Shown here one piece after another: positions 1 through 64,000 of a stretch of 64,000 bases of DNA. Numbering within the stretch: position 1 is the first letter of the stretch; each line of letters opens with the position of its first letter. The notes under the pieces were generated by a model. The model saw only the letters and a list, made by a program, of their open reading frames with translations. It did no database searches and was not told the DNA's origin. A program made the position numbers and the translations under genes. Source of the DNA: Arthrobacter antibioticus (GTDB taxonomy: Bacteria > Actinomycetota > Actinomycetes > Actinomycetales > Micrococcaceae); the NCBI RefSeq assembly GCF_030063205.1, contig NZ_JASISQ010000001.1:733152-797151 (forward strand), given 5' to 3'.

Positions 1-2
1 TT

Positions 3-1124
3 GCAAACGAATATCCGAACTATGGGGCGGAATACGGTAATGGTTTCGTTCACCGCCGAGTAGAATACTATAAACAATACGGTGCACAGGTTGACGTTGT
101 CGCTTTTGGAAAACGTTTACCCCAAAAAATATATGAATATAAAGATGTAAAAGTTCTATCCGGCTATGTAAATGAACTTTTGTATCTACTTTCTACACAA
201 GAATATGAGTCGGTTAGCGTTCACTTTCTCAACCATGAAATGTGGAACGTTCTTAATCCCTTCCTCAAAGACCTGAACCTCTTTGTCTATCTTCATGGGT
301 ACGAAGTAAATCGGTGGGTACGCAGAATCTTCGAATACAACACAACCGAGGAACTCACCGGAAACATTGAAAGAACCTTGCAACTTCAAAGATTCTGGAA
401 GCATGTGGTTGGTCATCAATATGGCCCGAGAAAATTTATCTTTGTTTCTAAGTGGTGGCAAGATGCTGTCACTGAAGACATGGAACTTACTTTTCCAAAA
501 AAACGAACTGAAATAGTGCACAATTTTATTGATACCAAACTCTTCAGTTTTGTGCCCAAGGATATTAATCAAAGATATAATCTTTTATGGGTAAGGAGTG
601 CCGACGCAAGAAAATATGGCAACGATTTAGCCATCGGGTGTCTTCGTATTCTTCAGAGATCAAAGTACTGGCATATATTAAAAATAACTATAATAGGTAA
701 TGGAAAATATTTCCACGAATTCCAAGATGCATTTGTCAATCAATCAAACGTCTCAATTCAACAGAAGTTTGTTTCGCAGGAGGAGATAGCAGCTCTCCAT
801 AAGACAAATGGAATATTCTTAGTCCCCAGCCGCCTTGACTCTCAAGGCGTTTCCAGAGATGAGGCTATGTCGTCCGGTCTTATTGCTGTGACAAATTCAG
901 TGACGGCAATTCCAGAATTTATAGATTCAAATACCGGAGTGGTTGCTCCACCAGAGGATGCACAATTTATGGCCGACGAAATAATACGCATATTTGAAAA
1001 TCCCGCATTGTTTGACCAATTGTCCAAAGCAGCAGCTCTCAGGGCTAGGTCACAATGCGGCGAACAACAGACTGTGAAACGTGAGGCCGAAATTATGGGA
1101 ATTCTTGGTGGTTCAAGACGATGA
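3..1124 (+). CDS. Glycosyltransferase, GT4-like, 5'-truncated by window edge
   Basis: The frame is open from base 3 with no start codon needed, so the N-terminus lies outside the window. The first visible residues (YPNYGAEYGNGFVHRRVEYY, followed by KQYG) are typical of the N-terminal Rossmann domain of GT-B fold glycosyltransferases. The TTG at 180 is internal and not a start. The C-terminal half carries the donor-binding pattern SRLDSQGVSRDEAMSSG followed by TAIPEFID, as in GT4 enzymes. Its job is probably to add one sugar to the surface polysaccharide repeat on the cytoplasmic side. The stop overlaps the next start (ATGA at 1121-1124), so the two genes are translationally coupled. The coding sequence is visibly AT-rich compared with 3384-7406, which suggests horizontal origin. 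Donor and acceptor cannot be predicted. Confidence 0.85.
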   Translation, partial: ANEYPNYGAEYGNGFVHRRVEYYKQYGAQVDVVAFGKRLPQKIYEYKDVKVLSGYVNELLYLLSTQEYESVSVHFLNHEMWNVLNPFLKDLNLFVYLHGYEVNRWVRRIFEYNTTEELTGNIERTLQLQRFWKHVVGHQYGPRKFIFVSKWWQDAVTEDMELTFPKKRTEIVHNFIDTKLFSFVPKDINQRYNLLWVRSADARKYGNDLAIGCLRILQRSKYWHILKITIIGNGKYFHEFQDAFVNQSNVSIQQKFVSQEEIAALHKTNGIFLVPSRLDSQGVSRDEAMSSGLIAVTNSVTAIPEFIDSNTGVVAPPEDAQFMADEIIRIFENPALFDQLSKAAALRARSQCGEQQTVKREAEIMGILGGSRR

Positions 1125-3238
1125 GTAGTCTCATTTTTGTCAGCCAAATTGGTGCTGTAGAAGGGAATCTTTTTACTGCCCTCAAGCACAGTGAAGATTT
1201 CGTCATTTTCTACGATATTGTAGAGAATAGATTTTATCCAGAAAATATAATTCCTGCTAACACTTGGATAAGTCAGACATTTGTTAATAGTGAACACTTA
1301 TTACTGTCTCGCTATTTTAGTCAACTGATAGAAACACATAAAATTGATCACGTCTTCGCTATTGGTATTGAGGCCATAATATACGCAAACTCAAATATTG
1401 ACTCCCACGACGTGATTGCGCTGGTTATGAAGGGCGAACTGGACTTCAGTATTAGGCGCACGGGTCTGCTTGAAAGATTTATGAAGGCTGTAACGAACTC
1501 TAAACGACTCTTTTTTGAAGATACCTGGGAAATGGATAAAGCGAGTGCCCATGGATCAGAAGTACCGCACTTTGTTTATCCTCTCTTCATTCAACCAAAA
1601 AATCGAATATTGGACCACAACCGCAAGAATACGAAAATTGCCATTATTGAACCTACTGTTGATACAGATAGCGATTTGGAAGTCCGCATAAATCTATACC
1701 AAGAGCAGTTACTGAGTCATGGCTTCGAAATAAAACGCATCAAAGCACGTGATTTATATACGAAGTTAGATCTTTCTACCGGTCGAACATTCCCCGCTAC
1801 AATGCGTTACAGAATCGGAGATTGCTCACACGCCATTTTGATTGGTGATTCAAGGAACGGAAATTCTATATTAGCTGGTCTTTCAGAAGATGCAGAATAT
1901 TTATATGCGGAAGATACATTTAATACGAGCCTTATTCTTAGTAAAGACGAATTTCCAAATTATGCCAACGCTGTTTCACTCATAAATCGTTTAGTGGGCG
2001 ATCTGACGACAGAGGAAGGCGGATCCGCAGGTGCTCATATACGAGTGCCACTCACTAGTCCTGTGGCGTCTTTGGAGCGAGATATGCAATACAATTATCC
2101 TTGGTTTTATGAGTCAACTCCTCGTTTATCAGTTGAAAAGTCATTCGATCTTTACTTTACAGTATCACCTATCGAGAATCGTGCTAACGGTGCTCGTCCA
2201 CTAAGAATTAGAAATATGGCCGAGTCGATATACAAAAATCGTCCGACTGTACTCATTACCTCAAATGCTAAACTTTTACGACGAAAAATATTCTATATTC
2301 GCTGGTTAATTGAATCTGGATTTAAAGCAAATATGTTTTACGGGGAAAATTCGACATCTCCTATTGCAACATATGATGTTATTTCCCAACTTCTAGTGTT
2401 ACTTGAAATTCTGAAACTAAATGGTTGCTCTATAGGTTGGTTTGTTCGCGACTTACATTGGCTAGATCCTGAAATTGGAGCCAATGGATTGATGACGAGC
2501 ACACAAATGACCACCGTCTCTCGTGGCCTACATGAGCTCGGAAGAGTCGCACACCTTGCTGACATGCTGTATGCCCCTAACCTGGAGTCTATTCAAGGTT
2601 TTAGAAAACTCTTGGGTGATCAGGTCTCTATTTCTACGCCTTGGGCACCGCTGCAGCCAGGCGTATCTGAAAGCAACTTCTGGGATAAGAATCATCTAAC
2701 GTCACCCAACGTTAATCCTGAGTCGGTAACGATTGTTTACAGCGGTGGGATCGGTGATGTCTATAATATGGATTTGTTTCTTTCATCAATTCATCGCTTT
2801 GAGCCCTCGTTATACTTTTTTGATTTTGTCATCCGAAAGAGCGACAGAGCACTTTTTGATAAAAGCTTATTGCAATTCAATTTGGCTGGCTATAGTAATA
2901 TTCGTGTTTTACATTGTGACTTTCAGGACTATATTCCCACTACAGTGCGTTCTGTCGGCACAATTTTCCTCAGTAGTTCCTACGCAAAATTCAGTTTTCC
3001 ATACAAGACTATGACCATGATTGAAAAAGGTTTCCCAATTGTGACATTTTCAGATATGGCTATAGCTGAATTTGTTATTGTTGAGGGTATCGGTCGAGTC
3101 TGTTCCCGTTCTGAGGATGATATTTTTGACTGTATTACAAGTGTTGTTAAGAATATTGAACATTTTGATTTTCGTGCGGTTCGTGAATCCCATTCTTGGA
3201 GAGCTAGGACCGAGACCGTACTCAGCCTTACTAGCTGA
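1121..3238 (+). CDS. Large putative glycosyltransferase (705 aa)
   Basis: The ATG at 1121 overlaps the preceding stop by four bases. I do not recognise the N-terminal ~370 residues, although they read as alternating beta/alpha segments. The C-terminal ~330 residues look like a GT-B glycosyltransferase. They include a Rossmann-like SNAKLLRRKIFYIRWLIESG stretch, a segment VTIVYSGGIGDVYNMDLFL that resembles the start of a donor domain, and a late KTMTMIEKGFPIVTFSD segment corresponding to the donor-binding helix of GT4 proteins. No transmembrane segment is evident. The gene is AT-rich like its upstream neighbour. It could be a bifunctional transferase with a degenerate first domain. The role in polysaccharide assembly is inferred from context only. 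Confidence 0.6.
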   Translation: MSSLIFVSQIGAVEGNLFTALKHSEDFVIFYDIVENRFYPENIIPANTWISQTFVNSEHLLLSRYFSQLIETHKIDHVFAIGIEAIIYANSNIDSHDVIALVMKGELDFSIRRTGLLERFMKAVTNSKRLFFEDTWEMDKASAHGSEVPHFVYPLFIQPKNRILDHNRKNTKIAIIEPTVDTDSDLEVRINLYQEQLLSHGFEIKRIKARDLYTKLDLSTGRTFPATMRYRIGDCSHAILIGDSRNGNSILAGLSEDAEYLYAEDTFNTSLILSKDEFPNYANAVSLINRLVGDLTTEEGGSAGAHIRVPLTSPVASLERDMQYNYPWFYESTPRLSVEKSFDLYFTVSPIENRANGARPLRIRNMAESIYKNRPTVLITSNAKLLRRKIFYIRWLIESGFKANMFYGENSTSPIATYDVISQLLVLLEILKLNGCSIGWFVRDLHWLDPEIGANGLMTSTQMTTVSRGLHELGRVAHLADMLYAPNLESIQGFRKLLGDQVSISTPWAPLQPGVSESNFWDKNHLTSPNVNPESVTIVYSGGIGDVYNMDLFLSSIHRFEPSLYFFDFVIRKSDRALFDKSLLQFNLAGYSNIRVLHCDFQDYIPTTVRSVGTIFLSSSYAKFSFPYKTMTMIEKGFPIVTFSDMAIAEFVIVEGIGRVCSRSEDDIFDCITSVVKNIEHFDFRAVRESHSWRARTETVLSLTS

Positions 3239-3383
3239 AGTTCTCCTAATTGGGCTTGTTCTGCAAACTCCACAGCAGGTTACTATGGTACCAATCGTAT
3301 TAGGTATACCGTTATGCGGTTGACATTATTTTTCGGGTTTCACCTCAGACTATTTTCGATCAATAGATTAGGTTATATACAAC

Positions 3384-4673
3384 GTGAAGATTGCGGTTAT
3401 TGCACTGGGTAAGATTGGTTTGCCGTTGGCTGTCCAGTTTGCTTCTAAGGGCCATGAGGTGGTTGGTGTTGATGTCAATCAAAACGTTGTGGACTTGGTG
3501 AATGCTGCCATGGAGCCGTTCCCTGGTGAGGGGCAGCTACAAGAAAAGTTATCTGAATTGGTCCCTGTCGGTAGGCTCCGGGCGACGACGGATTATGCCA
3601 AGGCGGTGCCTGGCGCTGATGCTGTGGTGCTGGTTGTGCCGTTGTTTGTTGATGCGGAGGCTAAACCTGATTTTGGTTGGATGGATGCGGCCACGGCGGA
3701 GCTTGCCCGTCATTTGAGTCCTAATACTCTTGTCGCTTATGAGACAACGTTGCCGGTGGGAACTACTCGTAACCGGTGGAAGCCGGCTTTGGAGGCTGGT
3801 TCCGGACTTGTGGAGGGCAAAGATTTCCATCTTGTGTTTTCCCCTGAGCGTGTCTTGACTGGGCGTGTTTTTGCTGACTTGCGTAAGTATCCAAAGCTTG
3901 TGGGTGGGCTTTCAGAGGCTGGTGCCGCTAGGGCTATTGAGTTTTACGAGTCGGTTCTGGACTTTGATGAACGTCCCGATCTGGAGCGGGGCAATGGTGT
4001 GTGGGATCTTGGCTCTGCTGAGGCTTCTGAGCTGGCTAAATTGGCTGAGACTACTTACCGTGATGTGAATATTGGTTTAGCGAATCAGTTTGCTCGGTAC
4101 GCGGCTAAAACTGGGATTGATATTTACCAGGTGATTGCAGCTTCGAACTCCCAGCCCTTTAGCCATATTCATCAGCCGGGTATAGCGGTTGGTGGGCACT
4201 GCATCCCGGTCTATCCTCGCTTGTATCTGTGGAATGATCCTGATGCCACAGTTGTCAGGGCAGCACGTGCGGCGAACGCGGCGATGCCTGATTACACGAT
4301 TGGCCTTCTTGAAGGTGCTTTCGGGGAGTTGAGTGGGGCACGTGTGGTGGTGCTGGGGGCTGCCTATCGCGGGGGTGTTAAAGAAACTGCGTTCTCAGGG
4401 GTGTTTGACGCCGTTGAGGCGATCAGCCGGCGTGGTGGAATTGCTTTAGTCCATGACCCTATGTACACAGATACTGAACTTATTCAGCTTGGGTTTGTGC
4501 CGTATCACTTAGGTGAGCGCGTTGATGCTGCAGTGGTGCAGGCTGACCATGTCGAGTATCAGGCTTTGACTCCTTCGGATCTGCCGGGTGTGAAGGCTTT
4601 TATCGACGGGCGCCGGGTAAGCTCGCCTCAGAAGTGGGAAGGCGTCACTTACCGCGTCATTGGCAAGGCCTAA
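3384..4673 (+). CDS. UDP-N-acetylglucosamine 6-dehydrogenase, WbpA-type nucleotide-sugar dehydrogenase
   Basis: A 429-residue member of the UDP-glucose/UDP-ManNAc dehydrogenase family, which oxidises C6 of a UDP-sugar to a carboxylate with two NAD+. An N-terminal Rossmann motif (VIALGKIGLP, residues 4-13) binds NAD. The catalytic cysteine is Cys273 in VGGHCIPV, and the family stretch ELAKLAETTYRDVNIGLAN lies around residues 217-235. Translation starts at GTG 3384. A TTGACA hexamer at 3320-3325 in the 145-bp gap could be a -35 element, but no good -10 follows at normal spacing. The next three genes encode an acetyltransferase, an aminotransferase and a Gfo/Idh oxidoreductase, the set known as WbpD/E/B. 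That makes UDP-GlcNAc the likely substrate rather than UDP-glucose. Codon use is clearly more GC-rich than in the two upstream genes. Confidence 0.85.
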   Translation: MKIAVIALGKIGLPLAVQFASKGHEVVGVDVNQNVVDLVNAAMEPFPGEGQLQEKLSELVPVGRLRATTDYAKAVPGADAVVLVVPLFVDAEAKPDFGWMDAATAELARHLSPNTLVAYETTLPVGTTRNRWKPALEAGSGLVEGKDFHLVFSPERVLTGRVFADLRKYPKLVGGLSEAGAARAIEFYESVLDFDERPDLERGNGVWDLGSAEASELAKLAETTYRDVNIGLANQFARYAAKTGIDIYQVIAASNSQPFSHIHQPGIAVGGHCIPVYPRLYLWNDPDATVVRAARAANAAMPDYTIGLLEGAFGELSGARVVVLGAAYRGGVKETAFSGVFDAVEAISRRGGIALVHDPMYTDTELIQLGFVPYHLGERVDAAVVQADHVEYQALTPSDLPGVKAFIDGRRVSSPQKWEGVTYRVIGKA

Positions 4674-4717
4674 GGTTTTTTTACGGGCCATATCCTATCG
4701 TGATCAGGAGAATCAGT

Positions 4718-5314
4718 ATGACTTTTATTGCCCCTAGTGCCGATGTTGCAGAGCAGGCAATTCTTGGCGAAGGCACAAAGATTTGGCATTTGGCCCAAGT
4801 CCGTGAAGACGCGGTCCTTGGGGAGAACTGCATCGTGGGTCGTGGGGCCTATGTTGGCAACGGGGTTCATATCGGTGCTAATACAAAAATTCAGAATTAC
4901 GCGTTGGTGTATGAACCGGCAGTTCTGGGCCACGGGGTGTTTATCGGTCCGGCAGTGGTGTTGACTAACGACACGTATCCGCGGGCAGTGAGCCCTGACG
5001 GGACGCTGAAGAGTGCCCATGACTGGGTTCCGGTAGGTGTCACGATTGAAGATGGGGCCTCGGTGGGCGCCCGGGCAGTGTGCATTGCACCGCTAAGGAT
5101 TGGCCGTTGGGCCACGATCGCGGCTGGGTCCGTGGTGACTAAAGACGTTCCTGCGTTTGCGTTGATGGCGGGGGTTCCTGCTCGCCGCTTAGGCTGGGTG
5201 GGAAAGGCCGGGTTCCCGCTGGCTTTCGATGATGGATTCTGGGTATGTCCAGAAACTGGCACAAAATATGTTGAAGATGAAAATCTCCTGAAAGAGGCAG
5301 AGGACAAAGTATGA
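4718..5314 (+). CDS. Left-handed beta-helix N-acetyltransferase, WbpD-type
   Basis: A 198-residue hexapeptide-repeat acyltransferase with repeated I/V-G-x-x motifs (LGENCIVGRGAYVGNGVHIG and IGPAVVLTND). This pattern marks the WbpD/PglD-like trimeric family that acetylates the 3-amino group of a UDP-sugar uronic acid. The ATG at 4718 was chosen because CAGGAG lies 7 nt upstream and the protein then starts at the first hexapeptide coil (MTFIAPSADV). The reading frame extends further upstream but overlaps the previous gene without a ribosome binding site. The stop overlaps the next start (ATGA, 5311-5314). The C-terminal WVCPETGTKYVEDENLL tail resembles that of acetyltransferases paired with aminotransferases of the WbpE type. 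Confidence 0.85.
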   Translation: MTFIAPSADVAEQAILGEGTKIWHLAQVREDAVLGENCIVGRGAYVGNGVHIGANTKIQNYALVYEPAVLGHGVFIGPAVVLTNDTYPRAVSPDGTLKSAHDWVPVGVTIEDGASVGARAVCIAPLRIGRWATIAAGSVVTKDVPAFALMAGVPARRLGWVGKAGFPLAFDDGFWVCPETGTKYVEDENLLKEAEDKV

Positions 5315-6402
5315 ACCAGGACTTCATTCCCGCAGCAAAACCGATCATTGGTGCCCAGGAGCGGGCAGCGGTCGAGGCCGTTATGGCGTCAGGTATGTTG
5401 GCGCAGGGCCAGCAGGTGGCCGATTTTGAGACGGAATTTTCTCAGGTTCTCCTTGATGGCCGGGCCAGTGTGGCAGTCAATTCCGGTACTTCCGGGTTGC
5501 ACTTAGGGTTGCTAGCGTCCGGTGTTGGAGTCGGTGACGAGGTCATTGTGCCGTCCTTTACTTTTGCTGCAACGGGTAACTCTGTGGCGTTGACTGGTGC
5601 AACACCGGTTTTTGCTGACATTGAGCTTGACTACTACTCACTTGATGTTGCTCATGTGGAGTCACTGATCACGGATAAGACCAAGGGCATCATGCCCGTG
5701 CACCTGTACGGGCACCCTTTTGCCGCTGAAGCATTTGTAGCTCTTGCCGATAAGCATGGCATCGATTTGTATGAAGACGCCGCGCAGGCTCACGGTGCGG
5801 CCCTGAACGGGAAGAAAGTTGGCACGTTCGGTAAGTTTGGGATGTTCAGCCTGTACCCCACGAAGAACATGACTTCTGGTGAGGGCGGTATGGTCTCGAC
5901 CGCGGATGCGACGGTGGAGCGGAACCTGCGTCTGCTGCGTAATCAGGGCATGGAGACTCAGTATGAAAACGAGTTGGTTGGTTTCAATAATCGCATGACG
6001 GACTTACACGCAGCTATTGGGCGGGTGCAGCTGAAGAAAGTCATGGACTGGACCAGACAGCGACAGGCTAATGCCGCGTTCCTGAGTGCTAATCTTGAAG
6101 GTGTGGGAACACCGAAGGTGGCGGACGGTGCAGAGCACGTTTATCACCAGTACACGATTCGTGTTCCGCAGGGTCGTGATGAGTTGCATGCGCGGTTACG
6201 AAGCGAATTCAACATTGGTTCCGGTGTGTACTATCCGGCTCCTAACCACCGGCTTCCTTCTTTCAATAGTGTAGAAGACCTGCCTAATACCGAGATAGCG
6301 GCCAAGGAAGTCTTGTCTTTGCCAGTGCGCCCCTCACTGAGCCAAGATGATTTAGCCCGTATTGTCAGTGCTGTGAACACTATCGTGAAGTCAGGTGCGT
6401 GA
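5311..6402 (+). CDS. PLP-dependent sugar aminotransferase, WbpE-type (DegT/DnrJ/EryC1 family)
   Basis: A 363-residue DegT/DnrJ/EryC1/StrS family aminotransferase. The Schiff-base lysine is in SLYPTKNMTSGEGG, and the phosphate-binding NSGTSGLHLGLLA and the YEDAAQAHGA aspartate are both present. It should transfer an amino group from glutamate to C3 of the keto sugar formed by the oxidoreductase encoded next. The ATG overlaps the acetyltransferase stop, and its own stop overlaps the next start (GTGA, 6399-6402). The operon is therefore coupled throughout. The assignment to the diacetamido-uronic acid pathway rests on the four-gene set rather than on a single diagnostic residue. Confidence 0.9.
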   Translation: MNQDFIPAAKPIIGAQERAAVEAVMASGMLAQGQQVADFETEFSQVLLDGRASVAVNSGTSGLHLGLLASGVGVGDEVIVPSFTFAATGNSVALTGATPVFADIELDYYSLDVAHVESLITDKTKGIMPVHLYGHPFAAEAFVALADKHGIDLYEDAAQAHGAALNGKKVGTFGKFGMFSLYPTKNMTSGEGGMVSTADATVERNLRLLRNQGMETQYENELVGFNNRMTDLHAAIGRVQLKKVMDWTRQRQANAAFLSANLEGVGTPKVADGAEHVYHQYTIRVPQGRDELHARLRSEFNIGSGVYYPAPNHRLPSFNSVEDLPNTEIAAKEVLSLPVRPSLSQDDLARIVSAVNTIVKSGA

Positions 6403-7406
6403 GCATGGCGAATCTGCGAGTAGGACTGATCGGTCTAGGGATGATGGGTCGCCACCATGCCAGAGTGATCCGCGAAGTTGATGGTATTGAGCTTGTTGCT
6501 GTAGCTGACGTTTATGGCGATCCACATGGGGTGGCTAAAGAACTGCCTCTCTTGCGTAGTGTTGAGGAACTCATCGCTGCTGGACTGGATATGGCTGTGG
6601 CGGCCGTCCCCACGGGCATGCATGAAGAAGTGGGTTTAGCGTTAGCCGCAGCTGGAATCCATACATTAGTGGAAAAGCCGATTGCAGCCAGTGCGCCAGC
6701 AGGTCAACGCTTAGTGGAAGCTTTCGCAGCCAAGGGTCTTGTTGGCGCTGTGGGGCACATCGAGCGTTTTAACCCCGCTTTGCAGTCGCTGCGCAGCAGA
6801 ATTGCTGATGGCGAGTTGGGTGAGGTCTACCAGATTGCCACCCGCCGACAAGGACCGTTCCCTTCGCGTATCGCTGATGTTGGTGTGGTCAAAGATCTGG
6901 GTACGCATGACATAGACCTCACAGCATGGCTGGCCCAGAGCCGCTTTGAATCAATATTTGCCCAGACCACAACACGTAGTGGCCGGCCCCACGAGGACAT
7001 GGTGGCCGCAACAGGCAAGCTCGCCAATGGTGTGATCACCAACCATCTTGTCAACTGGCTTTCACCCATGAAGGAACGCCTGACGATTGTCACCGGTGAA
7101 AAAGGTGCATTCGTAGCTGACACTGTCACAGCTGATCTAACATTTTTCGAGAACGGGATAGTCGCTACTGAATGGGAGTCCATGGCAGCGTTCCGTGGTG
7201 TTTCCGAGGGCAATGTGACCCGCCTGGCCATCGCCAAGCCTGAGCCATTACGCACTGAACACGAAGCATTCCGTGACGCCGTGCTGGGCTTGCGCAATGA
7301 CGTAGTCACCATGGCCGAAGGACAAGACACTCTCCTTGTAGCAGAAGCAGTACTGGAATCCTCCAGATCTGGGCAGCCCGCAGCGATGCCCTCAAATCTG
7401 CAGTAA
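6399..7406 (+). CDS. UDP-sugar 3-dehydrogenase, Gfo/Idh/MocA family (WbpB-type)
   Basis: A 335-residue oxidoreductase with an N-terminal NAD-binding motif (VGLIGLGMMGRHHARV) and the family's EKP catalytic motif in HTLVEKPIAAS (around residue 92). The stretches VGHIERFNPAL and DLGTHDID are typical of UDP-N-acetyl-sugar-uronate 3-dehydrogenases. It is expected to oxidise C3 of UDP-GlcNAcA before transamination. Translation starts at GTG 6399, overlapping the previous stop, or possibly ATG 6405. It is the last gene before the insertion-sequence nest, so transcription of anything once downstream has been cut off. The pathway assignment is inferred from the neighbours. Confidence 0.85.
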   Translation: MSMANLRVGLIGLGMMGRHHARVIREVDGIELVAVADVYGDPHGVAKELPLLRSVEELIAAGLDMAVAAVPTGMHEEVGLALAAAGIHTLVEKPIAASAPAGQRLVEAFAAKGLVGAVGHIERFNPALQSLRSRIADGELGEVYQIATRRQGPFPSRIADVGVVKDLGTHDIDLTAWLAQSRFESIFAQTTTRSGRPHEDMVAATGKLANGVITNHLVNWLSPMKERLTIVTGEKGAFVADTVTADLTFFENGIVATEWESMAAFRGVSEGNVTRLAIAKPEPLRTEHEAFRDAVLGLRNDVVTMAEGQDTLLVAEAVLESSRSGQPAAMPSNLQ

Positions 7407-7509
7407 GTACCCCCTTCTTATTCATGACTAAATAGCTACCGAGCCAAGTGGCGCCTACTGAAATTCTTTGCGAGCTCGTCAATGGCTGGTATTTTGCGCA
7501 GCCTGAGAG

Positions 7510-7617
7510 CCACTTGTAATCCTCAAGGTTGAAGATCGTGGTGGCAGCATCAGGGTGCGGCAAAGTAAGCTCGTTCAAGGCTCGTGGTCCTGTCATCGAT
7601 GGATGCGTCAAGAACAT
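7510..7617 (-). pseudogene. ISL3 transposase fragment of copy C (first ~35 residues)
   Basis: The minus-strand reading frame from ATG 7617 begins MFLTHPSMTGPRALNELTLP and continues to IFNLEDYK. It matches the first residues of the transposases of copies A and B almost residue for residue. Homology stops near 7510, after which the frame runs on into unrelated sequence. No catalytic domain is present. It is a dead remnant. Confidence 0.8.
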
Positions 7618-8710
7618 CCATCACAGCAGGGCTACGAGCCACCTTCGTCCAGTGGCTCTCCGTGGTTCGTGGTGAATTCCATTGTCGTCATGGATGATTC
7701 ACCGCTGTTCTGGCGGCGCTTCTGAGCATAATCCTTGTTGTGTAGTTGGTGCTATTGACGAAGCCTCGCCCGGTCCTTTTGATGTGTTTGATGCTGGTGT
7801 TGTTGGCTTCGACTTTCCCTGTGGTCGCGCCGGTGACAATGAGGACTTCGATCTCTTTCCACCACCGGCAAATATTCCGCCACAGCCGTGTTGTCTCAGG
7901 CTGACGGAATTCCTTGACGAGATATTCGAGGTGTTCCTTCGCCAGCTCGGCGTCTTCCAAGGAGCCGGTGCGCAGCACCGTTCGTACTCGTTCCTTCACA
8001 TCCCACGCTGCCTTGAGTTTCCCGGTCTGATCATCGGTGGCGAAGACCTGCTCTAACCGTGCCCGGGCCTGATCTGAGAGGGAATCGCCGGCGCGTAGGA
8101 GCAGCATCCGATGCGCCCAGGCAGGATCCACAGCCCGGCCACGACGACCCCGCACCTGATGGGAGAGCGCCTGCCTCACCTCTGTCAGTGCCTGGTTCGC
8201 GAGTTGTATGAGATGAAAATGGTCAACGGAGACGGCGGTGCGGGGCAGCCATATCCGTAGCGCTTTCCTGAATGCTGCCGAGGGATCAATAGCTACGACT
8301 TGAACGCCGAGTCGCCATTCCAAGGGTCCTTTGATCAACCAAGCCCCGACCCCGGTGTGGTCGCGCCCGTCAACAACACCTAGGATCTGCCCGGTATCCA
8401 GATCAACGATCGTCGTCATCCACGGCTCGATCCGCTGCCACGCATTGATTTCCGTATTTTCGAAGAAGCGGACGGCGCCGAAGTGGTGCTCATCGATGCC
8501 GAGCATCCTTGGCCGCAGGAGGTCAACGTTGGGAAGTTTCGTCGCCGCTGTGGTCAATGCTTTTTGCACTAGCCACCAAGAGACTCCATGGGCGATGGCT
8601 GTCTCCGCTGCGGCCCGCCCGGAAGAGATGACCGCAGCAACGAGTGCGCCATGGAGCCGGCGGGTGGAGCGAGCCCGGGCAGGGACCTCGAGCGTGGACT
8701 CAGAAAAAGT

Positions 8711-10155
8711 GGCTCTCCGTGGTTCGTGGTGAATTCTGGTTTCGTGTCCTTGAACAGAGGTGGCGCGTAGCCCTGTTGTGATGGATGTTCTGACGCATTC
8801 ATCTTTGACAGGACTACGAGCCTTGAACGAGCTTACTTTGGTGCACCTTGATGCTGCCACCACGATCTTCAATCTGGACGATTACCGTGTACTTGAAACC
8901 CAGATCCTGAGTTTTGGCCAACGAAGAATTCAGATAGCAAGCACCGCCGAATCCGGGTGTCCTGGCTGCGGGGTCATTGGCACCCGTCGCCATTCTGGCC
9001 GGCAGCAACGAGTCAAGGACATCCCCATCGCCGGTCCGGTGGAGGTTGTTTGGGCCAAGCGGCGACTGTTCTGCGACGAAACATTGTGCCCTCGCAAAAC
9101 GTTCTTTGAAGCCACGATCGAGGTCCCGGCCAGGGCACGCACCACGAGCCGACTCCGTAGTGCTCTCGTGCGAGCAGTCATTGACTCTGGCCGCGCCGCA
9201 ACGGAAACCGCCACTGCCCACGGGGTGTCGTGGTGGTTGGTTCAGAAGGCGTTGAGTGTGGCAGCAACCAAACTTCCCAACGTCGATCTGCTGCGGCCAA
9301 GGATGCTCGGCATTGATGAACACCGCTTCCGATCCGTCCGCTTCTTCAAGAACACAGAGACCAACGCGTGGCAGCGGATTGAACCGTGGATGACGACGAT
9401 TGTTGACCTGGATACCGGGCAGATCCTTGGTGTTGTTGACGGCCGAGACCACACCGGGGTCGGTGCATGGCTCATCCAGCGGCCCCTGGAGTGGCGCCTC
9501 GGCGTTCAAGTTGTCGCGATCGATCCCTCAGCAGCTTTTAGAAAAGCGCTGCGGATGTGGCTGCCCCGCACCGCCGTTTCCGTGGATCATTTCCACCTCA
9601 TCCAGCTCGCCAACCAGGCGTTGACAGAAGTCAGGCAGCAACTTTCCCATCAGGTGCGTGGGCGTCGTGGCCGAGCCGTGGACCCAGCCTGGGCACACCG
9701 AATGCTGCTCCTACGAGCCGGTGATTCACTTTCCGAGCCAGCCCGGGTGCGGTTGGAGAAGGTCTTCGCCACCGACGATCCGACAGGGAAACTCAAGACC
9801 GCGTGGGACGTAAAAGAACAAGTGCGAACACTGCTGCGCACGGGGTCGTTGGAGGACGCCGAGATCGCTAAAGACCACCTTGAACGCCTCGTCAAGGAAT
9901 CCAACCAACCTGAGACGACTAGGCTTTGGCGGACCATTTGCAGGTGGTGGAAAGAGATCGAAGTCCTCATCGTCAGCGGCGCCACCACGGGAAAAGTAGA
10001 AGCCAACAACACCAGCATCAAACACATCAAGCGGACCGGCCGCGGCTTCGTCAATAGCGCCAACTACACGACTCGTATTATGCTAAGGAGCGCCGCCAGA
10101 ACAGCGGTGAATCATCCATGACAATAGTGGATTTCACCACGAACCGCGGAGAGCC
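8711..10155 (+). mobile_element. Intact ISL3-family insertion sequence, copy B
   Basis: A 1445-bp element. Its left terminus begins GGCTCTCCGTGGTTCGTGGT at 8711 and its right terminus ends GAACCGCGGAGAGCC at 10155. The two are imperfect inverted repeats of more than 20 bp. It is flanked by a perfect 8-bp direct repeat GAAAAAGT (8703-8710 and 10156-10163). It carries one complete transposase gene and nothing else. The perfect duplication, intact gene and intact ends mark it as the youngest insertion in the nest and possibly still mobile. Confidence 0.95.
8781..10121 (+). CDS. ISL3-family transposase (copy B), complete
   Basis: A 446-residue DDE transposase. The N-terminal zinc-binding region has cysteine pairs GCPGCG and FCDETLC. 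A helical DNA-binding region follows (HGVSWWLVQKAL). The catalytic triad is visible as Asp179 (LGIDEHRF), Asp248 (AIDPSAAF) and Glu407 (GKVEANNTSIK). ATG 8781 is preferred because the protein then aligns from its first residues with the copy A and C transposases. An upstream TTG at 8760 would add seven residues. The C-terminus ends 34 bp before the right terminus of the element. Confidence 0.93.
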   Translation: MDVLTHSSLTGLRALNELTLVHLDAATTIFNLDDYRVLETQILSFGQRRIQIASTAESGCPGCGVIGTRRHSGRQQRVKDIPIAGPVEVVWAKRRLFCDETLCPRKTFFEATIEVPARARTTSRLRSALVRAVIDSGRAATETATAHGVSWWLVQKALSVAATKLPNVDLLRPRMLGIDEHRFRSVRFFKNTETNAWQRIEPWMTTIVDLDTGQILGVVDGRDHTGVGAWLIQRPLEWRLGVQVVAIDPSAAFRKALRMWLPRTAVSVDHFHLIQLANQALTEVRQQLSHQVRGRRGRAVDPAWAHRMLLLRAGDSLSEPARVRLEKVFATDDPTGKLKTAWDVKEQVRTLLRTGSLEDAEIAKDHLERLVKESNQPETTRLWRTICRWWKEIEVLIVSGATTGKVEANNTSIKHIKRTGRGFVNSANYTTRIMLRSAARTAVNHP

Positions 10156-10598
10156 GAAAAAGTCTTCCGCTCACAGAATGCCTCATCGCAAAAGTATCGG
10201 TACTTGCACCAGAGGACTTCGACCGGGCCGGCCACGGGGATGTCACGCACTCGTTGCCATCGCCTCGAATGGCGGCGGCCACCAATGACACCGCAGCCAG
10301 GGCAGCCTGACTCGACGGTGCTTTCAACGTAAATTCGGCGCTTTCCATGGTCAAGGATCTGGGTTCCTAGAACCCGGTAGTCCTCAAGGTTGAAGATCGT
10401 GGTGGCAGCATCAGGGTGCACCAAAGTAAGCTCGGTCAAGGCTCGTAGTCCTGTCATCGATGAATGCGTCAAGAACATCCATCACAACAGGGCTACGAGC
10501 CACCTCTGTTCAAGGACACGAAACCAGAATTCACCACGAACCGCGGAGAGCCCGTTCAGTGACACGAAACCAGATTTCACCACGAACCACGGAGAGCC

Positions 10599-10704
10599 GT
10601 CAATAGCGCCAACTACACGACTCGTATTATGCTCAGGAGCGCCGCCAGAACAGCGGTGAATCATCCATGACAATAGTGGATTTCACCACGAACCGCGGAG
10701 AGCC
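10599..10704 (+). mobile_element. ISL3-family copy D, 3' end remnant
   Basis: These 106 bases encode the last 23 residues of an ISL3 transposase (VNSANYTTRIMLRSAARTAV, then NHP and a stop) followed by a right terminus ending GCGGAGAGCC at 10704. They differ from the same stretch of copy B at a single base. The fragment begins exactly where copy C's right terminus ends. That is what insertion of C into D would leave if the left halves of both were later deleted. Confidence 0.85.
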
Positions 10705-11050
10705 AGTAAAAGAACAAGTGCGGGTCTTGTTGCAAACTGCTTCATTAGAAGATGCCGAGCTGGCCAAAGACCGCCTCGAAGAGTTGGTGCAAGCATCGAA
10801 GTAACCGGAGACGACCAGGCTTTGGCGGACCATTTGCCGGTGATGGAAAGAGAGCGAGGTCCTCATCGTCACCGGCGCCACTACCGGAAAAGTCGAAGCG
10901 AACAACACCTCCATCAAGCACATCAAACGCACCGCCCGCGGCTACCGCAACCGAAACAACTACAAATCAGTTATTCACCTAAGAAGTGCCGCCCGGACGA
11001 TGGCATGACATTCACCCGGGAACCCGAATCCCCACGAACCACCAAGAGCC
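10705..11050 (+). pseudogene. ISL3-family copy E, degenerate 3' part
   Basis: Translation from 10706 gives VKEQVRVLLQTASLEDAELA and further transposase sequence up to RSAARTMA and a stop at 11006-11008. It aligns with the C-terminal ~100 residues of copy B but is clearly more diverged. Two in-frame stop codons interrupt it, including TGG to TGA in the CRWWKE motif. The right terminus, CACGAACCACCAAGAGCC ending at 11050, belongs to a variant end type. The fragment begins immediately after copy D's right end, so D probably inserted into E. Confidence 0.82.
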
Positions 11051-11157
11051 GGATTATCGCCACGCGGAGGAAGGAATGCCGATTCCAAGGAATTCGTGGC
11101 ATCCCAGTCTCTGGGGATGTTGAAGTCCTAAGACTCGAGTGGCTCTTCGAGCAAATC
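11051..11157 (+). pseudogene. ISL3 transposase N-domain fragment, copy F
   Basis: Translation gives IIATRRKECRFQGIRGIPVS followed by GDVEVLRLEWLF. This aligns nearly without gaps to residues just after the first zinc-binding cysteine pair of copy B (VIGTRRHSGRQQRVKDIPIA, then GPVEVVWAKRRLF). It starts directly after the terminus of copy E and ends near the stop codon of the next gene. It is too short for function. Confidence 0.6.
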
Positions 11158-12051
11158 TGAAATCCACTGATCGACAGTCAGAAGAGACGGACTATTACGG
11201 AATCCAATTTCTGAAAGATTCATTTCTAATGAATCATTTCTTTTAACCACCGCAGAGATAACGCCGTCCAGAACTTGTCGCGGAACCGGTCTATGCCCAA
11301 CACCGAAGTCCGACAATAACAAATTCAAATTTACATTACCGCTCGTAGATTGAACAAATTGGAGCATATTATCGCGCAGGTAGTACCTATCTCTAACATT
11401 TTGTATATAAACAATAACATTCTCACTATTTTTTTTGTATAATGAAGACACATTCATAACAATATTCTCACGCATGATTCTATGACCCGCAGTTCTTCCT
11501 GAGGCCCGAAAACAGCTCCGCAAATATAAGCCAAGATCTTGTTTCGGTCGAGCATTGAGGTCAATTCTAGGGTTTGCCACAATTGCTACCGCACCGTGTT
11601 CCAACCTACTATGCAGCAAAGCGGCAAATCCGCCACCAGATGAACCGAAATAAATAGCCTTTGACCCCAAATGTGTTTTCATAATAGTCCCAATGATTCT
11701 TGGAATATCACTGATAAGGGACTGCTTTCTATTTCCAAGAAACCACGCCAAATTAAGCGAGTCATCAAAGCAGAGTGAGGGATCAGACAACGAAATCAGG
11801 TTCATGTTGTGGTCTTCGGCCAAACGCTGACCGGAGAATACGGGTAGCACTTGCATCTTCTCATTCAATGACGAGTGGAAAACAATCAGCGTGGTTTTAG
11901 CGCCGCGAAACACGTTCAGAACGTCCAGCGGATAACCGTCATAATCGATAGTGATAACTCCAGTGGGAGAATACGCTGCCTCAAATGTATCAATAGAACT
12001 GAAAGTAGTCTGTTTGATCCCAGTGTAACCCTCAAGAGTTCTACGTGACAT
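11128..12051 (-). CDS. Alpha/beta-hydrolase-like protein of the glycan locus
   Basis: A 307-residue protein without a signal peptide or membrane segment. A nucleophile-elbow motif FGSSGGGFAAL (about residues 135-145) matches the GxSxGG pattern of serine hydrolases. A later D-R-Y-Y and the segment GVGHRPVP could supply the acid and histidine. It may be a polysaccharide-modifying esterase, acetyltransferase-like protein or lipid-handling hydrolase. I cannot name the family with certainty. The gene is AT-rich and separated from its upstream neighbour by about 205 bp in which I see no clear gene. Its 3' end (11128-11157) overlaps the last ISL3 fragment on the other strand, so the C-terminus may have been changed by IS activity. 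Confidence 0.6.
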   Translation of the reverse strand: MSRRTLEGYTGIKQTTFSSIDTFEAAYSPTGVITIDYDGYPLDVLNVFRGAKTTLIVFHSSLNEKMQVLPVFSGQRLAEDHNMNLISLSDPSLCFDDSLNLAWFLGNRKQSLISDIPRIIGTIMKTHLGSKAIYFGSSGGGFAALLHSRLEHGAVAIVANPRIDLNARPKQDLGLYLRSCFRASGRTAGHRIMRENIVMNVSSLYKKNSENVIVYIQNVRDRYYLRDNMLQFVQSTSGNVNLNLLLSDFGVGHRPVPRQVLDGVISAVVKRNDSLEMNLSEIGFRNSPSLLTVDQWISDLLEEPLES

Positions 12052-12256
12052 TTACAAATCCTATTTGACTAGTTTACTACAGCGTGTATTCTAAACTACC
12101 TGGTGTTGGAAGAACTCAAATCATTTTAGCGTAAGTTAATTCAATCCGATACAAAGTCATCGATTACTGTCAACTTGCAGTTCTGCCAATAGCATTCAGA
12201 GAGCCGGCAAGTGTCAAGTAGGGCAAAAGTGCACACAATAACCAAGAAATGGAGAC

Positions 12257-14437
12257 TCATTTTTGAAGCTCCAGAACTTCAGCTAGCCACATGCTTTCAA
12301 GACTATCGACATCGAATCGCTGACTAAAAATTACGGCCGCCTCTGCTTCCCGCGAACGTTGACTTTCGTTCGAAGCGAGTGCATGAATTCGATTTACTGC
12401 TTCAGAGGTGTCCTGTACTTTCCAGCGATCCCCGAAGATTCCGTCCACCCCTGGACGATCCCAGAAGATCGGAACCGCACCGCTAGCCATGCCTTCGGCA
12501 GGAGCCAAATGAAAACTTTCATCTGAGCTGGGTGACAGCACAAATCCAATTTTGCGCATCCACGATCCCATATCAGCGCCAAATGGCTCAAAGACTATCG
12601 ACCTGAGCAATCTCTTATCAGCACCGATATCACTGAAAATTTCCCTGTAGACCATCTGCTGAGTGGGTTTTTTCCACTCATAGTCATACTCCCAAGGCAT
12701 ACGACCTTTGACATGGAGAGTGAATCGTTCGTCTCGTTCGAGAAGTCCTTGCATCAGCTCAACGGCTCTGTCCAAGCGCTTACGAATAGGTACGATTCCA
12801 ACCAAGCCCAAACGGAATTCACTATGGGCCAACTTGGGACGATTGAGATCTAAACTATTTACAGAATTTGGTATCACTTTTATATTAGCCCGAGCCCATC
12901 CTTCCATTTTCCGAACCCGTTCCTCATATAGACTCGAAACGCAGATGAGGGTATCTATCGCTTCAACTGCAATCTTCTGGAGCCAAGGTCCTCTAAGTTC
13001 AAACATATGCAATCTGACAATGAGCTTTTGTCTATTTCGCTTATTGTTGGAGTACCATACAGCGTTTGGACCCGCCCATTCGCAGATAACCACGTCAGCC
13101 CACTCAGCAAGCGCTTCAGACGCCTCTTTGTCATGCACATGCAGGGAGGGCCATCGGTCAAATCTTAATTCAATGTCATCCCTAACGAATAACATATCTA
13201 CTAATTCGCCTGCAAATTTTAAATCATGACTTGCAAGGACAACACGAACCTTTCCCACGTGTCTTGGTACTGACTCATAATTAGGCTCCGAAGCCGTGAA
13301 ATACGCCTCTAACCTCCGTGCAGATGCGCTGATGGAATATTCACCCACGCATTCCCTCACGTGCTCTCGAAGCGTGGTAGGTACGTGGCCGAGCTCAGCC
13401 AAAACATCTACCACCTCTTTAACATCGTCCTTCTCTACATATAGGGGATACTCAACCCCAAAGAGTTCCTCATGAGCGGCATTTCTATTAATTAGGGGTG
13501 GTACACCCAGTGCAGCAGCCTCGAGAACTTTAGTAGAAATCTCAAAACTATCATCCATCTTTTGGCTACGCCAGCTTAAGGAAATGTCATGGCCTGAGAC
13601 AACTTTAACAGCGGCGTCACGCGACATGCCACCGAGCCATGTCAATCCGTCCCCTTGGATAGATGCTTCCATCTGTGATGCCCACTCCACATCGTGCGGG
13701 TCTCTTTGAAACTTGTCACCAATCATCGTCAGCTCGTTATCTATTCCTTCATTAGACAAGAGCTTGGGGAGCTCACACATCTCCAAAGTCCGCCAATCCT
13801 TGGCGAACTTGCCGGAATAAACCAGACGGATCGCCTCCCCGCACGGTGAATCGAAATTCACTCTAAAATATTCGTCAGGAACCATCGGTGTGAGGACTAG
13901 GGTCTTTCCGCATGCTTCTGGTGCAATTGACTCTAGGTATGACTGAGCATCTCGAGTCTGGGCGAACATCCTCCTACAGGAATTCGCAATTTTTCGAATT
14001 TGCTCTAAACGTCGGGCATTAATTTGCTGGGCTGGATGAGGTATATCAGTCATGTAGAGCCATGACTTCGCTGCTAATGCAGGAGAACCCGCGACATGAC
14101 CACTAACTATGGATCCTCTGCAGATGACAACATCAGAATGCAGTGTTCTGTCGATTTCAAGCAGCTTTTGAGCCGCATCACGTGGTGATAGTTCCGTCTT
14201 TGAAAGGTGGTCATGCTCAGCAAAAGGCTGCACTATGCTGACATTCGATAAACTCTCAATCCTGTCTAAGAATCCATTTCTCTCAGCGTTTTTTTTGAGT
14301 AACACGGTGACATGTGAACTGGTGCAAGACAAAGCTTCTACCATCGACAGCAGCCATATAGCTGATCCGTCAATTGTATTCAGATCAATATCACCATAAA
14401 GTAATATTCTTCTGCGTTTCATTTTAGGATTACTCAT
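12257..14437 (-). CDS. Tandem-domain glycosyltransferase (two GT4 modules)
   Basis: A 726-residue protein that reads as two GT-B units fused head to tail. Module 1 (about residues 8-385) contains RILLYGDIDLNTIDGSAIWL, LVYSGKFAKDWRTLEMCELP and DSFEISTKVLEAAALGVPPL. Module 2 (about residues 395-725) contains VRVVLASHDLKFAGELVDML, RLGLVGIVPIRKRLDRAVEL and SPSSDESFHLAPAEGMASG. Each carries the acidic donor-site pattern of GT4. The protein is cytoplasmic, with no transmembrane helix. It could add two sugars in succession or polymerise a disaccharide. The start at 14437 overlaps the stop of the upstream gene (14434) by four bases. Confidence 0.8.
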   Translation of the reverse strand: MSNPKMKRRRILLYGDIDLNTIDGSAIWLLSMVEALSCTSSHVTVLLKKNAERNGFLDRIESLSNVSIVQPFAEHDHLSKTELSPRDAAQKLLEIDRTLHSDVVICRGSIVSGHVAGSPALAAKSWLYMTDIPHPAQQINARRLEQIRKIANSCRRMFAQTRDAQSYLESIAPEACGKTLVLTPMVPDEYFRVNFDSPCGEAIRLVYSGKFAKDWRTLEMCELPKLLSNEGIDNELTMIGDKFQRDPHDVEWASQMEASIQGDGLTWLGGMSRDAAVKVVSGHDISLSWRSQKMDDSFEISTKVLEAAALGVPPLINRNAAHEELFGVEYPLYVEKDDVKEVVDVLAELGHVPTTLREHVRECVGEYSISASARRLEAYFTASEPNYESVPRHVGKVRVVLASHDLKFAGELVDMLFVRDDIELRFDRWPSLHVHDKEASEALAEWADVVICEWAGPNAVWYSNNKRNRQKLIVRLHMFELRGPWLQKIAVEAIDTLICVSSLYEERVRKMEGWARANIKVIPNSVNSLDLNRPKLAHSEFRLGLVGIVPIRKRLDRAVELMQGLLERDERFTLHVKGRMPWEYDYEWKKPTQQMVYREIFSDIGADKRLLRSIVFEPFGADMGSWMRKIGFVLSPSSDESFHLAPAEGMASGAVPIFWDRPGVDGIFGDRWKVQDTSEAVNRIHALASNESQRSREAEAAVIFSQRFDVDSLESMWLAEVLELQK

Positions 14438-15330
14438 ACAAAAACCTCTTTGGACTTGCCATCAATTGCTGATACATAACTATCGATTATTGTCACGAAG
14501 CGGACTCCAATAGATTCCGACCAATCCGTATCCTCGGCATCCGCCCCGAAGACTGCGTCCGCTACAGATCTAATACTATTGGAGTATGGTCTTGCCACGG
14601 CACCCGTAGATATGTAGCAAACAATCATGTCAAGAGTCTTCGCAAGTTCGATCGATTCGATAATCTGTGCGTTCAAGAGAGACTCCGATGCTGAGTCAGC
14701 TCCAAACCATGCCCCCTCTTGAAAGGCATGCTGATCGATAACTAGCATTGAAGCATTCGAATCGCTAAGTTGTTGCTGAACTACACCTGGAAGGACTTCG
14801 CAAACCGAATAGTGATCCTCGAGCGCGTGTCTCAGATTTGCTGACAAAATGCCCGCAACAACACATTGTTTCCCCGGATTCAAGAGCTCAAATAGTCTGT
14901 TGTCATATTCATTTGTCTCTGCTACGGCTGCTGCCAAGCGACCAACAACGGGACCATCCGATGGCCCTATCTTGGTGGACCGCCGGAATGAATCCCTGGC
15001 TGACCTTGAATTAGCCGGTAACTTCGCTCGTCCTAGTCTAAGTTCTTCGTGGAGCTCACGCTGAATTTCGAGTCTCATTTCATTCAGTAGCGACTCGTTG
15101 GCAAGTCTGCGTTTAGTTTCTGATTTTTCCGTAGTTGTAGTCCTCCACTCTAGCTGGACAACTCTGGTCATCAAAACGGTAATCATCAACAATAAATATA
15201 TAATCACAAAAAATAAGAATATTCTGAAGTCCGCGAAAACATATAGGATAGCAAATACTGAGAAAAATATTACGGACGCAGTTGTGAATTGAATCAGCCG
15301 ACTCTTTTTCAACAGTGCAAATGAGAGCAT
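14434..15330 (-). CDS. Unknown membrane-anchored coiled-coil protein of the glycan locus
   Basis: A 298-residue protein. Two hydrophobic helices (about residues 12-33 and 35-50) form an N-terminal membrane hairpin. A charged helical stretch rich in Glu/Arg/Lys (about 55-105) suggests a coiled coil. A globular domain follows (about 125-290) with Rossmann-like strands CVVAGILSANLRHALEDHYS and MLVIDQHAFQEGAWFG. I do not recognise the family. Wedged between wecC and the tandem glycosyltransferase, it may be a scaffold or a membrane-tethered enzyme of chain elongation. The start lies five bases after the wecC stop. Confidence 0.5.
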   Translation of the reverse strand: MLSFALLKKSRLIQFTTASVIFFSVFAILYVFADFRIFLFFVIIYLLLMITVLMTRVVQLEWRTTTTEKSETKRRLANESLLNEMRLEIQRELHEELRLGRAKLPANSRSARDSFRRSTKIGPSDGPVVGRLAAAVAETNEYDNRLFELLNPGKQCVVAGILSANLRHALEDHYSVCEVLPGVVQQQLSDSNASMLVIDQHAFQEGAWFGADSASESLLNAQIIESIELAKTLDMIVCYISTGAVARPYSNSIRSVADAVFGADAEDTDWSESIGVRFVTIIDSYVSAIDGKSKEVFV

Positions 15331-15335
15331 TGTAC

Positions 15336-16622
15336 CTACACTACCAGTTCAAGATTTAGTCCTGCAATATTTTGACTTAGGATACCACGTGTATCAATAA
15401 TTTTACGCCCCGTTTTTGCTCTAAGGTCCAAAGACTTAATTGCGTCATGATCAACTAGTATAACGATAATGTTCGAATTTTCTATCGCTATTTCTAGGTC
15501 AACCAATTTTACATTATCTAGTTCATCGAATTGCCTCGGGAGCTTTTCAATGTGAGGTTCAGCAATGTTGATAGTACGCTCCGGTAGTTTTGTAGCAAGC
15601 TGTATAGCAATCTGCACCGCCGGTGACTCTCTAATGTCGTCTATATTTGCCTTGAATGATAACCCAAGTACTCCAATTTGAGTTGATATCGGCATATCGC
15701 TTAAAGCAGCTAGAACTTTGTCACAAACCCAGTCGGGCTTAGAATCGTTTACCTCCCGAGCAGTCCTTATGAGTTTCGCCCGTTCCGGCGTAGCAGCAAC
15801 TATGAACCACGGGTCCACAGCAATGCAATGACCACCAACACCAGGACCAGGTTGTAGAATATTTACTCGGGGATGATGATTTGCCAATCGAATTAGTTCC
15901 CATACATCAACATTTAATTCTTCACTGATCATTGATAGTTCATTTGCGAATGCAATATTAACGTCTCTGTAAGAATTCTCAACAAGCTTGGCCAACTCTG
16001 CCGTTTTGGCATCACTAAGAAGCATTTCTCCTTGACAAAACGTGGAGTAAAGGTCCTTAGCGCGAATTGACGCAGTTGATGTGAGGCCGCCGATGATCCG
16101 ATCATTTGTGACCAGTTCAATCATGACTCGGCCTGGTAATACCCTCTCAGGACAATGCGCCACATGAATTACAGCTCGTCCACCTTCCCCGTCAAGTGAT
16201 AAATCCGGCCGCAGGGAAATTATGTATTCAGCCATATACTGGGTTGTTCCAGGAGGTGAAGTCGACTCTAAGATAATGAGTTCGTCACCAACCAATTGGT
16301 CGGCAATCATTGCTGCCGCTGCCTCGATGAAACTAAGGTCAGCCGATCGATCCGCTTTGAAGGGTGTAGGAACAGCAACTACATACGTCCCCGCCGATGG
16401 TGTCTCACTTGTAGCCCGCAGCTTCCCCAGCGATACCGCGCTGGAAACATGTGCTTGCAAGTCTGGCTCGACGAAAGGCACTTCTCCTCGGTTTACAGCC
16501 GCAATTGTAGACTGGTTGATATCAACGCCAATTACTTCGGAGCCATGGGTAGCAAGGATCGCTGCTGTCGGTAGCCCTATATAGCCCAATCCGATAACTG
16601 CCACCGTGTTAATATTTTTCAT
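15336..16622 (-). CDS. wecC: UDP-N-acetyl-D-mannosamine dehydrogenase
   Basis: A 428-residue nucleotide-sugar dehydrogenase producing UDP-ManNAcA. It has the NAD-binding motif VIGLGYIGLP (residues 9-18), the HCPERVLPGRVMIELVTNDR stretch characteristic of WecC-type enzymes, the conserved lysine in ELAKLVENSYRDVNIAFAN, and catalytic Cys266 in GVGGHCIAVDPW. It differs clearly from the dehydrogenase at 3384-4673, so the locus oxidises two different UDP-sugars. No UDP-GlcNAc 2-epimerase (WecB), needed to make UDP-ManNAc, is visible here. It must lie elsewhere. The gene is AT-rich and follows the CgeB-GT2 gene by nine bases. Confidence 0.88.
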   Translation of the reverse strand: MKNINTVAVIGLGYIGLPTAAILATHGSEVIGVDINQSTIAAVNRGEVPFVEPDLQAHVSSAVSLGKLRATSETPSAGTYVVAVPTPFKADRSADLSFIEAAAAMIADQLVGDELIILESTSPPGTTQYMAEYIISLRPDLSLDGEGGRAVIHVAHCPERVLPGRVMIELVTNDRIIGGLTSTASIRAKDLYSTFCQGEMLLSDAKTAELAKLVENSYRDVNIAFANELSMISEELNVDVWELIRLANHHPRVNILQPGPGVGGHCIAVDPWFIVAATPERAKLIRTAREVNDSKPDWVCDKVLAALSDMPISTQIGVLGLSFKANIDDIRESPAVQIAIQLATKLPERTINIAEPHIEKLPRQFDELDNVKLVDLEIAIENSNIIVILVDHDAIKSLDLRAKTGRKIIDTRGILSQNIAGLNLELVV

Positions 16623-16631
16623 GATTCTCCA

Positions 16632-18533
16632 CTAAATAGTTATATGTTCCGTGGCTTGGCCATAGAACTTTAGCTCGCTCGTCGCGAGAGCTTCGACTTC
16701 GCGTAGCTTCCACGTGTGACCGCTCGAGTTACGTGCTTGACAGAAATTGAATCTATCTGCGGAATAGATTTTCATTCCAGCTTCTCTTGCTTTCCTGAGA
16801 AAGCCAGTATCCTCACCCGAACGCACATCTGGAAAGGGTACCCGCATGAACACGCTACGGTTGCCCATGATCGTGGGGCCCATTACGAAGCTTGTAAATT
16901 TATGCTCCTTGTGACCGAATCTTAGAATAGTCGCGTTCGACGACTCTAGGTGCATATAGTGCGCTTGCTTCCCAACTATGTCGGCTCGCGAGTAACTCAA
17001 TGCATACAGCTGATCGGCGAGATAGTTGGGTCCGTAATAATCGTCGTCATCCATTTTTGTGAGAATTTCCCCGCTAGAAGCGGCAACGCAGCGGTTCAAG
17101 CACTCACCTAAGGACACATCGATACGAGCAGTTAGGGCTACAACGTCAGGTAAGTCGTACGTCATTTGCAAATGCCGAATATCTTCCATCGGGATCTCAA
17201 AGCCATGGGTCAGCACAACTAGCTGCGGACGGACACCCTCTTGGCTGCCAACAGTCTTGAATATCTGTTCAAGCTGCGCAGGTCTGATGGTGCAAACCAG
17301 CGCAGAAACGCTAGGGAAGGCTATGCTTTTGGTCCGCTTCGGCAAAACACGTTCTAAGACCATTTCCACGCGCTGGGAGTATGTATGAAAACGCCATATA
17401 CGCCTCTGAGCCAAATGTACGGTCCGGTCATTTAGTTCGCTGTTAGAGACGAGCGCTCGAGTGAGGTGGCCAGCTTCCTCTCGTGTGACAGCAATGGGCA
17501 CCTCCAAATCGCTAAAGAAATTTCTTATCGCTTCACTTGGAGCGGAAATCACGGGAGTCCCCGCTGCCGAGATTTCGAAAATTCGTCTGGCACACATGCT
17601 GCGAGATTCTACGACAGAATTTACGTTGAGAAATACCTTATACGCTTTGTACGCTGACAACATCTGCTGGTAGGTCAGCGAACCTACAACACGTGAATCG
17701 AGCGGTACCGGGAATTGGTATTGCGGACCTCCACCCAAAAATCGAGAGAATATCTCTAGTCCCGTTTTCATCTTCGTCGAGACGTCCATTGCGCCGCCAA
17801 GCAAAAAATCCATCTGTTCACGGCGTTCTGGGAATTTATGAGAAAAATACATACCTGCGAAAGCAACGTCACGAACGTGCCATCCTTTAGATGGCCTCAC
17901 AGGATTGTGCACGGCCGGTTGTGCCGCGAAAGATAGCACGTCTACTCGATCATGACCAAGATCCTCAATATAGCATTCGATGCGACTTTCATCCGAAGTG
18001 AATACGAAATCAAACAGCTTAGCCGCCGGAAGAAAATCATCGTAGTGCGGCGGATCTTCCTTATTCCAGAAAACTGTCGGAATACTCTTCTCTTTACAAG
18101 CATTCAAAAGACCACGAAGTTCCTGAGACGGACCCGATTTACTTGTTAGTTTCCCAGTCCAGAGTTTGTCATTACCCGCCCAAGCAGACTCAACAAATAC
18201 CAAGTCCATACCATCCAACTGATGAGATCCATGCCTTGGATCTAATGACACGGATTCCCACTCGAAGCCAAAAGCCAGAGCAGAAAATGAATCGAGTATT
18301 ACGCCTACCTTCAAATCCTTTCGCCTCACTGAGTCCTGCGGAAGAACTGCATCTGCGAAGGTTAGACGTCGCCTACGTCCGCTCCCTATCCAGCCTCCTT
18401 CGACGCCCTTGGCGTCCCTCGGGGAAGCGAATCCCAACTCAGAACGGCGTCGAGCTTGCCACTCTTGAACCTGGTTTACGCCGCCGTTCGTCAGATGCCA
18501 AAGAGCAATACGTATTTCTGCAAGTGAATACAT
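16632..18533 (-). CDS. Fusion of CgeB-like glycosyltransferase and GT2 glycosyltransferase
   Basis: A 633-residue protein. The N-terminal part (about residues 70-375) resembles CgeB/spore maturation proteins (DUF3880 plus a GT1-type domain), with PTVFWNKEDPPHYDDFLPAA, FDFVFTSDESRIECY and the C-terminal donor motif CARRIFEISAAGTPVISAPS. The C-terminal part (about 388-610) is a GT2/GT-A domain with VSALVCTIRP, the metal-binding MDDDDYYGPNYL motif and a later SGEDTGFLRKAREAG. It should catalyse two glycosyl transfers using a single cytoplasmic polypeptide. The ATG follows the ABC ATPase stop codon directly. Specificity is unknown. Confidence 0.8.
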   Translation of the reverse strand: MYSLAEIRIALWHLTNGGVNQVQEWQARRRSELGFASPRDAKGVEGGWIGSGRRRRLTFADAVLPQDSVRRKDLKVGVILDSFSALAFGFEWESVSLDPRHGSHQLDGMDLVFVESAWAGNDKLWTGKLTSKSGPSQELRGLLNACKEKSIPTVFWNKEDPPHYDDFLPAAKLFDFVFTSDESRIECYIEDLGHDRVDVLSFAAQPAVHNPVRPSKGWHVRDVAFAGMYFSHKFPERREQMDFLLGGAMDVSTKMKTGLEIFSRFLGGGPQYQFPVPLDSRVVGSLTYQQMLSAYKAYKVFLNVNSVVESRSMCARRIFEISAAGTPVISAPSEAIRNFFSDLEVPIAVTREEAGHLTRALVSNSELNDRTVHLAQRRIWRFHTYSQRVEMVLERVLPKRTKSIAFPSVSALVCTIRPAQLEQIFKTVGSQEGVRPQLVVLTHGFEIPMEDIRHLQMTYDLPDVVALTARIDVSLGECLNRCVAASSGEILTKMDDDDYYGPNYLADQLYALSYSRADIVGKQAHYMHLESSNATILRFGHKEHKFTSFVMGPTIMGNRSVFMRVPFPDVRSGEDTGFLRKAREAGMKIYSADRFNFCQARNSSGHTWKLREVEALATSELKFYGQATEHITI

Positions 18534-19424
18534 TTAGCAGGCCCCCTTTTTCTTCCTACGCGACGTATCAACTATGTTTATTTTTTCCAAAGACGCTTGC
18601 GTTTCGGCACGGAACCTAGTTGCGGAATCATGGTTCCCCTTGGCTAGATCTTTCGTAAAAACCATGTACGCTTTCGTAACTTCTTTTGACGAACCATCCA
18701 TGATCAGTTCCCCCTTGTCCAACCAGATTGTCCTAGTAGTCATTTGTCGGATAGTCGGCAGGCTGTGACTAACTAGAAGTACGCAGCCAGCCTCGGAACG
18801 TAGCTGATCCATGCGTTGTTTACTCCGAGCGGCAAACTGTGCATCACCTGTATTCAATGCCTCGTCGACAAGAAGAATCTCAGGATTAGCCGATGCCGCA
18901 ACGGCAAATCGGAGCCTGGAACCCATACCAGAAGAATATGACTTCATCGGCAGATGGATGGACTTCCCGAGGCCAGATACTTCCACAATTTCATCAAAAC
19001 GTTCTGCGATCTGCGCGTGGCTAAGTCCCATGGCCAGACAACCAAGAACTACATTTTGATCTCCAGAAAGTTCAGGTACCAAAGCCGCATTCACTCCGAG
19101 CATGATAGGGGTACTGGATGCGTGAACTGCACCTATGGATGGTCGAACTTGACCGCTAACAAGCTTCATTAGGGTACTTTTGCCCGATCCGTTCCGGCCT
19201 ATGACCCCAACCGACTCTCCCCTATTTATAACCAAGGACAACTCCTTGATTGCATGAACCGTTACGGTGTTAGATAGGGGGTTGAGCATGCGCATGAGCT
19301 TCATGTGGGGGTACCTGATGTCCTTTGGAGCCTCCGTTGAAGGAACACGGTACCGCACAGCAACCTTGTCTACTACGACACAGGGGACAGGGTGGAGACC
19401 CGCCAGCAAATCAGCCACGGACAT
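18534..19424 (-). CDS. Polysaccharide ABC transporter ATP-binding protein (Wzt/TagH-type)
   Basis: An ABC ATPase of 296 residues from ATG 19424. That start is preferred because AGGAG lies four bases upstream; a GTG at 19436 would add four residues. Walker A is GRNGSGKSTLMK, the signature region reads YSSGMGSRLRFAVA and Walker B is ILLVDEAL, a set typical of teichoic acid and O-antigen exporters. It would energise export of the lipid-linked polymer together with the permease encoded just upstream. The C-terminal carbohydrate-binding domain of long Wzt proteins is absent, so recognition of a terminal sugar modification is unlikely. It overlaps the permease gene by 14 bases. Confidence 0.92.
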   Translation of the reverse strand: MSVADLLAGLHPVPCVVVDKVAVRYRVPSTEAPKDIRYPHMKLMRMLNPLSNTVTVHAIKELSLVINRGESVGVIGRNGSGKSTLMKLVSGQVRPSIGAVHASSTPIMLGVNAALVPELSGDQNVVLGCLAMGLSHAQIAERFDEIVEVSGLGKSIHLPMKSYSSGMGSRLRFAVAASANPEILLVDEALNTGDAQFAARSKQRMDQLRSEAGCVLLVSHSLPTIRQMTTRTIWLDKGELIMDGSSKEVTKAYMVFTKDLAKGNHDSATRFRAETQASLEKINIVDTSRRKKKGAC

Positions 19425-20301
19425 ATGACTCCTCACCTTTCCAGAAGTAGATACTACCGATTATTAGTGCAGCTAACGACCATGCTGTAAGCACGGTCCA
19501 TGAATGCAACGAAGGAGTGTTGCCATACAAAAGACTGTCCCTGCTGATATCGATGATGATGAAGACTGGGTTCGCTTGCATAACATTCAAAACGACTGGT
19601 TTGTCAATGAAACGCTCATAAGAATAGAAGATTGCCGACAAGTACATTACCGCCCTTAAAACGAAAGGTAGTAAGTGAGCGACGTCATTAACACGTGCAA
19701 TCAACCGAGCGAGGATAAGCCCTAAACCAAGGTTAAAAATGAACTGCAGAATTAAAACAGGTATTATAAGTAGCCAACGCCAAGTTATTGGTTCTGTAGG
19801 TGGTATCAGCAGCACCAGCAGAAGCATGGCTATGATCAGAGGCACGTTGACCAGCGCCTCACGGATGTTTACTCCGAGAGGGAGAGCTGCACGCGGAAAA
19901 GTAAAACCTTGGACTAGTGCCCGGTTTTGTTGGATAGAACGAGCACCACCAGTGATAGCTGCGGATGTCATTTGGAACAAAAACATACCGACAATTAGAT
20001 AACCAATAAAGTTTGGAATACCCTTACCAGTACCCAGTAGTAGTCCAAAAACCGCAAAGTACGTCGCTCCATTAAAAATGGGATTTAGTAGGAGCCAAAC
20101 ACTACCTAATTTGTCACGGCGCGTACCACTTTTTACTCGCGCCCTAGCATCATAAATGATGAAGCTGCGGAAGTCCCAAAGTTGAACTAGATAGTCCAGG
20201 AATCCAGGACGGGCACCAACGCGGCTCAGTTGGCTCAAGTCAAGGGAGAGATCCTTCGCGACAGCTTCTGGAACTGGCACAGTTTCCGGTGTCTGTGTCA
20301 T
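19411..20301 (-). CDS. Polysaccharide ABC-2 type permease (Wzm/TagG-type)
   Basis: A 296-residue membrane protein with a cytoplasmic N-terminus followed by six hydrophobic segments. It includes the typical GSVWLLLNPIFNGATYFAVF entry helix, IGYLIVGMFLFQMTSAAITG and a C-terminal WTVLTAWSLAALIIGSIYFW. It forms the channel of the exporter with the adjacent ATPase. The sequence NRALVQGFTFPRAALP matches the coupling-loop region of TagG/Wzm proteins. The ATG overlaps the stop of the upstream glycosyltransferase by four bases. An exporter of this type implies that the polymer is completed in the cytoplasm before export. Confidence 0.92.
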   Translation of the reverse strand: MTQTPETVPVPEAVAKDLSLDLSQLSRVGARPGFLDYLVQLWDFRSFIIYDARARVKSGTRRDKLGSVWLLLNPIFNGATYFAVFGLLLGTGKGIPNFIGYLIVGMFLFQMTSAAITGGARSIQQNRALVQGFTFPRAALPLGVNIREALVNVPLIIAMLLLVLLIPPTEPITWRWLLIIPVLILQFIFNLGLGLILARLIARVNDVAHLLPFVLRAVMYLSAIFYSYERFIDKPVVLNVMQANPVFIIIDISRDSLLYGNTPSLHSWTVLTAWSLAALIIGSIYFWKGEESYVRG

Positions 20302-22052
20302 TGCGAAGTTTCCTTCTTGTTCAGTTTCATAAGTAGTTCCTTGTATTTGGCTTCACACCGTTGCGCATTCGCAGCCCACGTTCTACCTTCCAACACTCCC
20401 CGCCTACCTTCACGCCCAAATCTCAGGCGGGCAGGTTCATCTTGGAGCAGGCTCAGCAAAGTGCTGGCAAGAATCTGCGGATCTCCGGCCGGGCACAGTC
20501 TGCCGTTTACACCGTCTTCCACGATTTCCCGGAGCGCTGGAAGATCGCTGGCGACAACAGGACGACTACTAGCCAATGCTTCCACCGGTTTCAAGGGCGT
20601 CACGGCACGGGTCACATTCAGATCCTTGCGTGGAACAACGAATATATCCAGAGCTTGGTGGTACAGGGAGGTCTGTTCTCGGGGAACTCGCCCCGCGAAA
20701 ATAATCTTTTCAGATAACTGCAGGGCTGCCGCTTGGGTTTGCAGTGCGGGCACCGCCGTGCCCCCGCCTACGAGCAACAACCGCAACTTTGGGAAGGTGG
20801 GTTCCAGAATTGAGAAAGCGTCAATCAGGTGGTCAAGGCCCTCGTAGTCCACCAAAGAGCTGACAGTACCAATGTAGTTCAGGGTAGGGTCCAATCCGAG
20901 CATACCGCGTGCTATCTCGGGTGTGACCGGGTCAAGCAAAAAGTCACCGCCCACAGCATTCGGAGCCAAAATGATTTTTTCGACAGGAATTCCTTGGGAA
21001 ACGATGCCATTGAGCATAACAGTTCCCAAGGTCACAACAGCGTCAGCATCTTGCATAACGCGTGATTCGGCTCCGCGGAATAACACATAACGCTCACTAG
21101 TCTTAGCCTGTTCGCTGCGTGTGGAGGCCCATGTGTCCGCAAGTTGTCCCCGCACCTCATACACCCAAGGTATCCCCAGAGCTTTGGCCACAGCGCTCAC
21201 TACCAATCCATTTAGGAAATGAGAAGTGGTGTGCAGAATTTCGGGCTTGAACTCCAGTGCCACCTTCAAAAGTTCCTCAGCTTCCTGCTGTAACCGAGCA
21301 TCCGGCGTATGCGCAAGCTTCACAGGAATAAGCCTGGCGTACCGCACGCCGTCGATCACGTCTTCGTCTGCAGCAAGAAGCTTACCAACTTGCACAGGGT
21401 AGCCAAGTCTGGTGACTGCCAAAACTTCCCGGCCGGCGTCCTGCTGGGCCAACAAGATGGAGTGGCTGCGTTGGGCATAGCCACTGCTCGTATGGGGCAG
21501 AGAGTTGGTCAACAGATGCAGGACCCTACCTTTGACTGCCATCATGGCTGTGGGAGGAAGTTCCGGCGTCCAACCGCTGAAGGTACGTTGCTCTCCAACC
21601 AGCCGCGCAAGCTGCTTCCTCATGACCCCCGGCTCACCCGCGAGAGCGTCGATAGCTCCCTGCATGTCGCCGTCGTACCATTTACGCCGCGCCACGGTTG
21701 CTGGCAGGAGCTTACTCCCTGATGCCAGCGGAAGGATCTGATCCGCCCATTCCGGGCTCCCGGATGCCAGAGCGACGTCGACGGCGCGGCGTGCTCGAGT
21801 TCCAGAAATGCCGCTTTCTGCCGCGTGACGCAGTCTGCTGTCCACGCCCGACTTATCTCCGGCAATGCAACTGGCCAGAAGTACCAGCGTCGACGTTGAC
21901 CGTGGGAATGACCTGGTAAGGAATTTGGCTACCGAAGAAACCAAACCCGCCGGAAGCCGGCGGGAAATCTGCAACGACAGTAAAACGGGGTCATCGCTAA
22001 GATGAGCAGTTGCCGTAGAAAGCGCCAGTGAGAGGTTGCGCCACAAGTTCAT
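20298..22052 (-). CDS. Glycosyltransferase family 4 with N-terminal helical extension
   Basis: A 584-residue protein when read from ATG 22052, which overlaps the upstream stop (TGA, 22049-22051). The longer open frame to 22142 runs into the upstream gene. The first ~190 residues are an alanine-rich helical region of unknown role. Residues ~190-570 are a GT4 enzyme, with VLHLLTNSLPHTSSGYAQRS at the acceptor-domain start, YIGTVSSLVDYEGLDHLIDA at the donor domain and NVTRAVTPLKPVEALASSRP at the donor site. It belongs to the GC-rich part of the locus. It is translationally coupled on both sides. Confidence 0.85.
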   Translation of the reverse strand: MNLWRNLSLALSTATAHLSDDPVLLSLQISRRLPAGLVSSVAKFLTRSFPRSTSTLVLLASCIAGDKSGVDSRLRHAAESGISGTRARRAVDVALASGSPEWADQILPLASGSKLLPATVARRKWYDGDMQGAIDALAGEPGVMRKQLARLVGEQRTFSGWTPELPPTAMMAVKGRVLHLLTNSLPHTSSGYAQRSHSILLAQQDAGREVLAVTRLGYPVQVGKLLAADEDVIDGVRYARLIPVKLAHTPDARLQQEAEELLKVALEFKPEILHTTSHFLNGLVVSAVAKALGIPWVYEVRGQLADTWASTRSEQAKTSERYVLFRGAESRVMQDADAVVTLGTVMLNGIVSQGIPVEKIILAPNAVGGDFLLDPVTPEIARGMLGLDPTLNYIGTVSSLVDYEGLDHLIDAFSILEPTFPKLRLLLVGGGTAVPALQTQAAALQLSEKIIFAGRVPREQTSLYHQALDIFVVPRKDLNVTRAVTPLKPVEALASSRPVVASDLPALREIVEDGVNGRLCPAGDPQILASTLLSLLQDEPARLRFGREGRRGVLEGRTWAANAQRCEAKYKELLMKLNKKETSQ

Positions 22053-23314
22053 TGGGGACTCCGGGCACGATCTATCATGGCAGTGATGTGGTCCATGTAT
22101 TTTCGGGCCAGGACGGGATAGTCTGCGTTTTCGCTCACCCAATCGCGTCCGGAAGTTCCCGCATCCAGACGGCTGCGGTCTGCTGCAAGTCCACGCCAGA
22201 GTTCAGCCACAGCTTCTGCCTTCCACGCAACAACGTCGCCAGCATCGGCTTCACGTATGATGCGGGCAGCTTCACCGCGCACTATGGCTGTTACATGCCG
22301 ACCTACTGCAAGCACCTCATAGGTCTTAGACGGAACGGTTGCCTCGAAGGACTTCCAATCATCACGCAGAGAAACAATGCACGTGTCTGCGGATTCGTAG
22401 CGGTCAAGAACCTCCTGCCCATGAAGAGAATCATGGAACGTAACGGGGGCATTGAGCTCGCGGGCCAGCTTCATCAGCTCCGGGCGTTTAGTGCCATGTC
22501 CCACCATATGTAGATGCATGTCCGGTCCCACTAATGCACTAGCCCTGATCACGGCGTCCAGGCGTTGGCTTTGACCATGATTGCCCAGATACAAGGCCTC
22601 AAAGATTTTTTTGTCCAGCCCGGGTGCAGCAAAGCTTGGCATCGACGCCACATCTAGTCCATTGCTGACAGTCACTACGTTCTTCACGCCACGTTCCCTG
22701 AGGGTCTCGGCGAAGCCCTCGGTCACCGCAACCACTAGATCGGCTCGGAACTGTATGCCCTCCACCACCCGCTCAATGAGACTCTTTACATTGCCCTTAA
22801 CGATCCGAGCGTCTCTGGCCAAATCCGGCCAGGCATCACGCATTTCAACGATAAGCGGAACGGTGCGCGCTTTCGCCACAACGTAACCTGCCAGCAGAAT
22901 AGGCAGACTTGGAGCAGTCACGATGATGGCGTCCGACTTGCACCAAAAAATTCCGGCAGGGATGGACATAGCTGCAGAAAACAACTGATCTACCAATCTC
23001 GCAGCATGAAAGTTCCCGCTGTGTGGCAAATAAGGTATCCGTAGAATTACCTCATTCAGGGGTCCCTTCTGGCAACGAAACACCCTGCCAGCAATACTCT
23101 TCGGCAGTGTTCGCCTCCCTTGTGGAAAGTGGGCCGAAGGTGCCACGACGTCAACATCCCAGCCCGCTGAACCGAATTCCCGGATTAACGACGTCCAGCG
23201 ACGCTGAGGCGGACTATGTTCAGGCCAATAGGAGTGTGTCAGAAGCATTATTCGTTTATAGCCACGAGTCCTGTTACCGATTGTCAAGGGCAGTTTACTT
23301 CCCAGTCTCTGCAT
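22049..23314 (-). CDS. Glycosyltransferase family 4
   Basis: A GT4 enzyme, about 421 residues from ATG 23314, which has GGTGGA a short distance upstream. The open frame reaches 23413 but would then overlap the upstream gene deeply. Another possible start is 23248, where the protein begins MLLTHSYWPEHSPPQRRW. Motifs include VDVVAPSAHFPQGR, the donor-domain GLDVASMPSFAAPGLDKKIF with YLGNHGQSQRLD, and VPSKTYEVLAVGRHVTAIV at the sugar-nucleotide site. The WPEHSPPQRRW start is typical of enzymes that build cell-wall or exopolysaccharides. It overlaps the next gene by four bases. Confidence 0.85.
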   Translation of the reverse strand: MQRLGSKLPLTIGNRTRGYKRIMLLTHSYWPEHSPPQRRWTSLIREFGSAGWDVDVVAPSAHFPQGRRTLPKSIAGRVFRCQKGPLNEVILRIPYLPHSGNFHAARLVDQLFSAAMSIPAGIFWCKSDAIIVTAPSLPILLAGYVVAKARTVPLIVEMRDAWPDLARDARIVKGNVKSLIERVVEGIQFRADLVVAVTEGFAETLRERGVKNVVTVSNGLDVASMPSFAAPGLDKKIFEALYLGNHGQSQRLDAVIRASALVGPDMHLHMVGHGTKRPELMKLARELNAPVTFHDSLHGQEVLDRYESADTCIVSLRDDWKSFEATVPSKTYEVLAVGRHVTAIVRGEAARIIREADAGDVVAWKAEAVAELWRGLAADRSRLDAGTSGRDWVSENADYPVLARKYMDHITAMIDRARSPQ

Positions 23315-24008
23315 GTGGTCCACCGTTTGGTGCGGGGATGACGCGGCCATTTCTGGCAGTGACTTCAAGATGTGAGCCACCTCGCCGCATGAACCGGATG
23401 TACCACAGACCAATACCTAGAAGTACAGCAATTACTAGCACCTGCAAAAGCAGAGAGTTTGACGGTAAGGGAGTATTCGAAGACATGGTTTTGGCAGCAG
23501 CAGTGGGGGTGGCGTTCTCTGGTAGCAGGGAAGATTTGGGCGTCGAGGCAGCGGACGACGTGGTTGGGGCCACGGCGGGCGCGACAGCGGTAGTTTCCGG
23601 ACTGGTGGGTTCCGGCTCAACGGCTTCTATTTCCGGTACCACCGGTTCAATTACTGGCTCCTCTGGCTGTTCATACACCGGAGGCTCAGGAATGATCACA
23701 TCCACAGGCGCGGGAGGAGCCGGCTCAACTGGAGCAGGCTGGACCGGGATATCCGGCTCGGGCGCAACCACCGGCGGGGGCACAACCACCGGAGGATTAC
23801 CTGGAGGATCAAGAGGCGGAGTATTTGGAATCTTCGGCGGAGGTGTGTCGCCCTCAAACGGCTCTGTCGTTTGTTTACCACCCGGGTCGGTCAACACGTC
23901 ACCCGGGTTTGCCCTCGCAGCGTATGACTGGAGCAGCAGTACGGGAATGAGGAGCATGACCACTAGGCAGATGCGCACTGGACCTGAACGCGCAACAAGT
24001 AGTCTCAA
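23295..24008 (-). CDS. Proline-rich exported membrane protein
   Basis: A 237-residue protein with a signal-peptide-like or membrane-anchoring N-terminus (ICLVVMLLIPVLLLQSYAARA, residues 13-33). A long Pro/Val/Glu-rich region follows (about 40-165, with repeated PPVV, PAPV and EPEP runs), then a second hydrophobic helix (LLLQVLVIAVLLGIGLWYIR, about 186-205) and a short basic tail. The Pro-rich part is probably an extended spacer across the cell wall. Translation starts at TTG 24008, with a GAAGTGAG ribosome site about 5 nt upstream. It is the first gene of the - strand polysaccharide array, so a role in anchoring or assembly of the polymer is possible but unproven. Confidence 0.65.
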   Translation of the reverse strand: MRLLVARSGPVRICLVVMLLIPVLLLQSYAARANPGDVLTDPGGKQTTEPFEGDTPPPKIPNTPPLDPPGNPPVVVPPPVVAPEPDIPVQPAPVEPAPPAPVDVIIPEPPVYEQPEEPVIEPVVPEIEAVEPEPTSPETTAVAPAVAPTTSSAASTPKSSLLPENATPTAAAKTMSSNTPLPSNSLLLQVLVIAVLLGIGLWYIRFMRRGGSHLEVTARNGRVIPAPNGGPHAETGK

Positions 24009-24238
24009 ACTAGTCTCACTTCCCCATCAGCAATTTGGCACATTATTTTGCCCTGGTTAGCTCAACTGATTCCGGAAAGAACCGGCACCATCAGGGCATG
24101 GTTGTTGGATTCCCAGACTCGATCATCCCATAAAAAATGTCAGATCGTGACTCAATCAGCCCATTTGTAGTGCTCACTAAAAAGTTGAGCCGCGCGGAAT
24201 GCCCACTTTTTTGCCCGGACTCCTTGGCCCTCCGGCGC

Positions 24239-25267
24239 CTATCCCAGCCCCGAACCCCGCATATAGGCAACGAGTGAATCGTTGGAAAGCGCTTCTGAGA
24301 TAGCCGCGATGGCGGCATCGTCCGGCAAAACAATAGACTGCCCGTCAGCGCTTGTGCCGGTACCAAGGGTTGGCAGTGTGAAAGCTTTCACATCTGATCC
24401 GCGCACGTCGCGCAGACTCAATGCCAAGGCGCCCATGGCACCCGAGTTCAGTTCAGAATCAACTGTCAAAGATGGGGCCACCTTGTTGACAAGTTCATTG
24501 ATTTTTACGGGATTTGTCAGATTGGCCGGGGTCAGCGCCGTGTTCATGACTGCCTTAAGGAACAGCTGCTGGTTGCGCACCCGCTGGTAATCACCATCGG
24601 TGAAAGCGTAGCGCTCACGCACAAAGGCAAGAGCCTGATCACCGTCAATCACCTGGGGACCGGCTTCAAACGTGAACTTATCATCAGCTGTGGTGAATGA
24701 CAGTGGCACATCCACTTGCACTCCACCCAGTGAATCGGTGATGGCTTTGAAGCCGTCAAAATTTACAATCGCCACATGATCAAGGCGCTGTTTAAAGAGA
24801 CCTTCGAGTGTTTGGACCACCAACGGAACCCCTCCATAGGCCATGGCCGCGTTGATCTTTGCCTCTCCAACGCCGGGAATGTCCACCCAGGTATCCCGCA
24901 TGATCGACATCATGACAATGTTCTTCCGGTCCGCTGGGATATGCACCCACATCATGGTGTCCGAGCGTTGGTCTGAGGCTTCCCCTGCTCCAGCCATGTC
25001 CAAAGAGTCGCCGCGACTGTCACTTCCCAGCATCAAGATGTTCATGGCATCCGAGGCTGACTTGGCAGGACGCGAAGCCTCGTCAGGGAACGCGTTAGCG
25101 ATATGTTCCGTCTTGCTGTCAAAGCTGCGCGCAAGGTTCGCGACGAAGACAGTACCGATAATTGCGGCAACCAGGAAGAGCCCGAGGAACGCAAACAGGA
25201 CATTGCGTCTGGTTTTGCTTCGTCGCCGGGTGCCTGAGGGCTGGGCCGAATCGGTTTCAGGAATCAT
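24239..25267 (-). CDS. LytR-CpsA-Psr (LCP) family glycopolymer ligase
   Basis: A 342-residue protein from ATG 25267. AGGAT lies about 8 nt upstream, and the longer frame to 25375 lacks support. A cytoplasmic Arg-rich tail is followed by one transmembrane helix (VLFAFLGLFLVAAIIGTVFV) and then the extracellular LCP domain. That domain has MNILMLGSDSRGD, RSDTMMWVHI, MSIMRDTWVDIPGVGEAKIN and FVRERYAFTDGDYQRVRNQQ, whose acidic and arginine residues bind the lipid-linked pyrophosphate and Mg2+. LCP proteins transfer secondary polymers to peptidoglycan. Its place next to the export locus suggests that it attaches this polymer. Confidence 0.92.
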   Translation of the reverse strand: MIPETDSAQPSGTRRRSKTRRNVLFAFLGLFLVAAIIGTVFVANLARSFDSKTEHIANAFPDEASRPAKSASDAMNILMLGSDSRGDSLDMAGAGEASDQRSDTMMWVHIPADRKNIVMMSIMRDTWVDIPGVGEAKINAAMAYGGVPLVVQTLEGLFKQRLDHVAIVNFDGFKAITDSLGGVQVDVPLSFTTADDKFTFEAGPQVIDGDQALAFVRERYAFTDGDYQRVRNQQLFLKAVMNTALTPANLTNPVKINELVNKVAPSLTVDSELNSGAMGALALSLRDVRGSDVKAFTLPTLGTGTSADGQSIVLPDDAAIAAISEALSNDSLVAYMRGSGLG

Positions 25268-25425
25268 GGACGTTATCCTGCCATGTGATTCTGGGCGCTT
25301 GCGGAAGAAACGTTTACCTGTACGATTTTTCCTGCTTTTTATGACAAAGTTCACTCGTGATTGATCGTCATACACGCACTCTTAGTGGAAGAGACCTTCA
25401 GCGCTTGAGCAGATAAGCTTCAGGC

Positions 25426-25881
25426 ATGCCTCTGATTTCTCGCTCATGGCGGACCGCCGTGCCTTTTGCTGCTGTAGCCCTCTTAGCTCTTACCGCCTGC
25501 TCACCCTCGGTGACAATTACTGAGGCCGAGGATGCCAACAATCCCGCCTGCGCATCGATGATGGTGGCTCTACCGGACTCCCTGGCTGGCTCCAAGCGTC
25601 GTACCACCACCAGCCAATCCACTGCTGCGTGGGGAGATCCCTCGCTTGTAGTCCTGCGATGCGGCGTTGCCGTACCCAGCCCCACCACTGATAAATGTGT
25701 CGCCGTCAACGGCGTGGACTGGGTACTCAAAGAAAAGGAAACAACGTGGACCATCACCACTTATGGCCGTACACCGGCCACAGAGCTAGTGTTTGAAGAT
25801 AACACTGTCCCATCAGATACGGTTTTGTCAGAAATATCTGCAGCCGTTTCCAAGATCCCGGCCAACGGTGCATGCCTGTGA
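25426..25881 (+). CDS. DUF3515 lipoprotein
   Basis: A 151-residue protein with a lipoprotein signal peptide (hydrophobic PFAAVALLALTAC, lipobox LTAC with Cys at residue 25). The mature domain has paired cysteines (NPACASMM, LRCGVAV, TDKCVAV, GACL) that probably form disulfides, and the DUF3515 pattern WGDPSLVVLRCGV. This actinobacterial family usually lies next to ddl. Here it is about 2.5 kb from it. Function is unknown, probably at the outer face of the membrane. It is divergent from the LCP gene, with the two sharing the 158-bp gap 25268-25425. Confidence 0.85.
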   Translation: MPLISRSWRTAVPFAAVALLALTACSPSVTITEAEDANNPACASMMVALPDSLAGSKRRTTTSQSTAAWGDPSLVVLRCGVAVPSPTTDKCVAVNGVDWVLKEKETTWTITTYGRTPATELVFEDNTVPSDTVLSEISAAVSKIPANGACL

Positions 25882-25888
25882 GAGCGCG

Positions 25889-27043
25889 CTAAGCTTTCGC
25901 TCCCAGTTTCCAAAGAGATGTGACTTCTTTGCTGCGTGCAGCATAGAACGGGTCGCTGGTATCCATGGAGCGGGGATGCCTGGCAGACGTGTCCATACGG
26001 TCAATCACTTCAAGCCCAGCATTTTCAATCCAGGTCATCAAGTCCTCTCTTGAGCGCAGCCCCAAATGCTCGGCCAGGTCGGAGATGATCAGCCATCCCT
26101 CTCCCCCGGGCTCAAGGTGCCGCGTCAATCCGGCCAGGAATGCTCTGAGCATGCGCGATTTAGGATCATAAACCGCGTTATCCAGCAACGTGTTAGCCGT
26201 CCCCGGCAACCAGGGTGGATTACACACAACCAGCGGTGACCGACCTCCTGGGAACATGTCTGTCAGTTGCAAGTCAACAGAGCTGCTGAGTCCCAGATTC
26301 TCCAGATTCTCCTGCGCGCAGGCGATGGCCCGTGGTTCACTGTCGGTCCCAACCACACGTTTGACTCCTCGTTGGGCCAAGATAGCCGCCAAGACGCCAG
26401 TTCCTGTGCCGATATCAAAGGCCAGCTCGGTGGATGGCAGAACAGCTTGCGTCACCAGCGCCAAGTATTCACTGCGAATTGGCGCAAATGTCCCGTAGTG
26501 CGGGTGGATGAGGGCATCTAGTTCCTGCACAAACAAACCGTTCCGGCGCCATTCAAAAGCACCCACGGCCCCAAGCACATCTTGCAGCGGCGCCACAGTG
26601 TGTGATTCCACCGGCCCAGCCGCAGCAAGCCATGCAGCGGCTACGTCGGGTGCACGGCGAAGCGCAACGGTAGGTGCTGTTATATGTGTGCCAGCCTCCA
26701 ACGGGACAAGTAAAAGCCCAAGCATACGTGCGCGCTGTGTCCGCCCTTGTCGGTAGCGGTAGAAAGCTTTGGCGACATCTTCGCCGTCGTGCCTTGAAAA
26801 AACGGGCAGGCGTCTGGCAATGGCCGAGAGTAGCTGGCGGGCATTGTGATAATCGCCCCGCCACAACATAGCTGTGCCCTGGGCAGCAAGGCGGTAAGCG
26901 TCGTCGGCGGTGAGGGAGTCATCCACCACCTGCACAGTTTTGGGAGGGTTGGCTCCGCTGGCAGAAAACCAGCGCGCCGAATGATCTTCCTCCCCCTGCG
27001 TCCAGCTCAAAGTAGGGGCTGGCTGCAATGGCTCAGTGGTCAT
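25889..27043 (-). CDS. Class I SAM-dependent methyltransferase (HemK/RsmC-like)
   Basis: A 384-residue protein. Residues ~1-170 form a helical N-terminal domain seen in actinobacterial relatives. The C-terminal methyltransferase fold has the SAM-binding DIGTGTGVLAAILAQRG, the acidic TDSEPRAIACA and the NPPW motif in VVCNPPWLPGTANT. NPPY/NPPW enzymes methylate exocyclic or amide nitrogens, as in release-factor glutamine or rRNA bases. The exact substrate is not evident. It is convergent with the DUF3515 gene, seven bases away. The start ATG is at 27043. Confidence 0.82.
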   Translation of the reverse strand: MTTEPLQPAPTLSWTQGEEDHSARWFSASGANPPKTVQVVDDSLTADDAYRLAAQGTAMLWRGDYHNARQLLSAIARRLPVFSRHDGEDVAKAFYRYRQGRTQRARMLGLLLVPLEAGTHITAPTVALRRAPDVAAAWLAAAGPVESHTVAPLQDVLGAVGAFEWRRNGLFVQELDALIHPHYGTFAPIRSEYLALVTQAVLPSTELAFDIGTGTGVLAAILAQRGVKRVVGTDSEPRAIACAQENLENLGLSSSVDLQLTDMFPGGRSPLVVCNPPWLPGTANTLLDNAVYDPKSRMLRAFLAGLTRHLEPGGEGWLIISDLAEHLGLRSREDLMTWIENAGLEVIDRMDTSARHPRSMDTSDPFYAARSKEVTSLWKLGAKA

Positions 27044-27230
27044 GGGCGAAGGGGCTCCTTGAGGGAATGCCGGCTAATGCAGCCGCAGAAATGTTCAGTC
27101 TTCAGTTTAGCCCGTGAGCTGGGTAGATTCTTTGGCCCTGGCTTGGGCTGCGGTGTGGAGAGAGTACTGCGCGGGAGGATTCTTTGAAAGACTAGAGTCT
27201 TCGGCACAATTCCCTCGAAAGGTTACACCC

Positions 27231-27704
27231 ATGAACGCTCTGCCTCAGGTCAATGCGCAGTCCAAAGGGTTCCTTGCCCGGCTGATCGAACCAAAACCTT
27301 CCACGTCTAAACCACGCACAGCGGTTCGCATGATTTTGGGGGCGCTGCTTCTATTCGCCGGAATCAGCCACCTCACGGTGGCCCGGACAGAATTTCAAGC
27401 GCAGGTGCCGGAGTTTCTGCCGGTAGACCCCGACTTTGTGGTTGTTGCCTCGGGAATTGTTGAAATCACCCTTGGCGCCACTCTCGTACTGTTGGCACGG
27501 CGCCGCGTTCCGGTGGGATGGGTAGTGGCGCTGTTCTTCATCTCTGTATTTCCCGGCAATATTGCCCAGTGGTTGGACGCAAGGAACGGATTTGGGCTGG
27601 ACACCGACACCAAACGACTAGTCCGGTTATTCTTCCAGCCCCTCCTTGTTGCCGCGGCTCTCTTTGGCACCGGAGCTTGGCGAGACCGGCCCAGGAAGCG
27701 CTGA
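27231..27704 (+). CDS. DoxX-like integral membrane protein
   Basis: A 157-residue protein from ATG 27231 with GAAAGG about 8 nt upstream. It has four hydrophobic segments (MILGALLLFAGISHLTV, FVVVASGIVEITLGATLVLL, VGWVVALFFISVFPGNIAQW and LFFQPLLVAAALFG). The pattern GISHLTVARTEF...VPEFLP and FPGNIAQWLDAR is typical of DoxX-like proteins of actinobacteria. Some family members act with oxidoreductases in redox stress, but the function of this one is not known. It stands alone between a divergent methyltransferase and a lipoprotein gene. Confidence 0.75.
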   Translation: MNALPQVNAQSKGFLARLIEPKPSTSKPRTAVRMILGALLLFAGISHLTVARTEFQAQVPEFLPVDPDFVVVASGIVEITLGATLVLLARRRVPVGWVVALFFISVFPGNIAQWLDARNGFGLDTDTKRLVRLFFQPLLVAAALFGTGAWRDRPRKR

Positions 27705-27840
27705 ACGTTGGCGGTGGCAGGACCTCGCTGGTGGGTTGGGCCAAGACCGAAACCGACTGTTAGTTGCTGCTTTTTCACTGCTAGGTTGAAAGATCAGTTA
27801 AGAAATACAACGAGTACCAACGAATCATTCTGGAGCTATT

Positions 27841-28308
27841 ATTAAAAATAATGTTAGCCGTAAGAAGCTTCTTGCCATCACAGTAATATCCGGTCTATTG
27901 TTAGCCGGTTGCACCGGAACTAGTAGCGGTTCCAGCACAAGTCCCGATTCTAGCGAATCAACCAAAAATGCCACGGCAGAACCCGCTGGCATGGCAGAGC
28001 TCAAAGAGGCCGTCCAGAAAATTCTCGGCTCACCCAATAATCACAGCCTGGCAGCGGTTGGCAACACCAGGAAGGCGGGTGTTAACAATACCCCTCTGCT
28101 CACCGGAGCCCCTGAAATTGTGCGAGTCATCATCGCTTGCAACGGAGGTTCCAGCTCAACTCTGCAGGTGGGCCCGGACACACTATCCGTGGCCTGCGAT
28201 TCGGTAGCTCACGTCATTGACTCGGTACCATCGAAATCCCTGACGATCAGCGTTCCCCCAACACCAACAAGTGCTGGAAGCATCTACGTGGCGGTGGACA
28301 AGCAGTAA
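27841..28308 (+). CDS. Small secreted lipoprotein with probable ATT start
   Basis: About 155 residues. Translation from ATT 27841 gives I/M-KNNVSRKKLLAITVISGL and then LLAGC, a textbook lipoprotein signal peptide. The GGAG at 27832-27835 is spaced five bases from this ATT. No in-frame ATG, GTG or TTG occurs between the upstream stop (27799) and the TTG at 27898, which would remove the signal peptide. An ATG at 27851 is in another frame and stops after 11 codons. The mature part is Ser/Thr-rich, then a small domain with two cysteines (IIACNGG, LSVACDS). Either initiation is at the rare codon ATT, or a one-base change has broken the start. Confidence 0.65.
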   Translation: MKNNVSRKKLLAITVISGLLLAGCTGTSSGSSTSPDSSESTKNATAEPAGMAELKEAVQKILGSPNNHSLAAVGNTRKAGVNNTPLLTGAPEIVRVIIACNGGSSSTLQVGPDTLSVACDSVAHVIDSVPSKSLTISVPPTPTSAGSIYVAVDKQ

Positions 28309-28310
28309 AG

Positions 28311-28353
28311 TGAGCGAGCGTCGGCAAAAAAGCAACGTTAAGTGAGCGAGCGT
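28311..28353. repeat. Two copies of the AGTGAGCGAGCG motif
   Basis: Just after the lipoprotein stop the sequence AGTGAGCGAGCGT occurs twice (about 28309-28321 and 28341-28353). The same core makes up the tandem array at 41629-41820. There is no hairpin. It appears to be a dispersed family of short repeats placed downstream of genes. Confidence 0.7.
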
Positions 28354-28361
28354 GGGCAGGG

Positions 28362-29498
28362 CTAGCGGAGGCCCACCTTGCGCTGCAGAGCCAACTGGAG
28401 CAGCTCGTCGATCAGTTCCGGATAGCTCAGCCCCGAAGCCTCCCACATTTGCGGGTACATGGAGCTCGGGGTGAAGCCGGGCATGGTGTTGATCTCATTG
28501 ATAATCAATTCACCATCAGCCGTATAAAAGAAGTCCACCCTGGAAAGGCCTTCTGCACCTACCGCATCGAACGCTTGCGCAGCCTGTTCCCGGACCCGGG
28601 CAATATCCGCCTCAGGCATCTCCGCCGGACAGCTCAGGTTGACTGCGTTGCCCTGGACGTACTTGGCGGCAAAGTCGTAGAACTCGTGGTGGGCACCGTC
28701 CACCATGGCGATTTCACCCGGCAAGGATACCCGTGGTGCATTGTTCCCGCGGCCTTCCAGGACGGCGCATTCAATCTCGCGGCCCACAATCCCGGCCTCA
28801 ATCACCAACTTAAGATCGTGCTCACGGGCTGCCTCAATCGCCGCATCAAGGCTATCTAGAGAATCGACTTTAGAGATACCCATTGACGAACCAGCACGGG
28901 CCGGCTTTACAAACACGGGAAAGCCCAGTGCTGCCACGCGTTCGCGAACTTTCGCCGGGTCCACAGTCCACTGACGGTCTGTGACGGCAACGTATGGCCC
29001 AACGCTCAGGCCAGCAGCGGCAAAAACCACCTTCATGAAGTGCTTGTCCATGCCGATGGCCGAGGCCAGCACCCCCGCCCCAACATAGCGGGTATCGCTC
29101 AACTCCAATAGCCCCTGAATAGTGCCGTCTTCTCCCCAGGGTCCGTGCAACAGCGGGAACACCACATCCACGGAACCAAGTTCCTCTGGCAACTTAGCCG
29201 CCTCCGAAACCACCAGCTGGTGACCGCCGCCTAGGTGCGCCAGCGAGACTGTCTGAACCCCCGATGCAACCTCCGGGGAGTCACCCTCGGCAAGGGACCA
29301 CCCTTCGATGTCCTCGCCAGCCAAAACCCACTGTCCGCTTTTAGCGATACCGATAGGAACGACGTCGTACTTAGTCCTGTCAATGGCGCCCAGCACACCG
29401 GCAGCCGTTACACAGCTGACAGCATGCTCACTGGAACGCCCGCCAAAAAGAATGGCAACACGGATAGGCGCAGTGATGGCGGGGGAATCGGTACTCAC
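28362..29498 (-). CDS. ddl: D-alanine--D-alanine ligase
   Basis: A 378-residue ATP-grasp enzyme that joins two D-alanines for the peptidoglycan stem. The N-terminal VAILFGGRSSEHAVSCVTA, the central LLHGPWGEDGTIQGLLEL, FVKPARAGSSMGISKV for ATP binding and the C-terminal EINTMPGFTPSSMYPQM are all present. Translation starts at GTG 29498, three bases after the gpsA stop. It is the last gene of murA-plsC-gpsA-ddl, which joins peptidoglycan and phospholipid precursor synthesis. The length is normal for the family. Confidence 0.97.
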   Translation of the reverse strand: MSTDSPAITAPIRVAILFGGRSSEHAVSCVTAAGVLGAIDRTKYDVVPIGIAKSGQWVLAGEDIEGWSLAEGDSPEVASGVQTVSLAHLGGGHQLVVSEAAKLPEELGSVDVVFPLLHGPWGEDGTIQGLLELSDTRYVGAGVLASAIGMDKHFMKVVFAAAGLSVGPYVAVTDRQWTVDPAKVRERVAALGFPVFVKPARAGSSMGISKVDSLDSLDAAIEAAREHDLKLVIEAGIVGREIECAVLEGRGNNAPRVSLPGEIAMVDGAHHEFYDFAAKYVQGNAVNLSCPAEMPEADIARVREQAAQAFDAVGAEGLSRVDFFYTADGELIINEINTMPGFTPSSMYPQMWEASGLSYPELIDELLQLALQRKVGLR

Positions 29499-29501
29499 GC
29501 G

Positions 29502-30539
29502 TTAATCGCCTTCGGATTTGAGTTGGCGGGCTAGCAGCAGCGGGCCCAGATCATCGACAGTGAGCCTACCCTCAAGCACACCCACAACGGCGTTAGTGAT
29601 GGGCATGTCCACGCCCATCTTCGCCGCAAGATCCGAAACGGCACGCCCGGACTTGATACCCTCAGCGGTCTGGGTCATGCGGTTATTGACCTCATCGAGG
29701 GTGAGGCCCTCCCCCAGCATGCGACCGGCCGTGTGGTTTCGGCTCAAGGACGAGGAACAGGTGGCTACCAGATCCCCCAGTCCCGCCAGCCCCGCCATGG
29801 TCTCAGCCTTTCCACCCAACGCCAAAGCCAGCCGCGTGGTCTCGGCCAGTCCGCGAGTGATGACGGAGGCCTTGGTGTTATCGCCCACCTTTTGGCCCTC
29901 GCAAATACCCACGCACAGCGCGATCACGTTCTTCACGATTCCACCGATCTCAACACCCACCACATCGTTAATGGTGTAGGGGCGGAAATACCGCGGTTTG
30001 CACACGGTGGCAACCCATTTTGCTGTGTCCTCATCCACACACGCAACAACCGACGCTGTTGGTTCCTGGCGAGCAATTTCCATGGCCAGGTTTGGACCTG
30101 AAATCACCACCACGCGGTCAGGGCTCAGCCCAAGTTCGGCTTCGATGACTTGGGACATGCGCTGATCGGTACCCAGCTCCAGTCCCTTCATTAAACTCAC
30201 GACGACGGCGTCCTTGGAAATGTACCCGGCCCACCCCCGCAGCTGCTCACGTAAGCTTTGTGCGGGCACTGCCAGGACCACGAGCTCGGCGTCCTTGAGG
30301 ACATCTTCAACATTGACCGAGGCACTGATGTTGCTGGGCAGCTCGGTGGTTGAGAGGTAGCGCGGGTTGCGGTGCTGGTTATTTATTTGGTCAACAACTT
30401 CTTGACGACGGCCCCAGAGCACGATCTTTCGATCCGTGCCCGCGGCTGCATCCCCAAGAATTTTTGCGAAAGTAGTTCCCCAGCTGCCGGCACCCAAAAC
30501 TGCTGTCTTGAGTGGCGCCTTGCCATCCACATAACTCAC
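29502..30539 (-). CDS. gpsA: Glycerol-3-phosphate dehydrogenase [NAD(P)+]
   Basis: A 345-residue enzyme reducing dihydroxyacetone phosphate to sn-glycerol-3-phosphate for phospholipids. The NAD-binding motif AVLGAGSWGTTFAKIL (residues 14-29) is present, as are the catalytic lysine region GGIVKNVIALCVGICEG and the substrate loop GLGDLVATCSS(S)LSRNH. The GTG start overlaps the plsC stop (GTGA, 30536-30539). The last residues are hydrophilic and variable. Assignment is secure from full-length conservation. Confidence 0.96.
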   Translation of the reverse strand: MSYVDGKAPLKTAVLGAGSWGTTFAKILGDAAAGTDRKIVLWGRRQEVVDQINNQHRNPRYLSTTELPSNISASVNVEDVLKDAELVVLAVPAQSLREQLRGWAGYISKDAVVVSLMKGLELGTDQRMSQVIEAELGLSPDRVVVISGPNLAMEIARQEPTASVVACVDEDTAKWVATVCKPRYFRPYTINDVVGVEIGGIVKNVIALCVGICEGQKVGDNTKASVITRGLAETTRLALALGGKAETMAGLAGLGDLVATCSSSLSRNHTAGRMLGEGLTLDEVNNRMTQTAEGIKSGRAVSDLAAKMGVDMPITNAVVGVLEGRLTVDDLGPLLLARQLKSEGD

Positions 30540-31414
30540 TGGAGGTCCCCACTTTCTGTTGTTCCGGCGTCGTTGTTAATGTTCTCTCTATTGACGGGCT
30601 TGTGGCTCGAGTCGGAACCTCGCTCCACAAACCGTCCGTGGGCCGACTGCTGGTGGGCTGCCGGATCCCAAAGCTCCTCCGGCGCCTGCTCACCACGAAG
30701 GTCCTGAACCATCAAGGTGATGTCCTTCATAATGGTCGCAGTCATCGCCTCGAGTGTGGCCTTGTCCGCGCTCCGCCCGGCGAAGGCGCTTAGATCCACA
30801 GGATTGCCAACTACAACCTTCACCTTCTTGCGAGGGAAAATCTTGAAACTCTTGGCATAACGCGGGAACACTTCCTGGGCACCCCAATGAACTATGGGGA
30901 TCACCTTGACCCCCGTCGCCAGGGCAAGCCGTGCCGCACCTGTCCGGCCTTTCATAGGCCAGAGATCAGGATCGCGGGTCAGCGTGCCTTCAGGATAAAT
31001 AACGACGGCGTTGCCGGAATCGAGCGCTTTCTTAGCGGCCACCAGCGACTTACCTGCACCGGCACCGGCACGCTCCACCGGAATCTGCTGCGCACCGCGC
31101 AGAGCAGCACCAAGCACCGGATTATTGAACAATCCATCTTTAGCCAAAAAGTGCGGCATAATATTTTGGTTGTACAGCAAGTGCCCCACCACGATGGGAT
31201 CAATTTCGGAGTAATGGTTGGGTACCACAATGAAACCCTCATCCAACGGCAGGCGGTCCAGGCCATACCATTGTTTCCCGATTGCAACGTTCATCAGGCT
31301 ACGGGCAATCCCGGCGATGATCGCAAAATTAAAGCGCGTACGGTGCGTCATGCTCTTGGGTTTGTAGGGACGCTTATGTGTTGCCTTGCCCGGCTCCGGA
31401 AGATCATTGCTCAC
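30536..31414 (-). CDS. plsC: 1-acyl-sn-glycerol-3-phosphate acyltransferase family protein
   Basis: A 292-residue LPLAT-superfamily acyltransferase that should acylate lysophosphatidic acid at the membrane. It has the H(X)4D catalytic motif in VVPNHYSEIDPIVVG and the acceptor motif YPEGTLTRDPDLWP. The C-terminal ~40 residues (after AFAGRS) are hydrophilic and low in conservation. Translation starts at GTG 31414, six bases after the murA stop, and the gene overlaps gpsA. Its position before gpsA, which makes the backbone, fits phosphatidic acid synthesis. Confidence 0.9.
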   Translation of the reverse strand: MSNDLPEPGKATHKRPYKPKSMTHRTRFNFAIIAGIARSLMNVAIGKQWYGLDRLPLDEGFIVVPNHYSEIDPIVVGHLLYNQNIMPHFLAKDGLFNNPVLGAALRGAQQIPVERAGAGAGKSLVAAKKALDSGNAVVIYPEGTLTRDPDLWPMKGRTGAARLALATGVKVIPIVHWGAQEVFPRYAKSFKIFPRKKVKVVVGNPVDLSAFAGRSADKATLEAMTATIMKDITLMVQDLRGEQAPEELWDPAAHQQSAHGRFVERGSDSSHKPVNRENINNDAGTTESGDLQ

Positions 31415-31420
31415 AGTTAT

Positions 31421-32773
31421 CTACCCTGCATTCCTTGCGTTCTTGGATGTTTCATGCACGTCGAAATCGGCGCCCAGACCATCAAGCTTGGCCGTAAAGT
31501 GCTCGTAACCCCGGCTGATCACATCAATACCTGTCACGGTTGATGTCCCTTGCGCAGCCAGTGCCGCGATCATGTGGCTGAATCCGCCACGCAGATCCGG
31601 AATATCAATGTCCACGCCCTTTAACGGCGTTGGCCCTGAGATCACGGCCGAGTGGACAAAGTTGCGCTGACCAAAGCGGCACGGGATGCTACCTAAACAC
31701 TCGCGGTGGAGCTGGATGCCGGCCCCCATACGTACCAAAGCCTCAGTGAAACCAAAACGGTTCTCATACACAGTCTCGTGCACAATGGAAACGCCCTCTG
31801 CCTGAGTCAATGCCACCACCAGTGGCTGCTGCCAATCGGTCATGAAGCCCGGGTGAACGTCAGTTTCCAGAACTAGCGGCTTCAGCGAACCACCCTTGTG
31901 ATAGAAACGGATGCCGTCGTCATGGATGTCCATGCCACCGCCGATCTTGCGGAAAGTGTTTACGAACGTCATCATGTCTCGCTGGCTGGCACCTTGGACA
32001 TAGATGTCACCGCCTGTGACCAGGGCCGCCGAGGCCCATGAGGCTGATTCGTTGCGATCTGGCAGGGCCGTATGGTCGTAGCCGGTGAGCTCATCCACGC
32101 CCTCAATACGGATGGTCCTATCCGTCTGAACCGAAATGATGGCACCCATCTTTTGCAAGATGGCAATCAAGTCAATTATTTCAGGTTCGGTGGCGGCACC
32201 GCTGAGTTCGGTAATGCCCTCCGCACGTGTTGCGGAGAGTAGCACCTGCTCCGTTGCCCCCACGCTGGGGTAGGGCAGGTTAATTTTTGTGCCCTTCAGA
32301 CCATTGGGTGCCGAGATGGAGATGCCACCTGTTGTTTTATCCACGACAGCGCCAAACTTGCGCAGCACTTCCAAGTGATAATCGATGGGCCGGTCACCGA
32401 TCTTGCAGCCGCCCAGATCCGGGATGAAAGCATGCCCAATGGAGTGAATCAGCGGTCCGCACAGCAGAATGGGGATGCGGGAATCACCGGCGTGCGTGTT
32501 GATCTCCGCAGTGTTGGCCTGCTTGGCGTTGGCCGGATCCATTGTCAGGTCTCCTGTGACGGAGTCTTTGTCAACGGTGACGCCATGGAGCTGCAGCAAC
32601 GAGGTGACGACCTCGACGTCCTTAATTTCCGGGACATTGCGCAAAATTGAGGGTGAATTGCCCAACAGAGCTGCCACCATCGCCTTGGGGACAAGGTTTT
32701 TGGCACCCCTCACCTGGACGCGTCCCTTCAGTGGAACACCACCACGGACCGTTAGAATCCTGCTCATCTTCAT
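31421..32773 (-). CDS. murA: UDP-N-acetylglucosamine 1-carboxyvinyltransferase
   Basis: A 450-residue EPSP-synthase-fold enzyme catalysing the first committed step of peptidoglycan synthesis. The Lys-Asn pair for substrate binding lies in VRGAKNLVPK (residues 21-30). The catalytic cysteine is Cys123 in LGGCKIGDRPID, the fosfomycin-sensitive form. Further family motifs are GATEQVLLSATRAEG and DLRGGFSHMIAALAAQGTS. It heads the murA-plsC-gpsA-ddl operon. The 5' region 32774-33079 is described separately. Confidence 0.97.
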   Translation of the reverse strand: MKMSRILTVRGGVPLKGRVQVRGAKNLVPKAMVAALLGNSPSILRNVPEIKDVEVVTSLLQLHGVTVDKDSVTGDLTMDPANAKQANTAEINTHAGDSRIPILLCGPLIHSIGHAFIPDLGGCKIGDRPIDYHLEVLRKFGAVVDKTTGGISISAPNGLKGTKINLPYPSVGATEQVLLSATRAEGITELSGAATEPEIIDLIAILQKMGAIISVQTDRTIRIEGVDELTGYDHTALPDRNESASWASAALVTGGDIYVQGASQRDMMTFVNTFRKIGGGMDIHDDGIRFYHKGGSLKPLVLETDVHPGFMTDWQQPLVVALTQAEGVSIVHETVYENRFGFTEALVRMGAGIQLHRECLGSIPCRFGQRNFVHSAVISGPTPLKGVDIDIPDLRGGFSHMIAALAAQGTSTVTGIDVISRGYEHFTAKLDGLGADFDVHETSKNARNAG

Positions 32774-33079
32774 CCAATCCTCGGTTCCACCACCGGCAGC
32801 CGTACAGCGCGATGGTCACTGACAAGCATAGTTTCTCGGATGCATAAGCTGAAACGGCGACTTTTGGGCTTGCTGCTGTCAGCGGCGGGTGGTGTGGATT
32901 TTCGCGGGTGGTGTGCCGCCCGCGAGAATCCAGAACACCTGCCATTATCACCGGAATGCTGCGTTGGTGCTGGTCTCCGGGTCCGGTTGATTCCTCCACA
33001 GCCGCAGCGCAGCAGCCCCTGACGCACATCTTGGAATAATCGGCTGCTTCAGCTCCTTCTGGGAGGCAAGAATCAAGCC
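32774..33079. other. Intergenic region between murA and the AbiEi-like gene
   Basis: About 306 bases between divergent genes. It must carry the murA promoter and that of the rightward gene. An imperfect inverted repeat (GGATTTTCGCGGG at 32896-32908, CCCGCGAGAATCC at 32919-32931, 12 of 13 pairs, 10-base loop) could form a hairpin but is not followed by a T-run. Short open frames here show no family features. I see no RNA gene. Confidence 0.5.
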
Positions 33080-34069
33080 ATGGAACATTTCCTGCCTCCA
33101 CCATGGCTCGCTAAATCTGACCCGTTCGACGACGAACATGGCGCCACCCGTCTCTCTCGCCTAAGCACACGAGGTGAAGTCATTCGGGTCCGGCGCGGTT
33201 TCTACTTACCAGCAGAAGTGTGGAAGTCCCTCAAACCGTGGCATCGTTACCGCACCCTGATTCAGGCTGTGAATGATTCTTCCCAATCCGCCCCCGTGTT
33301 CAGCCGTGAATCGGCGGCAAGCATTCTGGGTCTGCCAACACTGCAAAGAACCCACGATGTCCATTGCGTCTTACCAACCGCCTGCGCCGGTGGTCGAAAC
33401 GAGAACGGAGTGCGCAGGCATAATCCCGTACCCGGGGATCCCGAACCGTGGCGGATAGATGGCCTACTGACAACGTCGCTCGTTGAAACGGCCCGTGATT
33501 TGGCCGCCTCTGGAACATTTGCTCAGGGTCTGGCCGCAATGGACAGGCTTATGAACCCACAAGCGTACCCGGCTGTGCCAGTTGAATACGCTCGCTGCAT
33601 TCGCAACGTAGAGGTGGAGGAATCATTGGCGCGGCTGATCAGCGGAAGTCAACAACGAAAGACTCGTCGGGCGCTTAATTTCGCCGATAGCAGGTCCGGT
33701 TCGGCAGGAGAATCATGGAGCCGGGCCATCATGATCCAGCACGGCTTCCACCCACCTGTGCTTCAGAAGAGGTTCAGCGACGCTCGCGGCACCATCGGAG
33801 ACCCTGACTTCCTCTGGGAAGAATTTAAGACCATGGGCGAGTTTGATGGACATGAAAAGTATTCAGCCCAGAGATTCCTGAAGGGAAGAACGCCGGCACA
33901 GATTGTCATTGAGGAGAAAAACCGTGAGAACCGCCTCCGGGCATTGGGCTACAACGTGCTCAGGTGGGAATGGGCAGATTTGGAGAACCCGCAGAAACTG
34001 ATCACCCTGCTCCGCAGCGCGGGCCTGCCGCAATGCCTAACTGGAGCCATACCAGGGCCGCACCCCTAG
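33080..34069 (+). CDS. AbiEi-like antitoxin-domain protein with C-terminal Vsr-like nuclease fold
   Basis: A 329-residue protein. The N-terminal part (about residues 20-60, TRLSRLSTRGEVIRVRRGFY) resembles the winged-helix domain of AbiEi-type antitoxins. The middle part (GRNENGVRRHNPVP, GLLTTSLVETARDLAAS) matches a family common in actinobacteria. The C-terminal segment IGDPDFLWEEFKTMGEFDGH, followed by VIEEKNRENRLRALGYNVLR, looks like a DUF559/Vsr-type endonuclease core with acidic and lysine residues. No toxin gene is adjacent, so this is probably an orphan regulator or nuclease. A GGAGG lies 13 bases upstream of the ATG. Confidence 0.6.
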   Translation: MEHFLPPPWLAKSDPFDDEHGATRLSRLSTRGEVIRVRRGFYLPAEVWKSLKPWHRYRTLIQAVNDSSQSAPVFSRESAASILGLPTLQRTHDVHCVLPTACAGGRNENGVRRHNPVPGDPEPWRIDGLLTTSLVETARDLAASGTFAQGLAAMDRLMNPQAYPAVPVEYARCIRNVEVEESLARLISGSQQRKTRRALNFADSRSGSAGESWSRAIMIQHGFHPPVLQKRFSDARGTIGDPDFLWEEFKTMGEFDGHEKYSAQRFLKGRTPAQIVIEEKNRENRLRALGYNVLRWEWADLENPQKLITLLRSAGLPQCLTGAIPGPHP

Positions 34070-34127
34070 CTGCCGCTGTGCGGTTGCGCGCAGCGCAGCC
34101 CGTGGCGTAGTTATGACCTTAACGCGC

Positions 34128-34160
34128 ATTGCCGGCCCGCCCCACGGGCAAACCGGCAAT
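34128..34160. terminator. Inverted repeat between convergent genes, possible terminator
   Basis: Perfect 8-bp arms ATTGCCGG (34128-34135) and CCGGCAAT (34153-34160), with a further CCCG/CGGG pairing inside the loop. It lies between the AbiEi-like gene and leuD, which converge. No good T-run follows on either strand, so termination is only probable. Confidence 0.45.
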
Positions 34161-34213
34161 TCGTGAGTACAAAGCTCATGAGCTTACGCAGAGTGTCAAA
34201 CTCATGGAACCAA

Positions 34214-34813
34214 TCAGACCTTGGCTGGCAGCGTGGTTGGTTTGATCGCAGGGCGAGTAGCCTCAAACGCGGTGATGGCTGGTTCGTCACGCAGGGTCAG
34301 ACCAATGTCATCAAGCCCTTCAAGCAAACGCCACCGGGTGTAGTCATCAATCTGAAACGGCGCTACAACCGAACCAGCTGTGACCATTTTGGATACCAGG
34401 TCCACTGTGATCTCGGTGCCCGGATCATGCTCCAGGACCTTCCAGATTAATTCAATGTCATCTTGTGCCAGTTCTGCAGCAACAAGTCCCTGTTTGCCGG
34501 AGTTGCCGCGGAAAATATCGGCGAAACGGGATGAGAGCACGGCTTTGAAACCATAATCCTTCAGTGCCCAGACAGCATGTTCACGTGAGGATCCTGTAGC
34601 AAAGTCGGCACCAGCTACTAACACGGAGCCACGGTTGAACGGTTCCTGGTTCAGGATGAATTCCGGATTCTTGCGCCAGCTGGCAAACAGTGCATCCTCA
34701 AACCCTGTCCTGGTGATCCGCTTGAGGTACACAGCGGGGATGATCTGGTCTGTGTCAACATTGCTTTGGCGCAGCGGGACACCAATACCGGTGTGAGTGG
34801 AGAACTTTTCCAT
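34214..34813 (-). CDS. leuD: 3-isopropylmalate dehydratase small subunit
   Basis: A 199-residue swivel-domain subunit of isopropylmalate isomerase (leucine synthesis). It begins [20 protein letters not shown] (the family's [12 protein letters not shown] follows) and has [21 protein letters not shown] and [17 protein letters not shown], all typical. It lies 12 bases downstream of leuC and is cotranscribed with it. The two subunits form the active aconitase-like enzyme. Confidence 0.97.
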
Positions 34814-34825
34814 TGTCTTAGCTCC

Positions 34826-36337
34826 TTACGCTACGAAAGCTGGCTGATCTATATCAGACGGGGCACTGAGGGTCCCGCGAATAGCGGTGGCAGCTGCCAC
34901 CACCGGAGAAACAAGGTGGGTACGCCCACCCTTTCCCTGACGTCCTTCAAAGTTGCGGTTGGAGGTTGAGGCGCAGCGCTCCCCCGGTTCTAGTTGGTCC
35001 GGGTTCATACCCAAACACATGGAACAACCCGCAAAGCGCCACTCGGCACCAAAGTCCAAGAAGACCTTATCCAACCCTTCAGCTTCTGCCTCCAGACGCA
35101 CGCGGGCGGAGCCCGGTACCACCAGCATGCGGATGTTCGGATCCTTTTCGCGCCCGCGAATAATATCCGCGGCTGCTCGCAAATCTTCGATCCGGGAGTT
35201 GGTACAAGAGCCTAGGAATACCGTGTCAACACGGATCTCTTTCATGGGTGTACCCGGTTCCAAATCCATATAGGTCAGCGCACGCTCCGCGGCAGCCTTG
35301 GCGTTCTCATCACCAAAGTCGGATGGGAACGGCACGCTATCGCTCAATGACACTCCTTGGCCCGGGTTGGTTCCCCAAGTGACGAACGGATCCAACGTGT
35401 TGGCGTCCAGGAACACCTCGGCGTCGAATTCGGCGTCGTCCTCGGTGGTCAGTGACCGCCAGTACTCAACAGCCGCATCCCACTCATCCCCGACTGGTGC
35501 GTGTGGACGGCCCTTGAGGTACTCGAAAGTGATCTCATCCGGGGCGATCATTCCTGCACGGGCGCCAGCTTCGATGGACATATTGCAAATGGTCATGCGC
35601 GCATCCATGGATAGCGCCCGGATAGCTGAACCACGGTATTCCAGAACGTAACCCTGCCCACCACCGGTTCCAATCTTTGCGATGATGGCCAGAATGATGT
35701 CTTTGGAGGTCACACCGGGGCGCAGTGCCCCTTCAACGTTGATGGCCATGGTCTTGAACGGCTTCAGCGGCAGTGTCTGAGTAGCCATGACGTGCTCGAC
35801 TTCAGAAGTTCCGATACCAAACGCCAAAGCACCAACCGCGCCATGGGTTGAGGTGTGGGAGTCGCCACAGACAACCGTCATTCCCGGCTGAGTCAGGCCC
35901 AGCTGAGGACCCACAACGTGCACAATCCCTTGCTCTGCATCACCAAGGGAGTGCAGGCGAACACCAAATTCGGCGCAGTTATTACGCAAAGTCATGATCT
36001 GGGTGCGGCTGGTCAGATCCGCAATCGGCTTATCGATCGCCAATGTTGGAGTGTTGTGATCTTCCGTTGCTATGGTCAGGTCAGGGCGACGAAGCGGACG
36101 ACCAGCCAAGCGCAGACCCTCGAATGCCTGTGGGGAAGTGACTTCGTGGATCAAGTGAAGATCGATGTACAAAAGGTCTGGCTGGGCGGCATTGCCCTCA
36201 CCTTCACCATGAGTAACGACGTGATCACGCCAAACTTTCTCGGCCAGCGTCTTCGCGATCTTGCGCGGGGCAGAGGTTCCCGCTGCTACTTCCACTGCTG
36301 CGTTCTCCACTGTATGGGCTGTGGTTGACTCGCTCAC
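34826..36337 (-). CDS. leuC: 3-isopropylmalate dehydratase large subunit
   Basis: A 503-residue aconitase-family subunit carrying the [4Fe-4S] cluster. Cluster ligands are visible in [14 protein letters not shown] and in [32 protein letters not shown] is the family hallmark. About 25 residues at the N-terminus ([20 protein letters not shown]) precede the conserved start KTLAEKVW and are probably a disordered extension. Translation starts at GTG 36337 with GGGAGC upstream. The gene is divergent from the IclR-type regulator, which probably controls it through palindromes in the gap. Confidence 0.97.
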
Positions 36338-36380
36338 AGCAGCTCCCTTCCATTATTGAATCTGCGCTTGAAAGCCTGGT

Positions 36381-36399
36381 CCTCACGTAGAATCTGAGG
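36381..36399. promoter_or_regulatory. CCTCA-N9-TGAGG inverted repeat in the leuC/ndgR gap
   Basis: CCTCA at 36381-36385 and TGAGG at 36395-36399 form an inverted repeat 44 bp upstream of the leuC start. It uses the same CTCA/TGAG half-sites as the 15-bp palindrome at 36480, with a wider spacer. It is near where a leuC promoter should lie. A related CTCA-TCC-TGAG occurs at 36446-36456. Confidence 0.4.
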
Positions 36400-36479
36400 T
36401 GACCATACGCAGAATCGTTGACTTGTATGCTTCCACTGTTCCAGTCTCATCCTGAGGGAAGCCAATTCTTCGATTTGCA

Positions 36480-36494
36480 TCTCACATGCTGAGA
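36480..36494. promoter_or_regulatory. Palindromic operator TCTCA-N5-TGAGA upstream of ndgR
   Basis: The 15-mer TCTCACATGCTGAGA lies 15 bases before the ndgR start and 143 bases from leuC. The same half-sites with the same 5-base spacing recur at the leuB promoter (54899-54913). The shared pattern at two leucine loci makes it a likely binding site for the IclR-type regulator, with autoregulation of ndgR. This is inferred from the sequence; no binding data are available here. Confidence 0.6.
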
Positions 36495-36509
36495 CGTCAA
36501 TATCATTAC

Positions 36510-37229
36510 ATGGACAATTCTAGTGGCGTTGGCGTAATCGACAAAGCGGCTCTTGTGCTTGATGCACTGGAAGCCGGACCTACAACTTTGGCCCAGCTCG
36601 TAGCGGCCACCGGTTTGGCCCGGCCCACCGTGCACAGGCTGGCACTAGCCTTGGTACATCACAGGCTCGTCAGCCGGGACATGCAAGGGCGGTTTGTGCT
36701 GGGCAGCCGCCTAGTTGAACTAGCTTCGGCAGCTGGGGAAGACCGGCTCATTGCAGCTGCCGGCCCTGTTTTGCTGCAATTGCGCGACTCCACCGGGGAG
36801 AGCGCTCAAATTTTCCGCCGCCAGGGCGATTCCCGCGTCTGTGTGGCATCCGCGGAACGGCCCATCGGTTTGCGCGACACCATCCCCGTGGGCACCCAGC
36901 TCACAATGAAGGCTGGTTCAGCCGCACAAGTCTTGTTGGCATGGGAAGACCACGAGCGTCTGCTCGAGGGCTTGCAAAATGCCCGCTTCACTCCCACGGT
37001 TCTGGCCGGAGTCCGCCGTCGCGGGTGGGGCCAGAGCCTTGGTGAACGCGAGCCCGGAGTGGCCTCAGTTTCAGCCCCCGTGCGCGGCCCTTCAGGTCGC
37101 GTCATCGCGGCTGTCTCCATTTCCGGCCCCATCGAGCGGCTCACACGCCAGCCCGGTCGCCTGCACGCAGAAATTGTTTGCAATGCCTCTCGTATCCTGA
37201 CCGAGGCATTGCGCAAGAGCACCCACTAG
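36510..37229 (+). CDS. ndgR: IclR-family regulator of leucine biosynthesis (NdgR/LtbR-type)
   Basis: A 239-residue regulator from ATG 36510. The protein then begins MDNSSGVGVIDKAALVLDAL, as NdgR proteins of actinobacteria do; the upstream ATG at 36486 would add eight residues and run through the palindrome. The N-terminal winged helix contains the recognition helix TGLARPTVHRLALALV. The effector domain has GESAQIFRRQGDSRVCVASA, GTQLTMKAGSAAQVLLAW and EREPGVASVSAPVRGPSGRV. Orthologues known from Streptomyces (NdgR) and Corynebacterium (LtbR) control leuCD from the same divergent position. Confidence 0.92.
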   Translation: MDNSSGVGVIDKAALVLDALEAGPTTLAQLVAATGLARPTVHRLALALVHHRLVSRDMQGRFVLGSRLVELASAAGEDRLIAAAGPVLLQLRDSTGESAQIFRRQGDSRVCVASAERPIGLRDTIPVGTQLTMKAGSAAQVLLAWEDHERLLEGLQNARFTPTVLAGVRRRGWGQSLGEREPGVASVSAPVRGPSGRVIAAVSISGPIERLTRQPGRLHAEIVCNASRILTEALRKSTH

Positions 37230-37262
37230 CAGCATATTTCCCAACTCAGGTATGGTTTGCGC

Positions 37263-37799
37263 ATGAGCCAATACGCTGTGTTCCTCCGTGGGGTCAACGT
37301 CGGTGGAATCAATGTGAAGATGGCCGAGCTCCGCGCAGCCCTCGCTACACTGCCTTTGGCTAAGGTTAAAACTCTTCTGGCCTCCGGCAATGTGGTCTGC
37401 ACGGCAGAGGCCTCCGTCCCGGAAATAAAGTCCTGGATAGAGGCCCTCTTGCGTGAGAAATTTGGTTATGACGCGTGGGTTGTTGTCCTAAACAAGCCAC
37501 AACTGGAATCCATCATCGAGGCGTGCCCCTGGCCAGCTGATAGCCCAGAGCGCCACTGTTACCTGACACTATCCTCCGATTCGGCAGTGTTGGATGAACT
37601 CGTCCGGCACGGAATGGAGCTACCCGGGGTGGAACTTGCCAGGCTTAGCCCCGAAGCTCTGGCTTGGCCGGTAACAACGGGAGGCACCTTGGACAGCCCG
37701 TTCAGCAAGCTGTCGGCGAGGCCCCGCTACAAAAGTACAACAACGACCCGCAACCTGCGCACGTTGCTGAAGTGCCGAGACGCGATGACTGAGGGTTAA
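37263..37799 (+). CDS. DUF1697 family protein
   Basis: A 178-residue protein from ATG 37263 (a TTG at 37257 is also open). It begins MSQYAVFLRGVNVGGINVKM, then KTLLASGNVVCTAE and KLSARPRYKSTTTTRNLRTL, the conserved DUF1697 sequence (ALLRGINVGG, SGNV, TTRNW). The function of the family is unknown. It follows ndgR by 33 bases and may be cotranscribed with it. It ends eight bases before a long perfect palindrome. Confidence 0.88.
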   Translation: MSQYAVFLRGVNVGGINVKMAELRAALATLPLAKVKTLLASGNVVCTAEASVPEIKSWIEALLREKFGYDAWVVVLNKPQLESIIEACPWPADSPERHCYLTLSSDSAVLDELVRHGMELPGVELARLSPEALAWPVTTGGTLDSPFSKLSARPRYKSTTTTRNLRTLLKCRDAMTEG

Positions 37800-37806
37800 C
37801 ACAACA

Positions 37807-37873
37807 CGGTTGAGGTTGGAGATGATCTCACCCCGGAGGAACGAAGGGGTGAGATCATCTCCAACCTCAACCG
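37807..37873. repeat. Perfect 28-bp inverted repeat between convergent genes
   Basis: Arms at 37807-37834 and 37846-37873 are exact reverse complements over 28 bp (left arm starts CGGTTGAGGTTGGAGATGAT), with an 11-base loop GGAGGAACGAA. It sits between DUF1697 and the GTPase gene, which converge. No T-run follows. Part of one arm recurs at about 44623-44654. It may be a bidirectional transcription barrier or a REP-like mobile palindrome. Confidence 0.9.
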
Positions 37874-37918
37874 CGGGTAGTGGGGGCGCCGCCGGGCAGA
37901 TACGTGCGGTTAAGGACC

Positions 37919-39532
37919 TCAGGTACGAGCGAGATTCAGCGCCTCTTGAAACTCACGGTATTGGGCAATCTCTGCCTCGGTTGGGAGAATAATCAGCTGA
38001 TCTGAAACTGCAGCGATGCTGGCACGCAACCGCCGTCGAGCCTGAGCGCCACGACTTTTAGACCCGGCAAGGGCCAGGAACTTGCTTGTCAGGGCAAGGA
38101 AAATCCCCAACACAACACCGGCGAGCACCATCAGCGTAGGCAGGGGCCAGCCCTCAACCTGTGGTACATCAGGGACGGGAAGCTGGAAATATCCCAGCAC
38201 TGCAAGCGTGCCCAGCCATACCAGTCCCCCCACCGCAACCAGGAGCGCAAACCATTGGATGAGCCCAAATACCGGCCACCACCACGCTCGCGTGTTAGCT
38301 TTCAAATCCGTGCCCGCCATTGCTTGATCCAGTGCGTCAGGTAACGCGGCCCGGTTACTGCGGGCAGCGGCCCTGATCGATGCCCGCCACGGGCCCGGCG
38401 CGCCCGAACTGGCTGCATCGCCAAAATCACGGACCGAGGAATCCACTTGGGCCAGCTCAGCCGATCCAGGCGGCGGCATCGAGGTCCTATTCACCTCGGA
38501 GGCCCCGCCGCGCCTCAGGCTCAGCCTGCGCAGCGGATCCTTCCTCAATCGCGACAACCAGCGAGTCACCGGCCAGCCTGTTTTCTTGGTAGCTTCCAAC
38601 CGGTAGGAGGATTGCACGGCAGAGACAACCGTTTCAACGTGCACTGCGTTGGCCAGCCCAGCAGCCAACGCCTTTCTATCCTGCTGGTGCACCCCAGCAG
38701 CGTCCCCTCCCCCGGACGCGTCGGAGAGTTGCTGAGCGGCCACAGCAACATCGGCCGCCAACCGAGCGGATTTAGCAGCTTTAGCTTTAACCACGGCGGA
38801 AATTTTACGGCGAAGTTCAAGCACTCCCTCGCCTGTCACAGCCGAAACCCCGGACACCACCACTTTGCCCAACCCGTCACGGTCCAAAATTGCGGCCAAG
38901 GATTCAAGCACGGGTTTCACTTCGGCAATGGCTAGCCTGTCCACCTGGTTCAGCACCACAAGTGTCACCGAAGCGTGAGTGGAAAACGGTCTAATAAAGT
39001 CGTTGTGGATGGTGGCGTCGGCGTATTTTTGCGGGTCAACAACCCACACCAAAACATCTACCTGCCCGGCAAGACGCTCAACAATACTCCGGTTACTCAA
39101 CTGGACCGAATCGAAATCTGGCAGGTCAAGTAACACCAACCCGCCGCCGTCGTCCGTCAATCCGGGAACAATGTCACCTTCCCGGCGATCTGCGATCTCA
39201 AGCCAGTCCAGCAGCGGCGCGCTGCCCTCCGCCCTCCACACCATTGCCAGCGGTTCACTGGTGGTGGGGCGGCGCACAGCAACCCTGGCAACATCCGTGG
39301 CGGCAACCGCGTTGAACAACGAGGATTTTCCGCTGCCGGTAGCACCAAAAAAACCAACAACCGTGTGATCGGCGCTGAGCGAACGTCTGGACGTGGCGCG
39401 CTCAAGCACAGCATAAACCTGCGCCAAAGCACCGTCGTCAAGGCGCCCCTCCCCCAATTCTCGGGCCTGATTCAGCCCTACAAGCTGTCGATCCAGCGTT
39501 GACTCAGCACGTGTCAGACGATGCCGACTCAT
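37919..39532 (-). CDS. Dynamin-like/YfjP-type membrane GTPase, second of a pair
   Basis: A 537-residue protein. The G domain has G1 GFFGATGSGKSSLFNAV (about residue 65), G3 LLDLPDFDS and G4 VVLNQVDR, with VRRPTTSEPL in the switch region. Two transmembrane segments lie near the C-terminus (FGLIQWFALLVAVGGLVWLG and LPTLMVLAGVVLGIFLALTS). It overlaps the upstream GTPase gene by four bases, so the two are made together and may form a heteromer. Such pairs are conserved in actinobacteria. Their role in membrane remodelling is suspected but not established. Confidence 0.8.
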   Translation of the reverse strand: MSRHRLTRAESTLDRQLVGLNQARELGEGRLDDGALAQVYAVLERATSRRSLSADHTVVGFFGATGSGKSSLFNAVAATDVARVAVRRPTTSEPLAMVWRAEGSAPLLDWLEIADRREGDIVPGLTDDGGGLVLLDLPDFDSVQLSNRSIVERLAGQVDVLVWVVDPQKYADATIHNDFIRPFSTHASVTLVVLNQVDRLAIAEVKPVLESLAAILDRDGLGKVVVSGVSAVTGEGVLELRRKISAVVKAKAAKSARLAADVAVAAQQLSDASGGGDAAGVHQQDRKALAAGLANAVHVETVVSAVQSSYRLEATKKTGWPVTRWLSRLRKDPLRRLSLRRGGASEVNRTSMPPPGSAELAQVDSSVRDFGDAASSGAPGPWRASIRAAARSNRAALPDALDQAMAGTDLKANTRAWWWPVFGLIQWFALLVAVGGLVWLGTLAVLGYFQLPVPDVPQVEGWPLPTLMVLAGVVLGIFLALTSKFLALAGSKSRGAQARRRLRASIAAVSDQLIILPTEAEIAQYREFQEALNLART

Positions 39533-41466
39533 GCTCGCTTCCCTTCATCACTGCGGCTTCTTCGACCACGCTGACCGTCCCTTGCACCGAGGTCGCTAAG
39601 CTGCGCAGCTAGCTCGTCAAGGTGCTTCACCAGTGGATCAGATGCGCCTTCCGCCGATCCTAGCCTGCTGAGGAACCGCTGCTGCTGTCGCTCAAGCAGA
39701 CCATCACAACGCATATCCAACGATTCTTTGGCTTCTTTGGCCAAACGCCGTACGGCATCTTCACCAAAGATGGCTTCCAAGAGTTTTTGACCTACGACGG
39801 CGGTCCCTCCCGCGATTCCCACTTCGGCTCCCGTCAGTCCCCCGGTAAAGGAGAAAACTACTATCATCAAAATGACGCCCAGCCCGTTGACACCAAAGGA
39901 CAACCATCTGGCTTGGGAGCGCTTCGCAGCACCCTCGGCCCGAATCAATGCCATGACTTCGCCTTGCCACGTCCGGATTTCAGCGGCAACTTCTGTGGCA
40001 AAATCTGGGCTCACGCCGGAGAGGTCGTCCATGGCCAGAAGCTGGCGACCTGCCGGATCTGCCCGCCAACGTTGATCAGCGTCTTCGCATGCTCGGGCGC
40101 CTTGGTCAACAATGACAGCTTGTAAGCCCGTTTCAATAGCCACCTCAACTTTGACGGCCGGTGGCGGTTGCCCCTTGAAGAAGGCACCAATTCTGTCACG
40201 TACACGACCGATACCGTTTTCAAGGGCCCGGAAGAATTCACCCGTGCCCACAAAATCCTGCCAGCGGGCGAGTACTTCCCCTCGGAGTAGGCTGCCATCA
40301 CTGGTTGCCTTGCTGATGCGGGTGGAGGCGTCAGCAAAAGCGGCGTGAACGTCTGCTTCAAGTTGCCTGCTGGCGTCCTGTTGGGCTTGCACTGCCAAAC
40401 CCAACGAGTTCAGCCGGTCACTCAGTGAGCGGACCGTGCCGTTAAGCGTGCGGCGCACAATCTCGGCCCGGCCTGCAGCATCACTGCCAATTTGGTCAAG
40501 CCAGCTCGTGATCGGTGCCACGGCATCGGATGGGAGCATGCCCATCTCATCCAGATTCGATTCCGGCACAACGAACAGTTCCGCTCCGGATAGGCCTTCT
40601 CGGATCAACATTTCCTGCAGGTCTGCAGCAATCTCCTGTTCGGCACCTGCCGGAACCCTGTCCAGGATGACTGCCACTGTAATGTCTCGCGAGGCCGCGT
40701 CAAGAAGAAGCTTCCAAGGCACAGCATCGGCGTACCTGTTGGCGGTTGTAACGAACAGCCAGAGGTCCGCAGCCGCCAGAAGTTGCCCCGCCAGCTGGCG
40801 GTTGTCATCTGAGATGGAGTCCACATCAGGGGCATCAAGGATGGCGACACCGGCGGGAACTGCCGGATCTGCGACCAGTACCAGCGAAGTCATAGCGCCA
40901 GCATCCGGGGCTACACCTGCACGGGATGCAGGAGTGTTGTCCTTTACACGTCCGCCCTGGACGCGATGGAGTGTCGGTAGCACCCGCGAGGAGGTGAACC
41001 ACGGGGCATCGTCGGGGTGGTGTAGCAGTATAGGTTGGCGTGTGGTGGGCCGAATCGCGCCGGACCGAGTCACAGGATGGCCCATCAGCGCATTCACGAG
41101 CGTTGACTTCCCAGCCCCAGTTGAACCTCCTACAACCGCTAGCAGAGGAGCATCTAAGCTTCGCCATCTGGGCAGGATGTAGTCATCCAGCTGGCCCAGA
41201 GCGGACGACGCCGTGGCGCGGGCTTGCTCTACACCTGGCAATTCCAGTGGAAGGACCAGCTTGGCCAGCTCGGTCCGCACACGCTCAAGCAGCCCAACAG
41301 CTGCTTCCTGCTCAGCGGACTGCTCTGCCGAGGCAGCGGCCGTACTCGCGCTGCTCGCATTATTCTCGCTTGGGTGACTCAAATCGGAGGGGCTCACAGC
41401 TTTATCATGCCAGTTCCGGGCAAGGTACAGGGTATTGGCAGACGCTATTTGAAGATCCGTGGGCAA
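39529..41466 (-). CDS. Dynamin-like membrane GTPase, first of a pair
   Basis: A 645-residue protein. The G1 P-loop is VVGGSTGAGKSTLVNALMGH, followed by switch residues SGAIRPTTRQP, G3-like ILDAPDVDS and a G4-like VAVILDRVP. A long helical region (about 350-500) precedes a hydrophobic stretch (FGVNGLGVILMIVVFSFTGG, then GIAGGTAVVGQKLLEAIFG) and an acidic/basic C-terminal tail. The N-terminal ~45 residues are Ser/Ala-rich and disordered, so the true start could be slightly downstream of 41466. It is coupled to the next GTPase by a 4-bp overlap. Confidence 0.8.
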   Translation of the reverse strand: MPTDLQIASANTLYLARNWHDKAVSPSDLSHPSENNASSASTAAASAEQSAEQEAAVGLLERVRTELAKLVLPLELPGVEQARATASSALGQLDDYILPRWRSLDAPLLAVVGGSTGAGKSTLVNALMGHPVTRSGAIRPTTRQPILLHHPDDAPWFTSSRVLPTLHRVQGGRVKDNTPASRAGVAPDAGAMTSLVLVADPAVPAGVAILDAPDVDSISDDNRQLAGQLLAAADLWLFVTTANRYADAVPWKLLLDAASRDITVAVILDRVPAGAEQEIAADLQEMLIREGLSGAELFVVPESNLDEMGMLPSDAVAPITSWLDQIGSDAAGRAEIVRRTLNGTVRSLSDRLNSLGLAVQAQQDASRQLEADVHAAFADASTRISKATSDGSLLRGEVLARWQDFVGTGEFFRALENGIGRVRDRIGAFFKGQPPPAVKVEVAIETGLQAVIVDQGARACEDADQRWRADPAGRQLLAMDDLSGVSPDFATEVAAEIRTWQGEVMALIRAEGAAKRSQARWLSFGVNGLGVILMIVVFSFTGGLTGAEVGIAGGTAVVGQKLLEAIFGEDAVRRLAKEAKESLDMRCDGLLERQQQRFLSRLGSAEGASDPLVKHLDELAAQLSDLGARDGQRGRRSRSDEGKRA

Positions 41467-41628
41467 CAGGCACCCCTTGTGGTCCGTCTCTCAATCCGAT
41501 GCTCGCTCACTCCACGTCGTGTTTTCTTCAACGATCGCTCAGTTTATGTTGACTTTTTCGGGACGCTCGCTCAGTTGTTGTCAGGTCCTATTTGACTTGG
41601 GATGGCGCAAATCGATCACGGTTTAAAA
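41467..41628. repeat. Gene-free stretch with inverted, degenerate copies of the 32-bp unit
   Basis: Upstream of the GTPase pair the sequence GCTCGCTCACTCCACGTCGT (about 41502-41521) is the reverse complement of the tandem unit found at 41629-41820. Degenerate copies (GATCGCTCAG and GACGCTCGCTCAG) follow to about 41574. The opposing copies could pair with the array to form large stems. The GTPase promoter must lie here, but I cannot place it. Confidence 0.7.
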
Positions 41629-41820
41629 ACGACGTGGAGTGAGCGAGTGCCATGATTTAAACGACGCGGAGTGAGCGAGCGTCAGGATTTACACGACGCG
41701 GAGTGAGCGAGTGCCATGATTTAAACGACGCGGAGTGAGCGAGCGTCAGGATTTACACGACGCGGAGTGAGCGAGCGTCACGGAAAAAACGACGTGGAGT
41801 GAGCGAGCGTCATGGGAAAG
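41629..41820. repeat. Tandem array of six 32-bp units
   Basis: Six contiguous 32-bp units begin at 41629, 41661, 41693, 41725, 41757 and 41789. Each starts ACGACG(C/T)GGAGTGAGCGAG and ends in a variable 12-base segment. Units 1 and 3 share one ending (TGCCATGATTTAA), units 2 and 4 another (CGTCAGGATTTAC), and units 5 and 6 have their own. This points to duplication of a 64-bp dimer. There are no spacers, so it is not CRISPR. Confidence 0.97.
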
Positions 41821-41822
41821 CA

Positions 41823-41856
41823 AAAGGCCGGGAAGCCTTTCAGCTTCCCGGCCTTT
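41823..41856 (-). terminator. Rho-independent terminator after tRNA-Glu
   Basis: Perfect 14-bp arms AAAGGCCGGGAAGC and GCTTCCCGGCCTTT with a six-base loop. Read on the - strand it lies seven bases after the tRNA-Glu 3' end and is followed by TTTTGCTTT. It probably ends the tRNA transcript and may work in both directions. Confidence 0.85.
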
Positions 41857-41862
41857 GTTTTG

Positions 41863-41935
41863 TGACCCCAGCGGGATTCGAACCCGCGTTACCGCCGTGA
41901 GAGGGCAGCGTACTAGGCCGCTATACGATGGGGCC
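41863..41935 (-). tRNA. tRNA-Glu (anticodon CTC)
   Basis: A 73-nt cloverleaf on the - strand. The acceptor stem is GGCCCCA paired with TGGGGTC (one G-U pair), the discriminator is A, the anticodon loop in CCCTCTCACGG gives CTC, and the T-arm reads GCGGGTTCGAATCCCGC. CCA is not encoded. It lies about 1.1 kb downstream of gltX, whose product charges it. Confidence 0.95.
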
Positions 41936-42024
41936 CTAATACATTCATTTCTTGCTCAACGAACTTCAAGAATATTACCTGAAGTCTGCCTCACTCGCCA
42001 AATGAAAGGCGGCTTTTACAAGCG

Positions 42025-42096
42025 CTGGGATACCAGGACTCGAACCTAGAATGTCGGTACCAGAAACCGATGTGTTGCCAATTACACCATATCCCA
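42025..42096 (-). tRNA. tRNA-Gln (anticodon CTG)
   Basis: A 72-nt cloverleaf on the - strand. The acceptor stem is TGGGATA paired with TATCCCA, with discriminator G as usual for tRNA-Gln. The anticodon stem-loop TCGGTTTCTGGTACCGA gives CTG, and the T-arm is CTAGGTTCGAGTCCTGG. It precedes tRNA-Glu by about 90 bases on the same strand, so both are probably in one transcript. Confidence 0.95.
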
Positions 42097-42224
42097 ATGG
42101 CTGCACGCAGGCTGAAACCCGCGGGTTTCCCCAAGGTTTCTACGGCCCTCGCGCCGGGATAAAACTATACCCGAGAGTTTGCTGAACTCCAAAACGGTAA
42201 TGGTGCTTTAGGCCGAGCGGTACA

Positions 42225-43022
42225 TCACACTCGTGCGGCGTGAGTGTGCAGTCCCAACAAGGAATGCACTTGATCCAGATCGGTAACAACACGCAGCCCG
42301 GCCGCCACCGATGCGTCACCTTCGGAGACGTCGGGAGCCACCTTGCCACTCCTGTTTAACCACACACTGTGCATGCCCGCGTTCGCTGCACCAACGCCGT
42401 CGACCATAAAATTATCGCCTACATACATAGTCTCCTCCGGCACTGTACCGAGCTGTCTACAGCCTTCAAGGAAAATGGCCGCATCTGGCTTGGAAACATT
42501 GACCGTGTCGATGCCAATAAGTACCTCTATGCGGCTCAGCCCGGCCACATCCAGCTTGGTTCGCTGGTAATCATGGACATTATTGCTGACGGCGCCATAT
42601 GGAATTCCGGCGGCGTCCAGGGCATCCAACAGCGGTACTACGTCGGCGAAAGCCTGGATTGATTGTGGTTGCGCTGTCTCAAAATCGGAGATCCAACGCT
42701 GCTCAACGGCGTCATTAAATTCCAGGAACCCCAACTTGTCGAACACAACCCTGGCTCGCAAACCTCGCTGCTGAGCAAAGGTGAACTCCCCGGCAACATA
42801 GCGGTCATAGTACTCAAGCGGATCAGCCATGTACAGGGCAGCGAAATCCTCCCAATCAGCAGCCGTGAAATCAGGCAGCAGCCGCTCCGAGGCGAAGACC
42901 ATGGCATCCGCCATGGCTCGGTACAAATCAACTAATGTCTCATCGATGTCAAATAAAACACCCTTGACCCGCCCCGGGAACGGGGCGGGATCAAGACTGT
43001 CGATTGGCGCCACAGGGATCAA
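42225..43022 (-). CDS. HAD-superfamily hydrolase
   Basis: A 265-residue haloacid-dehalogenase-like phosphatase. Motif I is [10 protein letters not shown] (nucleophile Asp around residue 25), motif II is [10 protein letters not shown], motif III lysine is in [10 protein letters not shown] and motif IV is [19 protein letters not shown] helical cap follows motif I. Its start overlaps the gltX stop by four bases (43019-43022). The substrate is unknown; many relatives hydrolyse small sugar or nucleotide phosphates. Confidence 0.88.
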
Positions 43023-44527
43023 GACCGAGAGCTCCTGAAAGCCCGCAGACGGGTCAGGGTGGATTCCTTACCCAGGATGACCATGGACTCAAATAGCGGC
43101 GGGGAGACCTTGCGTCCCGATAGGGCGGTGCGCACGGGGCCAAAAGCGAAGCGTGGCTTAATGCCCAGGCCCTCAACAAGTGCGCTCTTCAAGGACGCCT
43201 GAATACCTTCGGCGCTCCAATCCTCAAGGGGTTCCAGTGCGGCCAGCGCAGCATCCAGCACCTCACTTAGGTTCTCCGGCATGCCCTTGAGTGCATCGTC
43301 GGCGACGTCGACGCCGTCGTCGGTTTTGAAAAGGAAGGCAATCATCTCAGGCGCCTCACCGAGTAAGGTGATGCGCTCCTGGACTAACGGCGCAGCTTCG
43401 GTCAGAATCTCGTTTTCGCGAGCTGAGAGCGTCTCGCCTACCAGACCTGCCGCCTGCAAATATGGCACAAGCCGGTTGCGGAAATCGATGCCATCGAGCA
43501 GGCGCACGTGCGTGCCGTTAATGGCTTCAGCCTTCTTGATATCAAAGCGCGCCGGATTGCCCAAGACGTCATGAATATCGAAGTTTTCTACCAGCTGCTC
43601 AACGGTGAAAATGTCCTCATCGGCGGAGAGCGACCACCCCAGCAGGGACAGGTAGTTCAGCAGACCTTCTGGAATGAAACCATGATCGCGGTGCAGGAAC
43701 AGGCTCGCCTCTGGGTCACGCTTGGAAAGCTTCTTGTTCCCGGCGCCCATCACGTAGGGCAGGTGACCGAACAGGGGCATGTACTTCGCCACACCCACCG
43801 CATATAGCGCCTCATAAAGGGCTACCTGGCGGGGTGTTGAGGAGAGCAAATCCTCCCCGCGCAGCACGTGAGTGACACCCATGAGGGCATCATCAACAGG
43901 GTTTACCAGCGTGTACAGGGGCGCACCGTTGGGGCGAACAATTGCGTAGTCCGGGACTGATCCTGCCTTAAAGGTGATCTCGCCCCGGACCAAGTCTGTG
44001 AACGTGATGTCGGTATCAGGCATGCGCAAGCGCAGCGCTGGTTGCCGGCCCTCCTCCTTGAAAGCAGAAATCTGCTCGGGTGTGAGGTCACGGTCAAAGT
44101 TGTCGTATCCAAGCTTAACGTCCCGACCAGCTGCCTTGTGACGAGATTCAACTTCTTCAGGTGTGGAGTAAGACTCATATGCATGCCCGCCGGCCACCAG
44201 CTTGGCAATGACGTCCGTGTAGATATCACCGCGCTGCGACTGACGGTACGGTTCGTGTGGCCCACCAACCTCAACTCCCTCATCCCAGGTGATACCCAAC
44301 CACTTGAGCCCATCAAGGAGTTGGAGGTAACTCTCTTCGCTGTCACGTTTGGCGTCGGTATCTTCGATGCGAAAGATCATCTTTCCGCCGGTATGCCGGG
44401 CGTAGGCCCAGTTAAAGAGGGCCGTGCGGATCAGGCCAACGTGGGGGGTTCCCGTGGGTGACGGGCAGAACCGGACCCTGACGGGAGTTTCGGCGGTAAC
44501 AGTGGGAATTAAGGCAGCAATAGTCAT
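43019..44527 (-). CDS. gltX: Glutamyl-tRNA synthetase
   Basis: A 502-residue class I aminoacyl-tRNA synthetase. The HIGH-type motif is in [20 protein letters not shown], the glutamate site contains [11 protein letters not shown], and the KMSKS-type motif is [10 protein letters not shown]. It is followed by the tRNA-Glu and tRNA-Gln genes 1-2.5 kb downstream on the same strand. In actinobacteria GluRS generally also misacylates tRNA-Gln for GatCAB to correct, so both neighbours may be its substrates. The length is usual for the family. Confidence 0.97.
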
Positions 44528-44827
44528 GATGGCTCCAGTTTAGCCTCATGGTCAATGCCGCCGTCGAACTCACCGGTGACCTGCGAGGCCTTCACGAGAC
44601 CCCGGAGGCCTGCGCGAAGGGCGAAGAGGTGTCATTATCTCCAACCTCAACGGCAGGGGCGCGGAACGAGACCACATATCTGGGACCATCACAAGCAATT
44701 CCGGATACATTTTTAATCACAATTTCATAACGGTGAACTTAAGTGTCACTCCCTCAGGTAAGTTACTCGGCAGTAGCTTAAGTTGTTAGCTACATCACAT
44801 TGCTCAACTTTTCGTGAGGAACAGCCC
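44528..44827. other. Intergenic region between gltX and the heptad-repeat protein
   Basis: About 300 bases. It contains a half copy of the palindrome from 37.8 kb (about 44623-44654, core ATCTCCAACCTCAAC). A widely spaced inverted repeat AACTTAAG (44736-44743) and CTTAAGTT (44777-44784) lies 44-90 bases before the rightward gene and could be an operator. No gene-like frame is evident. Confidence 0.5.
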
Positions 44828-46813
44828 ATGTCCCGCAGCAGTACCGGCGCGCCGATACCCAAGTCAGCCAGAAACCATTACATTGTCCATGCCCTTCTCG
44901 GCCTGCTGGTGCTGGCACTGATTATGTTCTTCGCCCTCACCACAACAAAAATAGCCACCGGCGCTTCCCAGCTCAACGATGGCACCAAGCTCACCTCGGA
45001 AGGTGCCAACAAGCTCAAGCAGGGTGCCTCTGATCTCGACGTGGGCGCGGCAGCCCTCTCCAAAGGTGCAGCAGCAGCTTCCGAAGGCGCCACATCCGCC
45101 AACACAGGCGCCGGCAAAATTTCCAGCGGAGCAACGGCATTGCGCCAAGGCATCGAGGAAAAGTTGGCCCCTGGCTTGCTCAGCGCAAACGAAGGCGCCC
45201 AGGCTTTATCCACCGGAGCTGCAAAGACTGCAGCCGACGTCCGCAATAAGCTAGCACCCGGAGTTTTTTCAGTGCACGACGGCGCCAACCAGTTGGCAAC
45301 TGGCGGAACCGAACTCAATGCCGGAGCATCAACCATCGCCGATGGCGTCAAGAACCAGCTGGCCCCGGGCGTATTTGCAGCCAACGCGGGCGCTGAAGAA
45401 TTGTTTGCCGGCTCCCAGCAGTTGGAATCCGGCGCTGCTGCATTAGCTGCAGGGGTCACCACGGCACTCGCTCCTGGTATTGGAGCAGTGGACAAAGGTG
45501 CAGGCGCTGCCGCGACCGGAGCAACGACTCTCAATACTGGCGCTCAGCAATTGCGCGCAGGGGCGGCTGCGGCAGCAACCGGCGCAGAGGCGTTGGGGGC
45601 TGGTGCAGCCCAAGCCAACGCAGGAGCACATCAGGCCAATGCCGGAGCCCAAGGTTTGGCAGCTGGTGCAGCACAACTGGCTGGCCAACGATCCAATGGC
45701 ACTACACCCGGAGCCGGTATTGCGGCATTAAGCGAAGGAATGACGGCGCTGCTTGCCTACTCGGAGGCCAACCCGGCAGTCCCTGTTGGCGCGTTGCTAG
45801 ATAAACTGCGGGCATTGGAGGCAGGGGCTGGCCAGGCCGCGCAAGGCAGCGCCGCACTTAACACTGGCGCCCAGCAGCTCTCCCTCGGAACTCAACAGCT
45901 TGCCGGCGGCACCGCTCAGCTCTCTGCTGGCCTTAACGGCGTCCCCGATGATCCTGCACAGCCTGGACTTGTAGCTGGCTCAAAGCAACTCTCGAATGGA
46001 GCAGCTGAAATTTCAAAGGGTACCCAGCAACTAGCCGAGGGAACCACAGCATTGCATGCAGGAACCCAGCATTTGATGGTTGGAGTTCACGGCGTTCCCA
46101 ACGATCCAGCCCAACCTGGTCTTCTCAGCGCAGTGAACTCCTTGGCAGGAGGATCCAGTGCCCTCGCCGCCGGCACGGGCAAACTCTCCGAAGGGACAGG
46201 AAAAATTGCTGCCGGTTTGACTGGCACTGCCAACAACCCCGGGCTTATTGACGGCACCGCGAAACTTAGCGCTGGCAGCTTGGCACTCTCAGCAGGAACA
46301 CAGAAACTTTCTGCGGGTACTCAGCAACTGGTCTTTGGCATGAACGGCACGCCCGGAGACCCCGAGCGTCCGGGATTGCTGTATGCAACAAGGAATTTGG
46401 AGTCGGGTACACAGAAACTCTCCAATGGCACACAGGCGCTCAACGAAGGTGTTGCAGGAGTTCCGGAGCTCGCTGGATCCGGTCTGCTGGCCGGGAGCAA
46501 GACGCTTAGCGAAGGAGCACAAAAGCTGGCGGTAGGCACTAAGGCACTGGCGGATGGAAACTCCAAGATTGCTGCCGGTTCTTCGGACCTCTCTGAGGGG
46601 GCAACTCTCATGGCCGACGGCGCGGGAACCTTGGCCGAAGGTAACAGCCAAGTGGCTGACGGTACATCCGAGCTGTACACCGGCGTTTCTGCCGTCACCC
46701 CGGCTGGGGCAATCGGCACACCGGCACCCATCCTGGCAATTCTGGGGGCTCTCCTGGTGGGAATCGCATTGGTTCTTGTGCTCCGGCGCCGCTCTGCAAC
46801 TCGCGTGGTCTAG
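44828..46813 (+). CDS. Membrane protein with long XXXLXXG heptad-repeat region
   Basis: A 661-residue protein from ATG 44828 (GAGG about 9 nt upstream; the open frame from 44783 has no support). A transmembrane helix near the N-terminus (HALLGLLVLALIMFFALTT) and another at the C-terminus (PAPILAILGALLVGIALVLV, then RRR) bracket about 590 residues built of Leu/Gly heptads such as LNTGAQQLRAGAAAA and LSAGTQKLSAGTQQL. Four to five GVPDDPAQPGL-like inserts interrupt it around residues 370, 421, 466, 507 and 545. These heptads are known from YhgE/Pip-type and MmpL-associated proteins. The function is not known, but the layout suggests a long extracytoplasmic rod. Confidence 0.75.
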   Translation: MSRSSTGAPIPKSARNHYIVHALLGLLVLALIMFFALTTTKIATGASQLNDGTKLTSEGANKLKQGASDLDVGAAALSKGAAAASEGATSANTGAGKISSGATALRQGIEEKLAPGLLSANEGAQALSTGAAKTAADVRNKLAPGVFSVHDGANQLATGGTELNAGASTIADGVKNQLAPGVFAANAGAEELFAGSQQLESGAAALAAGVTTALAPGIGAVDKGAGAAATGATTLNTGAQQLRAGAAAAATGAEALGAGAAQANAGAHQANAGAQGLAAGAAQLAGQRSNGTTPGAGIAALSEGMTALLAYSEANPAVPVGALLDKLRALEAGAGQAAQGSAALNTGAQQLSLGTQQLAGGTAQLSAGLNGVPDDPAQPGLVAGSKQLSNGAAEISKGTQQLAEGTTALHAGTQHLMVGVHGVPNDPAQPGLLSAVNSLAGGSSALAAGTGKLSEGTGKIAAGLTGTANNPGLIDGTAKLSAGSLALSAGTQKLSAGTQQLVFGMNGTPGDPERPGLLYATRNLESGTQKLSNGTQALNEGVAGVPELAGSGLLAGSKTLSEGAQKLAVGTKALADGNSKIAAGSSDLSEGATLMADGAGTLAEGNSQVADGTSELYTGVSAVTPAGAIGTPAPILAILGALLVGIALVLVLRRRSATRVV

Positions 46814-46847
46814 ACAGGATCAGGCGCTTTAGAGACGCTCCGGAGAC

Positions 46848-46906
46848 GGAGGCCACCGCTTTTGCAGCCCGTCACGTACTGGCGGCACACAAGAGCGGTG
46901 GCCTCC
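46848..46906. repeat. Inverted repeat between convergent genes
   Basis: Perfect 13-bp arms GGAGGCCACCGCT (46848-46860) and AGCGGTGGCCTCC (46894-46906) are separated by 33 bases. They lie between the heptad-repeat gene and the response regulator gene, which converge. There is no T-run. It may end transcription from both sides. Confidence 0.6.
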
Positions 46907-46929
46907 ACGCCATTGACACCATCCCCTGC

Positions 46930-47667
46930 TCAGTTCCGTGAATCGCGAAACAGCAGGGCCGCCTGCACCCTGTTATCCAGCTCCAGTTTGGTCAGAATTC
47001 GCGACATATGGGTTTTTACTGTCCCCTCGCTGAGAAAAAGGAATTGCCCAATTCCAACATTGCTCATACCCTGTGCAACGGCGTCCAGCACCTCCGCCTC
47101 CCGCGCTGTCAGCAGCTTCAACCGCGCCACAGCAGCATTTGATTTCGCCGCCGCAGCCCTCTCCCTGGTCCGCTCAATCAACCGTCTTGTCACTGTTGGT
47201 GCCAACATGCCTTCCCCCGCAGCTACGGCACGAATAGCCTGAAAAAGCCGCTCCGGATCTGTGTCCTTAAGCAAAAAACCCGCCGCGCCAGCCTCCAACG
47301 CAGCAAAGACATGCTGGTCAAGATCAAAAGTTGTCAGTACCAACACCCGAGGCGGGTTTGGCAGAGCACACAGCTCCAGCGTCGCGGCGATACCGTCGCC
47401 CCCTGGCATCCTCACGTCCATCAGTACGACGTCGGCACGTTGGGTTTGCGCGCACCGCACCGCTTGCGGTCCGCTGGCGGCCTCGCCCACCACCTTCATA
47501 TCTGTTCGGGTTTTAACCATTGTTACCAGCGCTGCCCGCACCAGCTGTTCATCGTCAACGACAATGACACGGATGGGCGAGGCGGTATTGAACCGATTTA
47601 GCTCTGCAGTCTCCGCGTTGGAACCGGTGTGCTCTGCCTGATCGGGAAGGGCTCGTGAACTGGTCAT
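46930..47667 (-). CDS. Two-component response regulator, NarL/FixJ family
   Basis: A 245-residue protein with about 30 variable residues at the N-terminus. A receiver domain follows, with acidic residues VVDDEQLV, the phospho-acceptor Asp in DVVLMDVRMPGGDG and the conserved Lys in FLLKDTDPE. A C-terminal LuxR-type helix-turn-helix (LTAREAEVLDAVAQGMSNVG to GTVKTHMSRILTKL) completes it. It overlaps the histidine kinase gene by four bases and is its partner. The target genes are not evident. The convergent heptad-repeat gene is the nearest candidate only by position. Confidence 0.93.
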   Translation of the reverse strand: MTSSRALPDQAEHTGSNAETAELNRFNTASPIRVIVVDDEQLVRAALVTMVKTRTDMKVVGEAASGPQAVRCAQTQRADVVLMDVRMPGGDGIAATLELCALPNPPRVLVLTTFDLDQHVFAALEAGAAGFLLKDTDPERLFQAIRAVAAGEGMLAPTVTRRLIERTRERAAAAKSNAAVARLKLLTAREAEVLDAVAQGMSNVGIGQFLFLSEGTVKTHMSRILTKLELDNRVQAALLFRDSRN

Positions 47668-49001
47668 GAAGTAGCGCCGTTCCTTCTAAGGAGTTGTACC
47701 GGGATACTGGCCTGCAACTGAAATCCGGAATCACTGGGCCCGTGCTGAAGAGTTCCGTTCAAGACTTTGATGCGTTCGCCCAGACCAATCAGTCCCGTCC
47801 CAGCCCCCACGGCTGGTTCGTTGCTGATCCCGTGCCCATTGGAAACGACTATCCGCAGCTGATGCGCTTCCATCGTCGGCGTCTGTGCGCTTAGAAGTTC
47901 CACGCTTAGAAGTTCCACGCGAACAACAGCCTCTGTCTCTGGGGCATGACGGGCCACATTGGTGATCCCCTCCTGCACAACCCTGTACGCGGCCCTGCTC
48001 ACGGCATCGGGGATGTCACCAAAAGTTTCCAGGTTCGTGGAGTAGTCAATGGCCACGCCGGCTTGGCGCCACTGGCTAACCAAACCACCAATTTCTTCCA
48101 GGCCCGGGGGCGCCGTGCGGTCCAAGGCCGTGGGATGAGAAACAACGCTGGGTGATATTCCCACAAGGCCGCAGCTGTCCGCCGCCACGCTACCGGCAAC
48201 ATGCTGGCGCCATTGCGCAGATATTACAGAACTGCCGGAAATGCCATCCTCATGCAGCACCCCCAACACGTCACGGAGTTCACCCAATGCAGCATGGGCC
48301 GTCTCGCGAATCAGTTTGGCCGCTTGGAGCGTCTGCGTGTCAGGTGCAGCAACCTGCAGGGCAGCTGCCTGGACTGCCACCAGGGACATCCGGTGCGCCA
48401 AAGTATCGTGCATTTCCCGGGCAATGCGGTGACGCTCACCCAGCTTGCTTTGTTCGGAGTCAGCGCTGCGCTGCGCCTCGGAGCGTTCGGCCCGCTCCTG
48501 CAGTGTGGCTAGCTGCGCCTGAAGCAACCGAGCACGTTGGCCACGGTAGGCTCCCCAGACGGCAATGGCACCGAGCAGGAGAACAAGGAATAGAGCGTTG
48601 GGCCACGCCAATGGTTCGATCCCAACAACAGCTTCGGCACCTACGCTCACAGCAATGACCCCGGCAACCGGCCAAGAGAATCGACGCTTCGCCAACAAAA
48701 ATAGTGCCACAACGAACGCCAGACCACTAAAGGAAAGAGAGCCCAGCAAAGCCGTCACAACAGCCGTTGTCTTGGGGAAACGGTGCCTGCCAATCAACAC
48801 CAGCGCACCAACCGGGGCTAGAAGAAGGGCAACTCCAAACCGGGCCCACTCCATCCCGGAAATCTCCGGCTCAGGAATTAGCCCGGTGTCCAAGTCCAGC
48901 CCAACCGAAACTATTGACAGCACTATGTCCACAGCGGCCACAGAGATGACCAACAGCACGGTGCGCCACACACTCCCTGACGGGAGCATTCTTATTTTCA
49001 T
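47664..49001 (-). CDS. Two-component sensor histidine kinase (HisKA_3 type)
   Basis: A 445-residue membrane sensor. Five or so hydrophobic segments fill residues ~10-155 without a large extracellular domain. A coiled stretch follows, then the phospho-acceptor motif EMHDTLAHRMSLVAVQAAAL and a C-terminal ATPase domain with GLIGLGERIKVLNG. The internal duplication VELLSVELLSAQ before the ATPase end looks like a small tandem repeat (AGAAGTTCCACGC at about 47890-47920). It is paired with the regulator just downstream. A membrane-embedded sensing region is typical of kinases that respond to envelope stress. Confidence 0.92.
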   Translation of the reverse strand: MKIRMLPSGSVWRTVLLVISVAAVDIVLSIVSVGLDLDTGLIPEPEISGMEWARFGVALLLAPVGALVLIGRHRFPKTTAVVTALLGSLSFSGLAFVVALFLLAKRRFSWPVAGVIAVSVGAEAVVGIEPLAWPNALFLVLLLGAIAVWGAYRGQRARLLQAQLATLQERAERSEAQRSADSEQSKLGERHRIAREMHDTLAHRMSLVAVQAAALQVAAPDTQTLQAAKLIRETAHAALGELRDVLGVLHEDGISGSSVISAQWRQHVAGSVAADSCGLVGISPSVVSHPTALDRTAPPGLEEIGGLVSQWRQAGVAIDYSTNLETFGDIPDAVSRAAYRVVQEGITNVARHAPETEAVVRVELLSVELLSAQTPTMEAHQLRIVVSNGHGISNEPAVGAGTGLIGLGERIKVLNGTLQHGPSDSGFQLQASIPVQLLRRNGATS

Positions 49002-49068
49002 ATTCTTAGCCTATGAGCCCGTTCCCTATTGGCGCATCCAACTAAAGTACTCGGCTGCCAAGTACCTA

Positions 49069-49293
49069 CTATTTGCCCGCTCGTGACTTCAACCAATTCC
49101 GCAGCTTCAAAACCAAGCTGACAGCGGCCAGAGCCACGGCGATAAGAATGAGGATTTCGGCCACCAGTTGTGGACCATTGCTCAGATGGATGACCCGGGC
49201 TACCACGCCGCACACTGCTGCTACTGCAAAGAACCAGCCAGCAACAGGCTTGGGCGGCGGGTTCTTAAGACGCCGCCGTGCTGCCTCGTTCAT
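49069..49293 (-). CDS. Small two-helix membrane protein
   Basis: A 74-residue protein from ATG 49293 (a TTG at 49335 is also open). It has a basic N-terminus (ARRRLKNPPPKP) and two hydrophobic helices (AGWFFAVAAVCGVVARVI and LILIAVALAAVSLVLKL). I do not recognise the family. It lies about 70 bases upstream of the histidine kinase on the same strand and could be cotranscribed with it. Confidence 0.5.
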   Translation of the reverse strand: MNEAARRRLKNPPPKPVAGWFFAVAAVCGVVARVIHLSNGPQLVAEILILIAVALAAVSLVLKLRNWLKSRAGK

Positions 49294-49383
49294 CGCCTGA
49301 CCCAAGCCCCGCCCAAAGGCACGCTGGCCCCTCAACTCAGGCTCCGGCGCGGTGCATTAAGCAAAGCCGCAGCCAAAAAACCG

Positions 49384-50160
49384 TCAGCGGCGCACCACCG
49401 GGTTGGAGAGGCGGCCGATGCCTTCGATCTCAACGTCGAAGCGGTCGCCTTCGGTGAGTAGATCCACACCTGCCGGGGTGCCGGTCATGATGACGTCGCC
49501 GGGCAGAAGTGTGAACGCATGGGAGACGATCGAGACAAGTTCGCGCACGCTGCGAACCATCTGATTGGTGTTGCCGTCCTGGCGAAGGTCGCCGTTGAGC
49601 CAGCCTTTGATGCTGAGCTCGTCAGGATCAAGGTTGGTTTCGATCCACGGGCCCAGCGGCGCGGAGGTGTCAAAGCCCTTGGCCCGGGCCCACTGGCCGT
49701 CGCCTTTTTGGACGTCGCGGGCGGTGAGGTCGTTACCGCAGGTGTAGCCAAAGATGACCTCGTCAACACGTGATTCCGGGACATCCTTACATATGCGGCC
49801 AATGACGACGCACAGCTCAGCTTCGTAAGAGATTTCCTCGGAAAACTCGGGCAAGACGATGGGTTCGTTGGGGCCTACAACGCTGGTGTTGGGCTTGAGG
49901 AACAGCAGCGGGTTTTCCGGGACTTCATTGCCCAGCTCGCGAGCGTGTTCGGCGAAGTTGCGGCCCACACCTATCACCTTGCTTCGCGGAATGATGGGCG
50001 CCACCAGACGCACATCATCCAGCGGGTATTTGATGGTGGTTCGCTCCACACCGTTGAAGAAGGGATCTCCTTTGATAACAGTGACTATTTCACTGCCGGT
50101 TTCCCCTTCTACAATGCCGTACATGGGATCATTATCTGCAACAAAACGGGCTATACGCAT
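49384..50160 (-). CDS. Fumarylacetoacetate hydrolase family protein
   Basis: A 258-residue FAH-fold enzyme. Metal ligands are in EISYEAELCVVIGR and FGYTCGNDLTARDVQKGDGQ, with GFDTSAPLGPWI and MTGTPAGVDLLTEGD also diagnostic. Members hydrolyse or isomerise beta-diketo acids or decarboxylate oxaloacetate, and the substrate cannot be told here. The short N-terminal RIARFVADNDPMYGIVEGE is typical of the single-domain group. It stands alone, 39 bases downstream of the FNT gene end on the same strand. Confidence 0.9.
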   Translation of the reverse strand: MRIARFVADNDPMYGIVEGETGSEIVTVIKGDPFFNGVERTTIKYPLDDVRLVAPIIPRSKVIGVGRNFAEHARELGNEVPENPLLFLKPNTSVVGPNEPIVLPEFSEEISYEAELCVVIGRICKDVPESRVDEVIFGYTCGNDLTARDVQKGDGQWARAKGFDTSAPLGPWIETNLDPDELSIKGWLNGDLRQDGNTNQMVRSVRELVSIVSHAFTLLPGDVIMTGTPAGVDLLTEGDRFDVEIEGIGRLSNPVVRR

Positions 50161-50198
50161 GAGATCAACTCTAGCGTCAAAGTTCTCACTTCTGGCAG

Positions 50199-51032
50199 TT
50201 ACCCATTGGTACGGCTATCAGCGTCAGACTCATTTCGCTTCTCTTTGACCAGCTCTTTGCTTCGCACCAGTCGTAGCGCCGTCACCAGCAACACTCCCCC
50301 GGCCATGTTAAACAGCACCGTGTACCAGAACCAGCTCAGCCACTCTAAATAGCCGAAAGGGGCTCCTGCCTGGATGGCTCCAAAAATGATGAGCGAGTCA
50401 AGTATCGAGTGGAAAAGCGGAAGACCGGCCAGCAGGAAAGCCGCACCCATGGCGGCCACAATTTTTGCTGGCATGGAGTCTGTACCGTGCTGCATCCGTG
50501 TCATCAGCGTGATGGTGCTGCCGCCGAGTATGGCTAGCGCGGCAGTCTGCACAGACAACGGCGCCAAGGCGTATTGAGAAGCCGATTCCACCACTGTTGC
50601 CCGCCATTCCGGGAACGCCTGCATCACCAGCCACATGATGATCCAGCCACCTGCCAGGTTGGCAACCAGCGTGCCGCCCCACAGCTTCAGCAGCTGTCCC
50701 ATGCGCGCCTCTTTGGCAGCCACAGCAGCCAGCGGAACCAGAAAACCCTCCGTGAACAATTCGCTCTTAGCCAAAAGCAGTGCAATAAACCCGATACCAA
50801 ACGCCAGCCCAGCCAAGAGCTTATTTCCGGTGGCGTGTTCCACCGCCAGATAGGCCATCACGCCCAGCCCTACTTCAATTCCACCAAACAATCCAGTAAC
50901 TAATACCGAGGACCAGGTTCTGTGGAGGCGTTGAGCGCCTTCCTCAACGATGCGCTCAAAGGAGGTTTCCAGTTCTTCCTCCACGGGGGCTTCATTATCG
51001 CCAAGTTCGCGTCTGCGCTGCTCATCGCCCAT
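50199..51032 (-). CDS. Formate/nitrite transporter (FNT) family channel
   Basis: A 277-residue membrane protein with six helices. The N-terminal acidic stretch RRRELGDNEAPVEEELETSF and ERIVEEG precede the first helix. The family patterns LLAKSELFTEGFLVPLAA and GAAFLLAGLPLFHSILDSLI are present, plus a charged C-terminal tail. FNT proteins carry small monovalent anions such as formate, nitrite or hydrosulfide. This subgroup, with a long acidic N-terminus, is uncharacterised. It is divergent from mscS. Confidence 0.85.
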   Translation of the reverse strand: MGDEQRRRELGDNEAPVEEELETSFERIVEEGAQRLHRTWSSVLVTGLFGGIEVGLGVMAYLAVEHATGNKLLAGLAFGIGFIALLLAKSELFTEGFLVPLAAVAAKEARMGQLLKLWGGTLVANLAGGWIIMWLVMQAFPEWRATVVESASQYALAPLSVQTAALAILGGSTITLMTRMQHGTDSMPAKIVAAMGAAFLLAGLPLFHSILDSLIIFGAIQAGAPFGYLEWLSWFWYTVLFNMAGGVLLVTALRLVRSKELVKEKRNESDADSRTNG

Positions 51033-51201
51033 CAGTTCCTCCTCCTAGCGCCAACCGTGTGGTGGCGCGTCACTGCTTGTCTCTGAATGGTATGCCCGCA
51101 TTCGCGCCAGTGGCACGCGAGTCAAAAAGAACTCGCCGGAGCAGCCTCTGTCACTGCGGCCAGTTGGACAACCCCCCAGGGTTCTCTGAGACCATCGAGG
51201 A

Positions 51202-52326
51202 ATGGATCAACTCGAAGTGACGATAAAACCCATTCTGGCCGTTCTTGGCGCCATAGTGGCTGCGCTAGTGCTGACTTTCCTCTTGCGAGTGATTGCCAAT
51301 CATGCGTTCCGGAAGGTTCCTGACTTCAAACGCCGCTCCGCACCGGCCAAAGCTCCGGTTTTGGTGGTCCTGCTTTGTATAGGGGTGCGCATAGCTTTGG
51401 CGAGCACAGTAGCCAATCAACCGTGGTTTCATCCGGTGGACTTTGCCCTGATGGTTGCCTTCATTGTGGCTCTATGCTGGTTGGCTTTGGCAGCATTTTC
51501 CGTGGCAGAACGGTTGATTCTGCGCCAGTTCACAGGGCGGGTCAAGGACAGTAGACGTCGGCGCAGGCTCACCACCCAGATCAGTTTGGGCAGACGCATC
51601 CTCAGCGCGCTGGTCATCACTTTGGCGGTGGCCGGGTTGTTACTGACCATTCCCGAGGTGAGAGCACTGGGCACAGGGATCCTGGCTTCCGCCGGGCTGA
51701 TCTCCATAGTTGCTGGCTTGGCCGTCCAAAGCTCACTCTCCAACGTTTTTGCCGGAGTTCAGCTTGCCTTCACCGACGCCCTCCGTATTGATGACGTGGT
51801 GGTGGTCGAAGGGCTGTGGGGCCTGGTCGAGGAAATCACCATGACCTATGTAGTGGTTCGTGTATGGGATGAACGCATGCTGATTCTGCCCTCCACTTAC
51901 TTCACCAGCACTCCCTTTGAAAATTGGACAAGGAACAGCCCCAAAATTAAGGGCACCGTGGAGTTCGACGTCGATTGGCGGGCTCCGGTGGGCCAGCTGC
52001 GGGCGCACTTGCATGAAACACTTGAAGGCACGCCCTTGTGGGATGGTCGCACCGGCAAACTGGAAGTCACAGATACTGTCAATGGACTGGTCCGTCTCCG
52101 TGTGGTGGTCAGCGCCGAGGATAGCGATGACCTGTGGGATCTACGCTGCTTGGTCCGCGAATCCATGCTCTCTCATATCCAGCGCCTGCAAACTGTATCG
52201 ATCCCGCGTCAGCGCTGGGAACAGGCCTCAGAGAAGGTAGACACAGCAGCTAAGGCCGGCTCTGGCATCATTGCGGATCTGGTAAATGAGGCTACGGTGC
52301 CAAACTCACCGACGACGAGGAAGTAG
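51202..52326 (+). CDS. Mechanosensitive ion channel, MscS family
   Basis: A 374-residue protein. Four hydrophobic segments are visible at about residues 10-28, 50-68, 75-98 and 130-150. The pore helix and beta domain follow (ILASAGLISIVAGLAVQSSL, then FAGVQLAFTDALRIDDVVVV and NWTRNSPKIKGTVEFDVDW). It releases solutes after osmotic downshock. The ATG at 51202 has GAGGAA upstream. A strong terminator follows at 52357. Confidence 0.92.
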   Translation: MDQLEVTIKPILAVLGAIVAALVLTFLLRVIANHAFRKVPDFKRRSAPAKAPVLVVLLCIGVRIALASTVANQPWFHPVDFALMVAFIVALCWLALAAFSVAERLILRQFTGRVKDSRRRRRLTTQISLGRRILSALVITLAVAGLLLTIPEVRALGTGILASAGLISIVAGLAVQSSLSNVFAGVQLAFTDALRIDDVVVVEGLWGLVEEITMTYVVVRVWDERMLILPSTYFTSTPFENWTRNSPKIKGTVEFDVDWRAPVGQLRAHLHETLEGTPLWDGRTGKLEVTDTVNGLVRLRVVVSAEDSDDLWDLRCLVRESMLSHIQRLQTVSIPRQRWEQASEKVDTAAKAGSGIIADLVNEATVPNSPTTRK

Positions 52327-52356
52327 TCTCTGTACCAACCAAGCAGAAATAATAAA

Positions 52357-52410
52357 CGCGCTGCTCACGGACTCCACATTGGCAGTCCACGAGCAGCGCG
52401 CTTATTTTTT
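52357..52410 (+). terminator. Rho-independent terminator after mscS
   Basis: Arms CGCGCTGCTC and GAGCAGCGCG, extended by an inner GGACT/AGTCC pairing, form a long stem. It is followed by CTTATTTTTT on the + strand. It lies 30 bases after the MscS stop and ends that transcript. It also separates it from the convergent ilvE. Confidence 0.88.
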
Positions 52411-52464
52411 GTTCGCTCACTGGCTGGTCCAGAAGCAATCAGGCCCAGCCCTCGGCAGAGAAGA

Positions 52465-53577
52465 TTAGACCAGACGGGTCAGCCAGCCGTGCAAGTCCTC
52501 AACTACGCCTGTTTGAATGCCCACCAGTTGCTCGCGAATGGCTGCAGTAACCTCGCCTATGCCAACTGCGGGGGAAGCGATGGGGCCCTCCGCCGTCTTC
52601 AATTCGCCAATCGGAGTGATAACAGCAGCTGTGCCGCAGGCAAAGACCTCGGTGATATCCCCTGCCGCCACGCCGGACCGCCATTCATCGATGGTGATCT
52701 TGCGCTCTTGGACCTGCATGCCTCGATCGGCGGCAAGCTGCATCACGGATGAACGGGTAATCCCGTGCAGAATGTGGCCGTTGAGTTCGGGGGTGACAAG
52801 TGTGCCGTCCTTGAACACGAAGAAGATGTTCATGCCGCCAAGTTCTTCCACGGCGTTGTCATTGTTCGGATCAAGGAACAGGACCTGCTTGCAACCGTTG
52901 GCCTCGGCCTCCATTTGCGCCGCAAGTGAGGCGGCGTAGTTGCCACCGCACTTTGCCTCGCCTGTGCCACCTTCGCCGGCACGGGCAAAGGTAGTGGTAA
53001 GCCAGATTGAAATCGGTTTCAGTTCCCCACCGAAGTAGTTGCCCGCCGGGGATGCAATAACGCGGTAAGAGACCTCCCGCGCGGGTCGAACCCCTAAGAA
53101 CGCCTCGGTGGCAATCATGAACGGGCGCAGGTACAGGGCATCACCATCGTTGGTGGGCACCCATTCCTGATCAATTCTCACCAGCTGGCGCAGTGACTCC
53201 AAGAAGGTCTCCACCGGCAGCTCCGGGAGCGCCACTCGGCGTGCTGAAGCGTTCAACCGGGCGGCATTGGCTTCGGGACGGAAGGTCCAAATGGAACCGT
53301 CGGCGTGCCGGTAGGCCTTCATACCTTCGAAGATTTCCTGGCCGTAGTGCAACACTGCAGAAGCCGGATCCATGGCAATGGGACCATAGGGTTCAATTCG
53401 GGCATTGCTCCAGCCACCGGCACCCTTGGCATCAACCTTATAATCAACCACTGCCGTGTGATCAGTGAAGTAATCGCCAAAGCCGGGGTTGGCCAAAATG
53501 GCCTCACGCTCCGCGCTGCTCTTAGGGCTTTCGTTGCGCTGCTGAGAAAAGGAATGCTCATTGGCGATCTGGGTCAT
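52465..53577 (-). CDS. ilvE: Branched-chain amino acid aminotransferase
   Basis: A 370-residue PLP fold-type IV enzyme carrying out the last step of leucine, isoleucine and valine synthesis. The Schiff-base lysine is in TGEAKCGGNYAASLAAQ, and LHYGQEIFEGMKAYRHADGS, FLDPNNDNAVEELGGMNIFF and VFACGTAAVITPIGEL are family landmarks. The gene lies about 200 bases downstream of leuB on the same strand. I see no TCTCA-N5-TGAGA palindrome directly upstream. Confidence 0.97.
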   Translation of the reverse strand: MTQIANEHSFSQQRNESPKSSAEREAILANPGFGDYFTDHTAVVDYKVDAKGAGGWSNARIEPYGPIAMDPASAVLHYGQEIFEGMKAYRHADGSIWTFRPEANAARLNASARRVALPELPVETFLESLRQLVRIDQEWVPTNDGDALYLRPFMIATEAFLGVRPAREVSYRVIASPAGNYFGGELKPISIWLTTTFARAGEGGTGEAKCGGNYAASLAAQMEAEANGCKQVLFLDPNNDNAVEELGGMNIFFVFKDGTLVTPELNGHILHGITRSSVMQLAADRGMQVQERKITIDEWRSGVAAGDITEVFACGTAAVITPIGELKTAEGPIASPAVGIGEVTAAIREQLVGIQTGVVEDLHGWLTRLV

Positions 53578-53774
53578 GCTTCCTCCACATGGTTGTGCCC
53601 GCCATCGGTAGTTCCTGCTTGAGGCGGAGTTCGGTACTTTTTTGGCGGGTCCGACACTCCCGGACCCGCACTGTGAAACTACCTCAACTGTAGTACCTAC
53701 CCGGCGTGCTGTGACCCACCGCGCGTACTAGATTCATGTGCTGGCCAGTGGCAAGGGGCAGAAGTACGACGCCG

Positions 53775-54857
53775 TTAGAGGGCCGCCGCTATAGCGTCAC
53801 CAATGGCGCTGGTAAATCTGGGCGAGCCCGCTTCGCGGGTGGCAATATCTGCTGCAACTGCCGCCTCAATCTTTTGCGCTGCATTGCTGTGACCCACGTG
53901 GTGCAGCAGTAGCGCAGCTGAGAGGATGGCCGCCGTTGGATCCGCTTTTTGCTGGCCGGCAATATCCGGGGCAGAACCATGGACGGGTTCAAACATGGAC
54001 GGAGCCGTGCGGTCCATGTTGATATTTCCCGAGGCGGCCAAGCCAATTCCGCCTGTGACGGCCGCTGCCAGATCGGTCACGATGTCCCCAAATAAGTTGT
54101 CGGTGACGATCACATCAAAACGTGCGGGATCGGTCACCAGGAAGATCATGGCGGCATCCACGTGCAGGTAGTCAACGCTGACCTCAGGGAATTCCGCCGC
54201 CACTGCTTCAACTGTGCGCTTCCACAAGTGCCCGGCGTAAACCAGCACATTGTGCTTGTGCACGTAGGTGAGCTTCTTGCGGGGACGCTCATTGGCGCGG
54301 CGGAAACCATCGCGGACCAGACGTTCCACACCGAATGCGGTGTTCACAGAGACTTCCGTGGCCACCTCGTGCGGGGTGCCTCTACGCAGCACTCCGCCGT
54401 TGCCAACATAAGGGCCCTCGGTTCCTTCGCGGACCACCACAAAGTCAATGGTGCCCGGATTCGCCAAAGGTGAGGCCACGCCGTCGTACAAGAAAGAGGG
54501 GCGCAGATTGACGTAATGATCCAGGCTAAATCGCAGCTTCAGGAGCATCTCGCGTTCAATCAGCCCGGAGGGAATGGAGGTATCCCCAGGTGCTGCACCC
54601 ACGGCACCAAAAAGAATGGCATCATGGCCACGGAGCGCTTCGATGGTGGAATCCGGCAGTGTCTCACCTGTGGCCAACCAGTGCTCAGCTCCGAGCAAGT
54701 AATCAGTGAGCTTTAGGCCAAGGCCGTCACTGGCGCACACTTTTTTCAGGACCTTCACGGCCTCGGCGGTCACTTCGGGGCCAATACCGTCGCCTGCAAT
54801 AACAGCAATGTCCAACACGGAAGGGTCCAGCACGGCAGTTTCAGTTGATGCGCTCAT
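53775..54857 (-). CDS. leuB: 3-isopropylmalate dehydrogenase
   Basis: A 360-residue isocitrate/isopropylmalate dehydrogenase family enzyme that oxidatively decarboxylates 3-isopropylmalate. It begins after a short variable stretch with [20 protein letters not shown]. It has [57 protein letters not shown] and [20 protein letters not shown]. The start ATG at 54857 follows a likely operator palindrome by about 40 bases. Together with leuCD, ndgR and ilvE it makes the window rich in leucine genes. Confidence 0.97.
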
Positions 54858-54897
54858 AGTTTCAGGGTAACGAAACCATCCACATGATGGTCAAAGC

Positions 54898-54914
54898 ATC
54901 TCATATAATGAGAT
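54898..54914. promoter_or_regulatory. Palindromic operator upstream of leuB
   Basis: ATCTCATATAATGAGAT is a perfect 7-bp palindrome with a 3-base centre. It contains TCTCA-N5-TGAGA, the same pattern as at 36480-36494 before ndgR. It lies 41 bases upstream of leuB and touches the first base of the photolyase stop codon. It is probably the leucine regulator's site. Confidence 0.6.
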
Positions 54915-56311
54915 TAGGCCTTAATGGATGCGTAGCTTTCCAGCGCTTCGCGTCGGGTGACCTGCAGATCCACAATAGGCTCCGGGTAATCGCTGGATAA
55001 AACCTCCGGCACCCACCGGCTGACATATTTCGCCGCAGGATCGAATTTCTTAGCCTGAGTCAACGGGTTAAAGATCCGAAAATACGGCGAGGCATCCGCA
55101 CCAGAACCTGCCACCCATTGCCAGTTTGCCGGATTGGAGGCAGCATCCGCATCAACCAAAGTATCCCAGAACCACTGCTCCCCCACCCGCCAGTCAAAGC
55201 CAAGGTTCTTCACCAGAAAACTGGCCGCAACCATCCGGACTCTGTTGTGCATCACCCCTGTATGCCACAACTCCCGCTGACCGGCATCCACCATTGGGAT
55301 TCCTGTCTTACCCTGCTGCCACGCCGCCAGGTGCTCGGCGGAACGTTCATCGCCACCGGCAGTCCGCCATGGGAAGTGATCAAACTGTGGGCGCAGATTG
55401 GTGGTGGCCAAATCCGGGTGGTGATACAACTGATGCCAGCAAAATTCACGCCAGCCCAGCTCGGAGGCAAACACGGCGGGACCAGTTGATCCAGCCGGCG
55501 TGGAACTATGGGAGGTTGGACCGCTCTGGCGGATCTGCGCCACTCCAGCCCATATCTGGAACGGGCTCAGCTGCCCCCAACGCAAGTAAGGTGAAAGCCG
55601 GCTTGTTCCGCGTTGGTCAGGCCTGTCGCGCGCGTCGGAGTAATCCCCTACCCGCTCATTGAGGAAATCAGCCAGCAGTTCATGGCCGGCCGCCGCCGTG
55701 GGCTGCCAGTTTTCACGCAGCCCGCCGGCCCAATCGGGGGTGGTGGGTAGCAAGTTCCAGCTTTCTAGCCCATCGCTTTCTGGCAGCAGAGCGCCAAAGC
55801 CTGATCCGGGGTCGGGATGGCCAAGCGGTGCCCTGAAGTCCTCGGTGGAGACTGTTCGCCAGAAAGGTGTGAAAACCTGATATGGATTACCTGCCCCGGT
55901 GCGCACTTTCCATGGTTCATGCAAAAGGTTGGCTTGGAAGCTTTCGGCGTGGATGCCCTGGTCTCCCGCCCAGGACTTGACCGCTGCATCGACCTCTCGT
56001 TCCGGGCCGCCATAGCGTCGGTTCCAGTAGAGGGCTCCCGCTCCCAGCTCGGCGGCCAACTCGGTGACAACCCCAACGCCGGGGCCACGGCGCAGGATTA
56101 GCTCAATACCCAGCTGGGCAAGTTCAGCTCGAAGGTCTACAAGTGCGTAGTGTAGCCACCACTTCACGGCCCCACCCAGTGCCCGGATACCCGGGGACTC
56201 CTGATCCAGGACGTAGAGCGCCACAGCGGAACCTTCCCCGGTAGCAGCTAGTAAAGCGGGGTTGTCGGCCACGCGCAAGTCATCCCGAAACCAGACGATA
56301 GAGACATTCAT
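54914..56311 (-). CDS. phrB: Deoxyribodipyrimidine photolyase
   Basis: A 465-residue cryptochrome/photolyase family protein from ATG 56311, where it begins MNVSIVWFRDDLRVADNPAL. The longer open frame to 56761 is antisense to crtEb and spurious. The N-terminal antenna domain is followed by the FAD domain with GTSRLSPYLRWGQLSPFQIW, WHTGVMHNRVRMVAASFLVK and NPANWQWVAGSGADASPYFR. It repairs UV-induced pyrimidine dimers with blue light. Its position after the carotenoid operon gives a light-protection block. An 8-bp tandem repeat lies in its leader. Confidence 0.95.
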   Translation of the reverse strand: MNVSIVWFRDDLRVADNPALLAATGEGSAVALYVLDQESPGIRALGGAVKWWLHYALVDLRAELAQLGIELILRRGPGVGVVTELAAELGAGALYWNRRYGGPEREVDAAVKSWAGDQGIHAESFQANLLHEPWKVRTGAGNPYQVFTPFWRTVSTEDFRAPLGHPDPGSGFGALLPESDGLESWNLLPTTPDWAGGLRENWQPTAAAGHELLADFLNERVGDYSDARDRPDQRGTSRLSPYLRWGQLSPFQIWAGVAQIRQSGPTSHSSTPAGSTGPAVFASELGWREFCWHQLYHHPDLATTNLRPQFDHFPWRTAGGDERSAEHLAAWQQGKTGIPMVDAGQRELWHTGVMHNRVRMVAASFLVKNLGFDWRVGEQWFWDTLVDADAASNPANWQWVAGSGADASPYFRIFNPLTQAKKFDPAAKYVSRWVPEVLSSDYPEPIVDLQVTRREALESYASIKA

Positions 56312-56330
56312 GAGTAGGCCTTTCGGTACT

Positions 56331-56370
56331 TGGGTAGCTGGGTCGCTGGGTCGCTGGGTCGCTTGGAAGC
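56331..56370. repeat. Five 8-bp tandem units in the photolyase leader
   Basis: TGGGTAGC, TGGGTCGC three times, then TTGGAAGC run from 56331 to 56370. They lie 20 bases upstream of the photolyase ATG and 25 bases after the crtEb stop. Copy number could change by slippage and alter spacing in the leader. Confidence 0.9.
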
Positions 56371-56394
56371 GGAGCGGTTCCAGGGCAACGATTA

Positions 56395-57246
56395 CTAGCT
56401 GCCTCGGAGAATCAGCCAGATCAAAGTCAACGTGACAAGGAATCCGGTGAGGTAGTTCAGCCATAGGAATCTCTTCCAAGCAACATTGGCGCTTGCGGAG
56501 GTGGCATCGGTGACACGTAGATAGGGGCCAACATTGATTAAGTACGGCACGGCCAACACGGCAGCAAAGGGTGCTGGGGTCCATAGCATCAGCACGCCCG
56601 CCATGGCGTAGGCAATAAAGGAAAACCACGCGGTGAAGCGGGCACCAAGCACGGTACCAATGGAGGCAATATTCGCCTCCCGGTCCGGTACAACATCCTG
56701 CACAGCACCAAAGGCATGGCTGGCCATGCCCCACAGGAAGAAGGCCAATAACACGGCCCAAACTGCGGGGGAAAACTCAGCGTTAACCAAGGCCAAGCCG
56801 TATACGGCAGGAGAGACAAAATGCGTGCTTGAGGTAATGGAATCCAGGAACGGACGTTCCTTGAAACGCAGAACTGGCGCGCTATAAGCCACTACGGCGA
56901 ACAAGGATACGGTTAGAACAATATTTGCACCCACACCCCCTTGGGTGGCCAGGACCAGCACAAATGGTGCAGTGGCAATGACGGCGGCCCAGAGCACAAA
57001 ACGGTGGTGGCGGCGGTCCAAAACCGCCCCTTCTACTCCCCCTTTGCGGGCATTGAGTAGATCCGATTCGTAGTCAAAAACATCATTGATGCCGTACATC
57101 AAGAGGTTGTAAGGGATCAGGAAGAATATTGTTCCCACCACAAATACCCAGTCGATCCGTCCCGTCACCAAAAAGTAGGCTGCTGCGAAGGGATAGGCCG
57201 TATTGACCCAAGAAACAGGGCGTGAAGTCACAAATAAATCCTTCAT
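56395..57246 (-). CDS. crtEb: Lycopene elongase / prenyltransferase (UbiA family)
   Basis: A 283-residue UbiA-type integral membrane prenyltransferase from ATG 57246, which overlaps the crtYf stop (57243). An upstream start at 57276 would lie inside crtYf. The aspartate-rich motif NDVFDYESD and the second motif QDVVPDREANIAS bind Mg-pyrophosphate. About eight hydrophobic helices follow. It should add two C5 units to lycopene to give flavuxanthin (C50). It is the last gene of the carotenoid operon. Confidence 0.92.
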   Translation of the reverse strand: MKDLFVTSRPVSWVNTAYPFAAAYFLVTGRIDWVFVVGTIFFLIPYNLLMYGINDVFDYESDLLNARKGGVEGAVLDRRHHRFVLWAAVIATAPFVLVLATQGGVGANIVLTVSLFAVVAYSAPVLRFKERPFLDSITSSTHFVSPAVYGLALVNAEFSPAVWAVLLAFFLWGMASHAFGAVQDVVPDREANIASIGTVLGARFTAWFSFIAYAMAGVLMLWTPAPFAAVLAVPYLINVGPYLRVTDATSASANVAWKRFLWLNYLTGFLVTLTLIWLILRGS

Positions 57247-57551
57247 GATTTTTTCCTCCCTGTCAGCAACAACCAAAGCCCTGGTAGCAGCAGCACCCCA
57301 CCAAGCGGGTACGCAAAGTCTTCAATGGGAGCCAGACCAATGTGCAAACCGTTAAGCGTCTCACCAGCGTAGTCAAAGAGACCCGAAGCAATCATCAGGT
57401 TGTCGAAGACCACCGTCAGCCCCACCATGACGAGCAGAGAAACAAGAACAGCGGTACTCACCGTCCGTTTCTTTGGGCTGCGCCACAGGGCCGCTACGAA
57501 GATCAGAGCAGCTAGCGAAAGGAAGATCGCATTGAGCTGAAGAAAATTCAT
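57243..57551 (-). CDS. crtYf: C50 carotenoid epsilon-cyclase subunit
   Basis: A 102-residue membrane protein with three hydrophobic helices and the conserved FDNLMIASGLFDYAGETLNG, followed by IGLAPIEDFAYPLGG. It belongs to the small heterodimeric lycopene cyclase family. With crtYe it should cyclise flavuxanthin to decaprenoxanthin. It overlaps both neighbours by four bases. Confidence 0.9.
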   Translation of the reverse strand: MNFLQLNAIFLSLAALIFVAALWRSPKKRTVSTAVLVSLLVMVGLTVVFDNLMIASGLFDYAGETLNGLHIGLAPIEDFAYPLGGVLLLPGLWLLLTGRKKS

Positions 57552-57919
57552 CCCTGCCCACCTCCTGGTTGGTGTTCCGGTTGGTGGTTTCCACGCCGGC
57601 GTCCACGCTTAGTTGCCCGCGAGAGCACTCGCTGAGCTCCGGTAAAGAGAATCATCGTTTGATAGCACAAGAACAGCAGGAAAAATGCTTCTTCCAGTGG
57701 CAGTTGCTCCCCGATCATGATCCCCGTCATCAGCGGGGAATCGCGGTGTAAGAAGATGCCAACAGCAATGGCCCACACATCCCAGGCCAGGAAAAAAGCT
57801 GTACCCAGAAGAAGGACTGCGGCGCCCGCAAGTGGCTTGTCAAAGAGGAACAGTTTCCACCGGGCATCGATAAGTGCCATGCACCCTAACAGGGCCAGCA
57901 GAATAGAGAGATAAATCAC
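57548..57919 (-). CDS. crtYe: C50 carotenoid epsilon-cyclase subunit
   Basis: A 123-residue membrane protein with three hydrophobic helices, including YLSILLALLGCMALIDARWK and AWDVWAIAVGIFLHRDSPLM. The family motif EQLPLEEAFFLLFLCYQTMI is present. It is the partner of crtYf. The C-terminal basic tail (KRGRRRGNHQPEHQPGGG) is variable. Translation starts at GTG 57919, overlapping the crtI stop. Confidence 0.9.
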   Translation of the reverse strand: MIYLSILLALLGCMALIDARWKLFLFDKPLAGAAVLLLGTAFFLAWDVWAIAVGIFLHRDSPLMTGIMIGEQLPLEEAFFLLFLCYQTMILFTGAQRVLSRATKRGRRRGNHQPEHQPGGGQG

Positions 57920-59547
57920 GGAGCGTCCACCTGTGCATCCAAGGGCTGTGCATCCAAGGGTCCTGCGGTGGCGTCACCGCGGACCAATTTAAGCACTATT
58001 TCTGCGCTGATCATGCACATGGGCACACCGATTCCAGGCCGAACGGAGCTTCCTGCATAGTACAACCCTGCCACCTTGGCGTTGCTGTTGCCCGGGCGCA
58101 GGAACGCACTTTGAGTCAGGGTGTGGGCCAGGCCTAATGCGCTTCCTTTCCATGCGTTGAAGTTATCTTCAAAATCCGCTGGGCCGTAGCTGCGCCGGAC
58201 CACAATGCGTTCTGCCAGATCAGGGGTGTTAGTCCACGCGGCAAGTTGGGCGATGGCCGCATCGGCAACTTTTTCCACCTCAGGTGAGCCAGCGCCGTCG
58301 TGCCCGCCCTTCCCCCACTTCGTCAACGCCGGGGCCGGAATCAAAAGAAACAGGTTCTCGCTGCCAGCTGGAGACACTGTAGGATCTGTGGCGCTGGGGC
58401 GACTGACGTACAGGGACGTGGTGCTGGCAAGCGCCTGGCCATCAGTGATGCGGGCAAAGTTGTCCTGCCAGTCGTCGGTGAAGAGCAGGTTGTGATGGGC
58501 AAATTCTGCCAAGGTGCCGCTGACACCTAGGCAGACAAGGACGGCGCTGATACCCGGATCCGTCTTCTCCCATTTGCTTTCTTTTCGCATGCGCAATGGC
58601 TCCGGAAGCAGCGCCGTCTCTACGTGGTGCAGATCCGCAGCCCCCACAACAAGGTCGGCACTCAATCTGTGCCCAGCACCGGCGTTGTCTTGCCAGGCAA
58701 CTCCCTCGCAGCGAGCTTTTTTCCCGGCCGTTTTGGTGAGAATCTGCGTTGCTGTGGCTCCGGTGATGATATCTACCCCTGCCGCACGGGCCACACGCTC
58801 CATCGCATCAACAACGGCAGCGAATCCGCCTTGCGGGTACAACACCCCATCCTGTAAATCCAGATGGCTCATCAGGTGATAAATAGAGGGCGCCTTGTAG
58901 GGGCTGGTGCCCAGAAAAACGGCAGGATAACCCAGCACTTTTTGTTGCAGTGGATGTGTAAAGCGTGCCGCCACAAAGCCGTGCAACTTCTGCGTCAGAA
59001 GCTTGGCAAGCCTGGGCGCATGGCGAATAACCTGGGGGCTGAGGAAGCCGCGAAGAGTACTAAATGGATCATAAAGAAAGTGCCTTTTGGCCAAGTTGTA
59101 GGCCAGCTCGGCGGAGTCTAGGTAGCGTTCCAGCTCTTCACCGGAACCGGGATCTTGGGACTCGAAAAGGGCCGTGGCCAGTCCACGTCCTGTCCGTACT
59201 TCGGTTGAGTCCGTGCCGGGCTGCGCTTTCCCGTCACTGCCGATGTTGGCCGCGGCAATCAAATTTGGGGAGTTCCATAATTTGTAGGCCGGATCCAGCC
59301 TGACTAGCTCCAGCTCGGCAGCCGCGCTAGTGCCCATCATGGCGAACCAGTGGTCAATGACTTCCGGCATGAGGTACCAGCTAGGCCCGGTGTCAAAACT
59401 GAATCCTTCACTTTCCCACCTGCCCGCACGGCCGCCAAGCTGATCCCCTTTTTCCAGAATCGTGACAGCGTGCCCGTCCCTTGCCAAGAGCCCAGCCGTG
59501 GCTAACCCTGAGATGCCTCCACCAATGACGACGCATGTTTGGTTCAT
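57916..59547 (-). CDS. crtI: Phytoene desaturase
   Basis: A 543-residue FAD-dependent desaturase converting phytoene to lycopene. The N-terminal FAD motif is VIGGGISGLATAGLLARDGH, then ILEKGDQLGGRAGRWE. SFDTGPSWYLMPEVIDHWF and the C-terminal GLYYAGSSVRPGIGVPMCMI are typical of CrtI. The C-terminus has a repeat (PLDAQPLDAQVDAP) of no known role. It overlaps crtB and crtYe by four bases each. Confidence 0.95.
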   Translation of the reverse strand: MNQTCVVIGGGISGLATAGLLARDGHAVTILEKGDQLGGRAGRWESEGFSFDTGPSWYLMPEVIDHWFAMMGTSAAAELELVRLDPAYKLWNSPNLIAAANIGSDGKAQPGTDSTEVRTGRGLATALFESQDPGSGEELERYLDSAELAYNLAKRHFLYDPFSTLRGFLSPQVIRHAPRLAKLLTQKLHGFVAARFTHPLQQKVLGYPAVFLGTSPYKAPSIYHLMSHLDLQDGVLYPQGGFAAVVDAMERVARAAGVDIITGATATQILTKTAGKKARCEGVAWQDNAGAGHRLSADLVVGAADLHHVETALLPEPLRMRKESKWEKTDPGISAVLVCLGVSGTLAEFAHHNLLFTDDWQDNFARITDGQALASTTSLYVSRPSATDPTVSPAGSENLFLLIPAPALTKWGKGGHDGAGSPEVEKVADAAIAQLAAWTNTPDLAERIVVRRSYGPADFEDNFNAWKGSALGLAHTLTQSAFLRPGNSNAKVAGLYYAGSSVRPGIGVPMCMISAEIVLKLVRGDATAGPLDAQPLDAQVDAP

Positions 59548-60449
59548 AGGTGTGCCTCCTGTGGCAAAAGTTTGCGGGGGTTGATCCGGGTAGTGCTGGT
59601 GAATACTCGCAAAGCTATACAGACTTTTTGCCAGTCAGGCACGCGGACTCGACGTTTCACCAGATTGGCGGCCGGTACTTTTCCGATCCGATCTACAAGC
59701 GCTAGAAACAAATCATGCGCCAAGCGCACAGCGCGTTGCGCCGGAGGTGCAAGAAACACCATGCCTGCCCTGGCTGCAGCAAGGTCGTCCCGGATGTCCT
59801 GCAGCAGTTCGCGTTTATGCGCATCGTTGAAAACAGACGGGTCCAACCCGGGAAAATAAAAACGGCCCAAGTCACCACTGTCAGCACCTAAATCACGCAA
59901 AAAATTCACTTTTTGAAATGCGGCACCCAAACTACGAGCGGAATGGATCAGCTCCTGTTCATGACCGGGCACGGAGCCTTTCATGGTTTGGAAAACCTGC
60001 AGGCACATAAGACCCACCACTTCTGCAGAACCATAAATGTATTCCGCTAAAGTTTCCGCGGAATGCACTGTTTCAAGCACATCCGTTCGCATCGAAGCAA
60101 AAAAGGGTTTCGTCAACTGGGCATCAATGCCCACCTGCCGCGCCGTCAAGGCAAAAGCATGAACCACCATGTTGGTGCTGTAGCCACACTCCAAAGCCTT
60201 TTCGGTTTCCTGTTCCAAATTATCAAGTTGCCAACACACTTCTTGCGCATCGAGCCCGGCCGCGGCAGCAGCGCCGTCGACCACTTCATCAGCAATCCGG
60301 ACCAAAGCGTAGATATTCTCGATGTGGCGGCGCTCTTTACGCCCCAAAATCCAGCAGGCCAGCCCAAACGAGGTTGAATAGCTGCCAATCACCACCCCTG
60401 CACTGCGGGTGGCGGTATCTGAGTAATGCCCTAAGGGATCCATTCCCAT
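59544..60449 (-). CDS. crtB: Phytoene synthase
   Basis: A 301-residue squalene/phytoene synthase joining two GGPP molecules. The ATG at 60449 lies two bases after the crtE stop. An AAGGA about 11 nt upstream supports it; a start at 60491 would lie deep in crtE. The first aspartate motif is VRIADEVVDGAA and the second is NFLRDLGADSGDLGRFYFPG. The second motif is extended by a few residues compared with the usual DVGED form, as in other actinobacterial CrtB. Confidence 0.94.
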   Translation of the reverse strand: MGMDPLGHYSDTATRSAGVVIGSYSTSFGLACWILGRKERRHIENIYALVRIADEVVDGAAAAAGLDAQEVCWQLDNLEQETEKALECGYSTNMVVHAFALTARQVGIDAQLTKPFFASMRTDVLETVHSAETLAEYIYGSAEVVGLMCLQVFQTMKGSVPGHEQELIHSARSLGAAFQKVNFLRDLGADSGDLGRFYFPGLDPSVFNDAHKRELLQDIRDDLAAARAGMVFLAPPAQRAVRLAHDLFLALVDRIGKVPAANLVKRRVRVPDWQKVCIALRVFTSTTRINPRKLLPQEAHL

Positions 60450-60451
60450 GC

Positions 60452-61564
60452 TTAGTTTTTCCTTGTCAGGACGTGATCGCAGATGCGGCAAAGTTCGGAA
60501 TAGAGCGCTTCTGGCAGTTCCAGCTGCCCTGCCTTATCCAAAGCATCCGAAACCAGGGATTCGGCCAGACCCACAGCAAAGTCCTGCGCCCCTAGTTGGT
60601 GGAGGACCTCACGCATGGAATCCGTGCTTGCCCGCCCTGCCTTGAACGACTCCAAAGCAGCTACAAACTCATGGGAGCCTTGGGCAAAGGTGGTCAAGAT
60701 GGTGCGTTTACCCTCGCGAAGGTCAGAGTCAACCGACTTGCCAGTCTGGGCGGATTCGCCGAATGTTCCCAGAACATCGTCAATGATTTGGTACGCAATG
60801 CCAATGTCGCGGCCCACCGAGGCCAACGCATCGGCAGTGTCTACCGACTCGCCCGCCAACAACGCTCCGGCACGCAGGGGCATTTCAAAAGAATAAACAG
60901 CGGTTTTTAGCCGTTCCATGTTCAGCACTTCTGGCAGTTGGGCATCCAAGCCTCCCAGTGAGAACAACAAGTCATCGAGTTCACCGGCGGCAGCGGCAAA
61001 AATTGCCTCGTGCATGGTTTCCAGGATCAGCATGCTGTGCGGGTGGGACAGTGCGGCCGAAGTAGCCAAGCGAAGTGATCCTGTCAGCAACAGATCTCCG
61101 GCAATAATGGCGGCGGAAAATCCGGCATGATCAGCGTCAGCATCATCATGGCCAAGAGAGGCCGCCATATCCCGGTAATTTGCGCCAATGGTGGCCGTGC
61201 CTCGGCGGATAAAGTCTCTGTCAATGACGTCGTCGTGCACCAGCAATGCTGCGTGCAGGATCTCAAAGGCCGCGGCCATGTCTGCGCAGGCACGCAGATT
61301 GCTGCCACCAAACGCCGAATATGTCATATAAACCAGCTTGGGACGCATCCATTTACCACCATCGGTGGTCTGAGCCATCCGATTCCAAAGAGAGCTGAAC
61401 GCCGGTGAGTAGTTGCGTGCGCGCTCCTCGTGTCCGGCAAAATACTCGTGTAATGACGCCTGAACCTGCACCTTGAAAGAACCCCAATCCGGCGTCCCCG
61501 CACTGATCATAGGCTCTCCCAAAGCCGGTCTATCAGCGGAAACGCTGCTCCTGCGATCCGTCAT
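60452..61564 (-). CDS. crtE: Geranylgeranyl diphosphate synthase
   Basis: A 370-residue polyprenyl synthase from ATG 61564, preceded by GAGGTGG at ideal spacing. A GTG at 61612 and an ATG at 61609 overlapping the MarR stop are alternatives. The first aspartate-rich motif is LLVHDDVIDRDF and the second is YQIIDDVLGTFGES. It makes the C20 precursor for phytoene and is the first enzyme gene of the operon. The N-terminal ~25 residues are variable. Confidence 0.94.
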   Translation of the reverse strand: MTDRRSSVSADRPALGEPMISAGTPDWGSFKVQVQASLHEYFAGHEERARNYSPAFSSLWNRMAQTTDGGKWMRPKLVYMTYSAFGGSNLRACADMAAAFEILHAALLVHDDVIDRDFIRRGTATIGANYRDMAASLGHDDADADHAGFSAAIIAGDLLLTGSLRLATSAALSHPHSMLILETMHEAIFAAAAGELDDLLFSLGGLDAQLPEVLNMERLKTAVYSFEMPLRAGALLAGESVDTADALASVGRDIGIAYQIIDDVLGTFGESAQTGKSVDSDLREGKRTILTTFAQGSHEFVAALESFKAGRASTDSMREVLHQLGAQDFAVGLAESLVSDALDKAGQLELPEALYSELCRICDHVLTRKN

Positions 61565-61608
61565 GGTTCCACCTCGTAACGTGTCTGGACCTTGATTGGT
61601 TGTTGGCA

Positions 61609-62127
61609 TCACTGCACACCTTTAGCTAGTGCTTGGGTCTGGGTAAGGTCTGGAAATTTGGCTTCGAGGTCGCTAATGCGGCTGGTAATCGATTCCACCA
61701 CACCGCTAAGGAAATCTACTAGCACCCGCTGTCCCTCGTCATCGTAACCGCGGGCTTTTCTATCCACTGCCAAGATCATGGGCATGAGTTTTTCCATGGT
61801 TGCACGGACCGATTCCGGGCTTGGACTGATCACTGAGCGGCGTCTGTCGGTGGGATGCGGTGTCCGCTGGACATGGCCTTTGCTCACCAACCGATCGATC
61901 ACTGTGGTGGTGGCCGCAGGGGTCAGATGGAGTAATTGGGCTAACTCGCCCGGAGACATCGACATCCGTTTCATCAGATGCTGCATGGCCGCAAAGTCCG
62001 TTTCATTGACGTCCATTGAACGCCGCATGATGAACTCCATTTCCTCGTTCAGAACGAGAATCTCGCGAACCAAAACCGAAGCCTGGTGCATCTGGCCCCG
62101 AGGTGAAATACCTTGGCCATTGACCAT
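61609..62127 (-). CDS. crtR: MarR-family regulator of the carotenoid operon
   Basis: A 172-residue winged-helix regulator from ATG 62127 (GGAG 6 nt upstream; a TTG at 62139 is open as well). The recognition helix is PAATTTVIDRLVSKGHV, with TDRRRSVISPS in the wing. It heads the carotenoid operon on the same strand and is divergent from an SDR gene. Corynebacterium has a MarR-type CrtR at the same place that represses crt genes. That is why I use the name, with the effector left open. An inverted repeat over its -10 suggests autoregulation. Confidence 0.85.
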   Translation of the reverse strand: MVNGQGISPRGQMHQASVLVREILVLNEEMEFIMRRSMDVNETDFAAMQHLMKRMSMSPGELAQLLHLTPAATTTVIDRLVSKGHVQRTPHPTDRRRSVISPSPESVRATMEKLMPMILAVDRKARGYDDEGQRVLVDFLSGVVESITSRISDLEAKFPDLTQTQALAKGVQ

Positions 62128-62139
62128 ATCCGACTCCAA

Positions 62140-62164
62140 AGTTTGATTATAAGAAAATCTAACT
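62140..62164. promoter_or_regulatory. Operator-like inverted repeat in the crtR/SDR divergent promoter
   Basis: AGTTTGATT (62140-62148) and AATCTAACT (62156-62164) are inverted with 8 of 9 pairs matching and a 7-base spacer. On the - strand a perfect TATAAT (62151-62146) lies within it, about 20 bases before the crtR ATG. A protein bound here would block crtR transcription and could affect the divergent gene. MarR proteins usually bind such repeats. Confidence 0.6.
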
Positions 62165-62211
62165 ACATAATGGTGGAACGAAGTCGTTTTGTCGAGCCGG
62201 AGGTAGTGAAC

Positions 62212-63744
62212 ATGGCCAGGATTGCTGTTGCAGGAGCTACCGGATATGTTGGTGGCCGGCTAGTGCCTTTGCTCCTCGACGCCGGACATGAGGTGACCGT
62301 GCTGACCCGCAACAGCACCAAATTACGTGACGTCCCCTGGCACGATCAGGTGAAAGTCCATGAAGGCTCCATGGAAGATGAACAGACGGCTGACGAGCTG
62401 TGCTCCAACGCAGAGATTGTCTACTATCTGGTCCATTCCATGTCAGGAGCAAAGGACGCGGTTGCCGATTTTGAGCGGATAGAACGTCTCTGCGCCATGA
62501 ACTTGGGCAAGGCTGCCCGCGAGGCTGGGGTAAACCGCCTTGTTTATCTTTCTGGCCTCCACCCCAAAGGCAAACTCAGCCGCCATCTGGCCTCCCGCAC
62601 AGAGGTTGGCGATATCTTGATGGCCTCCGGCACGCCCACAGCGGTTCTTCAGGCTGGTCTTGTCATTGGTTCGGGCTCGGCAAGTTTTGAGATGGTCCGC
62701 CACCTCACAGATGTTCTCCCTGTGATGCCGGCCCCTAAATGGGTTATGAACAAGATTCAACCTATTGCCATCAGGGATGCTCTACACTACTTGGTCGGTG
62801 CCACCACGCTTCCACCGGAGATCAACAGGACCTTCGATATTGGCGGGCCCGAAGTCCTGCGTTACGCGGACATGATGCGTCGCTATGCCCAGGCTTCGGG
62901 TTTCCGGCCTCCAGTAGTCATTCCACTGCCAGTGCTGACCCCATGGTTGGCAGCCCAGTGGGTCAACCTGGTAACCCCAGTCCCCCGCAGTCTGGCGATT
63001 CCCCTCGTTGAATCGCTGCAACACGACTGCGTGTCCAGCGAAAATGACATTGCCAATTACATTCCCGAACCTGACGGCGGCCTCACCACCTATAAACACG
63101 CGGTGGAACTAGCGCTGAATAAAATGGAAGCTGACACGGTAGAAACTACGTGGGCCACTGCGCACGCACTGAGTGCGCCCGCAGAGCCGCTACCCAGTGA
63201 CCCCGACTGGGCAGGTTTAACAGTCTTCACCGATGAGCGAAGCAAAACAACTGATGTTCCTGCCAGCCAAGTGTGGGCGGTGGTGGAAGGGATCGGCGGA
63301 GAGAACGGTTACTACTCACTTCCTTTGGCCTGGTCGGTGCGAGGCTGGATGGACAAGCTTGCGGGCGGGGTTGGTCTAACCCGAGGACGGCGCAGCCCCA
63401 CCCATCTCCAGCTCAATGACACAGTGGACTGGTGGCGGGTAGAAACCCTGGATCGCGGCCGTCTGCTGCGGCTGCGTGCAGAGATGATTGTCCCGGGCCG
63501 GGCCTGGCTTGAATTTGAGGTCACCCCGTTAGCGGACGACGGCGGCGCCCCGGGCAGTGACTCAGGCTCCGGTTCCCAGGGGAAACCCGATCCCGACTCT
63601 GGCGGGAGTATTTTCCGCCAGCGAGCGGTCTTTTTCCCCCGCGGGCTGTGGGGGCGTTTGTACTGGCTGGCAGTGCTTCCTTTCCACGGCATCATCTTCA
63701 AGAACATGGCGAGCCGAATCACGGCAACTGCTGGCCGCCGCTGA
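62212..63744 (+). CDS. NAD(P)-binding SDR-like protein with C-terminal DUF2867
   Basis: A 510-residue protein from ATG 62212 (GGAGG about 8 nt upstream; an ATG at 62170 is open). The N-terminal extended-SDR-like domain has VAGATGYVGGRLVPLLLDAG, then YYLVHSMSGAKDAVADFERI. The C-terminal part (about residues 350-510) matches DUF2867, with ASQVWAVVEGIGGENGYYSL, followed by DTVDWWRVETLDRGRLLRLR. A Gly/Ser/Pro stretch (about 445-470) interrupts that domain and looks like a flexible insert. Its substrate is unknown. Divergence from crtR suggests a link to carotenoid or light stress. Confidence 0.85.
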   Translation: MARIAVAGATGYVGGRLVPLLLDAGHEVTVLTRNSTKLRDVPWHDQVKVHEGSMEDEQTADELCSNAEIVYYLVHSMSGAKDAVADFERIERLCAMNLGKAAREAGVNRLVYLSGLHPKGKLSRHLASRTEVGDILMASGTPTAVLQAGLVIGSGSASFEMVRHLTDVLPVMPAPKWVMNKIQPIAIRDALHYLVGATTLPPEINRTFDIGGPEVLRYADMMRRYAQASGFRPPVVIPLPVLTPWLAAQWVNLVTPVPRSLAIPLVESLQHDCVSSENDIANYIPEPDGGLTTYKHAVELALNKMEADTVETTWATAHALSAPAEPLPSDPDWAGLTVFTDERSKTTDVPASQVWAVVEGIGGENGYYSLPLAWSVRGWMDKLAGGVGLTRGRRSPTHLQLNDTVDWWRVETLDRGRLLRLRAEMIVPGRAWLEFEVTPLADDGGAPGSDSGSGSQGKPDPDSGGSIFRQRAVFFPRGLWGRLYWLAVLPFHGIIFKNMASRITATAGRR

Positions 63745-63827
63745 GGTTCATATAGCCGGTACTCCATCTCTCCACCCCTGGCAGGATGCCGCGTGCCCCC
63801 GCGCCACCTAGAGTTGGAGGTGTGATC

Positions 63828-64000
63828 ATGCATTCCATCTACGATTGGTTCCGCCGGCACCGGTTTGCCGTGGATTTTATTCTCATGGCTGTCCTGTTGC
63901 TGATGGTTTTTCCCTTCAGCATGACGGACGTGGGCTATCCTGGCGCCCTTTCTAACACTTTAGTCAGTAGCATCTTCGCCGCAGCCTTGGTGGTTCCTTT
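63828..64000 (+). CDS. Membrane protein, probable sensor histidine kinase, 3'-truncated by window edge
   Basis: The ATG at 63828 has TTGGAGG seven bases upstream. The 57 visible residues begin MHSIYDWFRRHRFAVDFILM and continue with a hydrophobic helix (AVLLLMVFPFS) and the start of another. A short basic WFRRHRF segment before several helices is common at the N-terminus of actinobacterial HisKA_3 sensor kinases. The catalytic region is outside the window, so the identity is only suggestive. Confidence 0.5.
   Translation, partial: MHSIYDWFRRHRFAVDFILMAVLLLMVFPFSMTDVGYPGALSNTLVSSIFAAALVVP

Follow-up and report, generated by a model that had tools for sequence, protein, structure and literature searches.

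How a stack of insertion sequences (ISs) from one family came to be built at a single place, and in which order its layers arrived, is the question raised by a locus of Arthrobacter antibioticus, an environmental Arthrobacter with a draft genome of 3,792,603 bases in 21 contigs. In the window (the whole stretch of DNA that was analysed, 64,000 nucleotides), a complete ISL3-family element, designated B, splits a second one, A, which lies in turn within the remains of a third, C, and three further ISL3 fragments (D, E and F) follow on one side (Table 1). An account by nested insertion, with B in A, A in C, and D to F as remains of older elements hit in turn, is considered very probably correct. 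The genes scanned near the stack encode sugar-nucleotide dehydrogenases, an aminotransferase, an oxidoreductase, glycosyltransferases and a LytR-CpsA-Psr protein, and the neighbourhood is suggestive of a polysaccharide locus. No drug-resistance family was present among the matches of the 16 distinct window ORFs scanned, and no Rfam family reached its gathering score at positions 7000-12500.

Table 1. Features of the ISL3 stack and further ISL3 matches of the same draft genome. Positions are those of the window, except in the last five rows (locus and genome coordinates).
Feature	Position	Strand	Remarks
Element B, complete ISL3-family IS, innermost layer	8711-10155	+	1445 bp; terminal repeats, length
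B transposase ORF, intact frame	8760-10121	+	453 aa; PF01610, PF14690, NF033550
Target duplicate of B, left copy	8703-8710		GAAAAAGT
Target duplicate of B, right copy	10156-10163		GAAAAAGT
Element A, 5' piece, left tip 10552, includes one octamer	10156-10552	-	residues 1-105 from ATG 10478; PF14690
Element A, 3' piece, right tip 7654, transposase stop at 7688	7654-8702	-	PF01610, E 7e-47
Target duplicate of A	7646-7653		CGTCCAGT; 7/8 against the other copy
Target duplicate of A	10553-10560		CGTTCAGT
Predicted RNA hairpin, B 5' leader, around transposase start	8762-8822	+	z -3.4
Predicted RNA hairpin, A 5' leader	within 10410-10512	-	z -6.2
Element C, left tip, first 46 bp	10553-10598	-	100% to congener copy (L021 5705-5750)
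Element C, continuation, element positions ~38-176, cut off at 7516	7516-7653	-	94% to congener copy (L021 2668-2806)
Fragment D, right end of B-type element, positions 1340-1445	10599-10704	+	106 bp
Fragment E, right end of divergent ISL3 element, positions ~1104-1448	10705-11050	+	86% to L023_5185
Fragment F, ISL3 scrap, positions 267-339	11057-11129	+	73 bp; 81%
Second B-type copy, same genome	L020:7247-8691 (G000 C11:657246-658690)		duplicate GGTAATCC on both sides
PF01610 match with stop	1023978-1024553		
PF01610 match spread over two frames	661639-662330		
PF01610 short piece with stops	655482-655793		
PF01610 short piece with stops	743854-744123		

Elements of the ISL3 family have terminal inverted repeats of about 15-40 bp and duplicate 8 bp of their target. 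In B the terminal inverted repeats have 26-nt arms (92% complementary), and the transposase matched Pfam DDE_Tnp_ISL3 (PF01610) at an E value of 9.2e-49 and NCBIfam transpos_ISL3 (NF033550) at 254 bits (cut-off 180), with the zinc ribbon PF14690 present at 37.2 bits (cut-off 25.5). By its DDE domain, zinc ribbon, terminal repeats and 8-bp target duplicate, B is thus assigned to the ISL3 family on sequence grounds. The sequence-only reading had described a complete and intact ISL3 element inside another, flanked by a perfect 8-bp target duplication, and each of these points was reproduced: B is whole, with both tips and an unbroken transposase frame, it splits A, and GAAAAAGT stands on both sides of it with 8/8 bases identical, an agreement expected by chance between two given octamers at about 1.5e-5 (4^-8, by arithmetic).

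A spans positions 7654 to 10552 on the minus strand, with B inside it in the opposite orientation. When B and one octamer are taken out, 397 + 1049 = 1446 bp remain, so that the lengths given earlier (1446 bp for A, 1445 bp for B) were recovered. The frame of A was judged from its two pieces, which were translated separately and then compared by codon phase. From its ATG, the 5' piece is open for the 105 codons that precede the octamer; the 3' piece is open for 340 aa plus the stop from the octamer onwards, and the octamer is read in the same codon phase in both, in agreement with the earlier claim of two halves in frame (105 + 341 codons). The two pieces also match adjacent stretches (residues 2-106 and 107-446 of 446) of an uninterrupted Arthrobacter relative, L026_1474, with identities of 91/105 and 308/340, respectively. 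The order of events, claimed to be readable as A first and then B, is upheld. Since both pieces are free of stops, A was probably still whole until B inserted and silenced it. None of eight genomes, the own genome included, yielded a close copy of A without an insertion (best match to the long piece outside A itself, 85%), and an empty site was not found in Arthrobacter sp. TMP15, a sister genome bearing the label of the same species, where the left-flank gene matched at 78% and the right flank gave no match in a search run without a positive control.

B-type copies elsewhere in the own genome and in TMP15 are 99.6-99.8% identical to B. The nearest known relative, a plasmid copy of TMP15, differs from B at 3/1445 positions, and at all three B stands alone among the four B-type copies (two of this genome, two of TMP15), one of the substitutions altering an amino acid (S406, T in the others); the claim that the inner copy is recent is thereby supported, though not to an extreme degree. 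The second B-type copy of this genome carries a premature stop at codon 210 (W210 to TGA). Among the eight PF01610 matches of the draft genome, B alone has the domain (positions 10-240) free of stops, in one frame and in an uninterrupted element, so the stack holds the one whole-looking ISL3 transposase of this draft genome. B is a complete IS and possibly active today. Two near-identical B-type copies in a draft of 21 contigs might also have been wrongly joined during assembly, so that the nest would be an artefact. This is regarded as extremely improbable, since the two copies differ from each other at 5 positions and share neither flanks nor duplicates, B has identical octamers on its two sides, and the same kind of nesting is seen in other genomes.

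The earlier two-element picture is extended by four older layers, C to F, and by the position of A within C. These layers were mapped with a panel of 60 oriented relatives (an L021 coordinate plus 4848 gives the window coordinate). C runs on in register on both sides of A, at positions 46-1 and 176-38, and therefore A sits in C; the octamers flanking A, CGTTCAGT and CGTCCAGT, agree at 7/8 positions. At the break of C, a 7-bp GGCTCTC could be assigned to no other element, because the sole own-genome match of 7400-7520, left of the break, was the stretch itself. Along the stack C adjoins D, D adjoins E and E adjoins F, and both target duplicates are preserved only for B in A and for A in C. Read most simply, this is a stack of six layers, with B in A, A in C, C in D, D in E and E in F, from which the left parts of C to F have been lost. 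D has 0/106 mismatches to three B-type copies and 1/106 to B, and by this near-identity the insertions of C, A and B would follow a rather recent event, although with only 106 bp D is too short to date that event.

For D, E and F only one side survives, F being short and diverged (73 bp at 81%), and these junctions could instead come from element-mediated deletion. In the wider form of that argument, D, E and F are debris of deletion or of recombination between ISL3 elements, and A/B and C/A are the only real nested insertions. D and E do survive as right ends only, with no left partners seen, and elsewhere tips lie beside ISL3 DNA with unmatched octamers (3/8 at L054, 2/8 at L156, 5/8 at L191 and 1/8 at L023). 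Against debris, D, E and F each break off at a tip, with gaps of -1, 1 and 6 bp, and the octamer beside D (AGTAAAAG) reads E-like when compared with a related fragment, as insertion predicts. The debris reading is on balance rather unlikely, and insertion of each layer into the next is preferred.

In a survey of relatives of B, matches were obtained in 15/23 genomes of the genus and 51/395 of the family (the own genome being counted in both), and the search with B in named genomes gave 50 loci. From 130 loci picked for their similarity to B, a few places being represented from two collections, 62 distinct complete elements were drawn; a flank key served to discard exact duplicates, and at least 8 flanking bases were required of each element; as two candidates were scored per genome in the survey of the 395 family genomes, these 62 are a sample. 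Perfect 8-bp duplicates flank 41/62, and the target rule was derived from these 41 (the remaining 21/62 being left out): A/T occupies position 4 of the octamer in 98% and position 5 in 95%, and positions 1, 2, 7 and 8 are mostly G/C. The C/A target site departs from this central A/T rule.

ISL3 DNA was found within 25 bp of a tip in 10/62 complete elements (6/44 among those with matching duplicates), so landing in or beside kin is common in this sample. Between ISL3 segments, 29 of 45 non-duplicate adjacent pairs are tip-to-internal-break junctions; of the others, 12 with neither or both tips were left uninterpreted and the rest are tip-to-tip. Because some of the 29 represent both sides of a single event, and because L061 and L164 are the same place, 22 events at 17 loci remain; the orientation is opposite in 12 and the same in 10. 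In many of the 22 only one side is kept, and those could be deletions. Both sides are kept in further nests at L030 and L042 (octamers 8/8) and at L203, where the octamer overlaps the tip by one base.

Several single loci were recorded in the same survey. L042:2501-7533, from Arthrobacter sp. ISL-5, is a multi-layer nest in which the host is cut with CCTTCAGC on both sides and the insert is itself split by about 2.1 kb. At L148:7612-9063 (TMP15), an ISL3 element has landed directly next to another, and nothing but its 8-bp duplicate separates the two tips. Two right-end fragments from different genomes, L020:5502-5872 and L164:75-445, are both 371 bp and start at position 1078 of L023_5185. 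Arthrobacter-type ISL3 pieces are contained in L068, from the record of Sporosarcina beigongshangi REN13, and L233 (G015, a genome placed in Arthrobacter) has the same junction, both on contigs of 54,296 bases; this match suggests that the Sporosarcina name of the REN13 record is wrong.

The frequency of landing near kin leads to another explanation of the stack, namely that the clade prefers its own kind as target and that the stack is built in, as opposed to arising because dead DNA tolerates hits. Apart from B, ISL3 DNA makes up about 0.20% of this genome, and the observed 10/62 is therefore far above random landing (about 0.13 expected at that share, which is the figure of this one genome); even with a tenfold greater share of tolerated DNA as a result of selection, 10 stand against about 1.3 expected. 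Moreover, three hosts (A of the window, L061/L164 and L069) were hit at positions 384-397, an A/T-rich patch. The excess over random alone is not decisive, because landings in genes are lost through selection and the flanks contain other IS families as well. The latter were examined with the single longest ORF per side (122/124 sides), one ORF being able to match several families. With NCBIfam, the best 25 of 297 families included 6 ISL3, 3 ISAs1, 3 IS1634, 2 IS4 and 2 IS21 with single others, and with Pfam the best 25 of 31 families included 4 PF01610 and 2 PF01609. The abundances in the 51 genomes (summed tables) were 224 for PF01610, 508 for PF00665 and 152 for PF01609. Per copy, ISL3 is about 3-4-fold above rve and within about 2-fold of the PF01609 families, on very few flanks and among the matches listed. 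The loci were furthermore picked by ISL3 similarity, which favours clusters, and A/T-rich patches in the element are a plain reason for recurrent sites. A preference of the clade for its own kind is thus judged improbable, and little likelihood is likewise given to its fuller form, in which ISL3 targets are preferred at A/T-centred octamers, often inside the transposase gene, and stacks form by a self-limiting route; if it were true, new copies would silence old ones. The stack is taken as repeated landing in tolerated, A/T-patched DNA, with self-targeting as the minority reading.

Both A and B carry a predicted RNA hairpin in the transposase leader. Among 43 distinct leaders of relatives it was the minimum-energy fold in 40, as judged by eye; of the exceptions, L186 and L202 keep the inner part and L211 is without that stretch. 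RNAalifold on the 43 leaders gave 18 pairs, 2 of them with changes on both sides, and the covariation is weak for that reason. The modelled hairpin may protect the transposase against read-in of external transcription.

In the history proposed here, the transposase of B would have made a staggered 8-bp cut within A's own transposase gene, and B would have been inserted in opposite orientation, with GAAAAAGT duplicated and A inactivated. A would have entered C earlier in the same manner, D, E and F would be the remains of earlier ISL3 elements hit in turn, and later deletion would have taken the left parts of C to F. Insertion would follow the clade target, an octamer whose two central pairs are A/T, and hits would accumulate in old IS copies because these tolerate them. 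The stack can be read as an ordered record of successive transpositions by one IS family at one place; the survey adds a target rule for the clade, and the frequent ISL3-in-ISL3 landing in the sample makes self-targeting a testable question. Otherwise this is ordinary IS biology, of which the locus is a clear and readable example.

IS isoforms are delimited at about 95% DNA identity. No description of an ISL3 stack of such depth was found in searches of open-licence papers, most of them judged by title and opening of the abstract. PMC4072520 gives nested insertion as one origin of clusters of IS genes in bacteria; the window stack likewise has IS within IS, but with up to six layers from one family. 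An ISL3 copy on the TMP15 plasmid pAsp15-1 (NZ_CP154263.1) resembles B in its length of 1445 bp and in having its own 8-bp duplicate, AGTATGAC, but unlike B it lies between topoisomerase IB and DNA ligase genes, outside any IS. Among the named elements found, the nearest in kind to B is ISArsp7, an ISL3-family element listed for plasmid pA44BH1 of an Antarctic Arthrobacter in Table 3 of PMC6305408. It is like B in having an ISL3 transposase as its sole gene, a similar size (1451 bp), similar terminal repeats and an 8-bp duplicate, CCTTTGCC; the repeats, the 1451-bp length and CCTTTGCC on both sides were confirmed in the pA44BH1 record, and its leader folds into a hairpin similar to that of B. 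In contrast, 940/1486 aligned DNA columns are identical (63%) and protein identity is 57%, and the annotated neighbours of ISArsp7 are not transposases (4290 bp examined), unlike those of B. B as an isoform of ISArsp7 was ruled out by the 63% DNA identity, and B is therefore another IS of the same family.
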